Made by a program: the position numbers and the translations under genes. The notes beneath the pieces were generated by a model. The model did not search any database, had not been told where the DNA came from, and worked only from the letters and a program-made list of their open reading frames with translations. Shown here in pieces: positions 1 through 64,000 of a stretch of 64,000 bases of DNA. Each line of letters begins with the position of its first letter. Positions within the stretch are counted from its first letter, which is position 1. Source of the stretch: a virus; the IMG/VR virus record IMGVR_UViG_3300025704_000015, positions 1 through 64,000 of that record. The stretch is one strand, 5' to 3'.

Positions 1-2
1 TA

Positions 3-80
3 ATTAAAGAAGACGTAAAGGCTATTGAAACAAAGGTTGATATTTTACTCGATCGTGAGTTTAAGAGAAATGCTAATTAG
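3..80 (+). CDS. C-terminal end of an unidentified protein (cut by window edge)
   Basis: An open frame runs in from the left edge and ends at a TAG. The 25 visible residues are charged and helical, ending in LLDREFKRNAN, as in the cytoplasmic tail of a small coiled-coil or membrane protein. Nothing upstream is visible, so the family cannot be judged. Confidence 0.45.
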   Translation: MKEDVKAIETKVDILLDREFKRNAN

Positions 81-104
81 CGTTATTATTTAAAGATATA
101 TTTT

Positions 105-112
105 TATAAATA
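105..112 (+). promoter_or_regulatory. T4-type late promoter octamer
   Basis: A perfect TATAAATA octamer, the consensus -10 of T4 late promoters, lies 61 bases before the membrane-protein gene at 174. It is one of about a dozen copies in the window, nearly all in front of virion or unknown genes. Confidence 0.5.
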
Positions 113-173
113 TATTATATAAAGTAGAGATTTAGGATTTATTTCTGCTTTAAACACCACACACATAAAATAT

Positions 174-656
174 ATGACGCCTTACGAAACCTTTAAAGCT
201 TTTGCTCAATTACAGTCTATAGCTTGGACTTTGCCGATGCTGGCCCTATGTATCATTGTTGTCTTTAAAGCTTTTAAGCCTGCAAAGAATGCTAATAAGA
301 AGGGTGCCAGCAATTCTTCAGAAAAAATGAGATGGTTTCTTACCGGAATTTTTATTGGGTTCCTTGGAAATATTCTTGATAATACATACTGGGCTTTTTA
401 TTGGGGAGCTGGTTATTTACAAATGCAAGAACCTGTTGATGCATTAATTAGTTTTGGTGTTTTTCCTAACCTTGTTTTTAGACAAGGGATGACATTGTTA
501 GCTGCGTATTGCCATATAAAAGCTTTTATACCTGCAGAAAATAAATTATTAGCTAAGAAGGTTCATAAGATATTTATTGCTACTATTATTTTGGGGCAAG
601 GGTATATTCTATTACTGATCGCTTTAAAATACGGTTTGTTCTTAAACGCCAAATAA
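174..656 (+). CDS. Multi-pass membrane protein, unknown function
   Basis: A 160-residue protein with roughly four hydrophobic segments: about residues 15-33, 52-70, 88-112 and 132-153. A Lys/Asn/Ser-rich loop lies around residues 36-50. No holin, spanin or immunity signature was recognised. It sits alone between a partial gene and a convergent minus-strand gene whose end overlaps it by 15 bases. A late-type octamer 61 bases upstream suggests late expression. A role in lysis or the host membrane is possible but unsupported. Confidence 0.6.
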   Translation: MTPYETFKAFAQLQSIAWTLPMLALCIIVVFKAFKPAKNANKKGASNSSEKMRWFLTGIFIGFLGNILDNTYWAFYWGAGYLQMQEPVDALISFGVFPNLVFRQGMTLLAAYCHIKAFIPAENKLLAKKVHKIFIATIILGQGYILLLIALKYGLFLNAK

Positions 657-821
657 GTTTATTTCTTCTTGATCGGATTTAAACTTTCCTTTATCTCCGG
701 CAGAAAAGTAAATATCATTGCCTTCTTTTTTATAGATCATGATATAATCTATGTCTCCACATCCGAGTTTTTTAAATAATTCCCGAGCGCCTTTGTTAAT
801 GTATACTATTTCATTATTCAT
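642..821 (-). CDS. Small conserved-looking protein, unknown
   Basis: A 59-residue minus-strand frame starting at MNNEIVYINKGARE. The longer in-frame start at 884 would run across the late promoter and start of gp13, so the internal ATG at 821 is preferred. The composition is that of a compact folded soluble protein, with alternating hydrophobic and charged residues and a GDKGKF turn. It converges on the membrane-protein gene at 174-656 and diverges from the gp13 gene. No family was recognised. Confidence 0.5.
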   Translation of the reverse strand: MNNEIVYINKGARELFKKLGCGDIDYIMIYKKEGNDIYFSAGDKGKFKSDQEEINLFGV

Positions 822-844
822 ACAATTTATATATAATAAGTTTA

Positions 845-852
845 TATAAATA
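845..852 (+). promoter_or_regulatory. Late promoter of the neck-terminase-tail run
   Basis: TATAAATA ends six bases before the ATG of gp13. In T4 the late start point lies about six bases past this octamer, so the transcript is predicted to begin at or next to the ATG, giving a leaderless message. Confidence 0.7.
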
Positions 853-857
853 ATAGT

Positions 858-1610
858 ATGGCTAGACCAGAAACAAGAGACCAATTAGCAGAATATTGTT
901 TAAGAGCTTTAGGCGCTCCTGTCATTGAAATTAACCTTGATGAAGATCAAATCGATGATCGCATTGATGAAGCTATTCAATTTTATCAGGAGTACCATTC
1001 AGATGCAGTAGTAAGAACCTTTGTTAAACATGAGATAACGCAAGATACTATTGATAATAGGGAAATTCAATTACCAGATTCAATATTAAGCGTAACTCGA
1101 ATCAGAGGTTTAAATTCATCAAGTCTTGGTGGAATGTTTAGTGTTAAATATCAAATGCACCTTAATGATGTTGCTGGATTGAATGGATCAAACGGCGGAG
1201 GATTAGTAAACTATGAAATGACTAAACAAAACCTTTCATTAATTGATGATATTATAAATGGTCATTCTCAACAGGTTTCATATAGTCGCCACAAAAATAC
1301 AATTAAAATACATAGCGATATTACAGGTTATGCCGGCGTTGGAAATTTTATTCTTGTTGAATGTTACCAAACAATAGATCCAAATTCATATCCTGAAGTA
1401 TATAATGATATGGCTTTAAAAGAATTATTAACACTACTTCTTAAAAAACAATGGGGTGCAAATCTAATTAAATTTGAAGGAATGCAACTACCGGGCGGCG
1501 TAACAATAAACGGGAGGCCAATTTATGATGACGCTGTAACAGATTTAAAAGAACTTAAAGAAAGATGGCAATTACAATATGAAGCACCCGTTGATTTTTA
1601 TTGTGGTTAA
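858..1610 (+). CDS. 13: Neck protein gp13
   Basis: A 250-residue protein matching the T4 gp13 neck family in its N-terminal helix-rich segment (RDQLAEYCLRALGAPVIEIN, then a DDRIDEAIQFYQEYHSD motif) and in its place directly before gp14. gp13 and gp14 form the neck that seals the packaged head and joins it to the tail. It is a little shorter than T4 gp13 (309 residues), as usual in marine T4-like phages. It begins the head-tail joining cluster and is driven by a late octamer just upstream. Confidence 0.88.
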   Translation: MARPETRDQLAEYCLRALGAPVIEINLDEDQIDDRIDEAIQFYQEYHSDAVVRTFVKHEITQDTIDNREIQLPDSILSVTRIRGLNSSSLGGMFSVKYQMHLNDVAGLNGSNGGGLVNYEMTKQNLSLIDDIINGHSQQVSYSRHKNTIKIHSDITGYAGVGNFILVECYQTIDPNSYPEVYNDMALKELLTLLLKKQWGANLIKFEGMQLPGGVTINGRPIYDDAVTDLKELKERWQLQYEAPVDFYCG

Positions 1611-1622
1611 AATATAATACCA

Positions 1623-2558
1623 ATGGCTTTAAATAAATATTTTCAAAACGGCGCTAAGTCTGAACAAAACTTATATGAGTCTCTTGTTATAGAGTCCATA
1701 CAGATTCATGGCATTGACGTTTATTATATTCCTCGTAAGATTATTAAGAGGGACTTTGTTTTAAATGAAGACGTGGTTTCAACCTTTGATAAAGCATTCA
1801 AAGTTGAAATGTATGTTGAGGAAATGGAGGGCTTTGAAGGAGATTCTAAAATTTATGAAAAGTTTGGTTTAGAAGTTAGAGATGAAATGACGTTACGCGT
1901 CGCTAAGTATCGATGGAACCAACTTATTCAGCGTCACGGTTATGCTGATGATGCAGTGCGTCCAAGAGAGGGCGATTTAATTTATGTGCCTCTTTATAAA
2001 TCTATTTTTGAAATTCGTTATTCTGATTCTAAAAAACCATTTTATCAATTACAAGACTTACCATTATTTACTCTTACATGCGAGAAGTTTGAATATGAAG
2101 GACAAGAAATTGATACAGGCATTGACGATATTGATGACATACAAGAAAAACTTTCTCAAGGATTTACTTTTGTTATTGATTCCAAAACAGAACCAAATTT
2201 TATTGATGGAGAAACATTAACATTTACTACACCCGGCGGTATAACTGGTAATACAGAGTTCTTTGAATATAATATAGTTCCAGATAGTGACCCAATTGTT
2301 GAAGAAATGAGAGTTGGCACTTTAACGTTTGATGACGGATATTTCCATAATATTGAGGCTAACACATCATTCTTAGGTACTGAAAGCGGGGGCTCTTTAA
2401 TTATAAGTGAACTAAGAAGCCTTGACGATTCCGACTCTGATATATTTAATTCAGATCATTGGGCAGGTAATGCAACGTTTGCTGATGCGGCTAACGGTTT
2501 AGAATTTATTGACTTTTCAGAGAGCAATCCATTCGGTGAACCATTTAATTTCCAATAA
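1623..2558 (+). CDS. 14: Neck protein gp14
   Basis: A 311-residue homologue of the T4 neck protein gp14, recognised by the start ALNKYFQNGAKSEQNLYESL, the IHGIDVYYIPR segment and the position between gp13 and gp15. It works with gp13 at the head-tail junction after packaging. The last third is acidic and rich in Asp, Ser and Gly, and looks less conserved. The gene follows gp13 after 12 bases and is probably co-transcribed. Confidence 0.88.
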   Translation: MALNKYFQNGAKSEQNLYESLVIESIQIHGIDVYYIPRKIIKRDFVLNEDVVSTFDKAFKVEMYVEEMEGFEGDSKIYEKFGLEVRDEMTLRVAKYRWNQLIQRHGYADDAVRPREGDLIYVPLYKSIFEIRYSDSKKPFYQLQDLPLFTLTCEKFEYEGQEIDTGIDDIDDIQEKLSQGFTFVIDSKTEPNFIDGETLTFTTPGGITGNTEFFEYNIVPDSDPIVEEMRVGTLTFDDGYFHNIEANTSFLGTESGGSLIISELRSLDDSDSDIFNSDHWAGNATFADAANGLEFIDFSESNPFGEPFNFQ

Positions 2559-2568
2559 ATAAAAAACT

Positions 2569-3348
2569 ATGCTAGGACACGATTATTTTTACCATGCCAA
2601 TGTTCGAAAGATCATTAGTGTGTTTGGCTCATTATTTAATGATATCTATATTGGTAAGCGAGTTGATGGCGCGTTAACAAGCGTTCAGCGAGTTCCTTTA
2701 GCCTATGCGCCAAGAGAAAGATATTTGGCAAGAATAAATGAATCTACCCTTGATGAATCTATTGCTATTAAATTACCAAGAATGTCATTTGAGATTGCTG
2801 ATATTACATATGACGCTGCTACTAAGTTAACAAAATTTAATCAAACAATACAAAAGGACGCTGATGGAAATTGCTTTAATGTATTTCAAGCAGTACCTTA
2901 TAACATGACAATTGATTTAAATGTTTTATCTAGATCTCAAGACGAAGCTCTTCAAATCGTTGAACAAATTTTACCATTCTTTAGCCCTTCATATACGCTT
3001 TCAGTAAAAGGTTTAGAAGGTCCTGAGAGTATAACAGATATTCCAATAAGCCTAAACTCCCTTGATCATGAAGATTCGTATCAAGGTGGTATTAAAGATT
3101 CACGAAGAACTATTATATATACATTGAGCTTTGGCGTTAAGGTTAAGTTTGCAGGGCCTTTAATACCATGTAATAACGGCGGTTTAATTAAAGCTATTGA
3201 TGTAAGTATTATGGAAGAAGAAGGCAAAGATGCCTTTGGCGGCGTTGAAGTTAAAACGGCACTGAGAGCGCAAACCGAAGATGATTTTGATTGTGTTGTT
3301 AACTTAGGAATCATTGATCCTGATAGAGATATTTGGCCAGATGATTAA
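2569..3348 (+). CDS. 15: Tail sheath stabilizer and completion protein gp15
   Basis: A 259-residue protein with the gp15 hallmark start (GHDYFYHANVRKIISVFGSL) followed by a beta-rich core. gp15 forms the ring that caps the sheath and tube and joins the finished tail to the neck. It lies ten bases after gp14 in the standard 13-14-15-16-17 order. Length is close to T4 gp15 (272 residues). Confidence 0.9.
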   Translation: MLGHDYFYHANVRKIISVFGSLFNDIYIGKRVDGALTSVQRVPLAYAPRERYLARINESTLDESIAIKLPRMSFEIADITYDAATKLTKFNQTIQKDADGNCFNVFQAVPYNMTIDLNVLSRSQDEALQIVEQILPFFSPSYTLSVKGLEGPESITDIPISLNSLDHEDSYQGGIKDSRRTIIYTLSFGVKVKFAGPLIPCNNGGLIKAIDVSIMEEEGKDAFGGVEVKTALRAQTEDDFDCVVNLGIIDPDRDIWPDD

Positions 3349-3372
3349 GGCAATTTTTAAATAAATTATATT

Positions 3373-3819
3373 ATGAGTAAAGATAAAAACGAAATTTTAA
3401 AATCACTTGAGAATAATATTCCAAGTGAAATGAAAAATAATATGGAACTCCGCCCTTTAAAAAAGGAGCCAACTCAAGACCGCCTTATATCAGATGCTGA
3501 AGAGGATTTTGAAATAGCTCGTAAACAAATTAAAAGTTTAATTGATACTAGTGGAGAAGCTATTGAGCAGATGCATAACTTAGCAGCTGACGCAGAACAT
3601 CCTCGTGCTTTTGAAGTTCTTGGTGCTTTAATAAAGCAAACCGCAGAAATGAATGGGCAGCTTTTAGATTTACAAAAACAACGAAAGGCTTTAATTAAAG
3701 ACGAAAATAAAGCAGCGTCCACCACTACAAATAACAGTATTTTTGTTGGCACTACAACAGAGTTACAAAATTTATTAAAAGGTGATGATAACGCTGACAA
3801 TATAATCGAAGTTGATTAA
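3373..3819 (+). CDS. 16: Small terminase subunit gp16
   Basis: A 148-residue, strongly helical and charged protein directly before the large terminase, with two bases between them. The central region (about residues 45-105) is predicted coiled coil, as in T4 gp16, which forms an oligomeric ring regulating packaging. The tail is Thr/Asn-rich then acidic. Assignment rests on size, composition and position. Confidence 0.82.
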   Translation: MSKDKNEILKSLENNIPSEMKNNMELRPLKKEPTQDRLISDAEEDFEIARKQIKSLIDTSGEAIEQMHNLAADAEHPRAFEVLGALIKQTAEMNGQLLDLQKQRKALIKDENKAASTTTNNSIFVGTTTELQNLLKGDDNADNIIEVD

Positions 3820-3821
3820 AG

Positions 3822-5405
3822 ATGAAAAATAATTCTTATAATGGTAATACCTTTATTAAAGCGGATGGAGTACAACAAAGCTTTACTAAAGAAGAAGTAA
3901 TTGAATATAAGAAATGTATGAATAATATTTCATACTTCTGCGAAAAATATGTTAAGGTAATTAGTTTAGATAAAGGATTAGTTCCATTTAAATTAAGAGG
4001 GTACCAAGAAGATCTTGTAAACCATTATAAAGATAATCGTTTTAGTATTGTTTTAGCTTGCCGTCAAAGTGGTAAAAGTATCACGTCAATAGCATGGCTA
4101 CTTCATTACTTAGTATTTAATTCAAATAAGAAGATCGGTATTCTTGCCAATAAAGGAGCAACTGCAAGAGAAATGCTTGCGAGGCTAACTCTAATGTTAG
4201 AGAATTTACCATTCTTTTTACAGCCTGGCTGTAAAGTTTTAAATAAAGGTAATATTATTTTCAGTCATAACTCTGAGATTATTGCCGGAGCTACTAGTTC
4301 TAGTAGTATTCGTGGTTTGAGTTTGAATGTTGTATTCCTTGATGAGTTTGCTTTCGTTCAAAGGTCGGAAGAGTTTTACACTAGTACATATCCAGTTATT
4401 ACTTCTGGTGAAGACACTAAGGTAATTATTACAAGCACTCCAAATGGACTTGGTAATATGTTTTATAAACTATGGGAAGGCGCTGTCCAAAAAGCTAATA
4501 ACTTTGCGCCATACACAGTTAGTTGGTGGGATGTTCCAGGCAGAGATGAAGCTTGGAAAAAAGAAACTATTGCTAATACATCTGCCGTTCAATTTAAACA
4601 AGAATTTGAAATTGAGTTTATTGGTAGCTCTCATACTTTAATTGATACAAATGTTCTTTTAGGAATGAATTCACGAAATCCTGAAAAAATTCAACATGAT
4701 ATTAATTATTATGAAGAGCCAAATCTTAGTCATACTTATGTTTTAACTGCAGATGTTTCAAAGGGAAGAGGACAAGACTATAGTACTTTTTCTGTCATTG
4801 ATATAACAAACCAACCATTTAAACAAGTTTGTACATATAGAAATAATACAATTTCCCCGCTATTATTCCCAGATGTTATTATTAGAGCAGCAAAAACATA
4901 TAACGATGCGCTTGTAATTATAGAGAATAATGATGCAGGACAAGTAGTATGTAATGCTGTTTATTATGAACATGAGTATGAAAATACTTTTACAACAAGC
5001 ACAGTAAAATCAAATGGTATTGGCGTAACAATGTCTGCAAAAGTTAAACGAATGGGCTGTTCTAACTTAAAAGATTTGTTAGAAGGCGGTAAATTATTAT
5101 TGGTTGATCCCAATACAATAGCAGAATTTAGTTCGTTTGAGCCAAAGGGTAACTCATATTCGGGTGCAAGTGGAACACACGATGATTCTGTAATGAACTT
5201 TGTTTTATTTGCATGGTTTGTTAGTACTGACTTTTTCAGATCATTAACTGATATAGAAATTAAAGATCTTCTATATAAAGAAAGGATTCTGGAAATGGAA
5301 GAGGATCTACCTCCATTTGGTTATATGCATGGATCTAAAGATAATAGAAACGATGAGCATAGTAACTTAGTAGATAATATTAAAGATTGGAAATCGGCCT
5401 TTTAA
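3822..5405 (+). CDS. 17: Large terminase subunit gp17 (packaging ATPase-nuclease)
   Basis: A 527-residue packaging motor. The Walker A-like CRQSGKS is at residues 80-86, Walker B VVFLDE at 170-175, and the coupling TSTPNG at about 205-210. The C-terminal RNase H-like nuclease starts with LTADVSKGRG (Asp about 311), continues with an Asp-containing IIENNDAG, and ends with GTHDDS. This is the complete gp17 layout, somewhat shorter than T4 gp17 (610 residues). It pumps DNA into the prohead and cuts concatemers. A hairpin overlaps its stop codon. Confidence 0.96.
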   Translation: MKNNSYNGNTFIKADGVQQSFTKEEVIEYKKCMNNISYFCEKYVKVISLDKGLVPFKLRGYQEDLVNHYKDNRFSIVLACRQSGKSITSIAWLLHYLVFNSNKKIGILANKGATAREMLARLTLMLENLPFFLQPGCKVLNKGNIIFSHNSEIIAGATSSSSIRGLSLNVVFLDEFAFVQRSEEFYTSTYPVITSGEDTKVIITSTPNGLGNMFYKLWEGAVQKANNFAPYTVSWWDVPGRDEAWKKETIANTSAVQFKQEFEIEFIGSSHTLIDTNVLLGMNSRNPEKIQHDINYYEEPNLSHTYVLTADVSKGRGQDYSTFSVIDITNQPFKQVCTYRNNTISPLLFPDVIIRAAKTYNDALVIIENNDAGQVVCNAVYYEHEYENTFTTSTVKSNGIGVTMSAKVKRMGCSNLKDLLEGGKLLLVDPNTIAEFSSFEPKGNSYSGASGTHDDSVMNFVLFAWFVSTDFFRSLTDIEIKDLLYKERILEMEEDLPPFGYMHGSKDNRNDEHSNLVDNIKDWKSAF

Positions 5406-5411
5406 GGGCCG
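5395..5411 (+). terminator. Hairpin over the gp17 stop codon
   Basis: CGGCC (5395-5399) pairs with GGCCG (5407-5411) across a 7-base AT-rich loop that contains the gp17 stop. Only short T runs follow, so it may be a weak terminator or an mRNA-end stabiliser separating the terminase and tail messages. Confidence 0.4.
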
Positions 5412-5456
5412 TTATAAAATAAATATTGTTATTGAGAATATTCTTATTATGCTAAT

Positions 5457-5464
5457 TATAAATT
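5457..5464 (+). promoter_or_regulatory. Probable late promoter and ribosome site of gp18
   Basis: TATAAATT, one base off the late consensus, lies about 30 bases before gp18. Unlike most genes here, gp18 also has a recognisable Shine-Dalgarno sequence (GAAAGGA, ending 9 bases before the ATG), which fits the very high expression of sheath protein. Confidence 0.45.
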
Positions 5465-5495
5465 GTAAAACAAAATACACTGAAAGGAAAAACTT

Positions 5496-7340
5496 ATGGG
5501 ATTTTTAGTATCACCTGGAGTTGAGATCAAAGAAACTGATCTCACAGATATAGTGCCAGCACAATCCACCTCTATTGGTGGATATGCAGGGTACTTTCGT
5601 TGGGGACCGTCGGGACGTTTAGTCACGGTAGGCTCAGAAACAGACCTCGCTAAGGTTTTTGGAACACCAGAAATCAAGGGAGAAATCGAAGTTAGCTTCT
5701 TAACTGCTGCTAGCTTTTTAAAATATGGCAATTCATTAAAAGTAGCGCGGGCCGTTAATGGCTCTTATAACGCGACATCAGGAGGCGCAGGTATGGATAC
5801 TATTCCAGCACCAGCCGGCTTCACTGGCGATTATGACCCAGGCGTAATTAATGGACAAGACGACTTAGATAGATTATCATCTGAATTACTTGGGATTGAT
5901 TCGAATATCGTTGCACGATATGCGGGTTCTTTAGGTAACTCACTGCGTGTTTATTTTATAACAGAAGACAATTGGGACACAGTAGATAGTACCATTAAAG
6001 CTCAATTAGGATATAAACCAACCAACACTGTTTGGGCGGAAAATCTTTTAGGCGATACAACTGCAAAAGATGAAATTCACGTATTGGTTGTAGACCAAGG
6101 TGGTGCATTTTCTGGAGATCAAGGTAGCATTCTTGAAATTTACCAAGGTTTATCAATGGCAGCAAATGCAAAAGATGAGTTTGGTGAGTCTAACTATTGG
6201 GTTTCTAAATTAAATGGAGGAAGTTCATATGTTTGGGCCGTTCGTCCTACTGAAGAGCCTATTCTTGTTCAAGGAGCGCTTATAGATTTTTATGCTGGAA
6301 TTAATAGTATTTTACAAGAGGTTACAGAGACCACCGGCACAGTGACAGTTCCAGTGGAAGGTTTTGAAGAATATTATGTTGATCTCGCAGATGGAATGGA
6401 CGACGCCGATTATACTGCAGATCCTGTAGTGGAGGCAATCGAATTATTTGGCGATTATGAAACCGTTGATGTTAACTTGATTTTTGCACAGAACTTTACA
6501 GAGCTTGCTCTTGATTACGATTATGTAACGTCAAAAACCAAAACCGTTGATGATAAACTTTTAGAAATTGCTAATACACGTAAAGACTGTATGGCATTCC
6601 TTTCTGCTCCTTTAAAGGTTAAAGAATACACAAATGATGTCGACCGATTGAATGAGGTATTATGGAAATTTGAAGGTAAATCTGGCTCCGGAGGTGTTAC
6701 TTCTACAAGTTATGCAGTATTTGATAGTACTCCTGCTTATGTTTATAATCGTTATAAAGACCAATATGTTTGGATTCCTTTATGCGGTCATATTGCAGGT
6801 CTTTGCGCAAATACAGATAATGTTTCAGAGCCATGGTTCTCTCCAGCTGGATTAAACCGAGGTAATATTCAAAGTGTTATTAAACTTGCTTACAATCCTA
6901 AGCAGGCCGATCGTGATGAATTATACAAGAAAAGAGTTAACCCAGTGGTTTCTTTCCCTGGCCAAGGTATCGTTCTATATGGTGATAAGACAGCCCTAGC
7001 ACGTCCTTCTGCGTTTGATCGCATTAATGTTCGTAGGTTGTTTATGACCGTTGAGAAGGCAATTGCTACATCTGCTAAATTCCAGTTATTTGAAATTAAC
7101 GACGAGTTTACAAGATCAGCTTTTGTTAATGCAATCGCGCCATTCTTACGAGATGTTCAAGGTCGTCGAGGAATCGAAGACTTTAAGATAGTGTGTGACT
7201 CATCGAATAATACATCACAAGTTGTTGATGGAAACCGATTCGTTGCTGATATTTACATCAAGCCGTTACGTTCAATTAACTTTATCACGCTTAACTTTAT
7301 AGCTACCAGAACAGGTGCTATTTTTGAAGAGCTGGTTTAA
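5496..7340 (+). CDS. 18: Contractile tail sheath protein gp18
   Basis: A 614-residue sheath subunit. It has the family start MGFLVSPGVEIKETDLT and GGYAGYFRWGP, and the conserved C-terminal part with FPGQGIVLYGDKTAL, FDRINVRRLF and KPLRSINFITLNFIATRTG. gp18 forms the contractile outer cylinder of the tail. It is slightly shorter than T4 gp18 (659 residues). The central surface domain (about residues 90-330) is the least conserved part. The tube gene gp19 follows. Confidence 0.96.
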   Translation: MGFLVSPGVEIKETDLTDIVPAQSTSIGGYAGYFRWGPSGRLVTVGSETDLAKVFGTPEIKGEIEVSFLTAASFLKYGNSLKVARAVNGSYNATSGGAGMDTIPAPAGFTGDYDPGVINGQDDLDRLSSELLGIDSNIVARYAGSLGNSLRVYFITEDNWDTVDSTIKAQLGYKPTNTVWAENLLGDTTAKDEIHVLVVDQGGAFSGDQGSILEIYQGLSMAANAKDEFGESNYWVSKLNGGSSYVWAVRPTEEPILVQGALIDFYAGINSILQEVTETTGTVTVPVEGFEEYYVDLADGMDDADYTADPVVEAIELFGDYETVDVNLIFAQNFTELALDYDYVTSKTKTVDDKLLEIANTRKDCMAFLSAPLKVKEYTNDVDRLNEVLWKFEGKSGSGGVTSTSYAVFDSTPAYVYNRYKDQYVWIPLCGHIAGLCANTDNVSEPWFSPAGLNRGNIQSVIKLAYNPKQADRDELYKKRVNPVVSFPGQGIVLYGDKTALARPSAFDRINVRRLFMTVEKAIATSAKFQLFEINDEFTRSAFVNAIAPFLRDVQGRRGIEDFKIVCDSSNNTSQVVDGNRFVADIYIKPLRSINFITLNFIATRTGAIFEELV

Positions 7341-7385
7341 TAAAGGATTGATAAATATTAATATAAACAGTAGAAAATAAAAAAA

Positions 7386-7973
7386 ATGAGTAATATATCA
7401 GATTTTAAATCACAATTAACAGGGGGAGGCGCAAGGCCAAACCTATTCAAATGTAAAGTGTTTTTTCCGCCTGAGCTTTCAACAGATACGTTGACTAAGC
7501 TTGGTAGCTTTATGATCAAAGGAGCGCAACTTCCATCGAGTGTTATAGCACCCGTCGAAGTTCCTTACCTAGGTCGTAAGTTAAAGGTTGCAGGAGACCG
7601 TACATTTGAACCATGGACGATTACAGTTATTAACGACGAAAACATGCTTATAAGGGATGCCTTTGAAACATGGATGGATCTTATTAACGATAATAAAGCA
7701 AACACGTCTCAGTACAGCCAATCAGGCGAAGCGCTAAACTATATGCGCCCTGTAGAAGTTGAGCAACTTGGTCGTGATGGCGCAGGTCATGGACTCTCAT
7801 CCGGACTTGGTGCTGCGATTAAGGGTTATAAATTAATCGATGCATTCCCAACAAACATCAGTGCAATTGATCTTAATTATGAAACCAACGATACGATTGA
7901 AGAGTTTACAGTAGAATTTAATTACCAATATTGGGTAAGTAATACCACTGCTGCAACATCAGATTCAAACTAA
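7386..7973 (+). CDS. 19: Tail tube protein gp19
   Basis: A 195-residue tube subunit with the typical features: an early FKCKVFFP strand, the PYLGRKLKVAGDR segment, FEPWTITVINDE, and a C-terminal YKLIDAFPTNIS...VEFNYQYW stretch. It polymerises into the inner tube through which DNA passes. It is slightly longer than T4 gp19 (163 residues). It follows gp18 and is closed by a strong hairpin. Confidence 0.94.
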   Translation: MSNISDFKSQLTGGGARPNLFKCKVFFPPELSTDTLTKLGSFMIKGAQLPSSVIAPVEVPYLGRKLKVAGDRTFEPWTITVINDENMLIRDAFETWMDLINDNKANTSQYSQSGEALNYMRPVEVEQLGRDGAGHGLSSGLGAAIKGYKLIDAFPTNISAIDLNYETNDTIEEFTVEFNYQYWVSNTTAATSDSN

Positions 7974-8002
7974 TCGTTATAATTAGTTAAAACAAATTAA
8001 GT

Positions 8003-8041
8003 CTTAGAATTACCCTGAGTTGATCTTGGGGTAATTCTAAG
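8003..8041 (+). terminator. Long perfect hairpin after gp19
   Basis: A perfect 13-bp stem (8003-8015 with 8029-8041) closes a 13-base loop between gp19 and gp20. There is no long T run after it. It probably ends or stabilises the abundant sheath and tube mRNA. Confidence 0.6.
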
Positions 8042-8056
8042 CATTATATATAATAT

Positions 8057-9559
8057 ATGAATGTATTCGGATTTGACATAAGTAAAAAGCTAAAGAAAGC
8101 AAATATACTAGACGATGAAAGTGACGCAAAGGATTCTATTGAAAGTTTTGCTCCGCCTTTAAATGATGACGGCTCTGCTGTTTTTTCATCAGGGGCGGCG
8201 TCTGGTTATTATGGGCAAGTTCTCGATTTGGATAATTTAAATATTCAAAACGAAAAAGATCTAATTAAAAGTTATAGAACGGCGGCAGCTCAACCTGAGT
8301 GCGATCTCGCAATTAATGATATTGTTAATGCTGCTATTGTTGGAGATTCTAATACTGCTCCTGTAAATTTAGTTCTTGACGATGTAGATTTAACGGATGG
8401 TATTAAAAAGAAATTTAGAGATGAGTTTGATACAATTATTAAACTATTAAAATTTAATTTTAATTCACATGACGTCTTTAGGCGGTGGTATATTGATGGT
8501 AAACTATATTACCATTTAATGATTGATTCTGAAAATATTAAACAAGGTATTAAAGATGTTCGATTAATTGATCCTTTACATATTCGTAAAGTAAAAGAAG
8601 TTACTAAGAAAGTTAGTAAAAGAACCGGTGAAGAAACCACTGGTGTTACTAAAGAGTATTACCTTTATGGGCAAGATATGTCTGCAGGAAACCAGGCTTT
8701 AAAAATCGACCCAAATGTTATTGTATATGTTCCATCGGGAACAACAGACGAAACACAAAAAATTTCAACGTCATATCTTCATAAAAGTGTAAAACTAGTA
8801 AACCAATTGCGTGTAATGGAAGACGCTCTTGTTATTTACAGAATATCACGAGCTCCTGAACGCCGCATATTTTATATTGATATTGGTAACCTTCCTAAAG
8901 GTAAAGCCGAAGAATATGTTCAAGGAATTATGTCTAAGTATCGTAATAAGTTAATTTACGATGCGCGAACTGGAGAAGTTCAGGATGAAAGTAAGAGCAT
9001 GAGTATGCTCGAAGATTTTTGGTTACCACGCCGTGAAGGTGGTCGAGGAACAGAGATTACTACGCTCCCAGGCGGTGAGAATCTTTCTCAAATTGATGAT
9101 GTTATCTTTTTCCAAAAGAAACTATATCGTTCATTAAATGTTCCGTTAAGTAGGATTGATTCTGAAAGCACTTATAACGCTGGACGAGTTAGTGAGATTT
9201 CAAGAGAAGAAGTAAAATTCCAAAAGTTTATTAATAGACTTCGCCGTAAGTTTTCGGTATTGTTTATTAATATGCTTAGAGTACAGTGCTTGCTAAAACG
9301 CATTTGTACTGAAGAAGAATGGGATGATATTGAACAGAAAATAGCAATTGACTTTATTGAAGATAACTATTTTTCAGAGTTAAAGGACTTTGAAATCCTA
9401 AGAGAACGCATTACAATGTTAGAACAAATACAGCCATTTATTGGTAAGTATTATTCTAAGAAGTGGGTAAGATCTAATGTTCTTAACTTCACTGACGAGG
9501 ATGTTGAAAGAATCGACGCTGAAATTGAAGAAGATCCTGTTGATGATGATGAGTTTTAA
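8057..9559 (+). CDS. 20: Portal vertex protein gp20
   Basis: A 500-residue portal protein, close to T4 gp20 (524). Recognisable segments are YRTAAAQPECDLAINDIVNAA near residue 80, the wing segment RVMEDALVIYRISRAPERRIF around residues 253-273, and DVIFFQKKLYRSLNVPLSRI around 350-370. The last residues are acidic. The portal is the dodecameric ring at one vertex that starts prohead assembly, docks the terminase and later binds the neck. Confidence 0.96.
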   Translation: MNVFGFDISKKLKKANILDDESDAKDSIESFAPPLNDDGSAVFSSGAASGYYGQVLDLDNLNIQNEKDLIKSYRTAAAQPECDLAINDIVNAAIVGDSNTAPVNLVLDDVDLTDGIKKKFRDEFDTIIKLLKFNFNSHDVFRRWYIDGKLYYHLMIDSENIKQGIKDVRLIDPLHIRKVKEVTKKVSKRTGEETTGVTKEYYLYGQDMSAGNQALKIDPNVIVYVPSGTTDETQKISTSYLHKSVKLVNQLRVMEDALVIYRISRAPERRIFYIDIGNLPKGKAEEYVQGIMSKYRNKLIYDARTGEVQDESKSMSMLEDFWLPRREGGRGTEITTLPGGENLSQIDDVIFFQKKLYRSLNVPLSRIDSESTYNAGRVSEISREEVKFQKFINRLRRKFSVLFINMLRVQCLLKRICTEEEWDDIEQKIAIDFIEDNYFSELKDFEILRERITMLEQIQPFIGKYYSKKWVRSNVLNFTDEDVERIDAEIEEDPVDDDEF

Positions 9560-9604
9560 AATAGATGCTTAAAACAAAAAATTATATAAATAAATAATAT
9601 TAAA

Positions 9605-10270
9605 ATGAATACAAACGAATTAATAAAAAGCATAGTTTCAGGCGATACTAAGCAATCTTCTTCGATTTTAAATACTCTTTTAAAAGATAAAGTTAAAACT
9701 GAAATTGATTTACAAAGAGTAACTGCAGCAAATAACATTTTTACTGATGCTGAAGATGTTGTTGAAGCTTGTGGCAAAGAGAAAAAGAAGAAGAGTAAAG
9801 AAGAAGTAGAAGAAGGTAATGAATTTACTAAAGCTGCTGCTAAAGCAGTTATTGATGGCGAAGAGGAATTCGAATTCAACGGTAAGACTTACAAAGCAAC
9901 TATTGATAAAGAAGCTGCTAAAAAAATCCTTGGTATTAAAGAAGATAATTTAGAAGAATCGACGGTAAATCTCAAATCTCTACATGGTAAGCCTTATTCG
10001 GTTTGGCATAATTTTAAATTAAGTGATTACAATAAAAAACGTGATGAAGTTTTAGCCTTTTTCCATAAACTTACTAATTCAAATAAGAAAGAGGTCTTTA
10101 TAGATGGAGAAGATATTGTTATTATGCATCGTGGAAAACCACATACAATGCCAGCCTTTTCTAAGAGAAGCGGCATTACTTTTAAAAATGTTTACGATGA
10201 TATTATAAAACTTTTAGATTCTGTACAACATAATTCAAGTTCGATAAATGAAGCAACAAGATTTGCATAA
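9605..10270 (+). CDS. Probable prohead core protein (gp67/gp68 position)
   Basis: A 221-residue protein between portal and prohead protease, where T4 encodes the core proteins gp67 and gp68. It starts with a helical segment, then a Lys/Glu-rich stretch around residues 58-72, then a compact FEFNGKTYKATID module and a basic C-terminal half. It ends with SSINEATRFA; I-N-E|A matches the gp21 cleavage pattern and a second candidate (LEES) is internal, so processing during head maturation is plausible. The end overlaps the gp21 region without spacing. The exact core-protein identity is not established. Confidence 0.6.
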   Translation: MNTNELIKSIVSGDTKQSSSILNTLLKDKVKTEIDLQRVTAANNIFTDAEDVVEACGKEKKKKSKEEVEEGNEFTKAAAKAVIDGEEEFEFNGKTYKATIDKEAAKKILGIKEDNLEESTVNLKSLHGKPYSVWHNFKLSDYNKKRDEVLAFFHKLTNSNKKEVFIDGEDIVIMHRGKPHTMPAFSKRSGITFKNVYDDIIKLLDSVQHNSSSINEATRFA

Positions 10271-10271
10271 T

Positions 10272-10928
10272 ATGAAACTAATAACAGAACACAACGAGGA
10301 GCTAAATTACCTCACCGAAACAAAGGATGGCAAAAAGAGTCATATCATCGAAGGTATCTTTATGCAAGCCGATCAGCTTAATCATAATAAAAGGATTTAC
10401 CCAAAGGCAATTCTAGAAGGTTCGGTTAAAAAATACGTTGAGAATTACGTTGCAAAAGGTCGCGCAGTTGGTGAATTAAACCATCCTGAAGGCCCTTCAA
10501 TTAATTTGGATAAAGTATCTCATCGTATTACAGAGCTTAGCTGGAATGGTAACAATGTTATTGGTAAAGCAAAGATTCTTGATACTCCAATGGGAACAAT
10601 CGTTAAGGGATTACTTGAAGGCGGTTGCCAACTTGGTGTTAGTTCACGAGGAATGGGCAGTGTATCAAAAAATCGCCAAGGCGTTGATGTTGTTAACGAA
10701 GACTTTATTTTAGCAACAGTTGATATTGTACAAGATCCTTCAGCTCCGAGCGCATTTGTAAATGGTATTATGGAAGGCGTTGAGTACTTCTTTGAAGGAA
10801 ACCAAATCGTTACAAAAGCAGCAGAGCATATTAAAGCTGAGGCTGACAAACTTTCTTTAAATCAATTAGAAGAGCAACAGCAGCAGCTGTTCTCATCCTT
10901 TCTTAAGGATATTTCAATTGATTTATAA
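10272..10928 (+). CDS. 21: Prohead core scaffold and protease gp21
   Basis: A 218-residue serine protease. The start MKLITEHNEE at 10272 is chosen over the in-frame ATG at 10248, which would run back into the previous gene. Conserved segments match T4 gp21: IEGIFMQADQLNHNKRIYPK, GELNHPEGP with the catalytic-type His, GVSSRGMGS with the probable nucleophilic Ser, and DPSAPSAFV. gp21 cleaves scaffold, capsid and internal proteins at (L/I)-x-E sites. Such sites occur right after the N-terminal tag of many late proteins in this window. Confidence 0.95.
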   Translation: MKLITEHNEELNYLTETKDGKKSHIIEGIFMQADQLNHNKRIYPKAILEGSVKKYVENYVAKGRAVGELNHPEGPSINLDKVSHRITELSWNGNNVIGKAKILDTPMGTIVKGLLEGGCQLGVSSRGMGSVSKNRQGVDVVNEDFILATVDIVQDPSAPSAFVNGIMEGVEYFFEGNQIVTKAAEHIKAEADKLSLNQLEEQQQQLFSSFLKDISIDL

Positions 10929-10976
10929 ACAAATTTTTTATTATGGTTAATGTGAGAATTTATAGTATGGGAAATA

Positions 10977-11045
10977 ATGAATATTAATGAGACTGAGATC
11001 GCTTATGATTTCCTCTCCAACTTAAAAGAAACTAAGAAAAACTAA
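10977..11045 (+). CDS. Possible 22-residue peptide
   Basis: A short frame (MNINETEIAYDFLSNLKETK...) fills the gap between gp21 and gp22 and ends two bases before the gp22 ATG. Its amphipathic, charged sequence is reasonable for a small core peptide, but nothing else supports it. Confidence 0.25.
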   Translation: MNINETEIAYDFLSNLKETKKN

Positions 11046-11047
11046 AT

Positions 11048-12448
11048 ATGTCTAATAATATATTAAACGAAGAATATGATGTTTTCGACATTGTCGAAGC
11101 TGACTTAGATTCTCTTGACACGTTAGAGGAAGTTCCTAATTTGGAAATAAGTGAAGAAGCCTCTGACTCTGAGGAAACACTCGATGATTCTATTGAAGAA
11201 TCTGTCGAAGAAACCGAAGAAAACGCTGAAGATATTGCAATCTATAATGAAAGCAATGAAATTAGTGAGGATGTCAATGAGATTGAAGATTATTTAGTAC
11301 AACGCAGAAATGCACGAACTAAATCCGAAATGGAAATAAGTGAACAACATCCTAACAAACAAGAAACAATGGAAGAACAAGAAATTAGCGAAGAAGCGGT
11401 AGCCGTTGAGGAAACCGAAGAAATCGTTGAAGGTTCTGTTGAGCAAGCTGAAGAAGTAGTTGCTGAACAAACTGAAGAAGTTGAAACTACTGAAGAAGTA
11501 GAAGAGATCGAAGAAGCTAAGAAAGCTACTAAGAAAGAATCCGATGACGAAGAGGAAGAAGAATCTGATGAAGATTCCGACGACGAAGAAGAAATGGATT
11601 CCGACGAAGAAGACGAAGACGAAGAAGAAGAAGACGTAAAGTCCGAAAAGAAAGTTAAAAAGGAAGATGCTATTGCGGTTGAAACCGACGATATTAAACG
11701 TTTAATTGAGTCAGAAGAAAACCTTACCGAAGGCTTTAAAGCCAAGGCTGCTCTTATTTTTGAAACTGAAGTTCGTTCACAAATCGCTGAAGCTAAGGAG
11801 AAGATCCAAGCTGAATATGATGAGAAACTAACTGAAGAAGTTGAGACAATGAGCTCAGCTTTATCAGAGCAAGTTGATGAGTATTTAACCTACGCAGTAT
11901 CTGAGTGGGCTAAGGAAAATTCAGTTGCTATTGAAACTTCTCTACGTACTTCTATTGCTGAAGACTTCATGTCTTCACTTAAGACTCTCTTTGTTGAGAA
12001 CTATATTGAAGTTCCTGAAACTAAGGTTGATCTTTTCGAGCAATTGGAAAGTGAAGTTGCCCAAGTTAAAGAGGACTTTGATAAGACACGCGCAATTGCT
12101 GACGAATTGGCCGATAAGGTTGATGCATTAACTCGTGAAAAGGTTATTGTTGAGTCATGCGAAGGTCTTGTTCAAACTCAAGTAGAAAAACTAAAATCAT
12201 TGGCTGAGGGCGTTGATTTTGAAGGTGAAGATAAATTCCGTGAGAGTATTAATACTCTTAAGGGCTTCTACTTTGAAGGCGCTGAGTCAATTAATGAAGA
12301 AACGGAAGAACAAGAGTCTGATGAAGATTCTTATTCAACCACAGAAACTATTGTTGAAGAATCTGCCAGCTCTGATAAGCCAAAGGTTTCCAAAGCAATG
12401 CAAAATTATTTAAGTGCTATTAGCAAAGGGAAGAAATTCTCCGAGTAA
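11048..12448 (+). CDS. 22: Prohead scaffold protein gp22
   Basis: A 466-residue acidic protein between gp21 and gp23. The first 210 residues are extremely Glu/Asp-rich and low in complexity. The rest is helical, with predicted coiled coil around residues 225-400. T4 gp22 (269 residues) is the main core scaffold, digested by gp21 after assembly. Here the acidic N-terminal extension makes the protein much longer. A candidate cleavage site L-N-E lies at the N-terminus. The C-terminal SKAMQNYLSAISKGKKF resembles the capsid-binding end of scaffolds. Confidence 0.85.
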   Translation: MSNNILNEEYDVFDIVEADLDSLDTLEEVPNLEISEEASDSEETLDDSIEESVEETEENAEDIAIYNESNEISEDVNEIEDYLVQRRNARTKSEMEISEQHPNKQETMEEQEISEEAVAVEETEEIVEGSVEQAEEVVAEQTEEVETTEEVEEIEEAKKATKKESDDEEEEESDEDSDDEEEMDSDEEDEDEEEEDVKSEKKVKKEDAIAVETDDIKRLIESEENLTEGFKAKAALIFETEVRSQIAEAKEKIQAEYDEKLTEEVETMSSALSEQVDEYLTYAVSEWAKENSVAIETSLRTSIAEDFMSSLKTLFVENYIEVPETKVDLFEQLESEVAQVKEDFDKTRAIADELADKVDALTREKVIVESCEGLVQTQVEKLKSLAEGVDFEGEDKFRESINTLKGFYFEGAESINEETEEQESDEDSYSTTETIVEESASSDKPKVSKAMQNYLSAISKGKKFSE

Positions 12449-12481
12449 AGCATTTCCTATACAAAAAACAAAACACAAAAC

Positions 12482-12489
12482 TATAAATT
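12482..12489 (+). promoter_or_regulatory. Probable late promoter of the major capsid gene
   Basis: TATAAATT ends seven bases before the gp23 ATG. This is the same close spacing seen for the other late octamers and predicts a near-leaderless capsid mRNA. Confidence 0.5.
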
Positions 12490-12495
12490 AAAACT

Positions 12496-13737
12496 ATGTT
12501 TAATTCAGAAGAACTAGAAAAAAAGTGGGCTCCCATTCTTGAGAGCGCCGATGCACCTGCCTTCGCCGATAACCATCGCAAAGCAGTAACTGCAGTTATG
12601 TTAGAAAACCAAGAGAAGGCACTTGCCGAAGCTCGTGGCCAATCGCAATACCTCAATGAAGCAGGCGAACCTTCAAACGTTGTTTCTGGTACCGATAACT
12701 GGGATCCAGTACTCATCAGCCTTGTACGTCGTGCAATGCCAAGCCTTATCGCTTATGATGTTTGTGGTGTTCAGCCAATGTCCGGTCCTACTGGTCTCAT
12801 CTTCGCGATGAAGTCTCGTTATAATGGCGTTGATGCATCTCCTGTTGAAACAACTGATGACGAAGCTCTTTTCAATGCTCCTACTCAATTCGCTCCTTCT
12901 ACCTCTACCGCACTTGGTGAAGGCAACATTACTAAGGACATGGGTTTCACTATCGAGAAAGTTGTTGTTGAAGCTAAGACACGTGCTCTTAAAGCTGAGT
13001 ACTCAATGGAACTCGCTCAAGACCTCAAGGCCATTCACGGTCTTGATGCTGAAGCAGAACTTGCTAATATTCTTAGCACTGAGATCCTTGCTGAAATCAA
13101 CCGCGAAGTTATTGATTCAATTAATACCGCAGCGGTTCTAGGTTTCACCAACCAACTTACTGGTACAGGTGATGAAGGTAACTTTGATCTTGACGTTGAT
13201 GCAGACGGCCGTTGGGCTGTTGAGAAGTTCAAATCACTTCTCTTCCAACTTGAGCTTGAATCCAATGAGATTGCTAAAGGCACTCGTCGTGGAAAAGGTA
13301 ACTATGTTATCTGCTCTTCAAACGTTGCTTCTGCTCTTGCAGCTGCAGGCGTTCTCGACTATGCTCCAGCTATCGCGTCCAACTTAAACGTTGACACAAC
13401 TGGTAACACATTCGCCGGTCTTATCAATGGCCGCATTAAGGTATATGTTGATCCATATGCAGTTGATGATTACGCTACCGTTGGTTACAAAGGTGCTAAC
13501 TCGTATGATGCTGGTATTTACTACTGCCCATACGTTCCTCTTACAATGGTTCGCGCCGTTGACGAGAACAGCTTCCAGCCTAAGATCGGCTTTAAGACTC
13601 GTTATGGTCTTGCTGCTAACCCAATGGCTCATGATCCTATTGCTGGTCCAACTAGTAAGCCAGCAGGTACTGCTAACAACCCTTACTTCCGTAGGTTTAC
13701 CGTTTCCAATATCAATGGTACTAACCCTGCTGTTTAA
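12496..13737 (+). CDS. 23: Major capsid protein gp23
   Basis: A 413-residue HK97-fold major capsid protein of the T4 family. It has an N-terminal cleaved arm, then GTDNWDPVLISLVRRAMP, the DVCGVQPMSGPTGLIFAMK segment, and a C-terminal FKTRYGLAANPM. The site L53-N-E|A-G matches gp21 cleavage and would release a 55-residue propeptide. Codon choice here is more C-ending than in neighbouring genes, consistent with very high expression. It is shorter than T4 gp23 (521 residues). Two hairpins follow. Confidence 0.97.
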   Translation: MFNSEELEKKWAPILESADAPAFADNHRKAVTAVMLENQEKALAEARGQSQYLNEAGEPSNVVSGTDNWDPVLISLVRRAMPSLIAYDVCGVQPMSGPTGLIFAMKSRYNGVDASPVETTDDEALFNAPTQFAPSTSTALGEGNITKDMGFTIEKVVVEAKTRALKAEYSMELAQDLKAIHGLDAEAELANILSTEILAEINREVIDSINTAAVLGFTNQLTGTGDEGNFDLDVDADGRWAVEKFKSLLFQLELESNEIAKGTRRGKGNYVICSSNVASALAAAGVLDYAPAIASNLNVDTTGNTFAGLINGRIKVYVDPYAVDDYATVGYKGANSYDAGIYYCPYVPLTMVRAVDENSFQPKIGFKTRYGLAANPMAHDPIAGPTSKPAGTANNPYFRRFTVSNINGTNPAV

Positions 13738-13754
13738 TTAGCAAAAGCTAAATT

Positions 13755-13822
13755 TCGTCCACTACCTTAGGACGACACAAACCCGATGAGGGGCTGTCAG
13801 AAATGGCGGTCCCTCATTTTTT
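13755..13822 (+). terminator. Tandem hairpin terminator after gp23
   Basis: A 6-bp hairpin (TCGTCC/GGACGA, 13755-13775) is followed by a second stem (ATGAGGG 13786-13792 with CCCTCAT 13811-13817) running into six T. The second is a classical rho-independent terminator for the capsid transcript. Confidence 0.8.
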
Positions 13823-13824
13823 GT

Positions 13825-13832
13825 TATAAATA
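13825..13832 (+). promoter_or_regulatory. Late promoter octamer before the tail-tube-like gene
   Basis: Perfect TATAAATA directly after the gp23 terminator, ending six bases before the next ATG. It restarts transcription and predicts a leaderless message. Confidence 0.7.
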
Positions 13833-13837
13833 ATAAT

Positions 13838-14329
13838 ATGATTGAGAATAATTTTTTACCGACAACCGATAACTTTACTGTTCATATTGGTACGCAAGCA
13901 AGTAAATCAGTTCTGAATAAAAACATTGTTTCGTTTTCATTACCAGCTATTACCAATAACGAGATTGCGACTCCTTATATGAATATGCCTGGATTTTCTG
14001 TTTCGGAAACAACAAGTAAAGAACCATTGGCCATCTCATTTATTTGTGATGAAACTATGGAAGCATATGAAGAAGTTTATAATTGGATGAATGATAATAA
14101 CAATCCAAACAAAGATTCCAATGATCAAAACTCTAGTTTAATTGATTTTAAAGATATTACAATTAATATTAAATCAAGCCATAATAATTTAAATAAGCAA
14201 TTACATTTTAAAGATGCATTTCCAACATCGCTTGGGGGTGTTGATTTTAATATACAAGCAGAAGGCGAACCAGTATATGCGGTATTCCAAGTATCGTTTA
14301 GATATGATACTTTTGAGTTTAGGAAATAA
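13838..14329 (+). CDS. Tail completion/tube-like protein (gp3 position)
   Basis: A 163-residue protein in the gp23-to-uvsY gap, where marine T4-like phages carry gene 3, the tail tube terminator. The C-terminal half (HFKDAFPTSLGGVDFN...FQVSFRYDTFEFRK) resembles the fold signature of tube-type proteins such as gp19 (DAFPTNIS...VEFNYQYW). It is therefore a member of the tube, terminator and initiator superfamily. Whether it is gp3 or a gp54-like initiator cannot be settled here. Order favours gp3. Confidence 0.65.
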   Translation: MIENNFLPTTDNFTVHIGTQASKSVLNKNIVSFSLPAITNNEIATPYMNMPGFSVSETTSKEPLAISFICDETMEAYEEVYNWMNDNNNPNKDSNDQNSSLIDFKDITINIKSSHNNLNKQLHFKDAFPTSLGGVDFNIQAEGEPVYAVFQVSFRYDTFEFRK

Positions 14330-14347
14330 GCATTATATATAAATTAT

Positions 14348-14797
14348 ATGATGGATCTAGAATCACTACTAAAACTGTGGGAAACCGATTCTAAAATTGA
14401 CGATGTTAATTTAGATGATACAAGTATTAACAGCGCGAAGCTGCATAGTAAATATCTTGAGTTACATTCTCACGCTAAACTAAGACTAAAGAAAAAAGAA
14501 TTAGAATTAGCCGTTTTGAATAAAGACCTTTGGTTATATTACAATGGTAAAATGACTAAAGAAGAAATGGATGCGTTAAGTTGGAATTACGATCCTTTTA
14601 ATGGAATGGCCAAACCGCTTAAAGGCGACATGAATAAATTTTATGATGCTGACCCAAATAAAGTTGAGATGGAAATGAGAGTTGAATACTTAAAAACCTA
14701 TTGCGATACTTGTAAAGATATAATTGATAATGTTCGTTTTAGACATTTAACTATTAAGAATATAATCGCGCATCGCCAGTTTGTATCTGGAAATTAA
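14348..14797 (+). CDS. uvsY: UvsY recombination mediator
   Basis: A 149-residue, mostly helical protein just before uvsW, as in marine T4-like phages. It shares UvsY features: SAKLHSKYLELHSHAKLRLKK, LWLYYNGKMT, and a C-terminal DIIDNVRFRHLTIKNIIAHRQF ending in a short basic tail. UvsY loads the UvsX recombinase onto ssDNA coated by gp32. A second Met directly follows the first. The next gene starts two bases after the stop. Confidence 0.88.
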   Translation: MMDLESLLKLWETDSKIDDVNLDDTSINSAKLHSKYLELHSHAKLRLKKKELELAVLNKDLWLYYNGKMTKEEMDALSWNYDPFNGMAKPLKGDMNKFYDADPNKVEMEMRVEYLKTYCDTCKDIIDNVRFRHLTIKNIIAHRQFVSGN

Positions 14798-14799
14798 AA

Positions 14800-16173
14800 A
14801 TGAGTAGTACGTATGACATATCACATGTAGATGAAACCTTAATTCATATTAAGTCGGATGATTCTGGTGCTATGATGGATCTTAGCGAGCATTATACTTT
14901 TTATGTTGACGGGTATAAATTTATGCCAAGTTACAGAAATAAGATGTGGGATGGAAAAATTCGTTTACTGAATATGCGCAATAATACTTTGCCATATGGT
15001 TTATTACCAAAGACACTTAGTTTTGCAAAGGATAGTGGATATGGAATTAACCTTTGCTCTACTCTTAAAAACAAAGAGGTTATAGATAAAGATTACCTTG
15101 ATAAATTTGCAAATTCTCAAGAGCTAAGAGCTGGAGGAAAAAAAATTGAGCTTCGTGATTATCAGTATGACGCATTTATTCATGGAATTACTGAGGGCAG
15201 ATCATTAATTGTTTCACCAACTGGTTCTGGTAAGAGTTTAATAATTTACATGTATATCAAATGGTATATAGAAAATCATGATGATAATGTTTTAATCATT
15301 GTTCCAACTACTTCATTGGTTGAACAAATGAGTAAAGACTTTGCCGATTATAGTTCACACGATGATTCCTTTGATGCTGATCTCGAAATACATAAAATAT
15401 ATTCTGGTAAAGAAAAAGAAAACTTTGATGCTCGTGTTATTATTTCAACATGGCAAAGCGCTATAAACCTTCGGCCTGAATGGTTCCAACAATATGGGAT
15501 GATCATTGGAGACGAAGCGCACCTCTTTAAAGCCAAGAGTCTTAATAAGATTATGGGGATGTTAGTTAATGCGCCTTATAGAATTGGTACTACTGGAACT
15601 CTTGATGGAAGTCTTTGTAATGAATTGGTTTTAATTGGAAACTTTGGTCCAACGTTTAACGTAATTTCAACTAAGAAATTAATTGATTCAAAGACACTCG
15701 CTGATCTTGAAATTAAATGTATTGTATGCAACCATGATGATGCTCTAAAGAAAGCAGTTGTTAAAATGGATTATCAAAGTGAAATTGCAACCATTGTTGA
15801 ACACCCAAACCGAAATAAATTTATATCAAAGTTAGCGCTTGATCAAAATGGTAATACACTTGTTCTTTTTAATCTCGTTAAGAAACATGGTAAACCTTTG
15901 TTTAAAATGATTCAAGACAGCGCAGATGATAAAGATAATATCTTTTATGTTAGTGGAGAAGTAAAAGCGGATGACAGAGAAAACATTCGAAGTATTGTTG
16001 ATACTAATCCCTTAACAACAACAATGAAATTTGGTTTAAAAAAGATCACTGTCGGGCAAAACGTAAAAGTTCCATTAACAGATGGATCTGAAAAATTAGC
16101 GTGTGAAATAACAATAGATGATGATGTATTAGAAAATTGGGTAATGGCTCGATGGCGTGAAGCGGGAATATAA
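14800..16173 (+). CDS. uvsW: UvsW helicase, N-terminal part (interrupted gene)
   Basis: 457 residues. Residues 1 to about 404 match the UvsW superfamily-2 helicase: an N-terminal domain, then LRDYQYDAFIHG, Walker A SPTGSGKS (about 139-146), DEAH box GDEAHLFK, and FYVSGEVKADDRENIR. The last 50 residues (from about TNPLTTT) do not look like UvsW. The remaining helicase motifs (VASTG.FSTGI, QSIGRGLRK) resume in another frame at 16323. UvsW unwinds branched recombination intermediates and ends origin-type replication. As it stands the enzyme is split in two. Confidence 0.85.
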   Translation: MSSTYDISHVDETLIHIKSDDSGAMMDLSEHYTFYVDGYKFMPSYRNKMWDGKIRLLNMRNNTLPYGLLPKTLSFAKDSGYGINLCSTLKNKEVIDKDYLDKFANSQELRAGGKKIELRDYQYDAFIHGITEGRSLIVSPTGSGKSLIIYMYIKWYIENHDDNVLIIVPTTSLVEQMSKDFADYSSHDDSFDADLEIHKIYSGKEKENFDARVIISTWQSAINLRPEWFQQYGMIIGDEAHLFKAKSLNKIMGMLVNAPYRIGTTGTLDGSLCNELVLIGNFGPTFNVISTKKLIDSKTLADLEIKCIVCNHDDALKKAVVKMDYQSEIATIVEHPNRNKFISKLALDQNGNTLVLFNLVKKHGKPLFKMIQDSADDKDNIFYVSGEVKADDRENIRSIVDTNPLTTTMKFGLKKITVGQNVKVPLTDGSEKLACEITIDDDVLENWVMARWREAGI

Positions 16174-16343
16174 AAGTAAAAAGACTTGGATGTTCTGGTG
16201 TACCTGGGAGGGTTATAATAAGAAGGACATAGATTTTAATAATGAAGGAATGAATGATTTAGATAAGATAAGTTATTCAGAATATAGAAAAAGATTAATA
16301 TTAAAAAAAGAAAACAATTCATATGAAACCAGATAAAGTAACA
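16012..16343 (+). other. Foreign segment interrupting uvsW
   Basis: About 330 bases separate conserved uvsW sequence ending ...SIVDTN from sequence resuming TTGAIIVASTG. The segment looks coding but changes frame twice. The first half continues the uvsW frame (MKFGLKKITVGQNVKVPLTD to WREAGI). The second half is open one frame over (from about 16157 to 16336, YKSKKTWMFWCTWEGY...SEYRKRL). The helicase then resumes in the third frame. No intein start Cys or end His-Asn and no clear group I intron core were seen. It could be a degraded inserted domain, an unfamiliar intron, or an assembly artefact. Confidence 0.6.
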
Positions 16344-16658
16344 AATACCACCGGAGCAATTATTGTGGCAAGTACTGGTGTGTTTTCAACAGGAATTAAT
16401 ATTAAGAACTTACATAATATTATATTCGCTAGTCCAACAAAATCTCAAATTAAAGTTCTTCAAAGTATTGGTCGTGGATTGAGAAAATCAGATGATGGAA
16501 GAAAAACTACTGTATTTGATATTTCTGATAACCTTAGTTGGCGTAAAAAGAAAAACTATACGTTTAAACATGCTCAGGAAAGAATCCGTATATATAATAA
16601 AGAGGGATTCAAATACAAGATCTTCGAAATACCATTAAGTTTAGATGAAATACAATAA
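16323..16658 (+). CDS. uvsW: UvsW helicase, C-terminal part (interrupted gene)
   Basis: A 111-residue frame carrying helicase motifs V and VI of UvsW: VASTGVFSTGINIKNLHNIIF and VLQSIGRGLRKSDDGR, then the usual basic C-terminal region. It has its own ATG and could be translated as a separate subunit. Alternatively it joins the upstream part by splicing or frameshifting. It overlaps the next gene by 14 bases. Confidence 0.8.
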   Translation: MKPDKVTNTTGAIIVASTGVFSTGINIKNLHNIIFASPTKSQIKVLQSIGRGLRKSDDGRKTTVFDISDNLSWRKKKNYTFKHAQERIRIYNKEGFKYKIFEIPLSLDEIQ

Positions 16659-17031
16659 CGACATATCAAACAAACTTGATGTTAGAATCTTTACTACTAT
16701 TTCTGGAAGAGTCTTAATTGGAGAACTTATTAATGTATCGGATATTGGAGTTGAATTAGAAAATGTATTTTTAATGGACCCTTCTAATCCCGAAGGGATG
16801 GTTCCCATACATCAAGATTCAATAATGAATACATCAATAATAACTTTATATGATAAGATTATTGAAACTGAAACATCAGTTAATAGTGAATCAACTTTAA
16901 GTAATTACATTCAACATTGTTTAGGTAATACTTTAATGGATATTGAATCTAACTTTCCAAAAAAAATCAATAAAAAAAATAAGGATACTAATGATGATAC
17001 CTTATTTAATTGGAGGAATAGGTTTAATTGA
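16645..17031 (+). CDS. Small protein with possible Sm-like fold
   Basis: A 128-residue protein between uvsW and gp55. The N-terminal 75 residues (VRIFTTISGRVLIGELIN, DIGVELENVFLM) show the strand-Gly pattern of Sm/LSm-like proteins: a loop, an L-I-G-E-L strand, then a hydrophobic strand. The C-terminal half is helical then Lys/Asn-rich. No family is firmly recognised; the Sm-like idea is an inference from pattern only. The start overlaps the end of the uvsW C-terminal part. Confidence 0.6.
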   Translation: MKYNNDISNKLDVRIFTTISGRVLIGELINVSDIGVELENVFLMDPSNPEGMVPIHQDSIMNTSIITLYDKIIETETSVNSESTLSNYIQHCLGNTLMDIESNFPKKINKKNKDTNDDTLFNWRNRFN

Positions 17032-17131
17032 TTATTGTTTTTGTTATTCTATAGAATATTATACTATAAAATCAATAGTATGTAAATAATAAAATTCATA
17101 ATAATAAAAAAAGATTGATAGCATTTTGTTA

Positions 17132-17160
17132 TATACATTAGACTAAATCTATGGTATAAT
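17132..17160 (+). promoter_or_regulatory. Sigma70-like promoter of the late sigma gene
   Basis: TATACA (17132-17137), a 17-base spacer and TATAAT (17155-17160) lie directly before gp55, with the ATG nine bases past the -10. The message would start at or next to the ATG. Earlier transcription by host polymerase fits production of the late sigma factor before late genes. Confidence 0.7.
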
Positions 17161-17168
17161 ATATACAT

Positions 17169-17855
17169 ATGAAGGATAAAGATAAACCTACATCAGATGA
17201 AGTAGTCAATAAGAAAGCCGTTAAGAAGAAGACGGCAAAAAAGAAAACTGCTAAGAAGAAGACTGCGAAGAAACGTGGCCCACATTATATTGATAACGCT
17301 TTATTCGGGCAAGCCGTATCTGAACATGTTAAAGGTGTTAAAGAAGATATTGAAAACGGTATAGATCCAAGAGGTATTACTGATTATATTGGTAAATGTT
17401 TTTTGAATATTGCAGAAGGTCTTTCTCATAGTGGTAATTTTATTAACTATACATATCGAGAGGATATGGTTATGGATGCAGTTGAGAATTGTATTAAGTA
17501 TGTTAATAATTATGATATTGATAAACCTACGCGAACAGGAAAGCCAAACGCGTTTAGTTACTTTACACAAATTAGTTGGTTTGCTTTTCTAAGAAGGATT
17601 GCCAAAGAAAAGAAACAAACTGAGATCAAACAAAAAATAATCAGTACATCTGCTGTTGATGTATTTGCTGACTTTAGTGGAGACTCTGCTCAAATTGGTG
17701 AAGGAGTAATTAATAGGATGAGAAATACAAACCCATTCTTTAAAGAAGAAAAGGGCCCAACTCCTGAAGAAGTTGAGTTACCGCCAAAGCGTAGAGGAAG
17801 ACGTCCTGCTAAGAAAGCTAAGAACGGTCCTTTAACTGATTTTTTCGATAAGTAA
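17169..17855 (+). CDS. 55: Late transcription sigma factor gp55
   Basis: 228 residues. The N-terminus is a Lys/Ala/Thr repeat (KKKTAKKKTAKKR, about residues 17-38), then the gp55 core: HYIDNALFGQAVSEHV, DYIGKCFLNIAEGLSHSGNF, the YTYREDMVMDAVENCIKYVNNY region-2-like segment, and NAFSYFTQISWFAFLRRIAKEK. gp55 is the highly reduced sigma that directs host RNA polymerase to TATAAATA promoters. T4 gp55 is 185 residues; the basic N-terminal repeat and a second Lys/Arg/Pro-rich patch near the C-terminus account for the extra length. gp47 follows after one base. Confidence 0.92.
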   Translation: MKDKDKPTSDEVVNKKAVKKKTAKKKTAKKKTAKKRGPHYIDNALFGQAVSEHVKGVKEDIENGIDPRGITDYIGKCFLNIAEGLSHSGNFINYTYREDMVMDAVENCIKYVNNYDIDKPTRTGKPNAFSYFTQISWFAFLRRIAKEKKQTEIKQKIISTSAVDVFADFSGDSAQIGEGVINRMRNTNPFFKEEKGPTPEEVELPPKRRGRRPAKKAKNGPLTDFFDK

Positions 17856-17856
17856 T

Positions 17857-18939
17857 ATGAAGTTAGTTGTAATAACAGACACTCATGCGGGTGTTAAAAA
17901 TGGTAGTGATATCTTCTTAGATTATTCTGAAAGATTTTATGATAAGGTTTTCTTTCCTTATTGTTTAGAAAATGGTATAACTAAGATACTTCATCTTGGT
18001 GATTATTTTGATCATCGAAGAGTGGTAAATTTTAAAGTTCTTAGTAGGAATAAGAAAATGTTTCTTGATAAGTTAAGAGAACATGGAATGACCATGGATC
18101 TTATTCCAGGAAACCACGACGTATTTTATAAAAATACAAATTCATTATCAAGTTGCGAAGAGATTCTTCAACATTATAAAGATGTTGTAAATCTACACAT
18201 GGAACCAACCGTCGTGAGTTATGGTAGTTTGGATATTGCATTAATCCCTTGGATAAATTCTGAGAATTACGATGAAGTAACTAACTTTGTTAAAAATGTA
18301 AAAGCTCCATTCTTAGGTGGGCATTTAGAACTTCAAGGATTTGATATGATGAAAGGAGTTCAAGCTAGTTCTGGAGCTATGAAGTCTGATATCTTTTCTC
18401 GATTTGAAATTGTAATGAGCGGCCACTTTCATACGAAAAGCAATAAAGGAAATATTCATTATCTTGGAACTCCCTTTGAATTAACCTGGGCAGATTGTAA
18501 TGATCCAAAGTTTTTCCATGTTATTGATACAGAGACACGTGAGCTAATGCCAATTCGTAACCCGCTTACAATTTATAATAAACTAGTATATGATGATAGT
18601 AAAGCGTCTGATGATATTATCACAGAGATTAAGTCGTGTAATTTTAGTTGTGTACCAGATTCATATGTAAAAGTAATTGTTATTAATAAGAAGAACCCGT
18701 TTCTTTTTGACAAATATATTGATGAGATAATTAATAAAGAGCCCTTTGATTTAAAGATTGTAGAAAACTTTGATGAATATCTTTCAGAAAATGTTGAAGA
18801 TGAAAAGATTGAAATAACTGATACTGTCAGCTTATTGAATACATATGTTGATTCTGTTGAAACTGAATTAGACTCTGACCGAATAAAATTAAAACTACAA
18901 GAACTTTTTGTTGAAGCTCAATCTTCAGACGCACTATAA
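17857..18939 (+). CDS. 47: Recombination nuclease subunit gp47 (Mre11-like)
   Basis: A 360-residue metallophosphoesterase, like T4 gp47 (339). Metal-binding motifs in order: ITDTHAG (D8, H10), HLGDYFDH (about 46-53), GNHD (85-88), GGHLE (about 158) and GHFHTKS (about 192). With gp46 it forms the Mre11-Rad50-type complex that processes DNA ends for recombination-dependent replication. gp46 follows six bases later. Confidence 0.96.
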   Translation: MKLVVITDTHAGVKNGSDIFLDYSERFYDKVFFPYCLENGITKILHLGDYFDHRRVVNFKVLSRNKKMFLDKLREHGMTMDLIPGNHDVFYKNTNSLSSCEEILQHYKDVVNLHMEPTVVSYGSLDIALIPWINSENYDEVTNFVKNVKAPFLGGHLELQGFDMMKGVQASSGAMKSDIFSRFEIVMSGHFHTKSNKGNIHYLGTPFELTWADCNDPKFFHVIDTETRELMPIRNPLTIYNKLVYDDSKASDDIITEIKSCNFSCVPDSYVKVIVINKKNPFLFDKYIDEIINKEPFDLKIVENFDEYLSENVEDEKIEITDTVSLLNTYVDSVETELDSDRIKLKLQELFVEAQSSDAL

Positions 18940-18945
18940 AATATT

Positions 18946-20667
18946 ATGATAGAATTCCATACCTTAACATATTCAAATTTTCTCTCAGTTGGAGATACAC
19001 CAATCACTATTGATTTTGAAGCAACTAAATCAACATTAATTGTTGGCCATAATGGATCTGGTAAGAGTTTAATGCTAGATGCTCTTAGCTTTGCTTTGTT
19101 TGGTAAACCACACCGAGCTATTAATAAGCCTCAATTAATTAATAGTATCAATGGTAAAAAGTGTTTAGTAGAAATAACCTTTTCGGTTGGTAATAAGAAT
19201 TACAAAATCGTCCGAGGACTTAAACCAAACATTTTTGAGATATGGGTTAATGGTGAAATGATTAACCAAGAATCTCATTCCCGCGATTTTCAAAAGTTAC
19301 TTGAGACAAACATTCTTAAATTAAACCATAAGAGTTTTCACCAAGTTGTTGTATTAGGTAATGGCAATTTTGTTCCATTCATGCAGATGCGCCAATATGA
19401 AAGGCGCAATGTTATTGAAGATCTTTTGGATATTAGTATATTTTCTAAGATGAATACTATTCTTAAAGATAATAATGCTAAGCTGAAAGATCAAATTAAA
19501 GATAATGAATATCAGTGGAAGTTGATTAAAGAAAAGATTATTTTACAGCGTAAGCATATTGATAAGTTATCAGATATCAGTGAATCTAATCGAGTTAAAT
19601 ATGAATCAGAGATTGCAGATATTCAATCAGAACAAAACGTTTTAATTGAAAGTAACGAAAAAATCTTGGTTCGTTACAAAGCAGAGCATAGTGATACTGA
19701 AAAGAAGCTTAATACTTTAAATCGTAGTTTGAATAAAATGAAATCATTTGAATCTCAGATTAAAAGTAAAATGAATGCTATTGAAAAGGAAGCCGAGTTT
19801 TACAAGTCTAACTCAGCTTGCCCAACATGTAGCCAAACTATTGATACGGTTATACGCGATAACAAACTAGAATCTTGTGGATGTAAACAAGAAGAACTAA
19901 CTGATGGTTTTGAAAAATTACAGAACAACATTAAATCTACCGGCGAACAACTACAAACCACTAATCAGGAAATGCAAGAGTTGTTTAAACTTAATAATGA
20001 AATGACTAGTAATAATGTTTTGATTAAAAACTTTTCAAAGCGGATATCTGAATTAAGTGCTCAAAAGAATGAAACCGCAGATGATAACGATTTAAAGAAA
20101 TCGCAGAATGAATTACTTGATATGCAAACTACTAGGGATGACCTTAGCGATTTAAAATCAAAGCAAATTGAAGAAAAACATTATAATGATGTTATTGGTG
20201 AACTGCTAAAGGATACTGGTATTAAAACGAAGATCATTCGTCAATACCTTCCCCCGATGAATAAGTTAATTAATAATTATCTGCAGTTGCTTGACTTCTT
20301 TGTTAGTTTTGAATTGGATGAAAACTTTAATGAAACTATTAGAAGCCGCCATCGTGATGACTTTAGTTATGCATCATTCAGTGAAGGAGAGAAACAACGA
20401 ATTGACTTAAGTCTTTTATTTGCATGGCGACAAATTGCCAAAATGAAAAACTCAGCAAATACAAACCTTCTTATATTGGACGAAGTGTTTGATGCTAGTC
20501 TTGATTTTGACGGCATTGATAATTTGTTAAAGATAATGCATTCGCTTGATGATGAAACTCGTGTTTTTGTTATTAGCCATAAGCAAGACCTCCTTGAAGG
20601 AAAATTTGATCGTAAGATTGAGTTTCAAAGACGCCAAAACTTCACAAGCATAAAATCTATCACGTAA
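18946..20667 (+). CDS. 46: Recombination ATPase subunit gp46 (Rad50-like)
   Basis: A 573-residue SMC/Rad50-type ATPase. Walker A GHNGSGKS is at 34-41. Long coiled-coil arms flank a zinc hook CPTC (C292, C295) with a second Cys pair nearby. The signature SFSEGEKQRIDLS and Walker B LLILDEVFD follow. Size matches T4 gp46 (560). It pairs with gp47. The gene is followed by a 269-base intergenic region holding the repeat and promoter for the CobT-like gene. Confidence 0.96.
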   Translation: MIEFHTLTYSNFLSVGDTPITIDFEATKSTLIVGHNGSGKSLMLDALSFALFGKPHRAINKPQLINSINGKKCLVEITFSVGNKNYKIVRGLKPNIFEIWVNGEMINQESHSRDFQKLLETNILKLNHKSFHQVVVLGNGNFVPFMQMRQYERRNVIEDLLDISIFSKMNTILKDNNAKLKDQIKDNEYQWKLIKEKIILQRKHIDKLSDISESNRVKYESEIADIQSEQNVLIESNEKILVRYKAEHSDTEKKLNTLNRSLNKMKSFESQIKSKMNAIEKEAEFYKSNSACPTCSQTIDTVIRDNKLESCGCKQEELTDGFEKLQNNIKSTGEQLQTTNQEMQELFKLNNEMTSNNVLIKNFSKRISELSAQKNETADDNDLKKSQNELLDMQTTRDDLSDLKSKQIEEKHYNDVIGELLKDTGIKTKIIRQYLPPMNKLINNYLQLLDFFVSFELDENFNETIRSRHRDDFSYASFSEGEKQRIDLSLLFAWRQIAKMKNSANTNLLILDEVFDASLDFDGIDNLLKIMHSLDDETRVFVISHKQDLLEGKFDRKIEFQRRQNFTSIKSIT

Positions 20668-20806
20668 CTCGTTAATGGTTAATAGGTTAAAATGCATAAA
20701 ACGTGATAATAACGTAAAAAGGGCATTAGAGAGCAATTCTTCTTATTTCCTATAATATATACGTCAAACAGTTTTAAAATGGCTCTTTAAACGGTCTTTT
20801 TTACGA

Positions 20807-20869
20807 CAAACCCTTATTCTACGGGGGTTCCAGAACAAAATGTGCATTTTGTGAATTATTTTATTTACA
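20807..20869 (+). repeat. 63-bp promoter-linked repeat, copy 1
   Basis: This 63-base block recurs at 59730-59792 with only two differing bases. It contains a hairpin (AACCC with GGGTT) and the near-palindrome CAAAATGTGCATTTTG, and it ends with the TTTACA -35 box of the next promoter. The two copies carry TG versus CA in the palindrome centre, so the palindromes are exact reverse complements of each other. The block looks like a protein-binding operator or UP-like element. The rest of this intergenic region (20668-20806) shows a TATAAT at 20751 without a clear -35. Confidence 0.75.
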
Positions 20870-20892
20870 TTCTATGCTTTTTAGAGTATAAT
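20864..20892 (+). promoter_or_regulatory. Sigma70-like promoter of the CobT-like gene
   Basis: TTTACA, 17-base spacer, TATAAT. A 40-base leader follows beginning ACAAGGACGG. The promoter at 23339 has an almost identical leader start (ACAAGGAAGG), and both are preceded by a matching AT-rich GCATTTT....ATTATTTTA element. Confidence 0.75.
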
Positions 20893-20936
20893 ATATCTAC
20901 AAGGACGGCACGAGAATAGCCAACCACCACTATATC

Positions 20937-23294
20937 ATGATTAAAGAACCACACGTTATTAAACCAAAGCCTGACCGCACTATTATTAATATAGACGCTC
21001 AGAAACAGCTTGCCAAATTATTAGCCACTGAAGATATTCAAGTGACTGTTGGCAATTTTAAGACAGCCTATTTTGATGTTAAAAATCGAGTTCTTGGATT
21101 GCCTGCGTGGAATACCGATACTAAAGAGGTTTCCGACCTGCTGGTTGGCCATGAAGTTGGTCATGCTCTATTTACTCCTGAGGATGGAATTACTAAATTT
21201 AAAGAGCGTTATCCAAAACTCCCTTTTGACATTGCCAACATTGTTGAAGATATTAGGATTGAAAAGATGATCCAATTTAAATATCCTGGCCTTATTAAAT
21301 CCTTTAATGATGGATACTCCTATTTTAAAGAAAACGATCTTTTTGAAATTAAAGATAAGGATGTGAATGCTTTAGGATTCATTGATCGTATTAACCTTAA
21401 AGGTAAATTAAGAGATCTTATTGATGTCCAATTCTCCGATGAGGAAACCGTATTATTTGATAAGGTTAACCGGTGTAAAACCTATGATGATGTATTGGAC
21501 GTTATTCAAGAGCTTGCTGATTTTATTGAGAAAGAGGAAGAGAAAAACCCCAAAGAAAAGGCAAAACAGCCTTCTGATGACGGCGAGGATAACCAAATGT
21601 CTAACGATTCAGAATCAGGTGACGATGATTTAGAATCAGAAGATGATGATGGCGATTCCTCTTCAAAATCCTCAGAAGATAAAAACTCATCTCCAGATAC
21701 TAATACATCACATGGTGGAAACTCTGGAGGACAGCTTCACAGTAAAGAAGAAGAAACCTCAGAAGCGTTTAAATCAGAAACTCAAGATTCATTAGATAAA
21801 CACCTTGAGGATCTTGGTGAAATGGCATCCAATGAAACTATCCTAAATAAATTTCCTGAAAAAAATGTGGGAAATTTAGTACACTCCCTCGATGACGTTC
21901 GCACGGCGCGTAAAGCCAGTATTCATTATGATACTATTATGAATGATCCAATGGTTCACGAAAAGTGGGCCTTGTTTAAGAATTCTACAAAGAAAAATGT
22001 AAATATCCTTTGTAAAGAATTTGAAAGGCGAAAAGCCGCACATTCATATTCAAGATCTACACAAGCTAGAACCGGAGCCATCAATGTAAACAAATTGCAT
22101 AGTTACCAATATGATGATCAGATTTTTAAATCGGTAACCAACCTTGCTGATTCTAAAAACCACGGAATGAATATTTTTATTGATAACTCAGGAAGCATGG
22201 GTAATTGCATCAGCGATGTTATTAAACAGACTATTCAATTGGTTATGTTTTGTAAGACGGTTGATATTCCGTTCTCTGTTTATAGTTTCACCAGTAAATC
22301 CGGTAGAGCCTTTTTGGAAAATGGTAAGTATATTAGAAAATACGAAAATAAAAACGACTTCTTTAGAAATAATTTCCAATACGGAAATAACCTTGATATC
22401 TTTACTACCGAGGTTTGTGAGTTAATGAATTCCTCTTTAAAGAAATCTAAATATGAAACTGCTTTAAAAGAATTATATATTCAAAGCGGTGCAATATTTT
22501 CAGATGGAGATAAATATGATAAGCTATCCATTCAAATAAATCAACCGTATGGCACTAGAACATATCAGACTAACCTATATTTGGAACATAACTGTATGAA
22601 TTCTGAATTAGAAGAGATGGGCGGCACTCCTCTTATTGAAACTTTAATCATGGCTCACGGCCTTATCAAAAATTTCAGGAAAACGCATAATGTTGAAAAA
22701 ATGACAACTGTATTTTTAACAGATGGCGAAGGCCAAACTCCTCACTCTCATTCTACCGAGCCAAAAGTAGAGGATGAAGAAAATCAAATGTATTCAAATT
22801 CTAAAGACCCTTGGGGAAATTACCGATATATTAAAATAGGAAAAGATACTGTTGATATTAGTCGCCAAAACCCGAATGCATATTCTGATGTTGTAAAAAG
22901 TATTAAGAAGGACACCGGCTCTAAGATGATTGGATTCTTCTTAACTTCAAGTCCGGCAAATGGCAGAAATCATTCATTCGGCGCATTGGCTCATATTAAA
23001 AATCTACGTAAGTGGGAATATATTGACAAGTGTAAAAATGAAGCTAAGAAACTAAAAAGCAACTGTTATGCTATTGAAAATGGATATAACTATGATACCT
23101 ATTTCGTTATTGATAACCTTAAATCCTTAAAAATAAATGATGAAGAAGAATTTCAAGTGCCAGACACCGTTGATACTGAAGATCTTAACAAAGCCGCGAA
23201 TAGAAGTAAATTGGCAACCTCCTTTAAGAAGTTTAATACCACTAAACGACAGAGCCGAATTTTCCTTAATAAATTCATTGACACGGTGATTTAA
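20937..23294 (+). CDS. CobT-like HExxH and VWA-domain protein
   Basis: 785 residues. The N-terminal part has a zinc-protease motif HEVGH (72-76) and downstream VEDIRIE, a plausible third ligand. The middle (about 195-270) is acidic and Ser-rich. The C-terminal half is a von Willebrand A domain with a MIDAS motif IDNSGSMG (about 413-420) and a FLTDGEG segment near 595. This is the architecture annotated as cobaltochelatase CobT or peptidase in marine T4-like phages. With the downstream CobS-like ATPase it forms a MoxR/VWA-type pair. No CobN is present, so cobalt insertion is unlikely to be its sole role. The true substrate is unknown. Confidence 0.8.
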   Translation: MIKEPHVIKPKPDRTIINIDAQKQLAKLLATEDIQVTVGNFKTAYFDVKNRVLGLPAWNTDTKEVSDLLVGHEVGHALFTPEDGITKFKERYPKLPFDIANIVEDIRIEKMIQFKYPGLIKSFNDGYSYFKENDLFEIKDKDVNALGFIDRINLKGKLRDLIDVQFSDEETVLFDKVNRCKTYDDVLDVIQELADFIEKEEEKNPKEKAKQPSDDGEDNQMSNDSESGDDDLESEDDDGDSSSKSSEDKNSSPDTNTSHGGNSGGQLHSKEEETSEAFKSETQDSLDKHLEDLGEMASNETILNKFPEKNVGNLVHSLDDVRTARKASIHYDTIMNDPMVHEKWALFKNSTKKNVNILCKEFERRKAAHSYSRSTQARTGAINVNKLHSYQYDDQIFKSVTNLADSKNHGMNIFIDNSGSMGNCISDVIKQTIQLVMFCKTVDIPFSVYSFTSKSGRAFLENGKYIRKYENKNDFFRNNFQYGNNLDIFTTEVCELMNSSLKKSKYETALKELYIQSGAIFSDGDKYDKLSIQINQPYGTRTYQTNLYLEHNCMNSELEEMGGTPLIETLIMAHGLIKNFRKTHNVEKMTTVFLTDGEGQTPHSHSTEPKVEDEENQMYSNSKDPWGNYRYIKIGKDTVDISRQNPNAYSDVVKSIKKDTGSKMIGFFLTSSPANGRNHSFGALAHIKNLRKWEYIDKCKNEAKKLKSNCYAIENGYNYDTYFVIDNLKSLKINDEEEFQVPDTVDTEDLNKAANRSKLATSFKKFNTTKRQSRIFLNKFIDTVI

Positions 23295-23338
23295 TAGGAA
23301 AAAATGTGAAAATAAATGCATTTTCTATCATTATTTTA

Positions 23339-23367
23339 TTTACATTCACTAAGATTTAGTTTATAAT
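23339..23367 (+). promoter_or_regulatory. Sigma70-like promoter of the CobS-like gene
   Basis: TTTACA, 17-base spacer, TATAAT, then a leader starting ACAAGGAAGG about 30 bases or more from the ATG. The upstream GCATTTT....ATTATTTTA element resembles that of the promoters at 20864 and 59787. Confidence 0.75.
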
Positions 23368-23428
23368 ATATCTACAAGGAAGGGAACGGATTCGCTAAGT
23401 ACCTCCCATTACACCATCAAATTACATT

Positions 23429-24649
23429 ATGAAAAAAGACACCACAAATACGCAGAAGCCTGAGTCCAACTATGACACTGTAATGTCAGAATTAGAACAA
23501 GCAGTCTCAACATATCCAATCGTTAAAACGAAGGATATTTACACACACGCTAGAGCCCACGGTTATAGTTACAATAGTGCCAAAGAAACCTTTATGCACT
23601 CCGGCCCAAAGCGAGGTGAATGGGACATGCGCAATGTCTGCCTAACTAAGCCTACGCAAAAGAAAGCTTCGGTGGCTCAACCTCAGCAAAGTAACTCTGC
23701 TGATGAGAATTTCAAATTTGCCACTTCGGTCCAATCGGTTTCCAATGACGATGTTTATATCCCAGAGGTAGATCCTAACTTTATTTCATGGGGCGACTTC
23801 TCAAAGATTAAGAAGATTATCGACTCAAAACAATTTTTCCCTCTGTACATTAGTGGAATGTCAGGAAACGGGAAAACAATGATGGTTGAACAAGCCTGCG
23901 CAAAGGCAAAGCGCGAATATGTTCGAGTACAGATATCACCAGAAACTGATGAAGACGATCTGATTGGTGGTTTTCGTCTCATCAATGGTGAGACTGTATT
24001 CCAAAAAGGACCGGTACTAAAAGCCATGGAAGCTGGATGTATACTATTGATCGACGAAATGGACCGAGGTTCAAATAAGATCATGTGTCTCCAAGGCGTC
24101 TTGGAAGGTAAGCCGGTGATGGTGAAAAAAACGGGTGGCGTAGTTCACCCCGCTCCTGGGTTCAACGTTATTGCAACGGCGAATACTAAGGGGCGGGGTG
24201 CCGATGATGGACGATACTCTGCCGCACAAATCATTGATGATGCTTTCGTAGAACGATTCGTAGCAAGTATCGATCAGCCCTTCCCCGCATATAATGTCGA
24301 ACTAAAAATTATTAAGAAGCATATGACTTCATGCGATGTCAGAGGGCACGATGATTTTGCTGATAAACTCGTCAGCTGGGGCGCAGTTATCCGTAAGACT
24401 TACGAAAGTGAAGGCGTTGACGAATTAATCTCAACTCGCCGACTATGCCACATTGTTAAAGCTCTTTCAATCTTTAACAATCGCCTTGAAGCAATTAAGA
24501 TGTGTATCACCCGATTCGAAGATGAGACTAAGGAAGCTTTCCTCGATCTCTATACCAAGATTGATACAAATCAAATTGACAAAGATATGAATTTCACGAC
24601 TGACGAAAACTCGACTGACGAAAACTCTAGTGATACTAGCCAACACTAA
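23429..24649 (+). CDS. cobS: CobS-like MoxR-type AAA+ ATPase
   Basis: 406 residues. The N-terminal 100 residues form a linker with a small HTH-like start. Then comes a AAA+ core: Walker A GMSGNGKTMM (about 146-155), DEDDLIGGF, Walker B ILLIDEMDRG (about 207-216), NVIATANTKGRG, and VERFVASIDQPFP. This matches CobS-type ATPases found in many marine T4-like phages. It likely remodels or activates the preceding VWA partner. The last 18 residues are a repetitive TDENS tail. Codon use is more G/C-ending than neighbours. Confidence 0.85.
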   Translation: MKKDTTNTQKPESNYDTVMSELEQAVSTYPIVKTKDIYTHARAHGYSYNSAKETFMHSGPKRGEWDMRNVCLTKPTQKKASVAQPQQSNSADENFKFATSVQSVSNDDVYIPEVDPNFISWGDFSKIKKIIDSKQFFPLYISGMSGNGKTMMVEQACAKAKREYVRVQISPETDEDDLIGGFRLINGETVFQKGPVLKAMEAGCILLIDEMDRGSNKIMCLQGVLEGKPVMVKKTGGVVHPAPGFNVIATANTKGRGADDGRYSAAQIIDDAFVERFVASIDQPFPAYNVELKIIKKHMTSCDVRGHDDFADKLVSWGAVIRKTYESEGVDELISTRRLCHIVKALSIFNNRLEAIKMCITRFEDETKEAFLDLYTKIDTNQIDKDMNFTTDENSTDENSSDTSQH

Positions 24650-24692
24650 TAAACAACAAACGGCTATAACAACAAAAACAAAAACAACAAAT

Positions 24693-24950
24693 ATGAATAA
24701 ACAACAAATTGCTAAATTCCGCACGCTCGTTAAACGCAACACTCAATCAGACGCTGTTGCCGAATGTCTTAACCGAGGCGAAGAGTTCTCAGTTGAAGAT
24801 GCAAAAATGGCTGGCATTGGCGATCCCCGCCGTGTCGTAAATCGCCTTCGCACAGAGCGAGGTGTTAAGATTTACTCTAACTCTCACCGCCTACGCGGCG
24901 GTACTACCGTTAAGCGATACACCCTAGTTAGTCCTAAGGCAAAACGTTAA
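24693..24950 (+). CDS. Small winged-helix-like DNA-binding protein
   Basis: 85 residues starting MNKQQIAKFRTLV. The in-frame ATG at 24630 would overlap cobS, so the second start is preferred. The layout (SDAVAECLNRGEEFSVEDAK, then DPRRVVNRLRTERGVKIYS and a basic strand pair) is that of a winged helix-turn-helix with recognition helix RRVVNRLR. It is a candidate regulator of replication-cluster genes. A strong terminator follows. Confidence 0.7.
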   Translation: MNKQQIAKFRTLVKRNTQSDAVAECLNRGEEFSVEDAKMAGIGDPRRVVNRLRTERGVKIYSNSHRLRGGTTVKRYTLVSPKAKR

Positions 24951-24968
24951 TAGACGGTAATAATAGTG

Positions 24969-25010
24969 CCGTGTCAGGGTTGTGGTGGTCCTGACACGGT
25001 TACTTTTTTT
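24969..25010 (+). terminator. Rho-independent terminator
   Basis: A perfect 10-bp stem CCGTGTCAGG/CCTGACACGG (24969-24978 and 24990-24999) is followed by seven T at 25004-25010. It separates the CobT/CobS operon from the clamp promoter, whose -35 begins one base later. Confidence 0.92.
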
Positions 25011-25011
25011 A

Positions 25012-25040
25012 TTTACAAATCACTACAATTAGAATATAAT
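25012..25040 (+). promoter_or_regulatory. Sigma70-like promoter of the sliding clamp gene
   Basis: TTTACA, 17-base spacer, TATAAT. The gp45 ATG is only seven bases past the -10, so the transcript is predicted to begin at the start codon. Confidence 0.8.
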
Positions 25041-25046
25041 ATCATT

Positions 25047-25718
25047 ATGACAACGTTATCAAACGACACCTTAAACATCCTAAAGAACTTCTCAGATATC
25101 AATCCAAATTTGGTTGTTAAGCCTGGGAATTCTCTAAGCACAATCGCCGAAGCAAAGAATATTTTTGCAGTAGCTGAAATTACAGAAACCTTTGAATCTC
25201 AATTTGGAATCTATGATCTTAACGAATTTATCAATGTAGTTAACTTGGTAGATGAACCTGAGCTTTCCTTTAACGGCGAATCAGTAACTCTACAAAATGG
25301 AAAAGCTAAAGCATCTTATCGCTTCGCCGATGAAAGCATTCTCACTTCGCCTCAAAACGAAATCACAATGCCATCAACTGAAGTAAGTGTATCAATCAGT
25401 GGTAATACTTTAACTCAAATTAGGAGTGCGGCTCGTGTTATGAACCATGCTATCGTCTCGCTAAAAGGTGAAGATGGCGTAGTTACTTTAGCCGTAGTTG
25501 ATCCAAAGAACCCAACAGCAAACACATTTTCAATCATTCTCGATGAAGACAACGAATGCAAATCATCCTTTGATCTGCAGTTCCTCATCGCGAATTTAAA
25601 AGTTCTTAGCGGAGACTATAATGTAAAAATTAGTTCAAAGCTAATCAGTGAGTGGATAAATACATCAGTGCCTGTAAAATATTACATCGCTCTTGAAAAA
25701 ACATCAACTTACAACTAA
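25047..25718 (+). CDS. 45: DNA polymerase sliding clamp gp45
   Basis: A 223-residue clamp, matching T4 gp45 (228) in size and pattern: MTTLSNDTLNILKNFSDINP, KNIFAVAEI, FGIYDLNEFINVV, and a C-terminal NLKVLSGDYNVKIS...YYIALE. The ATG at 25047 is used because the longer frame runs back through promoter and terminator. The clamp trimer tethers gp43 to DNA. In T4 it also tracks along DNA to activate gp55-dependent late transcription, linking replication with the TATAAATA promoters here. The clamp loader genes follow. Confidence 0.93.
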   Translation: MTTLSNDTLNILKNFSDINPNLVVKPGNSLSTIAEAKNIFAVAEITETFESQFGIYDLNEFINVVNLVDEPELSFNGESVTLQNGKAKASYRFADESILTSPQNEITMPSTEVSVSISGNTLTQIRSAARVMNHAIVSLKGEDGVVTLAVVDPKNPTANTFSIILDEDNECKSSFDLQFLIANLKVLSGDYNVKISSKLISEWINTSVPVKYYIALEKTSTYN

Positions 25719-25757
25719 ACTAGTAAAGTAAAAACAACAAAACAACAAAACATAATT

Positions 25758-26033
25758 ATGGAAAACGAAGAAAATACCGCAACGGAAACCCCTGAAACTG
25801 TCGAAATTAACCTTGGAGCAGTAGCAATGGTATGTAGAGTAATCGCAGCATGTACAGAGCGTGGCGCGATTAAAGCAGAAGAAATGTCAACCGTTGGTCA
25901 AGTATTTGATTATATGCGCGCATTCCTTCCCGCACCAGAAGCTAAAGCTGAAGGCGAAGAAGCTGAAGGCGAAGAAGCTGAAGGCGAAGAAGCAACCGCT
26001 GAATCCGATATTCTTGAGCCGGTAGAAGCCTAA
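25758..26033 (+). CDS. Small acidic protein between clamp and clamp loader
   Basis: 91 residues. A folded-looking middle (INLGAVAMVCRVIAACTERGAIKAEEM...VFDYMRAFL, about residues 22-62) is followed by a repetitive acidic tail of AEGEE units. Similar small proteins sit between gp45 and gp44 in marine T4-like phages. No function is recognised. Confidence 0.65.
   Translation: MENEENTATETPETVEINLGAVAMVCRVIAACTERGAIKAEEMSTVGQVFDYMRAFLPAPEAKAEGEEAEGEEAEGEEATAESDILEPVEA
25947..25991 (+). repeat. Three tandem 15-bp repeats inside a gene
   Basis: The unit GCTGAAGGCGAAGAA occurs three times exactly, encoding AEGEE repeats in the acidic tail. Copy number may vary between relatives by slippage. Confidence 0.85.
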
Positions 26034-26058
26034 ACAAAAATTGACTTAAATTTATATT

Positions 26059-26994
26059 ATGACTGAAACACTTTGGTGCGAAAAGTATCGCCCAACCACG
26101 ATTGACGATTGTATCCTTCCTAACGAATTAAAGAAAACATTTAATTCTATTGTTAAATCAGGAGAGGTTCACAACATGTTATTGACCGGCTCAGCTGGTC
26201 TTGGAAAAACAACTGTAGCAAAAGCATTATGCAATCAACTTAATCTTGACTATATGTTAATCAACGGTTCGGAAGAATCCGGTATTGATGTATTAAGAAA
26301 TAAGATTAAGCAGTTTGCTAGTAGCGTTAGTCTTGGCGGCGGTTTAAAGGTAATCATTCTTGATGAGGCTGATTATCTTAACGCCCAAAGTACACAGCCT
26401 GCTTTGCGCGGTTTCATTGAGGAGTTTTCTAATAACTGTAGGTTTATCTTAACTTGCAATTTTAAGAATCGAATCATTGAGCCGTTGCATAGCAGGTGTT
26501 CAGTCATTGAGTTTAATACAAATAAAAAGGATCTTGCCACACTTGCTGGTAAGTTCCTATCGCGTTTAAAAACTATATTAGATAAGGAAGGCATTAAGTA
26601 TGAAGATAAAATACTAGCCGAACTTATTATTAGATATGCTCCAGATTGGAGAAGGATTATTGGTGAGTGCCAACGATATGGAGCAGGCGGTGAAATCCAG
26701 CCAACTGTTTTACTTGGAGTATCTGATTCTAATATTTCTGAGGTTATTACTTTCCTAAAGTCAAAAGACTTTAAAGGAATGCGAGGATGGGTATGCAATA
26801 ATACATCTCTTGATAGTACTGTTGTATTTAGAAAGATATACGATTCATTATATGATTATGCAGATCCTTCATCTATTCCTTCTGCAGTTTTAATCATTGC
26901 CGATTATAGTTACAAAGCAGCGTTCTGTGGTGATAAAGAAATCAACATGGTTGCCTGTTTAGTAGAGTTAATGGCAAACATTAAATGGAAGTAA
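26059..26994 (+). CDS. 44: Clamp loader large subunit gp44
   Basis: A 311-residue AAA+ protein: WCEKYRPTTIDDCILP start, Walker A GSAGLGKTT (44-52), Walker B IILDEADYL (about 103-111) and the SRC motif (RCS near 155). Size matches T4 gp44 (319). Four gp44 subunits with one gp62 open and load the gp45 clamp. The stop overlaps the gp62 start. Confidence 0.95.
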   Translation: MTETLWCEKYRPTTIDDCILPNELKKTFNSIVKSGEVHNMLLTGSAGLGKTTVAKALCNQLNLDYMLINGSEESGIDVLRNKIKQFASSVSLGGGLKVIILDEADYLNAQSTQPALRGFIEEFSNNCRFILTCNFKNRIIEPLHSRCSVIEFNTNKKDLATLAGKFLSRLKTILDKEGIKYEDKILAELIIRYAPDWRRIIGECQRYGAGGEIQPTVLLGVSDSNISEVITFLKSKDFKGMRGWVCNNTSLDSTVVFRKIYDSLYDYADPSSIPSAVLIIADYSYKAAFCGDKEINMVACLVELMANIKWK

Positions 26995-27434
26995 TGAGCA
27001 AAGTTAAAAAACTTTCCTTCTTTGATATTTTAAATAATATTAATGCTGGTTCTAAAGCTCCGGATATTCTTAAAGGTGTAACTGCTGATTCTAGTGAAAC
27101 CTTACCAGACCCTGATAGTCCTGAGAAAGCTTATACTCCATTTATGATTAACCGAGGGTTATCTCAGTTTAATGATACTATTCTATTTGCTAATGAGATG
27201 AATATGAATTATCATCTCCCTGCTAGAATGCAATATGATTTTTATAAGAACGTATTACGTCCTCGTAAAAGATTTAGTAAATGGTTTAAAGCAATTCCTG
27301 ACAGTAATGATATTAAAATTATCATGGATCACTATGGATATAGTTCTGAGAAAGCGCGCGATGTATTGGATTTATTTAATAAAGAAGAGTTAAAAGCTTT
27401 ACATCGTCATCATGACAAAGGTGGAAAAGCATAA
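26994..27434 (+). CDS. 62: Clamp loader small subunit gp62
   Basis: 146 residues from the ATG that overlaps the gp44 stop (TAATG). An ATG nine bases earlier is possible. Recognised by position and by FFDILNNINAG, YTPFMINRGLSQFNDTILFA and HYGYSSEKARDVLDL. T4 gp62 is 187 residues. It completes the clamp loader. TAATG overlap indicates translational coupling. Confidence 0.9.
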   Translation: MSKVKKLSFFDILNNINAGSKAPDILKGVTADSSETLPDPDSPEKAYTPFMINRGLSQFNDTILFANEMNMNYHLPARMQYDFYKNVLRPRKRFSKWFKAIPDSNDIKIIMDHYGYSSEKARDVLDLFNKEELKALHRHHDKGGKA

Positions 27435-27446
27435 TAAATAATTATA

Positions 27447-27878
27447 ATGAACATTGATAATGAAAAAATAAAAAGTTGGTCTCCTGATGAAATGCTTGAG
27501 ATCTATTTGTCTGAGCCAGACGATTTTCTTAAGGTAAAAGAAACCCTTACTCGAATTGGAGTCTCTTCTCAAAGGGAAGAAAACACTTTATTTCAAAGTT
27601 GCCATATTCTTCATAAGCAAGGGCGATACTTTATTCTACACTTTAAAGAACTATTTTTACTTGATGGTAAACCTTCTAATTTTACTGAAGAAGATTTTAA
27701 AAGAAGGAACACTATAACAACTCTCTTATCTGATTGGGGTTTGCTAGAATTAGTAAACTATACTCATGCTAGTGAAAAGACCAACTTAAAACAAATTAAA
27801 ATTGTACCATTCAAAGAGAAGAAGAATTGGACTCTTAATTCCAAATATAATATTGGTAATGTAAAGAAAAAATCTTAG
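27447..27878 (+). CDS. regA: Translational repressor RegA
   Basis: A 143-residue RegA. The central part is very close to T4 RegA: DDFLKVKETLTRIGVSS, LFQSCHILHKQGRYFILHFKE, LLSDWGLLELV and the end YNIGN. RegA binds AU-rich sequences around start codons of early mRNAs and blocks translation. The AT-rich, Shine-Dalgarno-poor starts here fit such targets. An N-terminal extension of about 20 residues is present compared with T4 (122). Confidence 0.95.
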   Translation: MNIDNEKIKSWSPDEMLEIYLSEPDDFLKVKETLTRIGVSSQREENTLFQSCHILHKQGRYFILHFKELFLLDGKPSNFTEEDFKRRNTITTLLSDWGLLELVNYTHASEKTNLKQIKIVPFKEKKNWTLNSKYNIGNVKKKS

Positions 27879-27881
27879 TAT

Positions 27882-27889
27882 TATAAATA
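27882..27889 (+). promoter_or_regulatory. Late promoter octamer of the first tagged gene
   Basis: TATAAATA just after regA, ending six bases before the next ATG. It marks the switch from replication genes to late cargo genes. Confidence 0.7.
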
Positions 27890-27894
27890 AAAAC

Positions 27895-27939
27895 ATGAGT
27901 ACTGAGAAATATTTGTTACCAAACGAGAAGAAGCGTTTA
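27895..27939 (+). repeat. 45-bp tag-coding repeat (three copies)
   Basis: The first 45 bases of this gene are repeated exactly at 28239-28283 and with four changes at 28873-28917. Each copy is the start of a separate gene whose downstream part differs, so only the tag is shared. This suggests recent duplication or recombination of a targeting module. Confidence 0.88.
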
Positions 27940-28221
27940 TACGAATCTATTACAATTCCAAAGAAAAAAGAAGAGGTTCTGAAACTAATTAAGGATGCTC
28001 CTAAAACAAAAGCAACTTCTAAAGATACCAATAATCTATGGAACAAAATATCCACTTCTTTAGTAGGTCCACTTGAAGATTTAATGTATGAAAAACCATA
28101 TGATAAAGCATATAGTGCTGGATATAATGGTGATAAAGAACCAAAGAATCCATTTAAAAAAGATACATTAGCTTACTGGTTCTTTACTAATTTATATACT
28201 CAAGGGAGTAACGATAATTAA
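27895..28221 (+). CDS. Tagged late protein, family B, unknown
   Basis: 108 residues. The first 15 (MSTEKYLLPNEKKRL) are shared with the proteins at 28239 and 28873; the rest is unrelated to them. L-Y-E directly after the tag fits gp21 cleavage. The body is Lys-rich with a C-terminal AYWFFTNLYTQG segment. The shared tag, late promoter and cleavage-type site suggest a small internal head protein. No function is recognised. Confidence 0.65.
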   Translation: MSTEKYLLPNEKKRLYESITIPKKKEEVLKLIKDAPKTKATSKDTNNLWNKISTSLVGPLEDLMYEKPYDKAYSAGYNGDKEPKNPFKKDTLAYWFFTNLYTQGSNDN

Positions 28222-28238
28222 TTTTTAAAAATAAAACC

Positions 28239-28592
28239 ATGAGTACTGAGAAATATTTGTTACCAAACGAGAAGAAGCGTTTAGATGAAGAAACATTATC
28301 TGAAGCTAAAGTGCCATCTGACTATTTAGATTTCCAAAGCGATGATAAAAGTTATAAAGTTTATCAAGCAGATAATAATGGAGAATCTTCTGTAAGACCC
28401 GCCGAAAAGGCAAGTAAAAATTGGCCGACTGGTGCTCCAGTAACTAAGACTTTTAAAAAAGTTTCATCTGCTCCAATTCCAAAAGGTGAGTTCTGGGTTT
28501 TAGAATCTGATAAAAGTTTTTATTGGATGGTTAACGGCACTTGGTATTCGATCAGTAAAAAAGACCATCCCCGCCCACCATTTGATTATTAA
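28239..28592 (+). CDS. Tagged late protein, family B, unknown
   Basis: 117 residues with the same N-terminal tag as the gene at 27895, followed by L-D-E and then L-S-E|A cleavage-type sites at about residues 15-23. The body (YLDFQSDDKSYKVYQ, PIPKGEFWVLESDKSFYWM) is beta-rich and resembles a small SH3-like or ligand-binding fold by pattern only. A one-mismatch late octamer (TAAAAATA, 28226-28233) sits at the standard six-base spacing. The next gene follows without a gap. Confidence 0.62.
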   Translation: MSTEKYLLPNEKKRLDEETLSEAKVPSDYLDFQSDDKSYKVYQADNNGESSVRPAEKASKNWPTGAPVTKTFKKVSSAPIPKGEFWVLESDKSFYWMVNGTWYSISKKDHPRPPFDY

Positions 28593-28847
28593 ATGAAAAG
28601 CTTTAAACAATATTTAGAGGGATTGCGTATTGCTTATACTCCAGCTCAACAAAAAGCGATGGATAAAAGGACAAATGCGATGAATTCAGATCTTAAGAAA
28701 AAGTTTAAAGCTGGAAAGATTTCAATTAAATGGTCTCAGACAAGAGGCGGTCACGCTATCTTTGTTAAAGGTAGAATGGAAGGTCCTCTCTTTGATTCTG
28801 AAGATGACGCTGAAAAATATTTAAAAAAACTCGGTATTCGAGTATAA
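28593..28847 (+). CDS. Tagged late protein, family A, unknown
   Basis: 84 residues beginning MKSFKQYLEG, a form of the MKxFKxFIxE tag that resembles the T4 capsid-targeting sequence. The body is basic, with KWSQTRGGHAIFVKGRMEGP and an EDDAEKYLKKLGIRV end. A fragment of the same C-terminus occurs at 29335-29385. It starts directly after the preceding stop. Likely a small internal head protein that could bind DNA. Confidence 0.62.
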   Translation: MKSFKQYLEGLRIAYTPAQQKAMDKRTNAMNSDLKKKFKAGKISIKWSQTRGGHAIFVKGRMEGPLFDSEDDAEKYLKKLGIRV

Positions 28848-28859
28848 ATTAAATTAAAA

Positions 28860-28867
28860 TATAAATA
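28860..28867 (+). promoter_or_regulatory. Late promoter octamer of the third family B gene
   Basis: TATAAATA ending six bases before the ATG at 28873, the same geometry as at 27882, 13825 and 845. Confidence 0.65.
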
Positions 28868-28872
28868 AAATC

Positions 28873-29325
28873 ATGAGTACTGAGAAATATTTGTTGCCAA
28901 ACGAGAAGAAGTGTCTGGATGAAGCAAAACTTGCAGGTAAAAATAGAGAACGGCTTGATAGTTTAATCTCTTTATATGTCACGGCAACAGATCCCGAGGC
29001 AGATTATTATTATGATGGAGATGTTCCTGATGCTGAAAAGATTTTAAATGATATTAAAAAAGAATTTGGATCAAAAATTGCCAAAGATGTTGGTAATGGA
29101 ACAAATATTTTCCATTATGGTAGAGATAATAATCAAGGAGGTCGCTTAACATACGGGGATGCGACAAAACAGCGTGGCGCAAGACGTATCACAAAAGGTG
29201 GTAAAATTAATAAGCAGGACGCAGCAAAACTTAAAAAGGATATTAAAGATATTTTAAAGAATACAAAATTAAATACTGCTTATCGATCACATAAGTTAAA
29301 AGGAAAATTACCAGAGAGTAATTAA
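28873..29325 (+). CDS. Tagged late protein, family B, unknown
   Basis: 150 residues with the family B tag (MSTEKYLLPNEKKCL) then L-D-E|A. The body holds an acidic stretch (DPEADYYYDGDVPDAEKIL) followed by a basic C-terminal half rich in Lys and Arg. Basic, tagged and under a late promoter, it fits an internal head protein. No family is recognised. Confidence 0.62.
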   Translation: MSTEKYLLPNEKKCLDEAKLAGKNRERLDSLISLYVTATDPEADYYYDGDVPDAEKILNDIKKEFGSKIAKDVGNGTNIFHYGRDNNQGGRLTYGDATKQRGARRITKGGKINKQDAAKLKKDIKDILKNTKLNTAYRSHKLKGKLPESN

Positions 29326-29334
29326 TAAAAAACC

Positions 29335-29385
29335 TTTGACACTGAAGCTGAAAAATATTTAAAAAAACTCGGAATTCGAGTATAA
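29335..29385 (+). pseudogene. Duplicated fragment of the 28593 gene end
   Basis: A 16-codon stretch without its own start reads FDTEAEKYLKKLGIRV then TAA, almost identical to the C-terminus of the protein at 28593-28847. It sits just after the third family B gene and is likely left from a duplication-recombination event. Confidence 0.75.
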
Positions 29386-29388
29386 ATA
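29381..29388 (+). promoter_or_regulatory. Late-type octamer upstream of Hsp20
   Basis: TATAAATA overlaps the end of the duplicated fragment, about 90 bases before the Hsp20 gene. It predicts a structured leader of roughly 85 bases, unlike the leaderless genes elsewhere. Confidence 0.5.
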
Positions 29389-29393
29389 GATTT

Positions 29394-29480
29394 GTAATAC
29401 GATACGTTTTCGTATTATAAAGAGGTGCCGAAAGGATCTCAATTAATAAAAAATAACTCGCTTAATAAGGAGTTCAAAAT
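29394..29480 (+). promoter_or_regulatory. Structured Hsp20 leader, possible RNA thermometer
   Basis: Three possible hairpins are seen. First, an 8-bp stem 29395-29402 with 29410-29417. Second, a small GAAA-capped stem around 29422-29440. Third, a hairpin that hides the ribosome site: AACTC.CTT (29455-29463, one bulged G) pairs with AAGGAGTT (29467-29474). The strong AAGGAG lies eight bases before the ATG and would be closed at low temperature. Leaders of small heat-shock genes often work this way (ROSE or fourU types); this exact structure is an inference. Confidence 0.5.
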
Positions 29481-29912
29481 ATGACAATAACAAATACACT
29501 AAATTCGTTGCCGCGTTCTTTCGCGGTTGGGTTCGATTCAATCTTTGATAGATTAGAATCAAGAGAGAAAGCATCTTATCCTCCTCACAATATTGTGAAG
29601 CATAATGAGGATGAGTTTGAAATCGCACTAGCAGTCGCAGGCTTCAGTGATAAAGATCTTTCCGTCAAACAAGACGGAGATCAACTTATCGTTGAATCTG
29701 ATTGCGTTGAGCTTAATGGAGATAAAGAATATCTTCATAAAGGAATTGCTACTCGAAGTTTCATCAAGAAGTTTACATTAGCCGATCACATTCGTGTCGA
29801 GCAAGTAGCGCTTGTTGATGGTATACTTTCAGTTCTACTAAAGAAAGAAATTCCTGAAGAAATGAAACCTAAGAAGTTTACTATTCTTCCAGAGTTTATT
29901 AACGAAGATTAA
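29481..29912 (+). CDS. Small heat-shock protein Hsp20 (IbpA-like)
   Basis: A 143-residue alpha-crystallin-type chaperone. The N-terminal FDSIFDRLES segment, the core IVKHNEDEFEIALAVAGFSDKDLSV, and the GIATRSFIKKFTLADHI region match IbpA-like proteins common in marine T4-like phages. These bind unfolding proteins; in phages a role in protecting virion or replication proteins is assumed. It has one of the few strong Shine-Dalgarno sequences in the window, sequestered in a hairpin. A terminator follows. Confidence 0.92.
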   Translation: MTITNTLNSLPRSFAVGFDSIFDRLESREKASYPPHNIVKHNEDEFEIALAVAGFSDKDLSVKQDGDQLIVESDCVELNGDKEYLHKGIATRSFIKKFTLADHIRVEQVALVDGILSVLLKKEIPEEMKPKKFTILPEFINED

Positions 29913-29933
29913 ACTTTGCAGTTAAAACATAAT

Positions 29934-29967
29934 AAAAGGGTTCTTCAGAAATGAGGAGCCCTTTTTT
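29934..29967 (+). terminator. Rho-independent terminator after Hsp20
   Basis: A 14-bp stem with two wobble pairs (29934-29947 with 29952-29965) and a GAAA loop, followed by a T run. It separates Hsp20 from the polymerase promoter. Confidence 0.88.
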
Positions 29968-29980
29968 ATTAACTTTAGTA

Positions 29981-30009
29981 TTTACATCTATAATAAAAGA
30001 TGATATAAT
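29981..30009 (+). promoter_or_regulatory. Sigma70-like promoter of DNA polymerase
   Basis: TTTACA, 17-base spacer, TATAAT, then ATG seven bases past the -10. The polymerase mRNA is predicted to be leaderless. Confidence 0.8.
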
Positions 30010-30015
30010 ATATAC

Positions 30016-32544
30016 ATGAAGAACAGCATTAGTGGATTCTACACCAGCGTCGATAGACACATGAACATGATTAAGTATCGAGGATACGATCATGATGGCA
30101 AAAAAATATATGATTCATTTAAATATCGGCCAACGCTTTATGTAAATAGCAAAGACCGTAACTCAGAATGGAAAGCGATTGATGGAACTCCTGTAGGCCC
30201 AATGCAGTTTGGCACTATGAGCGAATGCCGCCAGTTCTGTAAACATTATGAAGATGTTCCTTCGTTTAAAATATATGGAAATGAAAAGCATGTTCCAGCA
30301 TTTATCCAAAGCCAGTGGCCTGGCGAAATTGAGTATGATAAAAAGATGGTCGACATTCTTTACATCGATATTGAAACTGCTATTGGTACAGGCTTTCCAG
30401 AACCAATGCGAGCAGAACAAGAGATTCTTACAATCGCAGTAAAGAGTAGCCGTTGTGATACTTATATCATCTGGGGACTAAAGGATTATGACCTTTCTAA
30501 AAGTGAAGTGCCACATCTTAGAAAAGAGTATCGCCAGTTTGATACTGAAACCGAACTCTTAAATGATTTTCTAGATTGGTGGAGTGATCCTATTAATACT
30601 CCAGATGTTATCACTGGTTGGAATACAGAGTTCTTTGATATTCCTTACATCGTTAATAGAATAGCTCGTATGTTGGGCAACGATGCAACCAAGCGATTAT
30701 CTCCTTGGAAAAAAATTACAGATAGAACCGTAAATGTATTTGGCCGTGAGCAAACCAGCTATAACATTATGGGTATTCAACAACTCGATTACCTTGACTT
30801 ATTTAAAAAGTTTACTCTTAATACTTATGGCCAACAAGAATCATATAAGCTAGATAATATTGCCGAGGTTGTTCTTGAACAAAAGAAGCTAGCTTTTGAA
30901 GGCGATCTAAAAGAATTATATGAACAAGATTTTCAGAAGTTTGTTGATTATAATATCGTTGATGTTGAATTGATTGAACTGTTTGAAAAGAAACTTGGCT
31001 TAATTGATTTGGTATTTACTCTAGCATATTTTGGCGGAGTTAATTATACAGATACGCTCGGTACTGTTTCTATATGGGATAGTATAATCTTTAGGAATCT
31101 TGCTAAAAAGAAAATAGCGATTCCTCCATCAAAACCAAGTGCTAAAGCAGAATATGCTGGAGGGTTTGTTAAGCCAGTTGTGCCAGGGATGTATGATTGG
31201 GTAATGAGCTTCGATTTGAACAGCTTGTATCCTAACCTTATTATACAATATAATATGAGTCCTGAGACCCTCGTAAGGCATTCTACAGTGCCTAATATTA
31301 CACCTGATCGAGTACTCGAAGATCAAACAAACATATCCCCTGACAGTAATTTGGCGGTTGCCGCAAATGGCGCAACATTTAGTAGACATAAGCAAGGGTT
31401 TCTACCAGAGATTATTGAAGAGCTTTATAATAAGCGTAAGAAGATTAAAGCAGAAATGCTAGATAAAAAGAAAGAGAATGAAAAGCAAAAAAGTAAGATA
31501 TTAGACTCAGAAATCGCCAGACTTGAAACTGAACAAATGGCGATCAAGATTCTAATGAACAGCCTGTATGGAGCTTTGGCTAACAGATGGTTCCGTTACT
31601 TTGATCTTCTTGTTGCTGAAGGAATTACTCTTACAGGTCAACTTGTTATTCGTTGGGCAGAACAACATGCAAACAAATGGTTATCTTCATTCCTTAAAGA
31701 TGAGAAGCCAGTTGATAGAGTTATAGCAGCAGACACTGACTCCATTTACGTTAATGTTCAAGATGTAATTGATAAGCTTAATCCAAAAAGTCCAGTTGAG
31801 TTTCTTGATAAGTTTGGTGAAGAAGGTATGGTTCCTGCATTGGAAAAAGCTTTTAATAAGTTAGGCGGTATTACAAATTCATATAAGAATACGATGGTGA
31901 TGGCGCGAGAAGCTATTGCTGATAAAGCTATATGGACTGCAAAGAAACGATATATTTTAAATGTTCTTAACAATGAAGGTGTTCAATATGCTGAGCCGAA
32001 AATTAAGATCATGGGTATTGAAGCTATTAAGAGTTCTACTCCAAAAGTATGTCGAGGCGCTATGAAGGAAATGTTTAAAGTAATGATGAGCGGGGATGAA
32101 GATAAAACTCAAAAAGCGATCGCTTTCTTTCATAACCACTTTAATTCTTTGCCGGCCCATGAAATCGCAAGTCCTCGTGGAATTAATAATGTTACAAAAT
32201 ATTATGATTCACAAACTCTATATTGTAAAGGAACACCAATGCATTGCCGCGCGGCCTTAGTATATAACGATCAGTTAAAGAAGTTTAACTTAACTAATAA
32301 GTATAGGGAAATCCAAGGCGGCAATAAAATTAAGTTTGTATTTCTTAAAAAGCATAACCCAACTGGAGAAAACGTAATTGGGTTTATTGATAAGTTGCCA
32401 CACGAATTTGGTTTAGATAAGTTCATTGATTATGAAACTCAATTCCAAAAAGCTTTCCTTGATCCAATTAATCTTATCTTACATGCTATTAGTTGGTCGG
32501 CAGAACCTCAAGCTAGTTTGGAAGACTTCTTTGGGCAAGTATAG
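30016..32544 (+). CDS. 43: DNA polymerase gp43 (family B)
   Basis: 842 residues with proofreading exonuclease and polymerase domains. Exo I is YIDIETA (about 114-120), Exo II WNTEFFDIPYI (about 202-212), Exo III YNIVDVELI. Polymerase motif A is FDLNSLYPNL (about 399-408), motif B KILMNSLYGALANRW, motif C AADTDSIY. The C-terminus DFFGQV is a clamp-binding tail. Size is close to T4 gp43 (898). It is the phage replicase and works with gp45, gp44/62 and gp41. Confidence 0.98.
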   Translation: MKNSISGFYTSVDRHMNMIKYRGYDHDGKKIYDSFKYRPTLYVNSKDRNSEWKAIDGTPVGPMQFGTMSECRQFCKHYEDVPSFKIYGNEKHVPAFIQSQWPGEIEYDKKMVDILYIDIETAIGTGFPEPMRAEQEILTIAVKSSRCDTYIIWGLKDYDLSKSEVPHLRKEYRQFDTETELLNDFLDWWSDPINTPDVITGWNTEFFDIPYIVNRIARMLGNDATKRLSPWKKITDRTVNVFGREQTSYNIMGIQQLDYLDLFKKFTLNTYGQQESYKLDNIAEVVLEQKKLAFEGDLKELYEQDFQKFVDYNIVDVELIELFEKKLGLIDLVFTLAYFGGVNYTDTLGTVSIWDSIIFRNLAKKKIAIPPSKPSAKAEYAGGFVKPVVPGMYDWVMSFDLNSLYPNLIIQYNMSPETLVRHSTVPNITPDRVLEDQTNISPDSNLAVAANGATFSRHKQGFLPEIIEELYNKRKKIKAEMLDKKKENEKQKSKILDSEIARLETEQMAIKILMNSLYGALANRWFRYFDLLVAEGITLTGQLVIRWAEQHANKWLSSFLKDEKPVDRVIAADTDSIYVNVQDVIDKLNPKSPVEFLDKFGEEGMVPALEKAFNKLGGITNSYKNTMVMAREAIADKAIWTAKKRYILNVLNNEGVQYAEPKIKIMGIEAIKSSTPKVCRGAMKEMFKVMMSGDEDKTQKAIAFFHNHFNSLPAHEIASPRGINNVTKYYDSQTLYCKGTPMHCRAALVYNDQLKKFNLTNKYREIQGGNKIKFVFLKKHNPTGENVIGFIDKLPHEFGLDKFIDYETQFQKAFLDPINLILHAISWSAEPQASLEDFFGQV

Positions 32545-32582
32545 ATAAAACAAAGGTATGACACTCACACAATAAAAAACAA

Positions 32583-32774
32583 ATGAACCAACTAAACAGA
32601 AACCTGACAAACGTTATTAACGAATTACAACAAGACTATTTAAAGTTTGATGATACCGTAAGAACCATCGAAGTTCTTAATGCGATTAACAATTACTTTC
32701 ACACGACAGAGGAAACTCCTTTGTCTAATAAAAGCAGAGACATTCTAAAAGAAATTAAAATATATGGAAAATAA
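32583..32774 (+). CDS. Small helical protein, unknown
   Basis: 63 residues, mostly helical and charged (MNQLNRNLTNVINELQQDYL). Its end overlaps the start of the MazG-like gene by 11 bases, so the two are probably co-translated. No family is recognised. Confidence 0.6.
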   Translation: MNQLNRNLTNVINELQQDYLKFDDTVRTIEVLNAINNYFHTTEETPLSNKSRDILKEIKIYGK

Positions 32775-33294
32775 TAAAACAGTAGAAGACGTGATAAAAC
32801 TAATTCCAGAAACACTTGATGATTGGGTAACGCTTGTTCCTAAAAATGACTCTCTAACATGGCAAGCATCATCTACCGATTGGCCAAGCGATATTGATAA
32901 CATGCATAATAAGTATGGTGTTCATTGCGCGCTTAAAAAGTTAGATAGTAAAGACCTAAGAGAATTTCTAAACTTTCGTTTAGACTTCCTAGAAGAAGAA
33001 CTTACTGAAACAAAAAATGCAGTTGGTAAACTACATTGTGATGACGTTGATTGCGAAGAAGTGGTTGATGGTTTAATTGATCTTTGCGTTGTCGCTATTG
33101 GAACGTTAAATGCGTTTGGAGTTGACGAACATAAAGCGTGGGAAGCAGTTCATAACGCTAATATGAATAAGGAAGTCGGCGTTAAAGAAGGTCGAGACAA
33201 TCCACTAGGTCTTCCAGATTTAGTAAAGCCTAAAGGGTGGGTCGCGCCAGATCATTCTGATAATCACGGGTTTCTTCCTAAATTAAACGAATAA
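32764..33294 (+). CDS. MazG-like nucleotide pyrophosphohydrolase
   Basis: 176 residues. The all-alpha NTP pyrophosphohydrolase pattern is visible: FRLDFLEEELTETKNAV with clustered Glu (about 78-90), then VVDGLIDLCVVAIGTLNAFG with the ExxD-type Asp, and KAWEAVHNANMNK. The C-terminal GLPDLVKPKGWVAPDH is typical of phosphoribosyl-ATP or MazG-type phage enzymes. It may hydrolyse (d)NTPs, for example unmodified nucleotides that must be kept out of phage DNA, or alarmones. Substrate unknown. Confidence 0.78.
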   Translation: MENNKTVEDVIKLIPETLDDWVTLVPKNDSLTWQASSTDWPSDIDNMHNKYGVHCALKKLDSKDLREFLNFRLDFLEEELTETKNAVGKLHCDDVDCEEVVDGLIDLCVVAIGTLNAFGVDEHKAWEAVHNANMNKEVGVKEGRDNPLGLPDLVKPKGWVAPDHSDNHGFLPKLNE

Positions 33295-33298
33295 AAGA

Positions 33299-33327
33299 TT
33301 TACATTTTAGTAAATATAGTATATAAT
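33299..33327 (+). promoter_or_regulatory. Sigma70-like promoter of the Imm-like gene
   Basis: TTTACA, 17-base spacer, TATAAT, with the ATG eight bases past the -10. Leaderless early expression is predicted. Confidence 0.78.
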
Positions 33328-33334
33328 ATTAATT

Positions 33335-33538
33335 ATGGATTTACTTCTATTCATCATGCTTTTAATAGTGGCAAGCCTTTGCTACTTAATACCCACTTTT
33401 GTGGCGGTCGTAAATAAACATAAATACGCTCTTCCTATTTTTATAGCTAACCTATTCTTTGGCGTTACGGTTGTGGGATGGGCCGCTCTATTAATCTTTG
33501 CTATACTTAAAGAGTTTAGAGCAGAAAATAAAGTATGA
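33335..33538 (+). CDS. Superinfection-immunity-like membrane protein (Imm)
   Basis: 67 residues with two transmembrane segments (about 3-25 and 33-58) and the pattern YLIPTFVAVVNKHKY then IFIANLFFGVTVVGWAALLIFA. That matches the T4 Imm superinfection-immunity family: L-P-hydrophobic, K/R-H-K/N, then LF.G.T..GW. T4 Imm blocks DNA entry of related phages. It sits alone under an early-type promoter. Its stop overlaps the next start (ATGA). Confidence 0.75.
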   Translation: MDLLLFIMLLIVASLCYLIPTFVAVVNKHKYALPIFIANLFFGVTVVGWAALLIFAILKEFRAENKV

Positions 33539-34473
33539 AATATTCATTAACTATATTTAAATCAATCTTTGATAATTCGACTCATCGTAAGATGTCCTTT
33601 GACGGTTGGGATGAGTTTAAAGAACTTCTTTTAAACCTTAGTAAAGAAGATGGTTATAAACCAAAGAAAGACGAAAGAAAAGATGGTTCACCTCTTATCA
33701 GCCCAGCAGTATATGATAAAGATGAAAAGCGAAGAAATGTAAATGTTTTATGTTGGGGTGGTTGGGCTGCAATTGACGTTGACGATTATGAGTGTAATTT
33801 CGAACAAGCGTTGGTTGTTTTTAAAGATATCAAATGTGTTGTTTATAATAGCGCAAGCTCGACAAAAGAAAAGCCAAAGTTCAGAGTTATTATACCATTC
33901 ACAAAGACTATAGAAAAGGATGATATAAAGCATTTATGGTTTGCTCTGAATAAAGAGTTTAATTCATTAGGCGATCCACAAACGAAGGATCTATCAAGGA
34001 TGTATTACGTCCCAGCACAATATCCAGGTGCTTATTCATTCATTCATTGTAACGATGACGCCGACTTTTTAGATGTTGATTTAATAATGAAAAAGCATCC
34101 GTTTATAGTACCTCAAGAAAATTCATTTAAAAGTAAACTAAGTGAAGAAATGAAAATTAAGCTGATGAAGTATAAATCTAATCAACTTAACAACACCTCT
34201 ATTACTTGGTCTTCATATAGAGATTGCCCATTTGTAAATAAACAATTAGTAAATGAATATCGTGTTATTTCAGAAACTGGTTGGTATTCTAAATTATATT
34301 CAATTATGGTTAGTATTGCCGGATCCGCAATACATAAAGGATACCCAATTACTGTTAATGAAATTGTAAAGCTTGCTAAAGATATTGATATGGATACTGG
34401 ATGCTGGTATAAAAATAGGCCATTAGATATTGAAGCAGAACGCGCATTAACCTTTGCACTTCAAAATGCGTAA
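33535..34473 (+). CDS. Prim-pol (AEP)-like replication protein
   Basis: 312 residues. The N-terminal 200 resemble archaeo-eukaryotic primase/prim-pol proteins of mobile elements: WAAIDVDDYE with the DxDD acidic pair (81-84), then VVYNSASSTKEKPKFRVIIPF, and DLSRMYYVPAQYPGA. The C-terminal part (YRDCPFVNKQLVNEY...) looks like a helical accessory domain. T4 uses the gp61 primase, which is not in this window. Start overlaps the Imm-like stop by four bases. Activity is inferred from motifs only. Confidence 0.6.
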   Translation: MKYSLTIFKSIFDNSTHRKMSFDGWDEFKELLLNLSKEDGYKPKKDERKDGSPLISPAVYDKDEKRRNVNVLCWGGWAAIDVDDYECNFEQALVVFKDIKCVVYNSASSTKEKPKFRVIIPFTKTIEKDDIKHLWFALNKEFNSLGDPQTKDLSRMYYVPAQYPGAYSFIHCNDDADFLDVDLIMKKHPFIVPQENSFKSKLSEEMKIKLMKYKSNQLNNTSITWSSYRDCPFVNKQLVNEYRVISETGWYSKLYSIMVSIAGSAIHKGYPITVNEIVKLAKDIDMDTGCWYKNRPLDIEAERALTFALQNA

Positions 34474-34488
34474 TTAATAAATAATATT

Positions 34489-34821
34489 ATGAAGATTGAA
34501 ACCAAACTGAAACGCCAGTTTAATAAAATACAAAAGGATACTGGTGTAAAACTTCCAGCTGACTATGAGTATTATTGTGGTTTATATAAATGGCCAAAAG
34601 GTTTGCGTAAGATTCTTAGTAAACGATTCAATAGCAGTTGTATGCTACATGATATTCAACATGTTTCAGGTGTTATTGATTATAAAGAAGCCGATCGCAT
34701 GTTCCTTAAAAACGCTAAAGAACAAGCGGGGCGCAACGATTTTTGGATATTAATGGCATATGTATTTTACGGCGCCGTTCGTATATTAACAAAAACAAAA
34801 GCAATACGAAACAAGAAATAA
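34489..34821 (+). CDS. PLA2/DUF1353-like small protein
   Basis: 110 residues with CMLHDIQHVSGVIDYKEADRMFL (C51, H54, D55), a Cys-x-x-His-Asp helix typical of phospholipase A2-like or DUF1353-type phage proteins, with a following ADRMF segment. A hydrophobic helix (FWILMAYVFYGAVRIL) and a basic tail come after. It could act on membrane lipid during lysis or entry. Function unproven. Confidence 0.5.
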   Translation: MKIETKLKRQFNKIQKDTGVKLPADYEYYCGLYKWPKGLRKILSKRFNSSCMLHDIQHVSGVIDYKEADRMFLKNAKEQAGRNDFWILMAYVFYGAVRILTKTKAIRNKK

Positions 34822-34833
34822 AACTCTAAACAT

Positions 34834-34841
34834 TATAAATA
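34834..34841 (+). promoter_or_regulatory. Late promoter octamer
   Basis: Perfect TATAAATA ending eight bases before the next ATG, marking that small gene as late although it lies among early genes. Confidence 0.65.
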
Positions 34842-34848
34842 AATTTAT

Positions 34849-35070
34849 ATGAAAAAGAAAAACAAAAGAGCTCGTGACGAAGAAGGCCAGTTTGTTGGAG
34901 ATGATCCAAGCACTCCTGATATTAATGAAGCCTTTGCAGAAGATGCTCAACCACCTAAAGAAGCACCAGCTAAAGCGTCAGGCCCTAAAAAACTAACTCC
35001 GGGCCAGATTAAGAAATTAAAAGGCGAATGGGGTAGCCAGTTTAAAAATAAATTTAAAGGACGTTATTAA
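34849..35070 (+). CDS. Small basic late protein, unknown
   Basis: 73 residues: NKRARDEEGQFVGDDPSTPDINEAF near the start, a Pro/Ala linker, and a basic end KLKGEWGSQFKNKFKGRY. Very similar openings (RARDE.G.F..DDP.TPD.NEA) are known to me from small proteins of marine T4-like phages, without function. A late promoter and basic tail suggest a minor virion or DNA-associated role. Confidence 0.65.
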   Translation: MKKKNKRARDEEGQFVGDDPSTPDINEAFAEDAQPPKEAPAKASGPKKLTPGQIKKLKGEWGSQFKNKFKGRY

Positions 35071-35096
35071 TATTCACGTAAATAATTAAACCATGA

Positions 35097-35127
35097 TATG
35101 GCTTCTAGTATTTTTCTAGAAGCCATA
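35097..35127 (+). terminator. Long perfect hairpin between late and early units
   Basis: A 12-bp perfect stem (35097-35108 with 35116-35127) and AT-rich loop, followed by a weak T run. It separates the late gene at 34849 from the hydroxymethylase promoter. Confidence 0.7.
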
Positions 35128-35134
35128 TTTGTTA

Positions 35135-35163
35135 TTTACAAACTTGGTAAAATATGGTATAAT
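35135..35163 (+). promoter_or_regulatory. Sigma70-like promoter of the dCMP hydroxymethylase unit
   Basis: TTTACA, 17-base spacer, TATAAT, then a leader of about 25 bases. Confidence 0.75.
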
Positions 35164-35195
35164 ATCTTTATACATAATTATACTAACATTACAAT

Positions 35196-35894
35196 ATGAA
35201 CATTAAATCCGTAAGAGACACCTTAGCAAATCTCCATAAAAATAAAGAATATGTCATAGTTAATAAACAATTAACTGTTGAAATTATTGGAGCATCTTTC
35301 ATAGCAAATACTGATTCTATATTTGGTTTGGCCAATGAAGATTATATTGATCGAGAATTAATGTGGTATAGAAGTATGTCTCGTAATGTAAATGATATTA
35401 AAGGTAAGGTTCCAAAGATCTGGGAAATTGTTTCATCGCCAAAAGGAGAGATAAATTCAAATTATGGATATCTAATAAATCACAAAGATAACTATTACCA
35501 ATACAAGAATGTATTAGAAACTCTTAAGAAGGATCCTAACTCGCGCAGAGCAATAATGATTTATACAAATCCTAAAATGCATACTCAATTTAAAAGGAAA
35601 GGTATGACAGATTTTGTTTGTACAAATACTGTTCAATATGTTATTCGTAAAAACAAATTGTCTGCAATTGTCCAAATGAGATCAAACGATGCTTGGGCCG
35701 GTTATAGAAACGATTACGCTTGGCAGAAATATGTTCTTAACAAGTTAGCAAAAGACCTAAATTGCAAAGAAGGTAACATTCATTGGAATGCTGGTAGCTT
35801 ACACGTATATGAAAATCAATTCTACCTACTAGACCATTATTTAAAAACAGGAGAACACGAGATTACTAAAAAACAATATAATAACAACCTCTAA
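35196..35894 (+). CDS. 42: dCMP hydroxymethylase (T4 gp42-like)
   Basis: 232 residues, very close to T4 gp42 (246): VEIIGASFIANTDSIFG, PKIWEIVSSPKGEINSNYG, NSRRAIMIYTNP, the catalytic FVCTNTVQYVIR (Cys 142), and MRSNDAWAGYRNDYAWQ. The Asp at 173 sits where thymidylate synthases have Asn and where the T4 enzyme has the Asp that selects dCMP over dUMP. The enzyme makes 5-hydroxymethyl-dCMP, the precursor of hydroxymethylcytosine DNA. Its neighbours include an HD-domain protein, an Nmad1-like protein and glycosyltransferases. Confidence 0.93.
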   Translation: MNIKSVRDTLANLHKNKEYVIVNKQLTVEIIGASFIANTDSIFGLANEDYIDRELMWYRSMSRNVNDIKGKVPKIWEIVSSPKGEINSNYGYLINHKDNYYQYKNVLETLKKDPNSRRAIMIYTNPKMHTQFKRKGMTDFVCTNTVQYVIRKNKLSAIVQMRSNDAWAGYRNDYAWQKYVLNKLAKDLNCKEGNIHWNAGSLHVYENQFYLLDHYLKTGEHEITKKQYNNNL

Positions 35895-35910
35895 AAACCC
35901 ACCACCCAAT

Positions 35911-36660
35911 ATGTACAGTATTAAAAAACTAGGATATGACGATTGGAATGACGCGCTTGATGCTTTCTTAGAATATAAAACCAGAGATGTGGAAAAAAAC
36001 AATTTATCATTTGATGAATGGTATTCTTTTAAAACAAGAATCAAAAAAATTAATGAAAAAATTAAAAATGGGGAAGCATCTTCTAATGTTAATAAACATA
36101 TAAAAAAAGATATCAAAAAACATAGCGATGACTCTGAAAATTTAACATTAGCAGAAAATGAAATTTTGGAAATGCTGAATAACTTAAATTTAGATGTAAG
36201 CATTTCGCCTAGATATAAAGAAGAATCATACTCTGAAAGAATATGCAGAGAAGCGGAAGAGCTAGCTCGCCGCGCCCATATTGGTCAAACTCGCCATAAT
36301 GGAAACCCTTACATTCATCATATTGAAGATGTTGTTAACATAATTAAATCTAATAGTAATAGCAACACCGCTGAAGCAATTATTGTTGCATGGTTACACG
36401 ACGTTATTTCAACCACTTCTTACACAAGTGAATTTTTATTAGAGCAATCTTGGGTAACTAAAAGAATGCTTAATGCTATTGAAGAAATTGAAATTGGTTA
36501 TTTTGAAACATATCAACAGTATGTTAACAGATTAAAAGAAAATAATTTAGCTTGGGTCGTTAAGTTAGCAAAGCTTATGTCTCTTATGGATAATAATCCG
36601 ACACAAGATGAGCAATTTGAGATTGAAACATTTTGCGATTATCTTGAAGATGAGCCGTAA
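35911..36660 (+). CDS. SpoT/MESH1-like HD-domain protein
   Basis: 249 residues. The first 105 are helical and Lys-rich. The C-terminal 145 form an HD hydrolase of the (p)ppGpp-hydrolase type: AEELARRAHIGQTRHNGNPYIHH, then IVAWLHDVI. In SpoT and MESH1 the HD is followed by Glu-Asp (HDxxEDT); here it reads HDVISTT, so the catalytic ED pair is missing. It may hydrolyse another nucleotide, such as unmodified dCTP derivatives, or be a non-catalytic binder. It follows gp42 after 16 bases. Confidence 0.72.
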   Translation: MYSIKKLGYDDWNDALDAFLEYKTRDVEKNNLSFDEWYSFKTRIKKINEKIKNGEASSNVNKHIKKDIKKHSDDSENLTLAENEILEMLNNLNLDVSISPRYKEESYSERICREAEELARRAHIGQTRHNGNPYIHHIEDVVNIIKSNSNSNTAEAIIVAWLHDVISTTSYTSEFLLEQSWVTKRMLNAIEEIEIGYFETYQQYVNRLKENNLAWVVKLAKLMSLMDNNPTQDEQFEIETFCDYLEDEP

Positions 36661-36678
36661 AATAACTAAATAAAAAGA

Positions 36679-36707
36679 TTTACATTCTTATTAATATGTG
36701 GTATAAT
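36679..36707 (+). promoter_or_regulatory. Sigma70-like promoter of the modification cluster
   Basis: TTTACA, 17-base spacer, TATAAT, ATG eight bases past the -10. It drives the Nmad1-like gene and probably the overlapping glycosyltransferase-cytidylyltransferase run. Confidence 0.78.
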
Positions 36708-36714
36708 TAATCAT

Positions 36715-37062
36715 ATGAATAAGGAAGCTAAAGAAAGTATTAAGGTATTACGAGAGTGTGCCGAATTACAAACTGCTAAATCAAGAGATTATCAAAATCC
36801 TAACAGCCGAATTAAACAAGCTGATTATTATCCACGAGGCATCGCATCTATCTTAGATATTATTTACGCCAAAACTCTTAGAATGTATTCGGTTCTAGAA
36901 GCTATGGAATCTGATACTGGATATGAGCCAAACTTTGAATCTCTTGAAGATTCTGGTAAAGATCTTATTAACTATGCGTCGTTCTTAGTAGCTTATATGA
37001 GACATGGCGTAGATGGCCAAGATGTTAATAAAGATTTTTTAAATCGAAACGGAAACAAATAG
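36715..37062 (+). CDS. Nmad1-like (DUF1599) nucleotide-modification protein
   Basis: 115 residues matching the nucleotide-modification-associated domain 1 pattern: CAELQTAKSRDYQNPNSRIKQ, YYPRGIASILDIIYAKTLRMYSVLE, and SLEDSGKDLINYASFLVAYM. The family is associated by gene neighbourhood with phage base-hypermodification pathways; biochemical function is not established. Located between gp42 and the glycosyltransferases, it supports a modification role. Confidence 0.75.
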   Translation: MNKEAKESIKVLRECAELQTAKSRDYQNPNSRIKQADYYPRGIASILDIIYAKTLRMYSVLEAMESDTGYEPNFESLEDSGKDLINYASFLVAYMRHGVDGQDVNKDFLNRNGNK

Positions 37063-37069
37063 ATATATT

Positions 37070-38347
37070 ATGAGAATCGGCATCGGCAAGATTGGTAAGT
37101 CTGTATTATTCAATAGTAAAAATTGGGGCGCTGTTGGCGGTGACAATGAAGCTCCTATTTTATATGAACACCTAATAACACAAAACCCTGAGCATACTTT
37201 TGTTATGCTTGGCGCTAGTGACTTTGATAGATTATCTATTGCCGAGCAAGAACGGATTAACGTTCATGGTAATTTCATATATGCTTTCTCTGGGTTTTCC
37301 GAATGGCGAAAAAATCAATGGGATAAATCTAAAGCTCAACACCCTTCAAATGATAGGCAAGAGTTTATGGAAAACATTATTATTCCAAATCCAAAATTTG
37401 AAATTGATGCTGGTGTTTTTATGTGCGGTCAAGTTGCAACTTCTAATGTTGGGGGTTGGGCTCGTAAACAAACAGATCATACTCAATTAGCAAAGCCACT
37501 TGATGTTCAACGAAAGTACGCAGGACCAACAATTCATTATCTTAATAAGTATAAAGAAGTACCTTGGTTAATGTTATTAAACGATCCTCGCCTTTATCCT
37601 GGGAAGATGAGAGACCTAATGAATCCTCCTAGGAAGATCTTTTCACAATATAATCAAAAGTGTTTACACCGTAATAGTATTGAATATGATAGCCCTGTTA
37701 GGGAAATAACAGAAATAGAACAATTATATAAAGGTATTGAAACTACATTTTTAATTGGAAAAGAAAAGGGTAAATCTATTCAAGAAGCACCAAACACATT
37801 AGATAGTTTCTTTGGTGAGCCTGAAGAAAAGACAACTGAAAAAGATATTAACTTTATGATTGTTTGTAATGAGGGCAAACCATCGCGTTATCCTGATTTG
37901 AAAAAATATATTTTAGAACATGTCGATGATGTTGATATTTACGGACAATGGAACTCCGATACAATTGGAGATGACTCTCGATTCAAAGGACCTAAGAAGT
38001 TTAACGATTTAATGAGAATGTTGCCACGAGTTAAATATACTTTTTGTATTCCAATTAAAAAGGGTTGGGTTACCGCAAAGTTTTGGGAAATGGCTCATTA
38101 TGGAATTATACCATTCCTGCATCCAACCTATGATCAACAAAAACATTTGGATGTACCTGATTTTATTAGAGTAAAAGATTCTAAAGATCTTTTTAATAAA
38201 ATTAAATTCCTTGAAGAAAACCCTAAAGCTTATCAGCAACTTCGCGATCAGTTAGATGATATTCTTAAAGAAGAGTATTATGATGGGAGTTATCTCAATG
38301 ATTTGATCCTAGGTAAATTAACTGAACTAAATAAAAGTAATGCATAA
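37070..38347 (+). CDS. GT-B-type glycosyltransferase, possibly DNA-modifying
   Basis: 425 residues. The N-terminus MRIGIGKIGKSVLFNSKNWGA and GGDNEAPILYEHLI fit the first Rossmann domain. The C-terminal domain (INFMIVCNEGKPSRYPDL, VDIYGQWN, and AKFWEMAHYGIIPFLHP with the conserved Glu) is the nucleotide-sugar half of a GT-B enzyme. The arrangement recalls T4 alpha-glucosyltransferase. Given the hydroxymethylase 1.2 kb upstream, DNA hydroxymethylcytosine is a reasonable acceptor, but another acceptor is possible. Its end overlaps the next gene by eight bases. Confidence 0.68.
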   Translation: MRIGIGKIGKSVLFNSKNWGAVGGDNEAPILYEHLITQNPEHTFVMLGASDFDRLSIAEQERINVHGNFIYAFSGFSEWRKNQWDKSKAQHPSNDRQEFMENIIIPNPKFEIDAGVFMCGQVATSNVGGWARKQTDHTQLAKPLDVQRKYAGPTIHYLNKYKEVPWLMLLNDPRLYPGKMRDLMNPPRKIFSQYNQKCLHRNSIEYDSPVREITEIEQLYKGIETTFLIGKEKGKSIQEAPNTLDSFFGEPEEKTTEKDINFMIVCNEGKPSRYPDLKKYILEHVDDVDIYGQWNSDTIGDDSRFKGPKKFNDLMRMLPRVKYTFCIPIKKGWVTAKFWEMAHYGIIPFLHPTYDQQKHLDVPDFIRVKDSKDLFNKIKFLEENPKAYQQLRDQLDDILKEEYYDGSYLNDLILGKLTELNKSNA

Positions 38348-39362
38348 CAAAAGAATAGTTTTAGACTTTGATGATACACTCGCTTTAACAACAAATCGCG
38401 ATTGGGAACATGCTGAACCAAACATAGAGTTAATTCAAAAGGTTAATTCTTTATATGACGATGGGTGGGAGGTTGATATTTTTACGGCACGAGGATCTAT
38501 CTCTTGTAAAACTCGAGAAGAAGCTAAAGAAAAGTATGCCGGCCAAATCAAAAAGTGGCTAAAGAAAAACGGAGTCAAGTATAGGTCTCTAAGTTTTGAC
38601 AAACCACTCGCTGCATACTATATTGACGATAAAGGTATCTCTCCTGAACTTTTCCTTAAGACTGATATTAGACAACTCGATGGAGGTTTGTCTGGTGCTG
38701 ATATTTTTACTGATGGAACATATGTTCATAAAACAGATAAGAATGCTCACAAAGTTAATGAATGGTATTCACAAGTAAAGAACTATATTAATACACCTGA
38801 AGTTCTAAGACTTGTTGGTGAAACTTTAACAATTGAGTATATACAACATGACAAAAGTTTCTTCAAGAATAATTTCCACCGTGCAATCGGAATTATTCAA
38901 GAAAGTCTTGAAGATTTAAAGGAGATTGATTCGCCTGAAGATTCTCTTGAATTTTCTGATTATGTTGCGCGGATTTATTCGCACTCTGATATTTCTGGTG
39001 AGTCATATTTTAATACCATATGTGATTCTCTTAAGTATTTAAATCTTAAACGTTCATTTTCTCATGGCGACTTTGGAGTTACAAATATGTTATTTAAGAG
39101 TGAGACTCTTTACTTAATTGACCCTATTCCCGATGTGTTTGGCTGTACCGAAATTGATGCAGCTAAATTCTGTGCGAGCCTTATCGTGAATCAATATGAT
39201 AACGACATAGTCAATAACTCGATCTCAACATTATCTATGTTTAATTCTATTAATCAGACCGACTTTAAAATTCTTATTGCGGCTGAACTCATTCGAGTTT
39301 TTAAATATCATCCTAATAACCAAATCATTTCTAAAGCAGTTAAAAACATATGTGTATTATGA
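38340..39362 (+). CDS. HAD phosphatase fused to an APH-type kinase domain
   Basis: 340 residues with two domains. Residues 1-110 are a HAD domain (VLDFDDTLAL, catalytic D9 and D11; IFTARG; YIDDKG). Residues about 135-340 form an aminoglycoside/choline-kinase-like fold with catalytic loop SHGDFGVTNML (about 241) and LIDPIPD. Such fusions occur in capsule and sugar-phosphate pathways. Here it could phosphorylate or dephosphorylate a small alcohol or sugar destined for transfer. Translationally coupled to both neighbours by overlaps. Confidence 0.7.
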   Translation: MHNKRIVLDFDDTLALTTNRDWEHAEPNIELIQKVNSLYDDGWEVDIFTARGSISCKTREEAKEKYAGQIKKWLKKNGVKYRSLSFDKPLAAYYIDDKGISPELFLKTDIRQLDGGLSGADIFTDGTYVHKTDKNAHKVNEWYSQVKNYINTPEVLRLVGETLTIEYIQHDKSFFKNNFHRAIGIIQESLEDLKEIDSPEDSLEFSDYVARIYSHSDISGESYFNTICDSLKYLNLKRSFSHGDFGVTNMLFKSETLYLIDPIPDVFGCTEIDAAKFCASLIVNQYDNDIVNNSISTLSMFNSINQTDFKILIAAELIRVFKYHPNNQIISKAVKNICVL

Positions 39363-40267
39363 ACAACATTTTAATAATAAGTAACAAACCTGAACGGCTC
39401 GAATCGTTCATTAAATATTACAACATTTTCAATGAACCGACTGATATAGTTCTAAATGTAATACTCGATGATCGTTATCAAACATATGATCTTAGTGATA
39501 CTATTAAGGATAATTATAACATCTATTATGCGTCTGATGCGGTTAAGCAATTGGTTCCAAGATTATCTGATCCTGAGACCGCGGAGATTATCCTTGACAA
39601 ATTCCGTTTGTCAATTAAGCTTCTTGTTATTTTATATGCTCATGAAGTACTAGGTATGGAAAAGGTTTGTATGATGGACGATGACACGTTCCTTATTCAA
39701 CCTATTGATAGTTACTTCGAAAATGATTATGTTTTCTATAATGAAAGAGTACTTGGTCGCATGTCTGTTGCTGTCGAGAATCTTATGACAGGAATCTACA
39801 GTGATCTTGTGGATGTTCATAAAATGAATACTAAGCCCCACTTTACTTTAAACTCAGGTCAGGTAATACATACAAAAAATCCAAATCTATTCAAGTTTAT
39901 TGATAGAGCGTTCTGTTCAGACTTACTTAATGTCGTATGTGGAGCTATCGAGAAGTATAAATCAAAGAAGAACTACCTGGGTAATATTCATCATCGACCA
40001 ATTGGTGGAAAGTATTGGATCATGGAACAAAACGTCTATGCTGTTTACTTCAGGTGGTTAACCGAGAATGGTTATGCTGTAAAAGAGTTTCCAAGAAATG
40101 AGTTTAAGCTATACGAAGGCCTTCTTAAACCAAATTATACAATGGACAGAATTAGAAAACTTCCAAAATTTTTACATTACCTTCCTACAGATAAGTCACC
40201 GTTATATGATACGGTCGCAAAGCAGCTTGACAGAATCATAAATAAAGAAATACATGTTCCTAGATAA
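39350..40267 (+). CDS. GT-A-type glycosyltransferase
   Basis: 305 residues. A nucleotide-binding GT-A pattern is visible: a hydrophobic strand leading to KVCMMDDDTFLI with the DDD metal motif near residue 110, then a long acceptor region with HHRPIGGKYWIMEQN. The start may be the first or fourth codon (both Met); the first overlaps the HAD-kinase gene by 13 bases. Together with the GT-B enzyme it suggests a two-step sugar decoration of DNA, or a surface glycan. Confidence 0.65.
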   Translation: MCIMNNILIISNKPERLESFIKYYNIFNEPTDIVLNVILDDRYQTYDLSDTIKDNYNIYYASDAVKQLVPRLSDPETAEIILDKFRLSIKLLVILYAHEVLGMEKVCMMDDDTFLIQPIDSYFENDYVFYNERVLGRMSVAVENLMTGIYSDLVDVHKMNTKPHFTLNSGQVIHTKNPNLFKFIDRAFCSDLLNVVCGAIEKYKSKKNYLGNIHHRPIGGKYWIMEQNVYAVYFRWLTENGYAVKEFPRNEFKLYEGLLKPNYTMDRIRKLPKFLHYLPTDKSPLYDTVAKQLDRIINKEIHVPR

Positions 40268-40688
40268 AAATAAACTACCAAATGATGCTAAGATTGGCTT
40301 CACCTGTTCAACCTTCGATTTATTACACGCCGGTCATATTGTGATGTTGCAAGAAGCAAAATCATTATGCGACTATCTTGTATGTGGTCTATTAATTGAT
40401 CCAACTGTTGACCGCCCTGATTCTAAAAACAAACCGATCCAATCTCCATTTGAAAGGTACGTACAATTATCGTCATGCCGATATGTCGATGAAGTTATAC
40501 CTTTCACGACTGAGCAAGAAATAGTTGACATCATATTAACTATAAATCCTGACATCAGAATTGTTGGCGAAGAATATCGAGACACGGATCACACAGGAAA
40601 GGGCTTATGCCCTGTACATTATAATAAAAGAAAACATTCATTCTCTTCGTCAGATCTTAGAGACCGAGTAATAAAATCAAATATATAA
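40254..40688 (+). CDS. Cytidylyltransferase (TagD/GCT-like)
   Basis: 144 residues with the nucleotidyltransferase signature GFTCSTFDLLHAGHIVML (H25-A-G-H28), RYVDEVIPF, IRIVGEEYRD, and an SSSDLRDRV end that corresponds to the RTEGISTT motif region. Size and order match glycerol-3-phosphate cytidylyltransferase. It would make a CDP-activated alcohol or sugar from the kinase product. It overlaps the GT-A gene by 14 bases and closes the four-gene coupled unit; a hairpin follows. Confidence 0.78.
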   Translation: MFLDKNKLPNDAKIGFTCSTFDLLHAGHIVMLQEAKSLCDYLVCGLLIDPTVDRPDSKNKPIQSPFERYVQLSSCRYVDEVIPFTTEQEIVDIILTINPDIRIVGEEYRDTDHTGKGLCPVHYNKRKHSFSSSDLRDRVIKSNI

Positions 40689-40703
40689 TTATATAAAACA
40701 CAC

Positions 40704-40733
40704 GCCTATTACATCATGATGATCATGATAGGC
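40704..40733 (+). terminator. Nested hairpin after the modification cluster
   Basis: An outer stem GCCTAT/ATAGGC encloses an inner palindrome CATGAT-G-ATCATG. There is no T run directly after. It may be a terminator, an mRNA stabiliser or a binding site. Confidence 0.5.
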
Positions 40734-40774
40734 AAAGCATAATAAAAATTTAAGTAAAAAAATATTAAAATAAA

Positions 40775-41989
40775 ATGAAAAGTGAAATAACATATGGCAG
40801 TATCGTGCCTTTAATCGGAGGAGAAAGTTTAGGAATTCAAAATGTTCTTGATGGTAAACATCCTGAATGGGTAATGTCATATCGAGCTTTTGAAGCTAAT
40901 GATGCCCATTATATGAATCATATTAGAAACCAAGGGTATGAAGGAGATTATGTATTTCTTGATGAAACTCATGGTTATAAAGCAAAACAAGTAGATGTAG
41001 TAAATACGGTTTGCCCTTGCGCAGGTTTATCATCCTTATCACCAACATCAAATGCTAAGAGTGCTACAAACGATTGGATGTATCATACGGCCGAGCATGT
41101 TCTTGAAAATATTAAACCAAAAGTATTTTGGGGAGAGAACGCGCCAAGACTAGCGATGTCAACAGGAGCTCCGGTTGTCGATAAATTAAAAGAAATTGCT
41201 AAGAAATTTAATTATACATTTAGCATTTACAAAACAAAAAGTCTGGTGCAAGGTTTTTCTCAAGTTCGTGATAGGACGTTCTATTTCTTTTGGAAAGACG
41301 ATTCTGTTCCACTCTTTGATTATATCCATCGACCAAATCAAAAAATTGAAGATTTATTAAACGCCGTTGTAAATGATCCGGAAGATCCTATGAGCGAAGT
41401 TCTTAATAAAGATATTCCTTCAGAGTTTTGTTTATATAATTATATTCTCAATGAAATTCATGGCGGTATTTCTCATGCTGAGTTTGTAGATAAGCATTTA
41501 GAAAAATCATCAAATGCGTTTCATTATATTGAAAATAACGATTCATATGATAAACTAATCCCATGGCTACAAGAAAAGGGAGAAGATCGTTGGGCTGCTA
41601 CAATTGGTCGAATGAATGAAAAAATTAAAAATGGCAAAGGAGTAATGAGAAGAACTGTTACATGGCCCAAGGATTATATTGGTGCTTTTGTTGGCCACCT
41701 CCCACAATGGCTTACTCATCCAACTGAAGATCGTTATTTAACGGTTCGCGAGTGTATGGAAATTATGTATTTGCCTAAAGACTTTCAATTACTTAATACT
41801 AAACAATGGAATCATATTTGTCAAAATGTTCCTGTTAAGACAGCCGAAGATATGATGGGCCAAATTGTAAAATATTTACAAGGTGATCTTGATAAAGTAA
41901 ATACCACATATATCTTACAAGATAATAAAAGGCAGAGGTGGGAAGCTGAACAAGAATGTGAAACCGCTTCATTAGAAGACTTCACATAA
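40775..41989 (+). CDS. C5-cytosine methyltransferase-family protein
   Basis: 404 residues with the ordered motifs of DNA C5-methyltransferases: motif I variant IVPLIGGESLG, motif IV VCPCAGLSSLS with the catalytic Cys, motif VI GENAPRL, motif VIII QGFSQVRDRTFYF, and a C-terminal motif X-like LTVRECMEIMYLP. The PCAG core differs from the usual PCQ. It may methylate cytosine. However, it sits in a phage that appears to make hydroxymethylcytosine, whose C5 is already substituted, so it might act on unmodified (for example host) DNA or perform a different C5 chemistry. Confidence 0.72.
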   Translation: MKSEITYGSIVPLIGGESLGIQNVLDGKHPEWVMSYRAFEANDAHYMNHIRNQGYEGDYVFLDETHGYKAKQVDVVNTVCPCAGLSSLSPTSNAKSATNDWMYHTAEHVLENIKPKVFWGENAPRLAMSTGAPVVDKLKEIAKKFNYTFSIYKTKSLVQGFSQVRDRTFYFFWKDDSVPLFDYIHRPNQKIEDLLNAVVNDPEDPMSEVLNKDIPSEFCLYNYILNEIHGGISHAEFVDKHLEKSSNAFHYIENNDSYDKLIPWLQEKGEDRWAATIGRMNEKIKNGKGVMRRTVTWPKDYIGAFVGHLPQWLTHPTEDRYLTVRECMEIMYLPKDFQLLNTKQWNHICQNVPVKTAEDMMGQIVKYLQGDLDKVNTTYILQDNKRQRWEAEQECETASLEDFT

Positions 41990-42005
41990 TAATAATATTT
42001 AATGA

Positions 42006-42034
42006 TTTACATTCATTAAAAAATAGATTATAAT
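42006..42034 (+). promoter_or_regulatory. Sigma70-like promoter of uvsX
   Basis: TTTACA, 17-base spacer, TATAAT, then about 18 bases of leader before uvsX. Confidence 0.78.
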
Positions 42035-42059
42035 ATTAACAGCAACAAAATAAAACTAT

Positions 42060-43148
42060 ATGTCATTACTAGATAAACTAAAAAAGAACTGCCGAGTAAA
42101 AGAAGCCGACGTCCTAGCCGATAGCCAATTTTACGCGGAGAAGGATATGATTCCAACACCAGTGCCGATGATTAACGTCGCGCTTAGTGGAAAAATGGAT
42201 GGGGGTTTAACAAGCGGGTTAACCGTATTGGCTGGGCCTTCTAAACACTTTAAAACTTCATTTGCTCTACTAATGGCAAGTGCTTATTTAAAACAACATA
42301 AGGACGCGGTTCTAATGTTTTATGATTCAGAGTTTGGTTCTCCGCAAGCATACTTTGAAAGCTTTGGTATTGATATTAACCGAGTACTTCATATTCCTAT
42401 TAAGAATGTCGAAGAACTGAAGTTCGATATGATTAACCAATTTGAAGATCTAGATCGCAAAGATAAAGTTATTGTTATTATTGATTCGATTGGTAACCTT
42501 GCATCTAAGAAGGAGATGGACGACGCTATTAACGAAAAGAGTGTCGCTGATATGAGCCGAGCAAAATCCATTAAGGGTTTATTCCGAATGGCTACTCCTT
42601 ACTTAACAATGAAAGACATTCCTCTGATTGCAGTTAACCATACATATCAAGAGATGGGGCTGTTTCCAAGAGCGGTTGTATCAGGAGGAACTGGAATTTA
42701 TTATTCAGCAGATACCATTTGGATTATTGGTCGTTCACAAGATAAAAAAGGAACAGAGATTCAAGGTTATCACTTTAACGTTGTAGTTGAGAAAAGCAGA
42801 TTTGTTAAAGAGAAAAGCCGTATTCCAATTACAGTGAGTTGGGAAGGTGGAATTCAAAAATGGAGTGGCCTGCTTGATGTTGCGATTGACGGAGGTTATG
42901 CTACAAAACCAAAGAACGGATGGTACATGGCAAATAACCCAGAGACGGGTGAAGAACTGCATCCTGTTAACCGTCGTGCCGCCGACACTCTTAATAAAGA
43001 GTTTTGGGAACCTATCTTTGAGAAAACTGACTTTGCCGATTTTATTAAAAACAAATTTACGATTGGTTTACATGATATGTCAGGTGATGAAGCTGAAGTG
43101 GTTGTAGATGCCGCTCTTGAAACTGAAACTATTGAAGAAGATGCTTGA
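42060..43148 (+). CDS. uvsX: UvsX recombinase (RecA-like)
   Basis: 362 residues. The Walker A variant GPSKHFKTS (59-67), VLMFYDSEFGSP, Walker B VIVIIDSIGNL, and an L2-like VSGGTGIYYSADTIWIIGR segment match T4 UvsX (391). It forms filaments on ssDNA, loaded by UvsY, for strand exchange and replication restart. The acidic C-terminus (EAEVVVDAALETETIEEDA) is typical. The next gene overlaps its stop. Confidence 0.95.
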   Translation: MSLLDKLKKNCRVKEADVLADSQFYAEKDMIPTPVPMINVALSGKMDGGLTSGLTVLAGPSKHFKTSFALLMASAYLKQHKDAVLMFYDSEFGSPQAYFESFGIDINRVLHIPIKNVEELKFDMINQFEDLDRKDKVIVIIDSIGNLASKKEMDDAINEKSVADMSRAKSIKGLFRMATPYLTMKDIPLIAVNHTYQEMGLFPRAVVSGGTGIYYSADTIWIIGRSQDKKGTEIQGYHFNVVVEKSRFVKEKSRIPITVSWEGGIQKWSGLLDVAIDGGYATKPKNGWYMANNPETGEELHPVNRRAADTLNKEFWEPIFEKTDFADFIKNKFTIGLHDMSGDEAEVVVDAALETETIEEDA

Positions 43149-43443
43149 AGAAGGATCAGACTATGAAATTGTTTCCCATGGTAAAATTAAAGACCATGCT
43201 TCAATTAAAATTCTTAAAGGAGAATATGAAGGCGTCCAATATAGTTATGGGAAAATCTCATTTGAATTAAAGGACGTTGATGGTATGGAACTGCCAGTAT
43301 TAAAGTTCATTTATGAAATTGATAAACATCCTGAAACAATAGAAAAAGAAACCTTAGAAAAAGACCAATATTTTACATCTTATATTGGAACTATATTAGA
43401 TAAAATATTAATAGAACAAGGTCAAACAGATAAGCATGAATAA
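43141..43443 (+). CDS. Small protein between uvsX and gp41, unknown
   Basis: 100 residues from the ATG overlapping the uvsX stop by eight bases (MLEEGSDYEIVSHGKIKD). An ATG farther upstream lies inside uvsX. The body is beta-rich then Lys/Glu-rich. It also overlaps gp41 by eight bases, so it is coupled to both and likely acts in recombination or replication. No family is recognised. Confidence 0.68.
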   Translation: MLEEGSDYEIVSHGKIKDHASIKILKGEYEGVQYSYGKISFELKDVDGMELPVLKFIYEIDKHPETIEKETLEKDQYFTSYIGTILDKILIEQGQTDKHE

Positions 43444-44833
43444 ATCTTTCGAGGAAATTATATTAACAAATTTAATTAATAATGAGAAGTTTTGTAGAAA
43501 ATCATTACCTCATATTAAATCAGAATATTTTGATAACCAAGAAAAAGCAGTTTATGATTTAATCGTTAACTTTATTTCTAAGTATAACAAACTGCCAACA
43601 AGTAACGTTCTTTTAATTGAACTTCAGAATTCTGAATATAGTAATCGTAGCGATGTAAATGAAATATATCAAACAATTACTAATTTAGAACAAGCTGATA
43701 ATAGCGATGAAGATTGGTTGTTAGAAAGTACTGAAACATGGTGTAAAGATCGAGCAGTTCATAATGCAGTAATGGAAAGTATTTCTATTATTGATGGAAA
43801 GAGCCCAGATAAAAACGAAGGTATTATTCCAGAGATTTTAAGTAAAGCTCTTTCCGTAACATTTGATACGGCGGTTGGCCATGATTATATTGGCGATGCT
43901 GAATCTCGATTTGATTTTTATAATAGAGATGAAGAGAAGTTACCATTTGATTTAACAATGTTTAATGAAATCACCGGCGGTGGTTTACCTAATAAAACAT
44001 TAAACATTATCCTTGCAGGAACTGGTGTTGGTAAGAGTTTGGCTATGTGCCACCTTGCTGCAGATGGAATTTCTCAAGGAAAGAATGTTCTTTATATAAC
44101 AATGGAAATGGCTGAAGAGCGTATCGCTGAACGTATTGATGCTAATTTGTTTGATGTAAGGATTGATCAACTTGATACGCTTTCCCGTGAAAACTTTAAT
44201 TCTAAAATAAAGAAAGTTTCTGATAAAGTTAAAGGTCAGTTGATTATTAAGGAATACCCAACTGCTGGAGCTCATGTTGGTCACTTCAGAGCTTTGATAA
44301 CAGAGCTTAAAATGAAGAAACAATTTGTACCAGATGTTATCTTTATTGATTATCTAAACATTTGTGCTAGTAGCAGAATTAAAGGTTTAAGCGGAGGCGT
44401 TAACACCTATTCTTTAATTAAAAGTATTGCTGAAGAAGTTAGAGGATTGGCCGTTGAGTGTAATGTTCCAATTTGGAGTGCTACTCAGGTTACTCGTTCT
44501 GGATTTAATAATTCCGATGTTGACTTAACTGATACATCAGAAAGTTTCGGCTTACCTGCCACAGCTGACTTAATGATTGCTTTAATTAGTAATGAACAGT
44601 TAGAAGGAATGAATCAAATAATGGTAAAGCAATTGAAGAATCGTTATAATGATCCAAGTAATAATAAACGGTTTGTCGTTGGAGTAGATAAATCTAAGAT
44701 GCGTTTATATGATGTTGCTGACCCAACTCAAGATATATTAGATGATTCTAAAATAGCAGGAGCACAAGTGGGTAATAGTGATGCCATGCATAACATTGGT
44801 AAGAACGTAGACTTCTCTGGTTTTAAAGTTTGA
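43436..44833 (+). CDS. 41: Replicative helicase gp41 (DnaB-like)
   Basis: 465 residues: an N-terminal DnaB-type helical domain, then the RecA-like core with Walker A AGTGVGKS (about 201-208), NVLYITMEMAEERIAERI, Walker B DVIFIDYLNI, and PIWSATQVTRSG. Size equals T4 gp41 (475). It is the hexameric fork helicase that unwinds ahead of gp43. Confidence 0.95.
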   Translation: MNKSFEEIILTNLINNEKFCRKSLPHIKSEYFDNQEKAVYDLIVNFISKYNKLPTSNVLLIELQNSEYSNRSDVNEIYQTITNLEQADNSDEDWLLESTETWCKDRAVHNAVMESISIIDGKSPDKNEGIIPEILSKALSVTFDTAVGHDYIGDAESRFDFYNRDEEKLPFDLTMFNEITGGGLPNKTLNIILAGTGVGKSLAMCHLAADGISQGKNVLYITMEMAEERIAERIDANLFDVRIDQLDTLSRENFNSKIKKVSDKVKGQLIIKEYPTAGAHVGHFRALITELKMKKQFVPDVIFIDYLNICASSRIKGLSGGVNTYSLIKSIAEEVRGLAVECNVPIWSATQVTRSGFNNSDVDLTDTSESFGLPATADLMIALISNEQLEGMNQIMVKQLKNRYNDPSNNKRFVVGVDKSKMRLYDVADPTQDILDDSKIAGAQVGNSDAMHNIGKNVDFSGFKV

Positions 44834-44838
44834 AACTT

Positions 44839-44846
44839 TATAAATA
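44839..44846 (+). promoter_or_regulatory. Late promoter octamer of the cargo-enzyme region
   Basis: Perfect TATAAATA just after gp41, 23 bases before the AAA+ gene. It opens a long run of late genes. Confidence 0.65.
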
Positions 44847-44868
44847 ACTAAAATTACTATTACACTAA

Positions 44869-46425
44869 ATGGATATTAACAAACTAAGATTTAAGGATTT
44901 CGTATTAACTGAAGGTATTTCATCAGGCTCTATTGAGAAAGCTACCTTTTTAATGATTAAGTATTTAAAAAAGAAGACGGGTTTAAACCTTTTCGCAATG
45001 CCAGAGCTAGAGCAATATAAAGGATCTGCTGGTAAAGGATTTGGTTTACGTTTGTTCGCTAATAAGAATGGTATATCCGTTCGATTAAACTTCTCTTCAA
45101 CAAGAGCTCAAACGAATGCATTAACCGGATTTGATGTTTGGTTAGGAGACGGTAAACCATCAACACGAGTTGAGTTTGCTAATATGACAAGCGTTGTTAA
45201 AATCCTTCCTATTGTTGCTGAAATCATTAATAACAAAGGTTCAAACAGTAAAGTAGTTTATACTATTCCAGATGGAGTTCCTTTAAATGAAGGATACGCA
45301 TATGGAACAGATTCCATTCTTTTAAAAGAAGCAGCGGGAGCTGGTGATGTTCCAGCAATGTTTGATGATATTGTTGATATGATTGTATCTCCTAACTTTT
45401 CAAAAGGGAAGATCTATAGGAAATATAAAAGTGCTGGAGTTAAAGTATTCGAAGCTCTTGAAGAAGTATATCCAAAGAACATTACCAAGCAAGGCGTTAA
45501 ATATGTATTTGACGGTAAGCCTGCAGTAGTACAAAAGATCAAGAAAGATAAATCTAAAATTCTTGAAATGATTGGCGCTAACGAAGGTAAAGTAACTAAA
45601 GGGAGTGCTAAAGAAACATATGCTGATAATTCAAATGCAGATGAGCTTTTAAATGATAGAGAACGATTAAGTTTTGAAGCTCAGTTAGAAGATCTTGAGA
45701 ATCTATTGAAACTAACCGTTAATGGCGCAGCGAACGCAATCTTTATTGCTGGGCGTGGCGGAGTTGGTAAAACGTTTACTACAGAAAAGATTCTTGGTGA
45801 AATGGGTTATAGAGATGGAGCTGGTTACTTTAAGAACACTGGTTCTGCTAGTGCGGCTGGAATGTATTCTCTATTATTTAAATATAAGAATGAAATTATC
45901 TTCTTCGATGATAGTGACGATGCTCTTAAAGACCAAGAAAGCCGTAACCTTTTAAAAGCTGCAACCGATACCAAAAAGATTCGTAAACTCGTTTGGAACA
46001 AGATGGGTAAGAATGTTGCAGAGCCTGATGAAATGACTGACGATGAAATCCTTGATGCTGGATTAATTCCACGTTACTTTGAATTCACGGGCAAGATCAT
46101 CTTTATCTCTAACCTTAAGATGAACAAGCTTGATCCTGATGGCGCACTAAGAACTCGAGCATTTATTATTGATATTGATCCAACCGAAGGCGAAATTTAC
46201 GACTTTATGGATAAGATTGTCGGTAAGATTTCTTTAGAAGAAGGTTTAACTCTTGATTTAACAGAACGTAAACGAGTAGTTGATCTATTAAGAAAAGGAA
46301 AAAGTAAGCAATCATCAAACCTTCGTAAGCTATCCCGTGGTTTAAATATGGCCGCTGGAGCTTTAAAAGCAGGTGTTGCCGTTGCCGATAAAGAGTTGGC
46401 TCGTATGATTGAAATTTACGCTTAA
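44869..46425 (+). CDS. AAA+ ATPase with capsid-targeting-like N-terminus
   Basis: 518 residues. It begins MDINKLRFKDFVLTEG, containing the FKDF-x(2)-T-E form of the family A tag with L-T-E|G. An uncharacterised N-terminal domain follows (to about 270). Then comes an ATPase core with Walker A AGRGGVGKTFTT (about 293-304), IIFFDDSDDAL and IIFISNLKMNK. More L-x-E|A/G sites (PLNEG, LLKEA) lie inside. The tag and promoter suggest it is packaged in the head. A packaged ATPase would be unusual; it might act on host DNA or membrane on injection. Confidence 0.68.
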   Translation: MDINKLRFKDFVLTEGISSGSIEKATFLMIKYLKKKTGLNLFAMPELEQYKGSAGKGFGLRLFANKNGISVRLNFSSTRAQTNALTGFDVWLGDGKPSTRVEFANMTSVVKILPIVAEIINNKGSNSKVVYTIPDGVPLNEGYAYGTDSILLKEAAGAGDVPAMFDDIVDMIVSPNFSKGKIYRKYKSAGVKVFEALEEVYPKNITKQGVKYVFDGKPAVVQKIKKDKSKILEMIGANEGKVTKGSAKETYADNSNADELLNDRERLSFEAQLEDLENLLKLTVNGAANAIFIAGRGGVGKTFTTEKILGEMGYRDGAGYFKNTGSASAAGMYSLLFKYKNEIIFFDDSDDALKDQESRNLLKAATDTKKIRKLVWNKMGKNVAEPDEMTDDEILDAGLIPRYFEFTGKIIFISNLKMNKLDPDGALRTRAFIIDIDPTEGEIYDFMDKIVGKISLEEGLTLDLTERKRVVDLLRKGKSKQSSNLRKLSRGLNMAAGALKAGVAVADKELARMIEIYA

Positions 46426-46436
46426 TAAATAATAAT

Positions 46437-47819
46437 ATGAAATCATTTCAAACTTTCTTAATTGAGGGAACCAAGTTAACTCCCCGTGAATTAAAAAAAC
46501 CAGCTACTGGAGGGCCGAACTCTGGAGTTTCTCGCCTTGAAATTCTTTCTAATAAAATTAGAAAACAAGAACCTTTAACTTTAGCAAATGGTAAAACGTT
46601 TATTGTGACTGATACTGCTGGAGCTTTATCTTCTATTGAACAATTTAGAAAAGACGGAATGGCTTTTAAACTAATTGGAAAAAGCGGATCGGAAATTTCA
46701 TCGTCGGATCTATTAAAAACGCTTGAGTTTGGTGGTGGTACTGGAGCTGGTGGTGGAACAAAAAATACAGCAATTGGAGAATCTGCTCAATGTGTATGGA
46801 TGGCCGCAATGGTTGAAATTGGATATGATAAACCAATTGAAAGTTTTACTGATGAAGTATTAACTAAAGCGTTTAAAAAGGTAAGTGTTGGAAAAACTTC
46901 GTTAAAAGATATTTTAAGTATTGATGAGAGTTGGAAAACATCCTCATATTTAACAGCACACTTCGCAATTAAAGAGCGTCTTATTGAAAGAGGTATGACT
47001 TTTCATAGAGATGATTCTCTTATGAAAGAAATTTATAAAGCTAAAAACACAGCTTTTAAAAATAACGATTTTAAACCACTTACAGATGATAAATGGAACC
47101 CAGGCGATATTTGGGTGGCTGATTCTGACTTTAAATTATCAGAATTAAAAACTGATACACTAGAAGGATTTAATGATGATATACTCGACTTATATTTACA
47201 AAAGAGACTTGTTGGTATTTCATTAAAGAAAGTTTCTAAAGCAGTAAAAGGAGTTGAAAAAAATGTTACTCGTCCACCAGAAACTGAAGATTACAAATTT
47301 GTAGCAGGCCATATTAAAGCGTTAACACGAGGAGAATGGTATACAAGTAAAACTAATTATATTACTTATATGGGCGGGCAACTAGATATTAGAGCAAACA
47401 CCGGTTTTGGTTCTCATAAAGTAGAAATTAAAGGTAAAGGCGCCAGAGGAGGCGGAGCTTCTTGGGGCGTTATGTCTGATGCTGCTAAAAGAATTTATCG
47501 AAAAGAACTTCCAAAAAATAATAAAATGAAAAAAGATGCTAAACTAATAGCATCTGGTGATAAAAGAGCAGTTCAAAATTTTACTAAGTTATTACAAACC
47601 GTGGATAAAAAAATATCCAATGCAGAAGTAATAGAAAAATTAGCAAGTCTTGGCAAAAACGCTGATATATGGGTTCACGGTAAACTAGGTGGCCTTTATG
47701 TATTACAATTAATATCAAAAGGTGGCCAAAAGGCAAATAAGTTTATTACTCAGATAATTAACTATGCTGGTAGTTCTACTTCAGACTCAAGCGCATATAT
47801 TATTCTAAAAGAGAAATAA
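46437..47819 (+). CDS. Tagged late protein, possible PD-(D/E)xK-type nuclease
   Basis: 460 residues starting MKSFQTFLIE|G, a clear family A tag with cleavage-type L-I-E. The middle has KWNPGDIWVADSDF and then KRLVGISLKKVSK, spaced like a D...(S/E)xK nuclease core (GDIW, then GISLK). A second ADIWVHGK motif lies near the C-terminus. The ATG has a late octamer variant (AATAAATA) at six bases. A head-packaged nuclease could degrade host DNA or attack competitors. The nuclease call is tentative. Confidence 0.5.
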   Translation: MKSFQTFLIEGTKLTPRELKKPATGGPNSGVSRLEILSNKIRKQEPLTLANGKTFIVTDTAGALSSIEQFRKDGMAFKLIGKSGSEISSSDLLKTLEFGGGTGAGGGTKNTAIGESAQCVWMAAMVEIGYDKPIESFTDEVLTKAFKKVSVGKTSLKDILSIDESWKTSSYLTAHFAIKERLIERGMTFHRDDSLMKEIYKAKNTAFKNNDFKPLTDDKWNPGDIWVADSDFKLSELKTDTLEGFNDDILDLYLQKRLVGISLKKVSKAVKGVEKNVTRPPETEDYKFVAGHIKALTRGEWYTSKTNYITYMGGQLDIRANTGFGSHKVEIKGKGARGGGASWGVMSDAAKRIYRKELPKNNKMKKDAKLIASGDKRAVQNFTKLLQTVDKKISNAEVIEKLASLGKNADIWVHGKLGGLYVLQLISKGGQKANKFITQIINYAGSSTSDSSAYIILKEK

Positions 47820-47834
47820 TATTATTAGTATCAA

Positions 47835-47918
47835 ATGAAGATATTAACATTCATACTAATAGTTATAGTACTAACCTCATGTGGCATTGCGCCTCCTGAG
47901 TGTATGATTGGGCATTAA
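47835..47918 (+). CDS. 27-residue lipoprotein-like peptide
   Basis: MKILTFILIVIVLTSCGIAP: a short basic start, hydrophobic stretch and lipobox LTSC, then only 11 residues. It is the smallest plausible lipoprotein. Together with another at 53316 it could act in lysis (outer-membrane spanin-like) or surface exclusion. It ends at the base before the convergent minus-strand gene. Confidence 0.5.
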   Translation: MKILTFILIVIVLTSCGIAPPECMIGH

Positions 47919-49499
47919 TTAATCTTCGACCCAAACCGCGGCCAAAGATACTCGAGCAAGACTTTCAGTTGATTGCACAATAAATGAAATGCTGCTATTT
48001 GGTGGAACTACAATTCTTAGATCCCCAAGATTAATCGAAGAACTTCCCCCGCCAGGTACTTCAAACATGTAAATTGGCAGATTGTTGTCAACTGTTGTGC
48101 TTACATCTCCTATAGTATCTGAATAATATACAGATGAATTTTCCTCGCTTCTTGTGTTATACTCAAGCTCAGGTAATCCATTAAAATTATAATATACTGA
48201 TACAAGTACAGGCGTTCCAGCTGGATTTGTTAAGAATGCCGAATTAATATTTTTTAATAAAACTTCTCTAGTATTAATTTTATTCTTATAAATTAATCTA
48301 TTATGTAAAGTTAATACATGATGATAATCATCTGCAGATAAGTTAGGGTTTTCATCATATGTAATTGATGTAGCAGTTGGCAGTTTTGTATTTTCTATTA
48401 AACCTTCAATTGCGCCTAACATAGAACCACCTGATACATAAATATCAGTTCCAGTTCCACCTAAACTTGCAGCAATCCATCCAACCTTTAACGATGGGTT
48501 ATCAACGTGAACATCATCATAATTATTTGCATATTTTATTTCATGGAAAACAATCATGTCTCCATTTAACGGGTTTTCAATAGAGAATCTAATTTGCCCA
48601 GCACCAAGCCATCTAAAATTAATTTGGAAAACGTTTAATTTAGTTGGATTTAATATTGCTCTACTATAACCATTACCATCAAGAGTATCACCATTAAAGT
48701 CTTCTTGGTATGTCCAATTATTAGTATGATTTACACCACCTTGAAGAACTGAAAGAGTAGCAGTAACGCCAGTTGAATCTGTATCAGAAAAAGAAAATGT
48801 TCCGGTTTTAGGCCCAACCCCAGTTGATAAAAAACAAACTTTATCAGCAACATATTCTAAAATCCAAAAATCACTTATAATACCATGATGTATTTTTCTT
48901 GCCACATCATTGGCAGTATCTCCTGCTAAGACTGCAATAACAAAATCTTCATCATTTAATGTTACGGTAATATTTCCAGATGTTGTGGCTGAATTACTAA
49001 TAACAATATTATGAATATGGGCTTTACCTTTATTCTGTAAAAGAACTCCAAATTTATCACCATCAAAGCCAACCTGTATAGCTTGCTCTTGCGCAAAGAA
49101 TCCCGCTCTTTGAGTATAACCGATGGCTCCTTCTGTAAATTGAGCAGTGAACCGTGTTAACGCGCCCTGCCCTGGTCTATATCTTACTGCTCTTTTTGAT
49201 CTAATAACGCCATAACCACCCAATGAAGTTCCGGTTCTACATTCTAGTAAAGTGTTTGAGGCTATTGCAGATCCACTCTCAGATTCATAAGACTCAAATA
49301 GTCTTTCATCTAAACCATATAAACCATCCAATTGAAATACCGGCGTAATAGGAACACTCACATGTTCTCCAAATACGCTTACTGCTGAAGCGCTTGATGT
49401 TTTAACTGGATTACCATATTCATCAACCGCTAATGACGCCTCAAAAAGCGAGGTATTATCATTAAGATAATTTTGAGAGGTTCTATTCCACTGGGCCAT
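47919..49499 (-). CDS. Virion structural protein, minus strand, unknown
   Basis: 526 residues starting MAQWNRTSQNYLND. The longer frame to 49562 is rejected because a perfect late octamer lies six bases before the internal ATG. The protein is beta-rich, with GlySer/Thr-rich strands and no enzymatic motif, typical of tail-fibre-associated, head-decoration or baseplate proteins. SLGGYGVIRSKRAVRYRPGQGAL and QNKGKAHIHNI segments resemble virion proteins of marine phages. It is a single-gene minus-strand unit. Confidence 0.65.
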   Translation of the reverse strand: MAQWNRTSQNYLNDNTSLFEASLAVDEYGNPVKTSSASAVSVFGEHVSVPITPVFQLDGLYGLDERLFESYESESGSAIASNTLLECRTGTSLGGYGVIRSKRAVRYRPGQGALTRFTAQFTEGAIGYTQRAGFFAQEQAIQVGFDGDKFGVLLQNKGKAHIHNIVISNSATTSGNITVTLNDEDFVIAVLAGDTANDVARKIHHGIISDFWILEYVADKVCFLSTGVGPKTGTFSFSDTDSTGVTATLSVLQGGVNHTNNWTYQEDFNGDTLDGNGYSRAILNPTKLNVFQINFRWLGAGQIRFSIENPLNGDMIVFHEIKYANNYDDVHVDNPSLKVGWIAASLGGTGTDIYVSGGSMLGAIEGLIENTKLPTATSITYDENPNLSADDYHHVLTLHNRLIYKNKINTREVLLKNINSAFLTNPAGTPVLVSVYYNFNGLPELEYNTRSEENSSVYYSDTIGDVSTTVDNNLPIYMFEVPGGGSSSINLGDLRIVVPPNSSISFIVQSTESLARVSLAAVWVED

Positions 49500-49504
49500 A
49501 CTTT

Positions 49505-49512
49505 TATTTATA
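49505..49512 (-). promoter_or_regulatory. Minus-strand late promoter octamer
   Basis: TATAAATA on the minus strand, ending six bases before the ATG at 49499. A diverging plus-strand octamer variant (AATAAATA, 49515-49522) sits six bases before the ATG at 49528, so two late genes share a promoter region of under 30 bases. Confidence 0.72.
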
Positions 49513-49527
49513 CAAATAAATAACTTT

Positions 49528-49962
49528 ATGAAGAGGATACGGGTATATGGTTGTTTGGACAAACCTAAGTTAAAAAAAGAAATACGTGAAGCTGCGTCTC
49601 TTTTTATTCAAGATCTTTTACCACGTAAACGCAAGTATGATATAACAATAACAATATCTTCAGGTTTATCTAAAAAAGTAGGATCCTTTGGAGAATGCTG
49701 GTCATGGTCTCGTAATGAATATACAGTTAAGATCGACGGATCTCAAACAAAGGAAAATATTTTTAAAACACTTGCTCATGAATTTGTACACGTTAAACAA
49801 TTCTCAGTTGGAGAATTAAAATTCTTAACTAAATTTGATGTTTGGCAAGGAACCGTATATTACCATGGAGCTAAATACGAAACTCTTCCATGGGAAAGGG
49901 AAGCAACTCAATATGAAAAAATTCTATATAACAAACATATTGTCAATAAAAGACAATTATAA
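49528..49962 (+). CDS. Zinc metallopeptidase-like protein (HExxH)
   Basis: 144 residues with FKTLAHEFVHVKQFSVG (H84-E-F-V-H88) and a later LPWEREATQYE segment whose Glu could be the third ligand. This is the pattern of small SprT-like or minigluzincin phage peptidases. It may cut a host or virion protein. It has no family A tag. Driven by the divergent late promoter region. Confidence 0.72.
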   Translation: MKRIRVYGCLDKPKLKKEIREAASLFIQDLLPRKRKYDITITISSGLSKKVGSFGECWSWSRNEYTVKIDGSQTKENIFKTLAHEFVHVKQFSVGELKFLTKFDVWQGTVYYHGAKYETLPWEREATQYEKILYNKHIVNKRQL

Positions 49963-49965
49963 ATA
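49958..49965 (+). promoter_or_regulatory. Late promoter octamer of the ligase-like gene
   Basis: Perfect TATAAATA overlapping the stop of the metallopeptidase gene, nine bases before the ATG at 49974. Confidence 0.65.
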
Positions 49966-49973
49966 CTAAATAA

Positions 49974-50897
49974 ATGAAGTCCTTTAAAGAATATATTGGT
50001 GAAGCTGCTAAAACACAAAAGCAGTTCATTGCTCACCTTGATAAAATGCCACCACTCAAATTTCTTGAACTTGCAAAACGTCTTGATAAAGAAATGGGCG
50101 GAGTTCTTTCAAAGGATAATGCTGAGATCAGAGAGAAGATGGATGGTTCAGCTCTTCGTATTGGTTTAGATGAGAAGGGGCGATTCTTTGCTCAAACTTC
50201 TACATCGCCTTCATTTTTTAACTTTGGCGATTTTAGAAAGCGTTTTTCTAAGCATGGTGAAGAAGCCGCACTTATGGGAGACAAGTGGGATGATATTTTT
50301 AAAATGATAAAGAGTGACTCCAAGGTTAATGCCATTCTTAAAAAGTATAATACTAAAAACGGTATTAAGGTTGTTGGAGAGATTATGTATCCTCCGCTTG
50401 GTATTGATTTACTTGATAAAATGCGATTTATTCGTATTGATTATGAGAAGAAAAAACTTGGTTCTGATTATACCTTCGTTCCTTTTTACGTTATGGATAA
50501 TGAAAATAACATACATCCAAAAGAAAAAGAAATCTTTAAAGAACTATACAAGATATCAAATTCTAAACGTAAATATGTCAATACCGTTGTTTTAAAGGAT
50601 AAAGACATTAATATTAAAACGGATTTGAGTATTGTAAACAACGATCTTGTTAAGAAATATAAAAATTTAAATGATATATTGGTATCAAGGAAGCATATAG
50701 ATCGTGAGTTAAAGGAAAAAATTAAAAACGAAATTTTACTTCTACAGCGTAAACTGGCCGCTAAAATTCTTTCATATGTTGATGGTGGTTTATTAGGAAA
50801 AGATTTTGAAGGTATTGTAATTAAACTCAGTGACGGATCACTAATCAAAATTATTTCTGATAAGTTTAAGAACACCACCTTTGATAAAAACCGCTAA
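49974..50897 (+). CDS. Tagged ligase-like nucleotidyltransferase
   Basis: 307 residues beginning MKSFKEYIGE|A (family A tag with I-G-E|A). The core follows the covalent nucleotidyltransferase plan: motif I REKMDGSALRIGL (nucleophile K55, KxDG), a VVGEIMYPP segment as motif III/IIIa, motif IV DFEGIVIKL and motif V KIISDKFK. It should form an enzyme-AMP or GMP adduct like DNA/RNA ligases. No OB-fold region is obvious. As head cargo it could repair or ligate nucleic acid on entry. The substrate is unknown. Confidence 0.72.
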   Translation: MKSFKEYIGEAAKTQKQFIAHLDKMPPLKFLELAKRLDKEMGGVLSKDNAEIREKMDGSALRIGLDEKGRFFAQTSTSPSFFNFGDFRKRFSKHGEEAALMGDKWDDIFKMIKSDSKVNAILKKYNTKNGIKVVGEIMYPPLGIDLLDKMRFIRIDYEKKKLGSDYTFVPFYVMDNENNIHPKEKEIFKELYKISNSKRKYVNTVVLKDKDINIKTDLSIVNNDLVKKYKNLNDILVSRKHIDRELKEKIKNEILLLQRKLAAKILSYVDGGLLGKDFEGIVIKLSDGSLIKIISDKFKNTTFDKNR

Positions 50898-50911
50898 TAA
50901 ATAATAATATA

Positions 50912-51817
50912 ATGCTAGCATATAAACAATTTTTAGAAAATAAACGGCAGCTGTCTGAAGGTGGTAACGCTGTTAAAGGAGTCGGACCGATTAATCAAGA
51001 GAATTCTATTCCTACATATAATAAAATTCTTAGTGAGTTTTTGCCAAAGCTTAAACTTAAAGATAAGCATGTAGCGAGTCTTGGCTCTACTGGTAAAAAA
51101 GGACCAAAGCAAACCTCAGGCGATATTGATATTGCTCTTGATGCTACCGAGCTTTTAAAATCAAATAAGATTGACACATATGCAGATCTAATGGATTTTA
51201 TTGTTGTTACAGTTAAATCTTTAGGATATGATTATAAAGATATGCGTAGTATTGGTATTGTTAGTATTGCATATCCAATTGTTAATGACGATAAGTTACA
51301 AGCAGATAAACTTGTTCAAGTAGACTTTATGGTTGTTGAAAATCTTAAACATGCAACATGGGCTTTTCACAGTCCTTCATATCTTGAGTCCAATCTAAAG
51401 GGTTTATATAGAAACGAATTAAACTTTGCTGTCGCTAAATATGCTGGATTTAAAGTAACTGAAAGAGACAAAGAAAGCAAAGAAGCCGTTACATGGCAGC
51501 GCTTTTGGTGGGATATTAAACGAGGCTTAAGTAAAGGAACACAAACTCGATTAAGTGCAAAGACTGGTAAAATTGTAAAAGGCACTAGACCGTTAACAAA
51601 AAACGATATTTCTGATGAGCCTGATGATATTGTTAAGTTCCTATATGGAGAGAAATATAAAGCAAGAGATATTTTAACTTTTGATGATGCTCTTAATGCT
51701 ATTATGAGTAATGATTTTCCTTATAAGAAACAAAGGAAGACTATTTTAAAAGCTGCATCCGAATCTATACAAAAGAAAGGCTTCCCTATTCCGAAGCAAA
51801 TGGCCAAATATATATAA
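50912..51817 (+). CDS. Tagged pol-beta-type nucleotidyltransferase
   Basis: 301 residues. The start MLAYKQFLENKRQLSE|GG is a family A-like tag. The nucleotidyltransferase fold shows ASLGSTGKK...GDIDIALD (Gly-Ser with D71 and D73) and QVDFMVV (D138), the three-acid pattern of pol-beta-type enzymes. These add nucleotides to RNA, DNA or proteins (as in MNT/AMPylating toxins or CCA-adding enzymes). As injected cargo it might modify a host target. An AATAAATA octamer variant lies nine bases upstream. Confidence 0.7.
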   Translation: MLAYKQFLENKRQLSEGGNAVKGVGPINQENSIPTYNKILSEFLPKLKLKDKHVASLGSTGKKGPKQTSGDIDIALDATELLKSNKIDTYADLMDFIVVTVKSLGYDYKDMRSIGIVSIAYPIVNDDKLQADKLVQVDFMVVENLKHATWAFHSPSYLESNLKGLYRNELNFAVAKYAGFKVTERDKESKEAVTWQRFWWDIKRGLSKGTQTRLSAKTGKIVKGTRPLTKNDISDEPDDIVKFLYGEKYKARDILTFDDALNAIMSNDFPYKKQRKTILKAASESIQKKGFPIPKQMAKYI

Positions 51818-51830
51818 CATATAACAAACG

Positions 51831-52526
51831 ATGGAAGAATTTCAAAAAAACGATATGGCTGAAGGCCGCTCATGGAAATCTATAGGACACTATACCGCAG
51901 ATGGTAAAGAGTGGGCTGGAGATCAACATGCGCATAATGGTCAAATAATGACTGGTAAGACGCATGATAAAAATAGTGTTTACTTATATCATTATAAAGA
52001 ATTATCTGCTGAAGTGAGAAAAAAAATCGATGCAGAAATTGAAGAAGCAGAAAAGGATTTACGCTTACGTGACCTTGAAGTTGTTGATCCAACCGATGGC
52101 AGTTGGGGCGATGAAATGGGCTTCTTAAATCGTCGATATATGAAACGTCATAATTCGTATGTTACTGAAGATTCCGAAGACGAATGCTATAGTGAAGCGT
52201 TAACCGCTATTCAACGAATTAAGCGTAGAGCGATAATGCGTAAAAGCAAAGCGGCTATTGCTCGTGGCCGACGTCGTTCTGAAAAGAAAAAACCAACACT
52301 TAAGGTAATGAAGAATAGAGCTTTGAAAGCTGCTAGGAACCTTTTATTTAAAAAGTTGGCGGGTCAACGATCAAAAGATGAGTTGAGCTTTTCTGAAAGA
52401 TCTAGAATTGAAAAGGTTCTATCAAAAAAACAAGGGAAGATCAAAGCGATTGCTAAAAAGATTTTACCAAAATTAATCCAAAAGGAAAAAGCGAAGCGTG
52501 CTAAAAAAGCAGCAGAAAAGAAATAA
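51831..52526 (+). CDS. Probable internal head protein with basic C-terminus
   Basis: 231 residues in two parts: an N-terminal acidic region (MEEFQKNDMAE|G, cleavage-like M-A-E) and a C-terminal, extremely basic helical half from about residue 120 (RIKRRAIMRKSKAAIARGRR, then repeated Lys/Arg helices). Similar basic C-termini occur in virion proteins of marine T4-like phages. Charge suggests binding to packaged DNA. Its stop overlaps the next start (TAATGA). Confidence 0.62.
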   Translation: MEEFQKNDMAEGRSWKSIGHYTADGKEWAGDQHAHNGQIMTGKTHDKNSVYLYHYKELSAEVRKKIDAEIEEAEKDLRLRDLEVVDPTDGSWGDEMGFLNRRYMKRHNSYVTEDSEDECYSEALTAIQRIKRRAIMRKSKAAIARGRRRSEKKKPTLKVMKNRALKAARNLLFKKLAGQRSKDELSFSERSRIEKVLSKKQGKIKAIAKKILPKLIQKEKAKRAKKAAEKK

Positions 52527-53329
52527 TGAAATCATTTAAAACATTTATTAAAGAAAAGGAAGTCAAAACATTGGTGACTACCTTTGGCCGTTTTAACCCG
52601 CCACATGTTGGACACGCCGTAAACTTTAAAGAGTTAGCAGCAGCAGCTAAAAAAGAAAAAGCGGATTATAGAATTTACTCTTCGCAGTCGCAGGACGCTA
52701 AAAGGAATCCATTAGGATATGAAGAAAAAATTAAATTTCTTAGAAAGCTTTTTCCTCAACACGCTCGTAGTATTTACTTAGACAAAAAGGTTAAAAACCC
52801 ATTTGATGTTGCTAAACAAGCTTATGCAGATGGTTATGAGAAACTTGTTATTGCGGTTGGGCCAGATCGTGCGAACGAATTTAAAGATATGTTATTGAAA
52901 TATAACAAAGAAGGTGGTATATTTTATTTTCCTGCCGGTATTGAAATTGTTGATACTGGAAAGGGTAAAAGGATTTCAAGCGCCACTCTTATGAGAAAGT
53001 CTGCAGAAAATAATGACCTTGCAACCTTTGCTAAAAATCTTCCTAAAACCTTTAAAGAAGTTGAAAAGTTATTTAATGCAGTAAGGAAAGGAATGGGTTT
53101 AAAAGAATCTACCAACTTCCGCAAACATATTGATATAAATCCAAATGAAGCGCGTGAGCGTTTTTTCAATAAGGAAATCTTTAATGAAAATGATAAAGTT
53201 ATAAGTATAAAGGATAATAAAACTTATACTATTAAAGAGCGCTTTAGTAATTACGTTAGCGCAGCTGATGGCACCACTATTAAAAAGTTTTTTATAACAG
53301 ATATAATCCCTATTAATGAAAACCCTTAA
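52526..53329 (+). CDS. Tagged nicotinamide/cytidylyl-type adenylyltransferase
   Basis: 267 residues. It begins MKSFKTFIKE (family A tag with I-K-E). The HIGH-family core shows TTFGRFNPPHVGHAVNF (27-HVGH-30), VIAVGPDRANEF, and the ISSATLMR motif (about 151), as in NMN adenylyltransferase and related enzymes. A C-terminal extra domain (about 200-267) is unassigned. T4-like phages such as KVP40 carry NAD-salvage genes, but a capsid-type tag on one is unexpected. It could alter NAD or CTP pools on infection. Confidence 0.72.
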   Translation: MKSFKTFIKEKEVKTLVTTFGRFNPPHVGHAVNFKELAAAAKKEKADYRIYSSQSQDAKRNPLGYEEKIKFLRKLFPQHARSIYLDKKVKNPFDVAKQAYADGYEKLVIAVGPDRANEFKDMLLKYNKEGGIFYFPAGIEIVDTGKGKRISSATLMRKSAENNDLATFAKNLPKTFKEVEKLFNAVRKGMGLKESTNFRKHIDINPNEARERFFNKEIFNENDKVISIKDNKTYTIKERFSNYVSAADGTTIKKFFITDIIPINENP

Positions 53330-53459
53330 ACTTATAATTTTATCTAGCTATATTTTTATTGGGACGTCGTGTGTTCGTCCTCACTCAATAAACCTGCAAA
53401 TGGAACAACTTCCAGCCGAAGAATTAGAAACAACTTTAAACCTTAAATGGAAACTTTAA
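53316..53459 (+). CDS. 47-residue lipoprotein-like protein
   Basis: MKTLKLIILSSYIFIGTSCV: a signal-peptide hydrophobic core and lipobox GTSC, then a short mature part of 28 residues with QLPAEELE. The start overlaps the previous gene by 14 bases. Like the peptide at 47835 it may be a small outer-membrane lipoprotein such as an o-spanin, but no partner i-spanin was recognised. Confidence 0.55.
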   Translation: MKTLKLIILSSYIFIGTSCVRPHSINLQMEQLPAEELETTLNLKWKL

Positions 53460-53471
53460 CAAACAAATAAA

Positions 53472-55346
53472 ATGAAAAAACTAACAGATATTTTAGAAAA
53501 CAAAAATGTTATCTTAGACGAGAATAGCGACGCTAGCTTAGAAATCCTATTAAACGAAGCCGAGGCAAAACCGCCAGAAAATACTGACGTTGGTATTGTT
53601 CTTTCAAGACTATCAGATATGATTTCAATGTCAGATGATTTGTATGATACTGCATCTTCCCTTGAAGAAATTGATAAGGAAACCGCCGATACTGTTGAAT
53701 CCACATATAATTCTATTGATGAGTTATACGCGATGTTTGATGATAAGTATGATATCTTTAGATCTGATTTTGATATGGGAGATATTGAAATGGATGAAGA
53801 TTTCCGTATTAGTTTAGATGATCTATTAAATGAAGCAACTGATGAGTTATCAGAAGCATTTTTACGTTTGCCTGGCCATTTTATTAATAATGAATTATAT
53901 GGAGTAGAACGAGATCTTAATACTTTTATTAAGGGTTTGCAAAATGGTAATGATGTTAATATGAAAGAGCTTAATAAAATCATTAAGATATTACAAAGCG
54001 CTAAGAAGGAAGTTAAGAAATTCAATAAGCCTGAAGATGTTCCTGTTAGTTTTCAATATAAAAAAGAATCTATTGACATTAATGAGTATTTCTCTAAAGC
54101 TGACTTGAAACTTATTGATAAGATGTATGACAAGAAGGGTAACCTTACTCCATTCGGAAGAAAGGTAATGAATCATGGTAAGAAGCCAGGTGATAAAGGT
54201 TATATCGAAGAAGCAACCCGTCGAAACCAAGGGCTTACTGATTTATTCCATAACCTTGCTGCAGTTGAAAGACAACTACGTCCTAACAGCCCTATTCACA
54301 GGTTAGTTGAAAAGACTGCTGAGGGTAATTATACTGCAGAATTTAAGAAGATGCAAAAATTGGTTGCTCCTCTTGTTAAAATGTGGGATGACATTGAAGC
54401 GGACTTAGACACAGACTACCCTCGTGAATCTATTGAAGAAGCTGGAGGTGATTGGGTTGTCGTTGATTTAAATACTAAGAAGGTTACGTATGTTAAATCA
54501 TATGACGCTGCTTCAAAGTATGTGAAGAAGAACGGTGGAGTAATTGCAAGCGCTGAATATTATGTTGATAACAAAAAGAAGTTTGAAGATACCTCGTTTG
54601 AAGGAGAGCCTCTTGATGAAGCAAAACAAAAAACAATTGAGGAAGACAAGTATACTGATCTTGGTTTAAGCGTATCCCATACTCTAAACATGGCTCAAAC
54701 CTTTTGGTATAAGTTAGGCGGTAAAGCTCAAATTGATCAAAAGAAATATGCTAAGCTTGAAGCTGATTATGTTAAAAGAGGTAAAGTAAAAGTAAAGCTT
54801 GATGATATTGGTAAAGTTACATTCAAGAATGTAACACACCATCTGACATTTAAAGATAAGAGTAAAGCAATGTTCCACGTTTCTGATAAACCTGGCACAC
54901 CAACCGTAATCGGAAACTTCGATGCTCTTGGTGTTAACGGTAAGCGCGGTAATATGTTCCATTCTGCTATTAAAGATAGAGATCTTGATTTAACATTTAC
55001 AGAATCCATCGAAGAAGCCGTTTCTAGTTCAGCACTTTCCATTCTAAAGAAGGTCGGTTTTAAAGAAGCTCCAGTAGATAAGACAACAACAAAGGTCGTT
55101 AATTCTCTTTCTGGTAAAAAACTTAAACTGACTCAACTGTTTGGTATATCAATGCGAGCTGGTAAGTGGGCCGATATCTTTGTCGGGACTACCGAAGATG
55201 GCAAATATTTTGTGGTTGATCCATCTGGAACTACTATCTTTAATAAAGAATCTGAGTTAGTAACTGCTTTAAAGTCTGCCGCACTTGGTGAATCTATCAA
55301 CCATTTTTTAAAGGGTGGTAAAGACCTTAATGACATCGTTGGTTAA
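53472..55346 (+). CDS. Large late protein with many prohead-protease-type sites
   Basis: 624 residues without a recognised domain. It contains seven (L/I)-x-E|A sites: LNE|A (about 29), LNE|A and LSE|A (about 117-125), IEE|A near 243, IEE|A near 323, LDE|A near 378 and IEE|A near 513. These sites divide it into compact modules of about 60-135 residues. It may be a polyprotein or scaffold-like core protein cut by gp21 into internal head peptides. N-terminal third is acidic; modules from 320 onward are basic and beta-rich. A perfect hairpin follows. Confidence 0.65.
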   Translation: MKKLTDILENKNVILDENSDASLEILLNEAEAKPPENTDVGIVLSRLSDMISMSDDLYDTASSLEEIDKETADTVESTYNSIDELYAMFDDKYDIFRSDFDMGDIEMDEDFRISLDDLLNEATDELSEAFLRLPGHFINNELYGVERDLNTFIKGLQNGNDVNMKELNKIIKILQSAKKEVKKFNKPEDVPVSFQYKKESIDINEYFSKADLKLIDKMYDKKGNLTPFGRKVMNHGKKPGDKGYIEEATRRNQGLTDLFHNLAAVERQLRPNSPIHRLVEKTAEGNYTAEFKKMQKLVAPLVKMWDDIEADLDTDYPRESIEEAGGDWVVVDLNTKKVTYVKSYDAASKYVKKNGGVIASAEYYVDNKKKFEDTSFEGEPLDEAKQKTIEEDKYTDLGLSVSHTLNMAQTFWYKLGGKAQIDQKKYAKLEADYVKRGKVKVKLDDIGKVTFKNVTHHLTFKDKSKAMFHVSDKPGTPTVIGNFDALGVNGKRGNMFHSAIKDRDLDLTFTESIEEAVSSSALSILKKVGFKEAPVDKTTTKVVNSLSGKKLKLTQLFGISMRAGKWADIFVGTTEDGKYFVVDPSGTTIFNKESELVTALKSAALGESINHFLKGGKDLNDIVG

Positions 55347-55357
55347 TCTCTAATAAG

Positions 55358-55379
55358 CCTTATATATAATTATATAAGG
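55358..55379 (+). terminator. Perfect hairpin after the multi-site protein
   Basis: CCTTATATA pairs with TATATAAGG across a 4-base loop. AT-rich and without a T run, it may be a weak terminator or mRNA-end structure. Confidence 0.5.
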
Positions 55380-55384
55380 TTAAT

Positions 55385-55756
55385 ATGACAAAGGAAAATA
55401 AAAAATTAAATTTAAACAATTTCTCATTATACGCAGCTCAACATTATACTAATCCAAGAGTATTAAACGTTGACGAATTTTATGAAGATTTGAATAAATT
55501 TAAATATGTAAAAAAATTATTTACCAAATATAAAACTTCTGGCGACTTAAAAGAAAGATTAATATTAAATCATATAATTTCAATATATAATGTTTTTAAC
55601 ATTGAGGCGGCAACTAAAATGTGCTTTTTTAAAATGGATGAAGAATCTTATCCTGCGTTAAAAACATTCTTGTTATACTTAAACTATATTCAAGAGCATG
55701 AATTTATAAATATTCAATGTGATCTATACGTTGTAAAAAAACTAAATAAAATATAA
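55385..55756 (+). CDS. Conserved T4-like phage protein, unknown
   Basis: 123 residues, helical. The pattern FYEDLNKFKYVKKLFTKYKTSGDLKERLILNHIISIYNVF followed by FLLYLNYI resembles a small protein conserved in marine T4-like phages whose function I do not know. The next gene starts six bases after the stop, and together they form a small unit. Confidence 0.7.
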   Translation: MTKENKKLNLNNFSLYAAQHYTNPRVLNVDEFYEDLNKFKYVKKLFTKYKTSGDLKERLILNHIISIYNVFNIEAATKMCFFKMDEESYPALKTFLLYLNYIQEHEFINIQCDLYVVKKLNKI

Positions 55757-55761
55757 AACTA

Positions 55762-56343
55762 GTGGGATTCTTATTCAAAGCAGCCGATACATTTTTTGCC
55801 TTACGATTTTTAAGGTTATTAACCATGCCCTGGACAAAAACTGGAGCGTTTCAAAATGGTATTATAGACAAAGATGGTCGGGTAATTAAAAAGCCAGAGA
55901 CTCCTAAGGAAAAGGAAGTGTATAACTTGTTTCATAAATTAGTTTTTAATATTAAACGGTTATTAAATAAACTTCCATTTGGAAAATCAACTATTGCCAG
56001 TTATGCAGCCGGATTATATTTGATTAAGGAACATACCGGAATGTCAGAGCTATTAATGGGAGAGCTTCTAGAAGAAGCGTTTGGTTATAATCCAACAACC
56101 AATATTGATTTAAACGAAACCATTGAAGACTGCCAAATTCAATCTGGTAATTATATTTTAAATGAAAATTTGTTTTTTGCCAATGGCGATATGCTTGCTC
56201 CAATGGGAAATGCAACGCTGACAATTAATGAAAGCTCTACTAATATGATTGGAACTATATTTAATATTCCAATTTATAAAGCAAAGGATAATAAAACCGA
56301 CCAATTCGTTTTGGTTACCACTAACAACATAACAAAAATATAA
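55762..56343 (+). CDS. Conserved phage protein with GTG start, unknown
   Basis: 193 residues from a GTG (GTG GGA TTC). A GTG is the only suitable start, since the conserved FLFKAADTFFALRFLRLLT opening begins right after it. Helical middle (NLFHKLVFNIKRLLNKLPFGKSTIASYAAGLYLIKEHTG) and an acidic to neutral C-terminal part. Its opening is shared with unknown proteins of marine T4-like phages. It is probably a structural or assembly protein; this is not established. Confidence 0.66.
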   Translation: MGFLFKAADTFFALRFLRLLTMPWTKTGAFQNGIIDKDGRVIKKPETPKEKEVYNLFHKLVFNIKRLLNKLPFGKSTIASYAAGLYLIKEHTGMSELLMGELLEEAFGYNPTTNIDLNETIEDCQIQSGNYILNENLFFANGDMLAPMGNATLTINESSTNMIGTIFNIPIYKAKDNKTDQFVLVTTNNITKI

Positions 56344-56345
56344 AA

Positions 56346-56678
56346 ATGAATATTAACGAGACAAACGAAGATACGCCAAGTATGACGACATCTACTACAG
56401 CAACCACCGATGGAGGACCTTCTAAGAAAGGCTCATATAATCAATATAACCAAGGTGATAATTGGAAAATTTTTGATGTTGATACGGATTGCTTTGAAAA
56501 ATTTAGAAGTGGACGTAAGAAGTTCGAAAGATGGGCCCGATTTTTAAACATGGACAATGAAACACATAAATCAATTTATGACTATGCTTCAAAGCATTCA
56601 AAAAATACTATAGTTTTGCGTTGTTCAGAATCAGGCGCTCTTCGTGCAATCAGGCGTCGTTCTAGCAACGGTCTGTAA
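56346..56678 (+). CDS. Small protein, unknown
   Basis: 110 residues. The first 35 are Thr/Ser/Asn-rich and probably disordered. The rest is a compact basic domain (DCFEKFRSGRKKFERWARFLN, NTIVLRCSESGALRAIRRR). It starts two bases after the previous stop. Nucleic acid binding is possible from the Arg content. Confidence 0.6.
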   Translation: MNINETNEDTPSMTTSTTATTDGGPSKKGSYNQYNQGDNWKIFDVDTDCFEKFRSGRKKFERWARFLNMDNETHKSIYDYASKHSKNTIVLRCSESGALRAIRRRSSNGL

Positions 56679-56695
56679 ATAACTACAGTTTGTTA

Positions 56696-56723
56696 TTTAC
56701 AAATCGCTCAGTTATGATATAAT
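56696..56723 (+). promoter_or_regulatory. Sigma70-like promoter of nrdB-nrdA
   Basis: TTTACA, 16-base spacer, TATAAT, then about 68 bases to nrdB. The leader ends AACCTAA before the ATG, without a clear Shine-Dalgarno. Confidence 0.72.
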
Positions 56724-56791
56724 TATACTATCATAACGAAATCAACCCGTGCCTGTAATAAGCACAAAACCACAAAACTATAGTAACCTAA

Positions 56792-57775
56792 ATGAGCAAT
56801 CCCACAATCTTTGATGAGCAGGTAAGCAGAAAGCCTAATCATTATCCATGGACCGAAGCCTTTATTGAAAGCATGCACAATGGCTTTTGGACTGATAAAG
56901 AATTTAGTTTTAAAAGCGATATCCATCAATTTAAAACGGTCCTAACCGAACAAGAACAAGAGATTATTATTCGTGATCTAAGCGCGATTGGTCAAATTGA
57001 AGTTGCTGTAAAAACATTTTGGGCTAAGCTTGGAGAGAACCTTCCACACCCATCTCTACAGGATCTTGGTTATGTTATGGCCAATACTGAGGTTATTCAT
57101 AACAATGCTTATGAACGTCTTATTTCTATTTTAGATATGGAGGATGTGTTTGAAGAAAATCTTAAATTAGATTTTATTCAAGGACGAGTTAATTATCTTA
57201 AGAAGTATACTCACCGGTTCTATAAAGATAGTAAAAAACAATACTTATATGCTATTACCTTATTTACTTTGTTTGTTGAGAACGTTTCGTTGTTTAGTCA
57301 ATTCTACGTTATTAACTGGTTTGCTCGTTATAGAAACGTTTTAAAAGACACTGATCAACAAGTAAAATATACTCGTAACGAAGAGCGTATTCACGCAATG
57401 GTTGGCATAAAAATCATTAATACTATTCGTGAAGAACTTCCTGAGTTATTTGATGAAGAACTTGAAGAGCGTATTGTTGCTGCAGCGCATGAAGCATTTA
57501 AAGCTGAATCTAAAATTATTGATTGGGTTGTTAATGGTATTGACGAAGAAGGTTTATCTGCTCCACTTCTAAAAGAGTTTATTAAGAATAGAATTAATGC
57601 AAGCATGGGTGATATTGGTTTTCAAAAGCCATTTGAAATTGACGAAAAATTGCTTGAATCTACTATGTGGTTTGAAGAAGAACTTCATGGTAATAATATG
57701 ACTGACTTCTTCCATAGCAGACCTGTTGAATATTCTAAAAAGAGCCAATCTTTTGATGAAAGCGACTTGTTTTAA
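56792..57775 (+). CDS. nrdB: Ribonucleotide reductase beta subunit NrdB
   Basis: 327 residues of the ferritin-like R2 fold: EQEIIIRDLSAIGQIEVAVK, VMANTEVIHNNAYERLI (iron ligands E and H), LFTLFVENVSLFSQFYV (ligand Glu), and RNEERIHAMVG. The C-terminus EFSKKSQSFDESDLF-like end is where R1 binds. The enzyme supplies the tyrosyl radical for reduction of ribonucleotides. nrdA follows after 21 bases. Confidence 0.95.
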   Translation: MSNPTIFDEQVSRKPNHYPWTEAFIESMHNGFWTDKEFSFKSDIHQFKTVLTEQEQEIIIRDLSAIGQIEVAVKTFWAKLGENLPHPSLQDLGYVMANTEVIHNNAYERLISILDMEDVFEENLKLDFIQGRVNYLKKYTHRFYKDSKKQYLYAITLFTLFVENVSLFSQFYVINWFARYRNVLKDTDQQVKYTRNEERIHAMVGIKIINTIREELPELFDEELEERIVAAAHEAFKAESKIIDWVVNGIDEEGLSAPLLKEFIKNRINASMGDIGFQKPFEIDEKLLESTMWFEEELHGNNMTDFFHSRPVEYSKKSQSFDESDLF

Positions 57776-57796
57776 TATGTATATATAATTTAACAA

Positions 57797-59461
57797 ATGA
57801 TTGATAACGAATTAAACATTGAATGGCTAAATCGCGATTCTCGTAAATTTCTTGAAAGAGGTTACTTAATTGAAGGCGAAACACCAGAACAAAGGATGCG
57901 TGATATTTCTACTCACGCTGAAACACTTTTAGGTATTAAAGGGTTTGCTCTTAAATTTGAAGATTACTTACATAAAGGCTTTTATTCTCTTTCCAGCCCT
58001 ATTTGGAGTAACTTTGGTAGAACTCGTGGTTTACCTATTAGTTGTTTTGGATCTTATATTGAAGATACTCTTGAATCTATAACAGGCCATAAGCTTGCTG
58101 AAATTTCAATGATGACAAAACATGGCGGAGGTACATCTGCTTACTTTGGCGCATTACGTGGACGAGGCGCAAAGATTGGCGAAGATCAAGGGACAAGCAC
58201 AGGCGCTGTTCACTTCATGGAACTATATGATAAGTTGATGAATGTCGTATCACAAGGGAATGTCCGCCGTGGATCCTTTGCAGCATATCTTCCAATTGAT
58301 CATCCAGATGTTGAAGAGTTTCTTAAGATCAGAGGAGACGGCCATGAGATTCAAGATATGTCAATTGGCGTTTGTGTATCAGACGACTTTATGAAAACAA
58401 TGGTCGAAGGCGACAAAGAGAAACGTCGTATCTGGGGATTGGTTATCAAGAAACGTTTTGAAAGTGGTTATCCATATATCTTCTTTACGGATAACGTAGA
58501 AAATCAAAAGCCACAAGTTTATAAAGATAAAGATAAACACATCCATGCAAGTAACCTTTGTAATGAAATTTACTTAAGTGCTGATAAAGATGAAAGTTTT
58601 GTATGTAACCTCAGTTCATTGAACTTAGAAAAATGGGATGAGATTCAAGAGACTGATGCTATCGAAACATTGATTTATTTCCTTGACGCAGTAATGACAG
58701 AGTTCATTGATAAAACCGAAGGAATGCCATTTATGGATTGCGCCAGAAGATTTGCTAAAAACCAACGAGCTCTTGGATTGGGTGTATTGGGATGGCATAG
58801 TTATCTTCAATCTAAAATGATTGCATTTGAAAGTCTTGAAGCTCAGTTACACAATACTCAGGTATGGTCAACGATTCGAACAAAGGCTGATAAAGCAACT
58901 GCCGAACTTGCTGAGATATTTGGTGAACCTAAACTACTTGAAGGTTATGGTAAAAGAAACTCAACGACATTGGCGGTTGCTCCAACGACTTCTTCTAGCT
59001 TTATTCTTGGGCAAACCAGTCCAAGCATTGAACCACTTAATAGTAATTACTTTACAAAGGATTTGGCCAAGGGTAAATTCACATTTAAGAATTCACATCT
59101 AAAAGAATTACTAAGACAAAAGGGTATGGATACTCTTCAGGTTTGGAAAGACATCTTAGAGCACGGCGGATCTGTTCAACATATTGAAGGATTAACCGAA
59201 GAAGAAAAGGACGTATTTAAAACGTTCGGAGAAATAAGCCAAAGAGAGATTGTTCTTCAGGCAGCTCAACGCCAACAATTTATAGATCAAGGACAAAGTT
59301 TAAATATTATGATTCACCCTAAAGCGAAACCAAAGGACGTAAACGAACTAATGATATTTGCATGGGAGAATGGGATTAAAGGTATGTACTATCAACGAAG
59401 TGCAAACCCTGCTCAGGAACTGGCTAGATCGTTAATGACATGCAAAACGTGCGAAGGATAA
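57797..59461 (+). CDS. nrdA: Ribonucleotide reductase alpha subunit NrdA (short form)
   Basis: 554 residues, shorter than T4 or E. coli NrdA (about 750) because the N-terminal ATP-cone regulatory domain is absent. Catalytic features are kept: ISCFGSYIEDT (redox Cys), ASNLCNEI (active-site N, C, E), VCNLSSLNL (second redox Cys), APTTSSSFILG, and the C-terminal CKTCEG shuttle pair. It reduces NDPs or NTPs to deoxy forms, feeding replication and the hydroxymethylase. Loss of the cone suggests loss of dATP feedback inhibition. Confidence 0.94.
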   Translation: MIDNELNIEWLNRDSRKFLERGYLIEGETPEQRMRDISTHAETLLGIKGFALKFEDYLHKGFYSLSSPIWSNFGRTRGLPISCFGSYIEDTLESITGHKLAEISMMTKHGGGTSAYFGALRGRGAKIGEDQGTSTGAVHFMELYDKLMNVVSQGNVRRGSFAAYLPIDHPDVEEFLKIRGDGHEIQDMSIGVCVSDDFMKTMVEGDKEKRRIWGLVIKKRFESGYPYIFFTDNVENQKPQVYKDKDKHIHASNLCNEIYLSADKDESFVCNLSSLNLEKWDEIQETDAIETLIYFLDAVMTEFIDKTEGMPFMDCARRFAKNQRALGLGVLGWHSYLQSKMIAFESLEAQLHNTQVWSTIRTKADKATAELAEIFGEPKLLEGYGKRNSTTLAVAPTTSSSFILGQTSPSIEPLNSNYFTKDLAKGKFTFKNSHLKELLRQKGMDTLQVWKDILEHGGSVQHIEGLTEEEKDVFKTFGEISQREIVLQAAQRQQFIDQGQSLNIMIHPKAKPKDVNELMIFAWENGIKGMYYQRSANPAQELARSLMTCKTCEG

Positions 59462-59467
59462 AATAAA

Positions 59468-59668
59468 ATGACAACAGACAAATATAGATGTATTAAGTGT
59501 AAAATTTCTTACGACGTCTTTTGGGACGATCATGTTGAGATTTATTATTCAGGAGTAGAAGACACTGACGAAGACATCAGTGACTTAACTGAATGCCACG
59601 AACCTGAGCATTGCCCATTCTGCGGATCTCACCTTCATGACGATATGGTTAGTGATTTTGATGAATAA
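59468..59668 (+). CDS. Small zinc-ribbon protein
   Basis: 66 residues with YRCIKCKISYDV and EHCPFCGSHL, two CxxC pairs forming a zinc ribbon, and an acidic remainder. It follows nrdA after six bases and may be co-transcribed. Similar rubredoxin/zinc-ribbon peptides are common in phages; role unknown. Confidence 0.68.
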   Translation: MTTDKYRCIKCKISYDVFWDDHVEIYYSGVEDTDEDISDLTECHEPEHCPFCGSHLHDDMVSDFDE

Positions 59669-59729
59669 ATGCATTTTCCTCTTATTTTAAGGAAAGCTGG
59701 GGTATAATATCCCATTATTATTTGGTCTT

Positions 59730-59792
59730 CAAACCCTTATTCTACGGGGGTTCCAGAACAAAATGCACATTTTGTGAATTATTTTATTTACA
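59730..59792 (+). repeat. 63-bp promoter-linked repeat, copy 2
   Basis: Second copy of the block at 20807-20869, with two differences that change the palindrome to CAAAATGCACATTTTG. It again ends in the TTTACA of a sigma70-like promoter, so it may be a shared operator for two early units 39 kb apart. Confidence 0.75.
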
Positions 59793-59815
59793 AATGTGCC
59801 TTTTTATGGTATAAT
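59787..59815 (+). promoter_or_regulatory. Sigma70-like promoter of the small-gene run
   Basis: TTTACA, 17-base spacer, TATAAT, then a leader ACAGAGAGGGAC. The leader resembles those of the promoters at 20864 and 23339. It can serve all genes to the terminator at 61455, including the tmRNA-like RNA. Confidence 0.78.
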
Positions 59816-59861
59816 ATAACTACAGAGAGGGACACCAACCAACCCGATCAACCACCACAAA

Positions 59862-60086
59862 ATGTACAAATACACTTATACCGAACACCAGCAGAATCCC
59901 CCTTCACTTGGAGGCGATTGGGAATGCGGCACCGAGACCACGATCTGCTTCTCAAGAAGCCCAAAGAAGGCATGCAGCCTTAAGGGTATCGTTTCCCGCA
60001 AATTCGAGGGCGCTGACGGGTGTCCAATCATGAGCTCCGAAAAGCTCGAGTTTAACGGTAAGGTCATTTTCGATCGCACTCACTAA
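59862..60086 (+). CDS. Small protein, unknown
   Basis: 74 residues (MYKYTYTEHQQNPPSLGGDW...). Chosen over the overlapping frame from 59774 because it lies wholly downstream of the promoter and its start context (ACCACAAAATG) resembles neighbours. Base composition is more GC-rich than the rest of the window, a possible sign of recent acquisition. No function is recognised. Confidence 0.5.
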   Translation: MYKYTYTEHQQNPPSLGGDWECGTETTICFSRSPKKACSLKGIVSRKFEGADGCPIMSSEKLEFNGKVIFDRTH

Positions 60087-60101
60087 TAACCAAAAACGAC
60101 C

Positions 60102-60182
60102 ATGATTCATATAGCCGAACTTTTTACCGCCATTCTCATCCTCGCCGCATCATTCATTACTTTGATCGCTTTCACGGCCTAA
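60102..60182 (+). CDS. 26-residue single-membrane-span peptide
   Basis: MIHIAELFTAILILAASFITL: almost wholly hydrophobic, one predicted membrane helix. It sits between two small genes in the same run, with spacing like theirs. A tiny membrane peptide could modulate the host envelope, but this is speculation. Confidence 0.42.
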   Translation: MIHIAELFTAILILAASFITLIAFTA

Positions 60183-60202
60183 CCACAACCAACTAATATA
60201 TT

Positions 60203-60451
60203 ATGACAATAAAACCAAATCGCACTCACTGCTACAGATTTACTGTAGAGATGGACAATGAAGAAGATATGAAATCTCTGGCCACGTTCAGAAAATCATT
60301 CTATGGGACTAACCAATATGTAAAATGTCAAGGCCGTTGGGGTGAGAATAACCCCAATTATAAAAGAAGCCACAACTTCCTAGGACATTCGAGATCGTTC
60401 TGCCCAGTTTCACTCGCCAAATATTGCGACGTTTATGTTTACTTTCGATAA
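60203..60451 (+). CDS. Small protein, unknown
   Basis: 82 residues, rich in aromatic residues and Arg/Lys (HCYRFTVEMDNEEDM, then FYGTNQYVKCQGRWGENNPNY). Predicted compact alpha-beta fold; no family recognised. Part of the small-gene run. Confidence 0.52.
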   Translation: MTIKPNRTHCYRFTVEMDNEEDMKSLATFRKSFYGTNQYVKCQGRWGENNPNYKRSHNFLGHSRSFCPVSLAKYCDVYVYFR

Positions 60452-60454
60452 GAT

Positions 60455-60541
60455 ATGAATTTAATAAGAATCACTCTTATGATGTTAGCCTGTACCGTCT
60501 GTTGGTACTGGTCAGTGAGATTAGTTTTAATAATTTTTTAA
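60455..60541 (+). CDS. 28-residue membrane peptide
   Basis: MNLIRITLMMLACTVCWYWS followed by a hydrophobic end: one membrane span in a peptide that fills the gap between 60451 and 60543. The second tiny membrane peptide in this run. Confidence 0.4.
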   Translation: MNLIRITLMMLACTVCWYWSVRLVLIIF

Positions 60542-60542
60542 G

Positions 60543-60758
60543 ATGAAACCAAACCTATTACAAAAACTATTAACCCAATTTCCTAACACTCAAAATGTTG
60601 AAATTCGTGGTGAGATTCAAAGTGTTCCAGAACTAACCGAGGAAAACTTTTGGACCTTAATTAAAAGCCACAACGAACTTGTTGAAAAGTTCAATTACGC
60701 CATTCACAACCTAAATGCAGAGTGCGAAGAACTAAGAAATAAACTAAATCAAAAATAA
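60543..60758 (+). CDS. Small helical protein, unknown
   Basis: 71 residues with a helical, coiled-coil-like C-terminal half (SHNELVEKFNYAIHNLNAECEELRNKL). No family recognised. It starts one base after the previous stop. Confidence 0.52.
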   Translation: MKPNLLQKLLTQFPNTQNVEIRGEIQSVPELTEENFWTLIKSHNELVEKFNYAIHNLNAECEELRNKLNQK

Positions 60759-60775
60759 AAACCATTAATTATATT

Positions 60776-60994
60776 ATGAAAAAAACAACCAGCGCTAAAT
60801 TCGAAAAACTGAAAGCCAATATTGCTAAACTTGAACTTCAAAAGGGAGATAAAACTAACTTTGGCTCAGTTGTTAAAGTAGGCGAAACAGGAATCACTTT
60901 TAAGAATACATACTCACCAAAGACAAGAATCCTGTTTATCCAACGCAAGTTTGGAAGAAACGAATATGTATTGAATGACCTAATTAAACTTTAA
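60776..60994 (+). CDS. Small basic protein, unknown
   Basis: 72 residues: a Lys-rich helix (KFEKLKANIAKLELQKGDK) then a beta-rich part (FGSVVKVGETGITFKNTY). Lysine content suggests nucleic-acid contact. No family recognised. Confidence 0.52.
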   Translation: MKKTTSAKFEKLKANIAKLELQKGDKTNFGSVVKVGETGITFKNTYSPKTRILFIQRKFGRNEYVLNDLIKL

Positions 60995-60996
60995 TT

Positions 60997-61170
60997 ATGA
61001 AAGAAACAAATTACACTACAAACATTAAGGCCGGTGATTCTGTGATGGTTAACGGTATGCAAATTATCGTTAATGAGAATTGCGGAAACGGCTGCTTTTA
61101 TGGAACAGATTGTGATGGCGATGAGATCGAATTCGCCACCGAAGAAATCTTAGCAGTTGTTCCAGATTAA
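60997..61170 (+). CDS. 57-residue protein, unknown
   Basis: MKETNYTTNIKAGDSVMVNG begins a beta-rich small domain with CGNGCFYGTDCDGDEIEF, three Cys and acidic residues that could bind a metal. It starts two bases after the previous stop, in line with this tightly packed run. Confidence 0.55.
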   Translation: MKETNYTTNIKAGDSVMVNGMQIIVNENCGNGCFYGTDCDGDEIEFATEEILAVVPD

Positions 61171-61179
61171 TATAATAAT

Positions 61180-61377
61180 ATGGAAAAGATAGAAGAGCTA
61201 AAACAAAAGTATATTTTTGACCGTTTGGAATGCCTTAAGTGGGATTCAAAATATTACAAATATAAAAACACAAAGCTATCATCAGAGCTTGAAAAGAGCG
61301 AAGCTAAGCTCGTTGATATTTTAAAAGAGATTCGTGAACTTGAAAGTCTCCGTGTTAGACCAAAGAAAAATAAATAA
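61180..61377 (+). CDS. Small coiled-coil protein upstream of the tmRNA-like gene
   Basis: 65 residues of charged helix (KIEELKQKYIFDRLECLKWD, then SSELEKSEAKLVDILKEIREL). The stop lies three bases before the RNA gene, so this mRNA and the RNA must be separated by processing. No family recognised. Confidence 0.55.
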   Translation: MEKIEELKQKYIFDRLECLKWDSKYYKYKNTKLSSELEKSEAKLVDILKEIRELESLRVRPKKNK

Positions 61378-61380
61378 AAC

Positions 61381-61449
61381 GGGGGTGTAAAAGAATTCGA
61401 CGCTAGTTTCGGCTAACGGACCCGGGCGCGATACCCGGCACCTCCACCA
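61381..61449 (+). ncRNA. Miniature tmRNA-like RNA (tRNA-like domain only)
   Basis: 69 bases. GGGGGTG (61381-61387) pairs with CACCTCC (61439-61445), including a G3-U70 wobble, the alanine identity element. Discriminator A and encoded CCA end the molecule. The next 15 bases match the tmRNA D-region in length and in its GxATTCGACG core. A short stem TAGT-TTCG-GCTA with UUCG loop replaces the whole mRNA-like part. CGGAC precedes the T-arm, as in E. coli tmRNA. The T-arm CCGGG/CCCGG has loop CGCGATA (C56, G57, A58 kept, TT lost). No tag frame or pseudoknots. It is co-transcribed with the small genes and ends in a terminator. Confidence 0.82.
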
Positions 61450-61454
61450 TTTAA

Positions 61455-61497
61455 AATAAAAAACCCGCTCTGAATTAAACCAGGGCGGGTGTTTTTC
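61455..61497. terminator. Bidirectional terminator after the tmRNA-like RNA
   Basis: A 10-bp stem with one wobble pair (61463-61472 with 61481-61490) is followed by five T on the plus strand and preceded by a long A run (T run on the minus strand). It ends both the small-gene/RNA transcript and the converging minus-strand cargo operon. Confidence 0.9.
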
Positions 61498-61513
61498 TAA
61501 ATATATATATATC

Positions 61514-61867
61514 TTACTTAACGTTTGGCTCGTCTTTTTCTGTTGAGTATTCTGCTAAAAACTCTCTTAATTCATTAATGTCATTTGCGTTTAAGCTCAT
61601 AAATGTTCTTCGGGCCGCACCAGATGTGCGGCTTTCACTAACCTTTTCAATCTCTAAACATTTACGAGTGCCTAACTTTGATTCCAATTCATCAGGGCCA
61701 ATAAATTCAAGAAGCTTAAACGTGGAATTTGCATGTGTTCCTCCATCTTCCCATCCAGCCAATTCGGTTTTTTCAAGCAGAACCTTTGCTTCTTCTTTAA
61801 TGGGTTTACCCTCAAGAATCGCCTTCGCGGCATCTTCAAGTTCTTTATTTTTGTTTGATAGATTCAT
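61514..61867 (-). CDS. Tagged late protein, family C, unknown
   Basis: 117 residues. It starts MNLSNKNKELEDAAKAILE|G, the family C tag with I-L-E|G. The body (HANSTFKLLEFIGPDELESKLGTRK, FMSLNANDINELREFL) shares a pattern with the protein at 62739 (FTGPAELGHGQIGNRK, IELNARDLEILIKNL), so these two are related beyond the tag. Last gene of the minus-strand operon, next to the bidirectional terminator. Confidence 0.65.
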   Translation of the reverse strand: MNLSNKNKELEDAAKAILEGKPIKEEAKVLLEKTELAGWEDGGTHANSTFKLLEFIGPDELESKLGTRKCLEIEKVSESRTSGAARRTFMSLNANDINELREFLAEYSTEKDEPNVK

Positions 61868-61870
61868 ATA

Positions 61871-62209
61871 TTAAATTTTTTCTATTGAAGTAATGTTTGG
61901 ATAGTTTGGTTTATTACTTAGAACTACTTTAACTTTATCTCCTGCTTTATACTTCTTACTAAGCTTTGGATCAAACCCAAATTCAGCTTTCATGCCGCTC
62001 TTGTTTTTCTTGTCATGACCTTTGAAAGTCATAACCCATGCTTTGCCAAACTTACCAGGCGATCTTTGAACTTGTGAAACGCTAGAAATTGTAAGATCCA
62101 ATTCCTTTCCGAGATTCTTATTAAGAAAATCATCGTGAATAATTGCATTCTCACTCATAATTGCCTTTGCCGCTTCTTCAAGGCTGTTATTTCTATTTGA
62201 TAAATTCAT
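61871..62209 (-). CDS. Tagged late protein, family C, unknown
   Basis: 112 residues beginning MNLSNRNNSLEEAAKAIMSE, a variant family C tag. The body is beta-rich and basic (SPGKFGKAWVMTFKGHDKK, AGDKVKVVLSNKPNY) and ends TSIEKI; the pattern resembles a small OB-fold or SH3-like nucleic-acid-binding domain. Its first base overlaps the stop of the previous gene (ATAATG). Confidence 0.62.
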   Translation of the reverse strand: MNLSNRNNSLEEAAKAIMSENAIIHDDFLNKNLGKELDLTISSVSQVQRSPGKFGKAWVMTFKGHDKKNKSGMKAEFGFDPKLSKKYKAGDKVKVVLSNKPNYPNITSIEKI

Positions 62210-62742
62210 TATTTTCCAAAGTACTGGGTTTGTAGAATTTTACCAATTGCTTTGATAAGATCTTTACCGTCAGCATTAGCTTCCCAGTCTTTAATAGCAT
62301 CTTTGTATGTGGAATGGTTCATGGCATCTTTTAAATATTCAACATCATTAGCAAGACCTTCAAACATCTTTGCAGCTTGGGTTTTTACCGTGCCTTTTAA
62401 TTTTGCTTCATCAAGTTCAATGCTTTCAACAATTTTACCTTTACTTAAATCTAAGATGGTTGGATAACCAATTTCCTTTGAAGTGCTTCTGTTAAACTCT
62501 GCTGCATGTTGCCTCGCTTTCTCAAGGGTTGGCGCAGTATGATAAATCTGACCTTTGTTATTAAATATATAGAAATTGTTTTTTGATTTAGTTGTCTTGG
62601 CAGTATCAATCATTTTATCAAGACTTGCAGAGCCATTTCGAACTGCCTTCCAGTTTGATCCTCTAGTAGCACCGTAACCATATCCTTCAAGGATTCCCCT
62701 TGCAGCATCCTCTAATGCTTGACTTTTATTTGATAAGTTCAT
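62209..62742 (-). CDS. Tagged late protein, family C, unknown
   Basis: 177 residues beginning MNLSNKSQALEDAARGILE|G. An internal L-D-E|A site near residue 115 divides it into an alpha-beta N-terminal domain (SKNNFYIFNNKGQIYHTAP) and a helical C-terminal domain (KLKGTVKTQAAKMFEGLAND). Two gp21-type sites suggest cutting into two products. Its start codon overlaps the stop of the upstream gene. Confidence 0.62.
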   Translation of the reverse strand: MNLSNKSQALEDAARGILEGYGYGATRGSNWKAVRNGSASLDKMIDTAKTTKSKNNFYIFNNKGQIYHTAPTLEKARQHAAEFNRSTSKEIGYPTILDLSKGKIVESIELDEAKLKGTVKTQAAKMFEGLANDVEYLKDAMNHSTYKDAIKDWEANADGKDLIKAIGKILQTQYFGK

Positions 62743-63044
62743 TTTAAAGAAATCTTCTTTAGATTTTTAATAAGAATTTCAAGATCACGCGCATTCAATT
62801 CAATATATTTTTTACCAATCGTGATTTGTACCATTTTACGATTTCCAATCTGACCATGCCCAAGCTCGGCGGGTCCAGTAAATTGTGTTAATTCGGCATA
62901 TTCTTTACCACTTTTACCCGCGCTTGTCCAAGCTTTAATTTTAGTAGCTTCACTCAGCTCTTCGGTTTCAAGCTCCTCATAAGTTCCTTCAAGGATTCCC
63001 CTTGCAGCATCCTCTATCGTTTTACTTTTATTTGATAAGTTCAT
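62739..63044 (-). CDS. Tagged late protein, family C, unknown
   Basis: 101 residues beginning MNLSNKSKTIEDAARGILE|G. The first 59 bases of the gene are nearly identical (55 of 59) to those of the gene at 62209, while the bodies differ. A second L-S-E|A site follows the acidic YEELETEE stretch. The body is related to that of 61514. Overlaps the next gene by four bases. Confidence 0.65.
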   Translation of the reverse strand: MNLSNKSKTIEDAARGILEGTYEELETEELSEATKIKAWTSAGKSGKEYAELTQFTGPAELGHGQIGNRKMVQITIGKKYIELNARDLEILIKNLKKISLK

Positions 63045-63050
63045 TGTGTT

Positions 63051-63392
63051 TTATTTTTTTAAATATGAAGACCATGAACTCCATTCTGGAGCATCGTTGG
63101 TATTTGAATATTGATTTGATTTTAATTTGTCTTGTTGATCTAATTGAGATTTTTTACCGTTGGTTACCATAAACGCGAATTTTTCTTTGGTATTAACAGC
63201 GAATAAACCGGCGGGTAATGAAACTAAAAAGGTTCCTTTTGGTAATTCAACATACCCTTGAGATGAGAATTGTAAACCATTGCTTGATTGGCCATCACGA
63301 AAACTCGCTGGTTTTTTATTATATTTTACTTCGGCACTTTTGGTTAATACAAACCCTGTTGCTTCTGAAATAAAGTGTTTAAATGAAATCAT
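63051..63392 (-). CDS. Tagged late protein, family A, unknown
   Basis: 113 residues. MISFKHFISE|A is a near-perfect T4-like capsid-targeting sequence with I-S-E|A. The body is beta-rich (FVLTKSAEVKYNKKPASF, QGYVELPKGTFLVSLPAG). No family recognised. A minus-strand late octamer lies 17 bases upstream of the start. Confidence 0.65.
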   Translation of the reverse strand: MISFKHFISEATGFVLTKSAEVKYNKKPASFRDGQSSNGLQFSSQGYVELPKGTFLVSLPAGLFAVNTKEKFAFMVTNGKKSQLDQQDKLKSNQYSNTNDAPEWSSWSSYLKK

Positions 63393-63409
63393 AATTTTAG
63401 TTGTATTGT

Positions 63410-63417
63410 TATTTATA
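63410..63417 (-). promoter_or_regulatory. Minus-strand late promoter octamer
   Basis: TATAAATA on the minus strand before the gene at 63392, overlapping the intergenic gap between two family A genes. Confidence 0.62.
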
Positions 63418-63421
63418 AAAG

Positions 63422-63793
63422 TTAATCCTTTTCCAAATCCGCTTCACGTGTTTTCTTAGACATCTTAATAGCCCAATCGACACCAGCATCGCCACCCCAA
63501 CCTAGCCAGGCCATATATCCATTATCTGTCCATGGGCGGTCTTTCTTTTCAGGGGAAATTTTAGAGTTTTTTCTATGCCTATTAAATGATGCCATTCTTT
63601 TTAATATATCATAAGAGATCTCATCTCCATCAGCAAGTTGGCGAGCTCTTACCCATCCAGTGCGAGTCATTGCTTTAACTTCATTAGGGTATTGCTCTTT
63701 CCATTTAATAGCTTTTTTCGCTGCGGCAACCGCACCAGCAGGAGGCTGAAACTTTCTTTCTTCCTCTTTAATAAAATCTTTAAACGGGATCAT
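63422..63793 (-). CDS. Tagged late protein, family A, with a phage-conserved module
   Basis: 123 residues. MIPFKDFIKE|E is a family A tag with I-K-E. The body (PPAGAVAAAKKAIKWKEQYP, TGWVRARQLADGDEISYDIL, MAWLGWGGDAGVDWA) is a module I recognise as recurring in phage virion-associated proteins, including fusions to prohead-protease-type proteins. Function unknown. First gene of the minus-strand cargo operon. Confidence 0.66.
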   Translation of the reverse strand: MIPFKDFIKEEERKFQPPAGAVAAAKKAIKWKEQYPNEVKAMTRTGWVRARQLADGDEISYDILKRMASFNRHRKNSKISPEKKDRPWTDNGYMAWLGWGGDAGVDWAIKMSKKTREADLEKD

Positions 63794-63801
63794 ATTAATG
63801 T

Positions 63802-63809
63802 TATTTATA
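63802..63809 (-). promoter_or_regulatory. Minus-strand late promoter of the cargo operon
   Basis: TATAAATA on the minus strand, nine bases before the ATG at 63793. It can drive the six tagged genes down to the terminator at 61455. Confidence 0.65.
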
Positions 63810-63832
63810 ATGTTGTATATATAAATTAGAAA

Positions 63833-64000
63833 ATGAAGAGTGATTGGACATATGAAGGTAAAGAGTTTACAACTGAGATGATCGAGGATTATGTTGGATT
63901 TGTTTACTTGGTAACTTTTGATGATGGAATGAAATACATCGGAAAAAAACGGTTTTGGAGTAAGGTGACTCGCCCTCCGTTAAAAGGAAAGAAAAGAAAG
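63833..64000 (+). CDS. GIY-YIG-like protein, N-terminal part (cut by window edge)
   Basis: 56 visible residues. GFVYLVTFDDGMKYIGKKRF gives the spaced VYL...YIGKK pattern of GIY-YIG-type phage endonucleases, followed by a basic segment. It continues past the window. In T4-like phages such proteins are annotated as homing or DNA-repair endonucleases; the exact role is unknown. Confidence 0.6.
   Translation, partial: MKSDWTYEGKEFTTEMIEDYVGFVYLVTFDDGMKYIGKKRFWSKVTRPPLKGKKRK

Follow-up and report, generated by a model that had tools for sequence, protein, structure and literature searches.

A phage gene for a tmRNA reduced to its tRNA-like domain, and its relatives in viral contigs

The window, that is, the whole 64,000-nt stretch of DNA analysed here, belongs to virus record G000, which is 79,754 bases long and encodes T4-like proteins, among them a large terminase, tail sheath, portal, DNA polymerase, helicase and ribonucleotide reductase. 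The closest portal proteins, about 50% identical, are those of Methylophilales phage Melnitz and phage C48C1. On the + strand, at 61381..61449, lies a gene of 69 nt including the encoded CCA for a tmRNA, the RNA that rescues ribosomes in bacteria, that comprises the tRNA-like domain (TLD) only, hereafter called a mini-tmRNA. It is preceded by a 65-aa ORF on the same strand (61180..61377), which stops 3 nt upstream of it and for which no family was found. A terminator-like hairpin followed by a T run (61463..61490, +) was detected 13 nt downstream in a consensus scan, which found three such sites in the region against 2.5 expected from shuffles. A PHROG search with ten neighbouring ORFs left nine without a match and gave one weak match, with no function for any of them, and no Pfam match exceeded the cut-off for five ORFs near the RNA.

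Read directly in the sequence, the 5' part of the gene is GGGGGTG-TAAAAGA-ATTCGACG-CTAGTTTCGGCTAA-CGGAC, and the 3' part, after CGGAC, is CCGGG-CGCGATA-CCCGG-CACCTCC-ACCA (RNA position i is window position 61380+i; all parts are on the + strand). A first-pass annotation of this DNA had claimed an acceptor stem of 7 bp that contains G3-U70, followed by A73 and an encoded CCA, and these are indeed there: GGGGGTG (61381..61387, RNA 1-7) pairs at 7/7 positions with CACCTCC (61439..61445, RNA 59-65), the third pair is G-U with U70 at 61443, and the discriminator A73 and CCA follow at 61446..61449. The D-region core, the CGGAC and the 5-bp T-arm that it had proposed can be read just as directly. The D-region TAAAAGAATTCGACG covers 61388..61402 and has the equivalents of A15, U17 and G19 at 61395, 61397 and 61399; within the RNA, ATTCGACG occupies positions 15-22, at an offset from the acceptor stem that we take to equal that in E. 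coli tmRNA. CGGAC (61417..61421, RNA 37-41) holds the equivalent of A334 at 61420 and lies 5' of the T-arm (61422..61438, RNA 42-58), with its stem CCGGG/CCCGG and loop CGCGATA. Between the two halves, a stub of helix P2 (61401..61418, RNA 21-38) is predicted from constrained folding of the L005 RNA, which has the identical sequence, and from covariation of P2 in the family; it consists of C21-G38, G22-C37, one C-A mismatch (61403/61416), four pairs and a UUCG loop (61408-61411). Only 16 nt separate TTCGAC from GGAC, too short a distance to hold a tag frame or any pseudoknot. The claim that a UUCG hairpin replaces the whole middle of the molecule was therefore correct for the tag frame and pseudoknots, which are gone, but not for P2, the first pairs of which, C21-G38 and G22-C37, stay.

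The identity of the RNA was assessed with covariance models. Model R1 was built from alignment A2, which comprises mini-tmRNAs of 21 other phages, none of them of the window type. Against the 64-kb window it matched the RNA over its full length with 55.5 bits (E 1.1e-10; E-values are rough), and this was its sole match up to E 10. In a search of the record, RF00023 scored 46.2 bits (E 1.2e-18), 0.8 under its gathering cut-off of 47. Its alignment spans model positions 1-374, which means that the RNA is the TLD of a tmRNA minus the entire middle; the earlier placement of a TLD-only tmRNA at 61381-61449 proved right to the base. RF00023 found the same place, with 44.5-46.2 bits, in all 12 window-type records searched (14 are known). 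Its threshold was passed by 17 of 19 mini-tmRNA loci, the exceptions being the window-type L134 and L183, although L171, whose RNA reads identical to that of L183, scored 60.7 bits. In a scan of just 221 bases around the window RNA, RF00023 reached 18.2 bits and RF04321 24.4 bits, and RF02544 gave no match up to E 10. On the window, Rfam at gathering scores gave no match and ARAGORN no gene. Scanning 45 loci, ARAGORN reported no mini-tmRNA as such; at one of these it placed a 324-nt tmRNA over the L068 mini-tmRNA, the 5' end of which we read, by eye, as poorly paired, and the 83-nt form as paired at 7/7 positions. In G001, RF00023 has a further weak match, which overlies a tRNA-Met.

R1 was also run on 20 long records of phages with a related reductase, and matches at E 0.01 were obtained in ten. 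We read two of these as diverged mini-tmRNAs that keep G3-U70 (by eye), one at G017:15717-15785 (42.0 bits, 69 nt, a UUUA-capped stub and 6/7 acceptor pairs) and one at G020:66067-66145 (36.7 bits). The best match among these records (42.6 bits, in G018/G019) resembles a tRNA, and R1 scores near 40 therefore need reading by eye. The corresponding candidate at L337 1501-1579 and on the minus strand of L338, with that top score, is tRNA-like and has U3-A70; it was left uncounted. This L337/L338 gene lies in a phage tRNA array and is not called by ARAGORN; its D region has TTTCGAC, and its anticodon is probably CAU (by eye). Other R1 matches, with 19-30 bits in eight loci, mostly overlie ARAGORN tRNAs. 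Near the reductase gene of 72 related-reductase loci beyond the window type, nothing scored above 25.6 bits.

Relatives were collected from viral contigs with sequence patterns. TTCGAC, GGAC, C69, C71, C72, A73 and some of the T-stem were fixed in the first, the looser and the two open patterns described below and in the one for species genomes. The first pattern, in which U70 was imposed, found 13 contigs, 12 of them of the window type, and a looser one (C or U at position 70, 5' acceptor strand free) found at least 119 stretches. Two patterns with position 70 open and without a demand for CCA gave 56 and at least 120 stretches, and a pattern for the T-loop type of the window RNA returned the same 12 contigs among the matches listed. 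These lists are not exhaustive, since L263 carries the window RNA but is missing from those of the first and the T-loop pattern. For the 124 sites listed from the first two patterns, the 5' acceptor strand is complementary at 7/7 positions in 113 and at 6/7 or more in 115; for randomly chosen places in these loci, the shares are 0.36% and 3.6%. The sites dropped from this set were L004, L023, L024, L026, L063, L087, L097 and L104, with 3-5/7 acceptor pairs, and L069, with no upstream sequence.

The first-pass annotation had proposed searching related phages for the same element, and the pooled search with a strict pattern found it at no fewer than 223 sites. At least 222 were kept (only L023 was dropped), with at least 137 distinct sequences in at least 80 clusters at 85% identity, which are clusters of RNAs and not proven independent phage lineages. 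Cluster representatives among the matches listed are 64-84 nt long including CCA. Position 70 is U at 222/222 of the pooled sites listed; U was imposed in the first viral-contig pattern and in the pattern for species genomes, C or U was allowed in the looser one and any base in the two open ones, while G1-G4 were imposed in the species-genome pattern, in both open ones and in pooling. Of the 222 pooled sites listed, 134 encode CCA, a share that is raised because some patterns demanded it. The strict CCA-bearing pattern matched only four contigs in 84,980 species genomes, as against at least 130 CCA-bearing sites in viral contigs. L133, from a Prochlorococcus single cell, and the viral contig L089 are both 130,604 bases long, and the species-genome contig L131 has a large-terminase gene near the RNA, on the opposite strand. 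Judged by where its sequence occurs, the TLD-only tmRNA is a viral feature.

The genes around these RNAs vary. Among the matches listed, the upstream neighbour is co-oriented at 170 of the 208 sites that have one, and the downstream neighbour at 154 of 205. Mini-tmRNA genes were found directly 3' of a small-terminase (TerS) gene (L021 1015-1091), between the head protease and major head protein genes (L177 2466-2547), near a head protease gene (L164 7634-7712), directly 3' of an exonuclease gene (L171) and next to tRNA genes (L018, L052 and L055). Their location in the packaging and head block of L021, L177 and L164 suggests late, high expression in these phages; given the variety of contexts, the timing of expression may differ between phages. 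A packaging-RNA role, brought to mind by the copies close to terminase genes, was set aside, as the identity features of a tmRNA are retained.

Is the fold maintained? A MAFFT alignment of 35 sequences (A1) puts the 5' strand of the acceptor in the wrong place in sequences with a long D-loop, and hence both the model and the pair counts are based on A2, the 21 sequences of which were chosen for a 7-nt D spacer; counts over all distinct sequences were made by script. In A2, 98.1% of the cells pair, and 91 cells have changes on both sides, compared with 25.4 in shuffles and at most 16 with the structure slid along the alignment. Weaker measures gave ten both-side-changed pairs against 8.6 in shuffles (reached by 80 of 500) and 32 pair types against 28.0 (reached by 34 of 500). 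In 75 distinct sequences, 524 of 525 acceptor cells and 375 of 375 T-stem cells pair, with shuffle maxima of 458 and 319, the acceptor register having been picked by best pairing and the T-stem being partly fixed by the search pattern. The P2 stub has on average 4.71 of 5 flush pairs across the family, against 2.38 with shuffled partners. L007 and the window RNA differ at 3 of 69 positions, namely both bases of a compensatory T-stem pair (C-G to U-A) and the base of the P2 mismatch, and the aligned DNA around them is 75-87% identical. Stem covariation in relatives had been set beforehand as a check; it was found in A2 and in the 75 distinct sequences, and by these comparisons all three stems of the family covary. 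Taken singly, the window RNA folds with a z of -1.56 (12 of 200 shuffles fold at least as well). Its unconstrained single-sequence fold keeps the acceptor stem and lacks the T-arm, and constraining it to the TLD fold costs 3.7 kcal/mol relative to the minimum-energy fold (-22.1 vs -25.8).

The two loops appear linked as well. Among the matches listed, the D spacer contains GG in 80 of 82 relatives with UC at T-loop positions 55-56, in 7/7 with CC, in 1/1 with UA, in 1 of 14 with UU (GA in the other 13) and in 0 of 33 with GC. The GC class makes up 33 of the 137 distinct relatives listed, two of them of the window type, and 31 of the 33 have AG at a fixed place in the D spacer. The window type belongs to this class, with its AG one base farther from TTCGAC than in the other 31. 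Sequence comparison thus indicates that the D-loop and T-loop change together in the mini-tmRNA family. In tRNA, the elbow is held by the contacts 18-55 and 19-56, and the coupled classes agree with these contacts. The loss of the T-loop TT, which had been regarded as a possible weakness, is genuine for the window RNA but not isolated, as G-C is found in the 33 of 137 and is coupled to the D-loop change. Many forms of 80-83 nt (L182, L192, L201, L208, L217 and similar) have in common an inner hairpin of the AARRCC-GCAYGCGG-A type above the P2 stub; it is more conserved than a plain linker would require.

Named phages also harbour such genes. In the Streptomyces phages LuckySocke (listed host Streptomyces lividans JI 1326), GiJojo, pSt2308 and BRock, a mini-tmRNA gene lies within a tRNA array, and its acceptor (7/7) and T-stem (5/5) pair at every position; BRock has TTTGAC in place of TTCGAC, and phage Alone3 carries a partly decayed mini-tmRNA. 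Acceptor stems differ in four of the five (GGGTCTG, GGGTTTG), and G3-U70 is kept in all five (by eye). None of the five copies is annotated as a tmRNA, and as ARAGORN did not call the minis as such in the loci scanned either, such genes are readily overlooked. BLAST searches of single mini-tmRNAs against the phage collection matched for some queries and not for others. The matches in Lacusarx, RcSimone-Hastad and S-CRM01 are permuted tmRNAs rather than minis, and those in Enterococcus phages EfsSzw-1 (L253) and ZJGS2 (L254) and in Pseudomonas phage PA_L9 (L248) are long unannotated forms, of about 359 nt in the former two and about 241 nt in the latter by best acceptor pairing. Matched fecal scaffolds (L255-L257, unannotated) were not assigned to the minis. 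The full or two-piece tmRNAs of phages, as in Melnitz, Lacusarx, RcSimone-Hastad and the Enterococcus phages, have the TLD halves in common with the window RNA, and the 3' half in RcSimone-Hastad is 93.8% identical to that of the window RNA over 32 nt. Unlike the window RNA, however, they keep a coding part or a permuted order. The tmRNA of Rhodobacter phage RcSimone-Hastad (L003, around 1501-1660) is an unannotated permuted one with G at T-loop position 55, as in the window RNA.

The first-pass annotation knew of no described RNA of this kind, a statement that does not hold: DS6A, two plastid sequences of about 65 bp and mitochondrial tmRNAs without a tag frame are in print (PMC11915505, available text). 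The tmRNA of mycobacteriophage DS6A is called 'TLD only' (Mao 2009, as related in parts of PMC4131195 and PMC11915505), with a sequence that extends scarcely beyond the TLD (PMC4131195). As described there, it resembles the window RNA in being phage-encoded, in consisting of the TLD and little else and in lacking a tag frame, and the window RNA accordingly has the 7-bp acceptor, D-region and T-arm and no coding part. DS6A has a different host, and the comparison is one of description and not of sequence; the window RNA has a P2 stub capped by UUCG and a T-loop of the G-C class. The tag-less mitochondrial tmRNAs (jakobids, oomycetes; RF02544) and the plastid forms are, in the same partial accounts, also TLDs without a coding part. 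They are organellar, however, and the mitochondrial genes are usually permuted, whereas the window RNA is in one piece and in standard order. The TLD of Thermus thermophilus crystallised with SmpB (2CZJ) was made of 25 + 34 nt joined via a UUCG loop (PMC3929946, in excerpt), the same design as in the window RNA, but it was a laboratory construct derived from a cellular tmRNA.

Neither a canonical full tmRNA nor a tRNA, which had been named beforehand as explanations that would count against the reading, fits the same bases: the RNA totals 69 nt without tag frame or pseudoknots, it has no anticodon arm, and ARAGORN finds no gene. A permuted tmRNA (RF04321) does not fit either, as the 5' half precedes the 3' half in one piece and the terminator-like hairpin comes after CCA. 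Sequence evidence thus places the window RNA, as a real and structurally constrained gene, in a kind that is already known and thinly documented. In the literature searched, which covered few subscription papers, DS6A is the only phage named as having a TLD-only tmRNA and the breadth found here is unreported; it looks new. By the at least 80 RNA clusters and the Streptomyces phage copies, the kind appears to be common in phages, and the number of clusters suggests that many phages act on trans-translation via RNA.

With modest confidence, we favour the reading that this phage TLD-only tmRNA is alanylated, bound by SmpB and EF-Tu-GTP, and lowers host tmRNA activity during infection. On this view, the RNA would come from the end of a gene cluster on the + strand, the enzymes with which the host processes its tRNAs would trim it, alanine would be attached by virtue of G3-U70, and SmpB and EF-Tu-GTP of the host would bind it; it would then occupy SmpB, and probably stalled A sites. 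Without a tag frame, trans-translation could not be completed, so that SmpB would be held in competition with host tmRNA. Sequence comparison shows the TLD identity, the loss of the whole mRNA part, the conserved fold and the retention of the alanine-identity pair and the SmpB-contact bases; expression, processing, charging, SmpB binding and inhibition are what we infer. The alanine identity set G3-U70, A73 and CCA is present in the RNA, and AlaRS reads the third-pair G-U of the TLD acceptor (PMC8363625, in part). The same source places Trp122 of SmpB in a pocket of A15, U17 and A334 and has G19 contact SmpB too; all four bases are found in the window RNA (in the numbering used here). SmpB itself was found in none of the 12 window-type records searched, most of which are fragments. 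According to the available part of PMC4131195, an RNA similar to that of DS6A is a strong inhibitor of tmRNA whether or not it can be charged, and titration of SmpB is offered there as a possible cause; the inhibition is also told in PMC11915505, and the SmpB-decoy idea agrees with this precedent by analogy. Interference with host rescue is probably the purpose of the window RNA, and the earlier interpretation, an alanine-chargeable, SmpB-binding decoy or a tag-less rescue RNA, is partly supported overall.

The published inhibition works without charging, and yet G3-U70 is invariant, although pure SmpB titration would not need it. The constant pair suggests that charging matters and makes an additional role on the ribosome plausible. 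It is tempting to speculate that tag-less tmRNAs form a widespread phage system inside the ribosome, in which stalled ribosomes are taken over and untemplated alanine replaces the ssrA tag; we consider this possible but unlikely. The charged TLD with SmpB would enter stalled ribosomes and add one or more untemplated alanines without the tag; ribosomes would be freed or remodelled, and phage proteins would escape tag-directed degradation. G3-U70 at all 222 sites listed favours such an active rescue; against it, we know of no peptide-release route for a charged TLD-SmpB complex. In vitro, TLD and SmpB yield polyalanine without mRNA (PMC3929946, in excerpt), and tag-less mitochondrial tmRNAs co-occur with SmpB, but the sole relative tested inhibits tmRNA (PMC4131195 and PMC11915505, in part). 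If the on-ribosome reading is true, ribosomes and phage proteins would not be lost to host quality control, and the window RNA would represent a natural version with a UUCG cap. For an AlaRS and SmpB substrate, the family supplies naturally occurring variants, among them the coupled D-loop/T-loop swap, and makes it testable whether the RNA needs charging or SmpB binding alone.

It is improbable that the tRNA-like fold merely marks RNase P and 3' cuts in polycistronic phage RNA, with the free RNA having no job: many copies are intergenic with neighbours that are often co-oriented, and that of the window comes 3 nt after an ORF, but RNase P needs neither G3-U70, nor the tmRNA D-region, nor GGAC, and an ordinary tRNA would suffice. 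A decoy against host defences that cut tmRNA or tRNA or are SmpB-like seems quite improbable; CoCoNuTs contain OB folds that are SmpB-like and for which tmRNA binding is predicted (PMC11090510, available part), but we found no direct link between them and the window RNA. Even less credence goes to a functionless, decaying remnant of a full phage tmRNA, as might be imagined from the full and permuted tmRNAs of other phages and the partly decayed copy in Alone3, since the stems covary and two of the three changes in L007 are compensatory amid 75-87% identical DNA. That the RNA is an att fragment left from the host's ssrA, a gene at which integration is frequent (PMC11915505, in part), is hardly credible, as both TLD halves are present and joined in one piece and the tyrosine-integrase domain PF00589 occurs in 0 of 7 window-type records searched, most of them fragments (serine integrases lay outside the search). 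As for the DNA downstream of the RNA, a 61-bp direct repeat, 93.4% identical, lies at 62683-62743 and 62985-63045 of the window, at the ends of adjacent small minus-strand ORFs.
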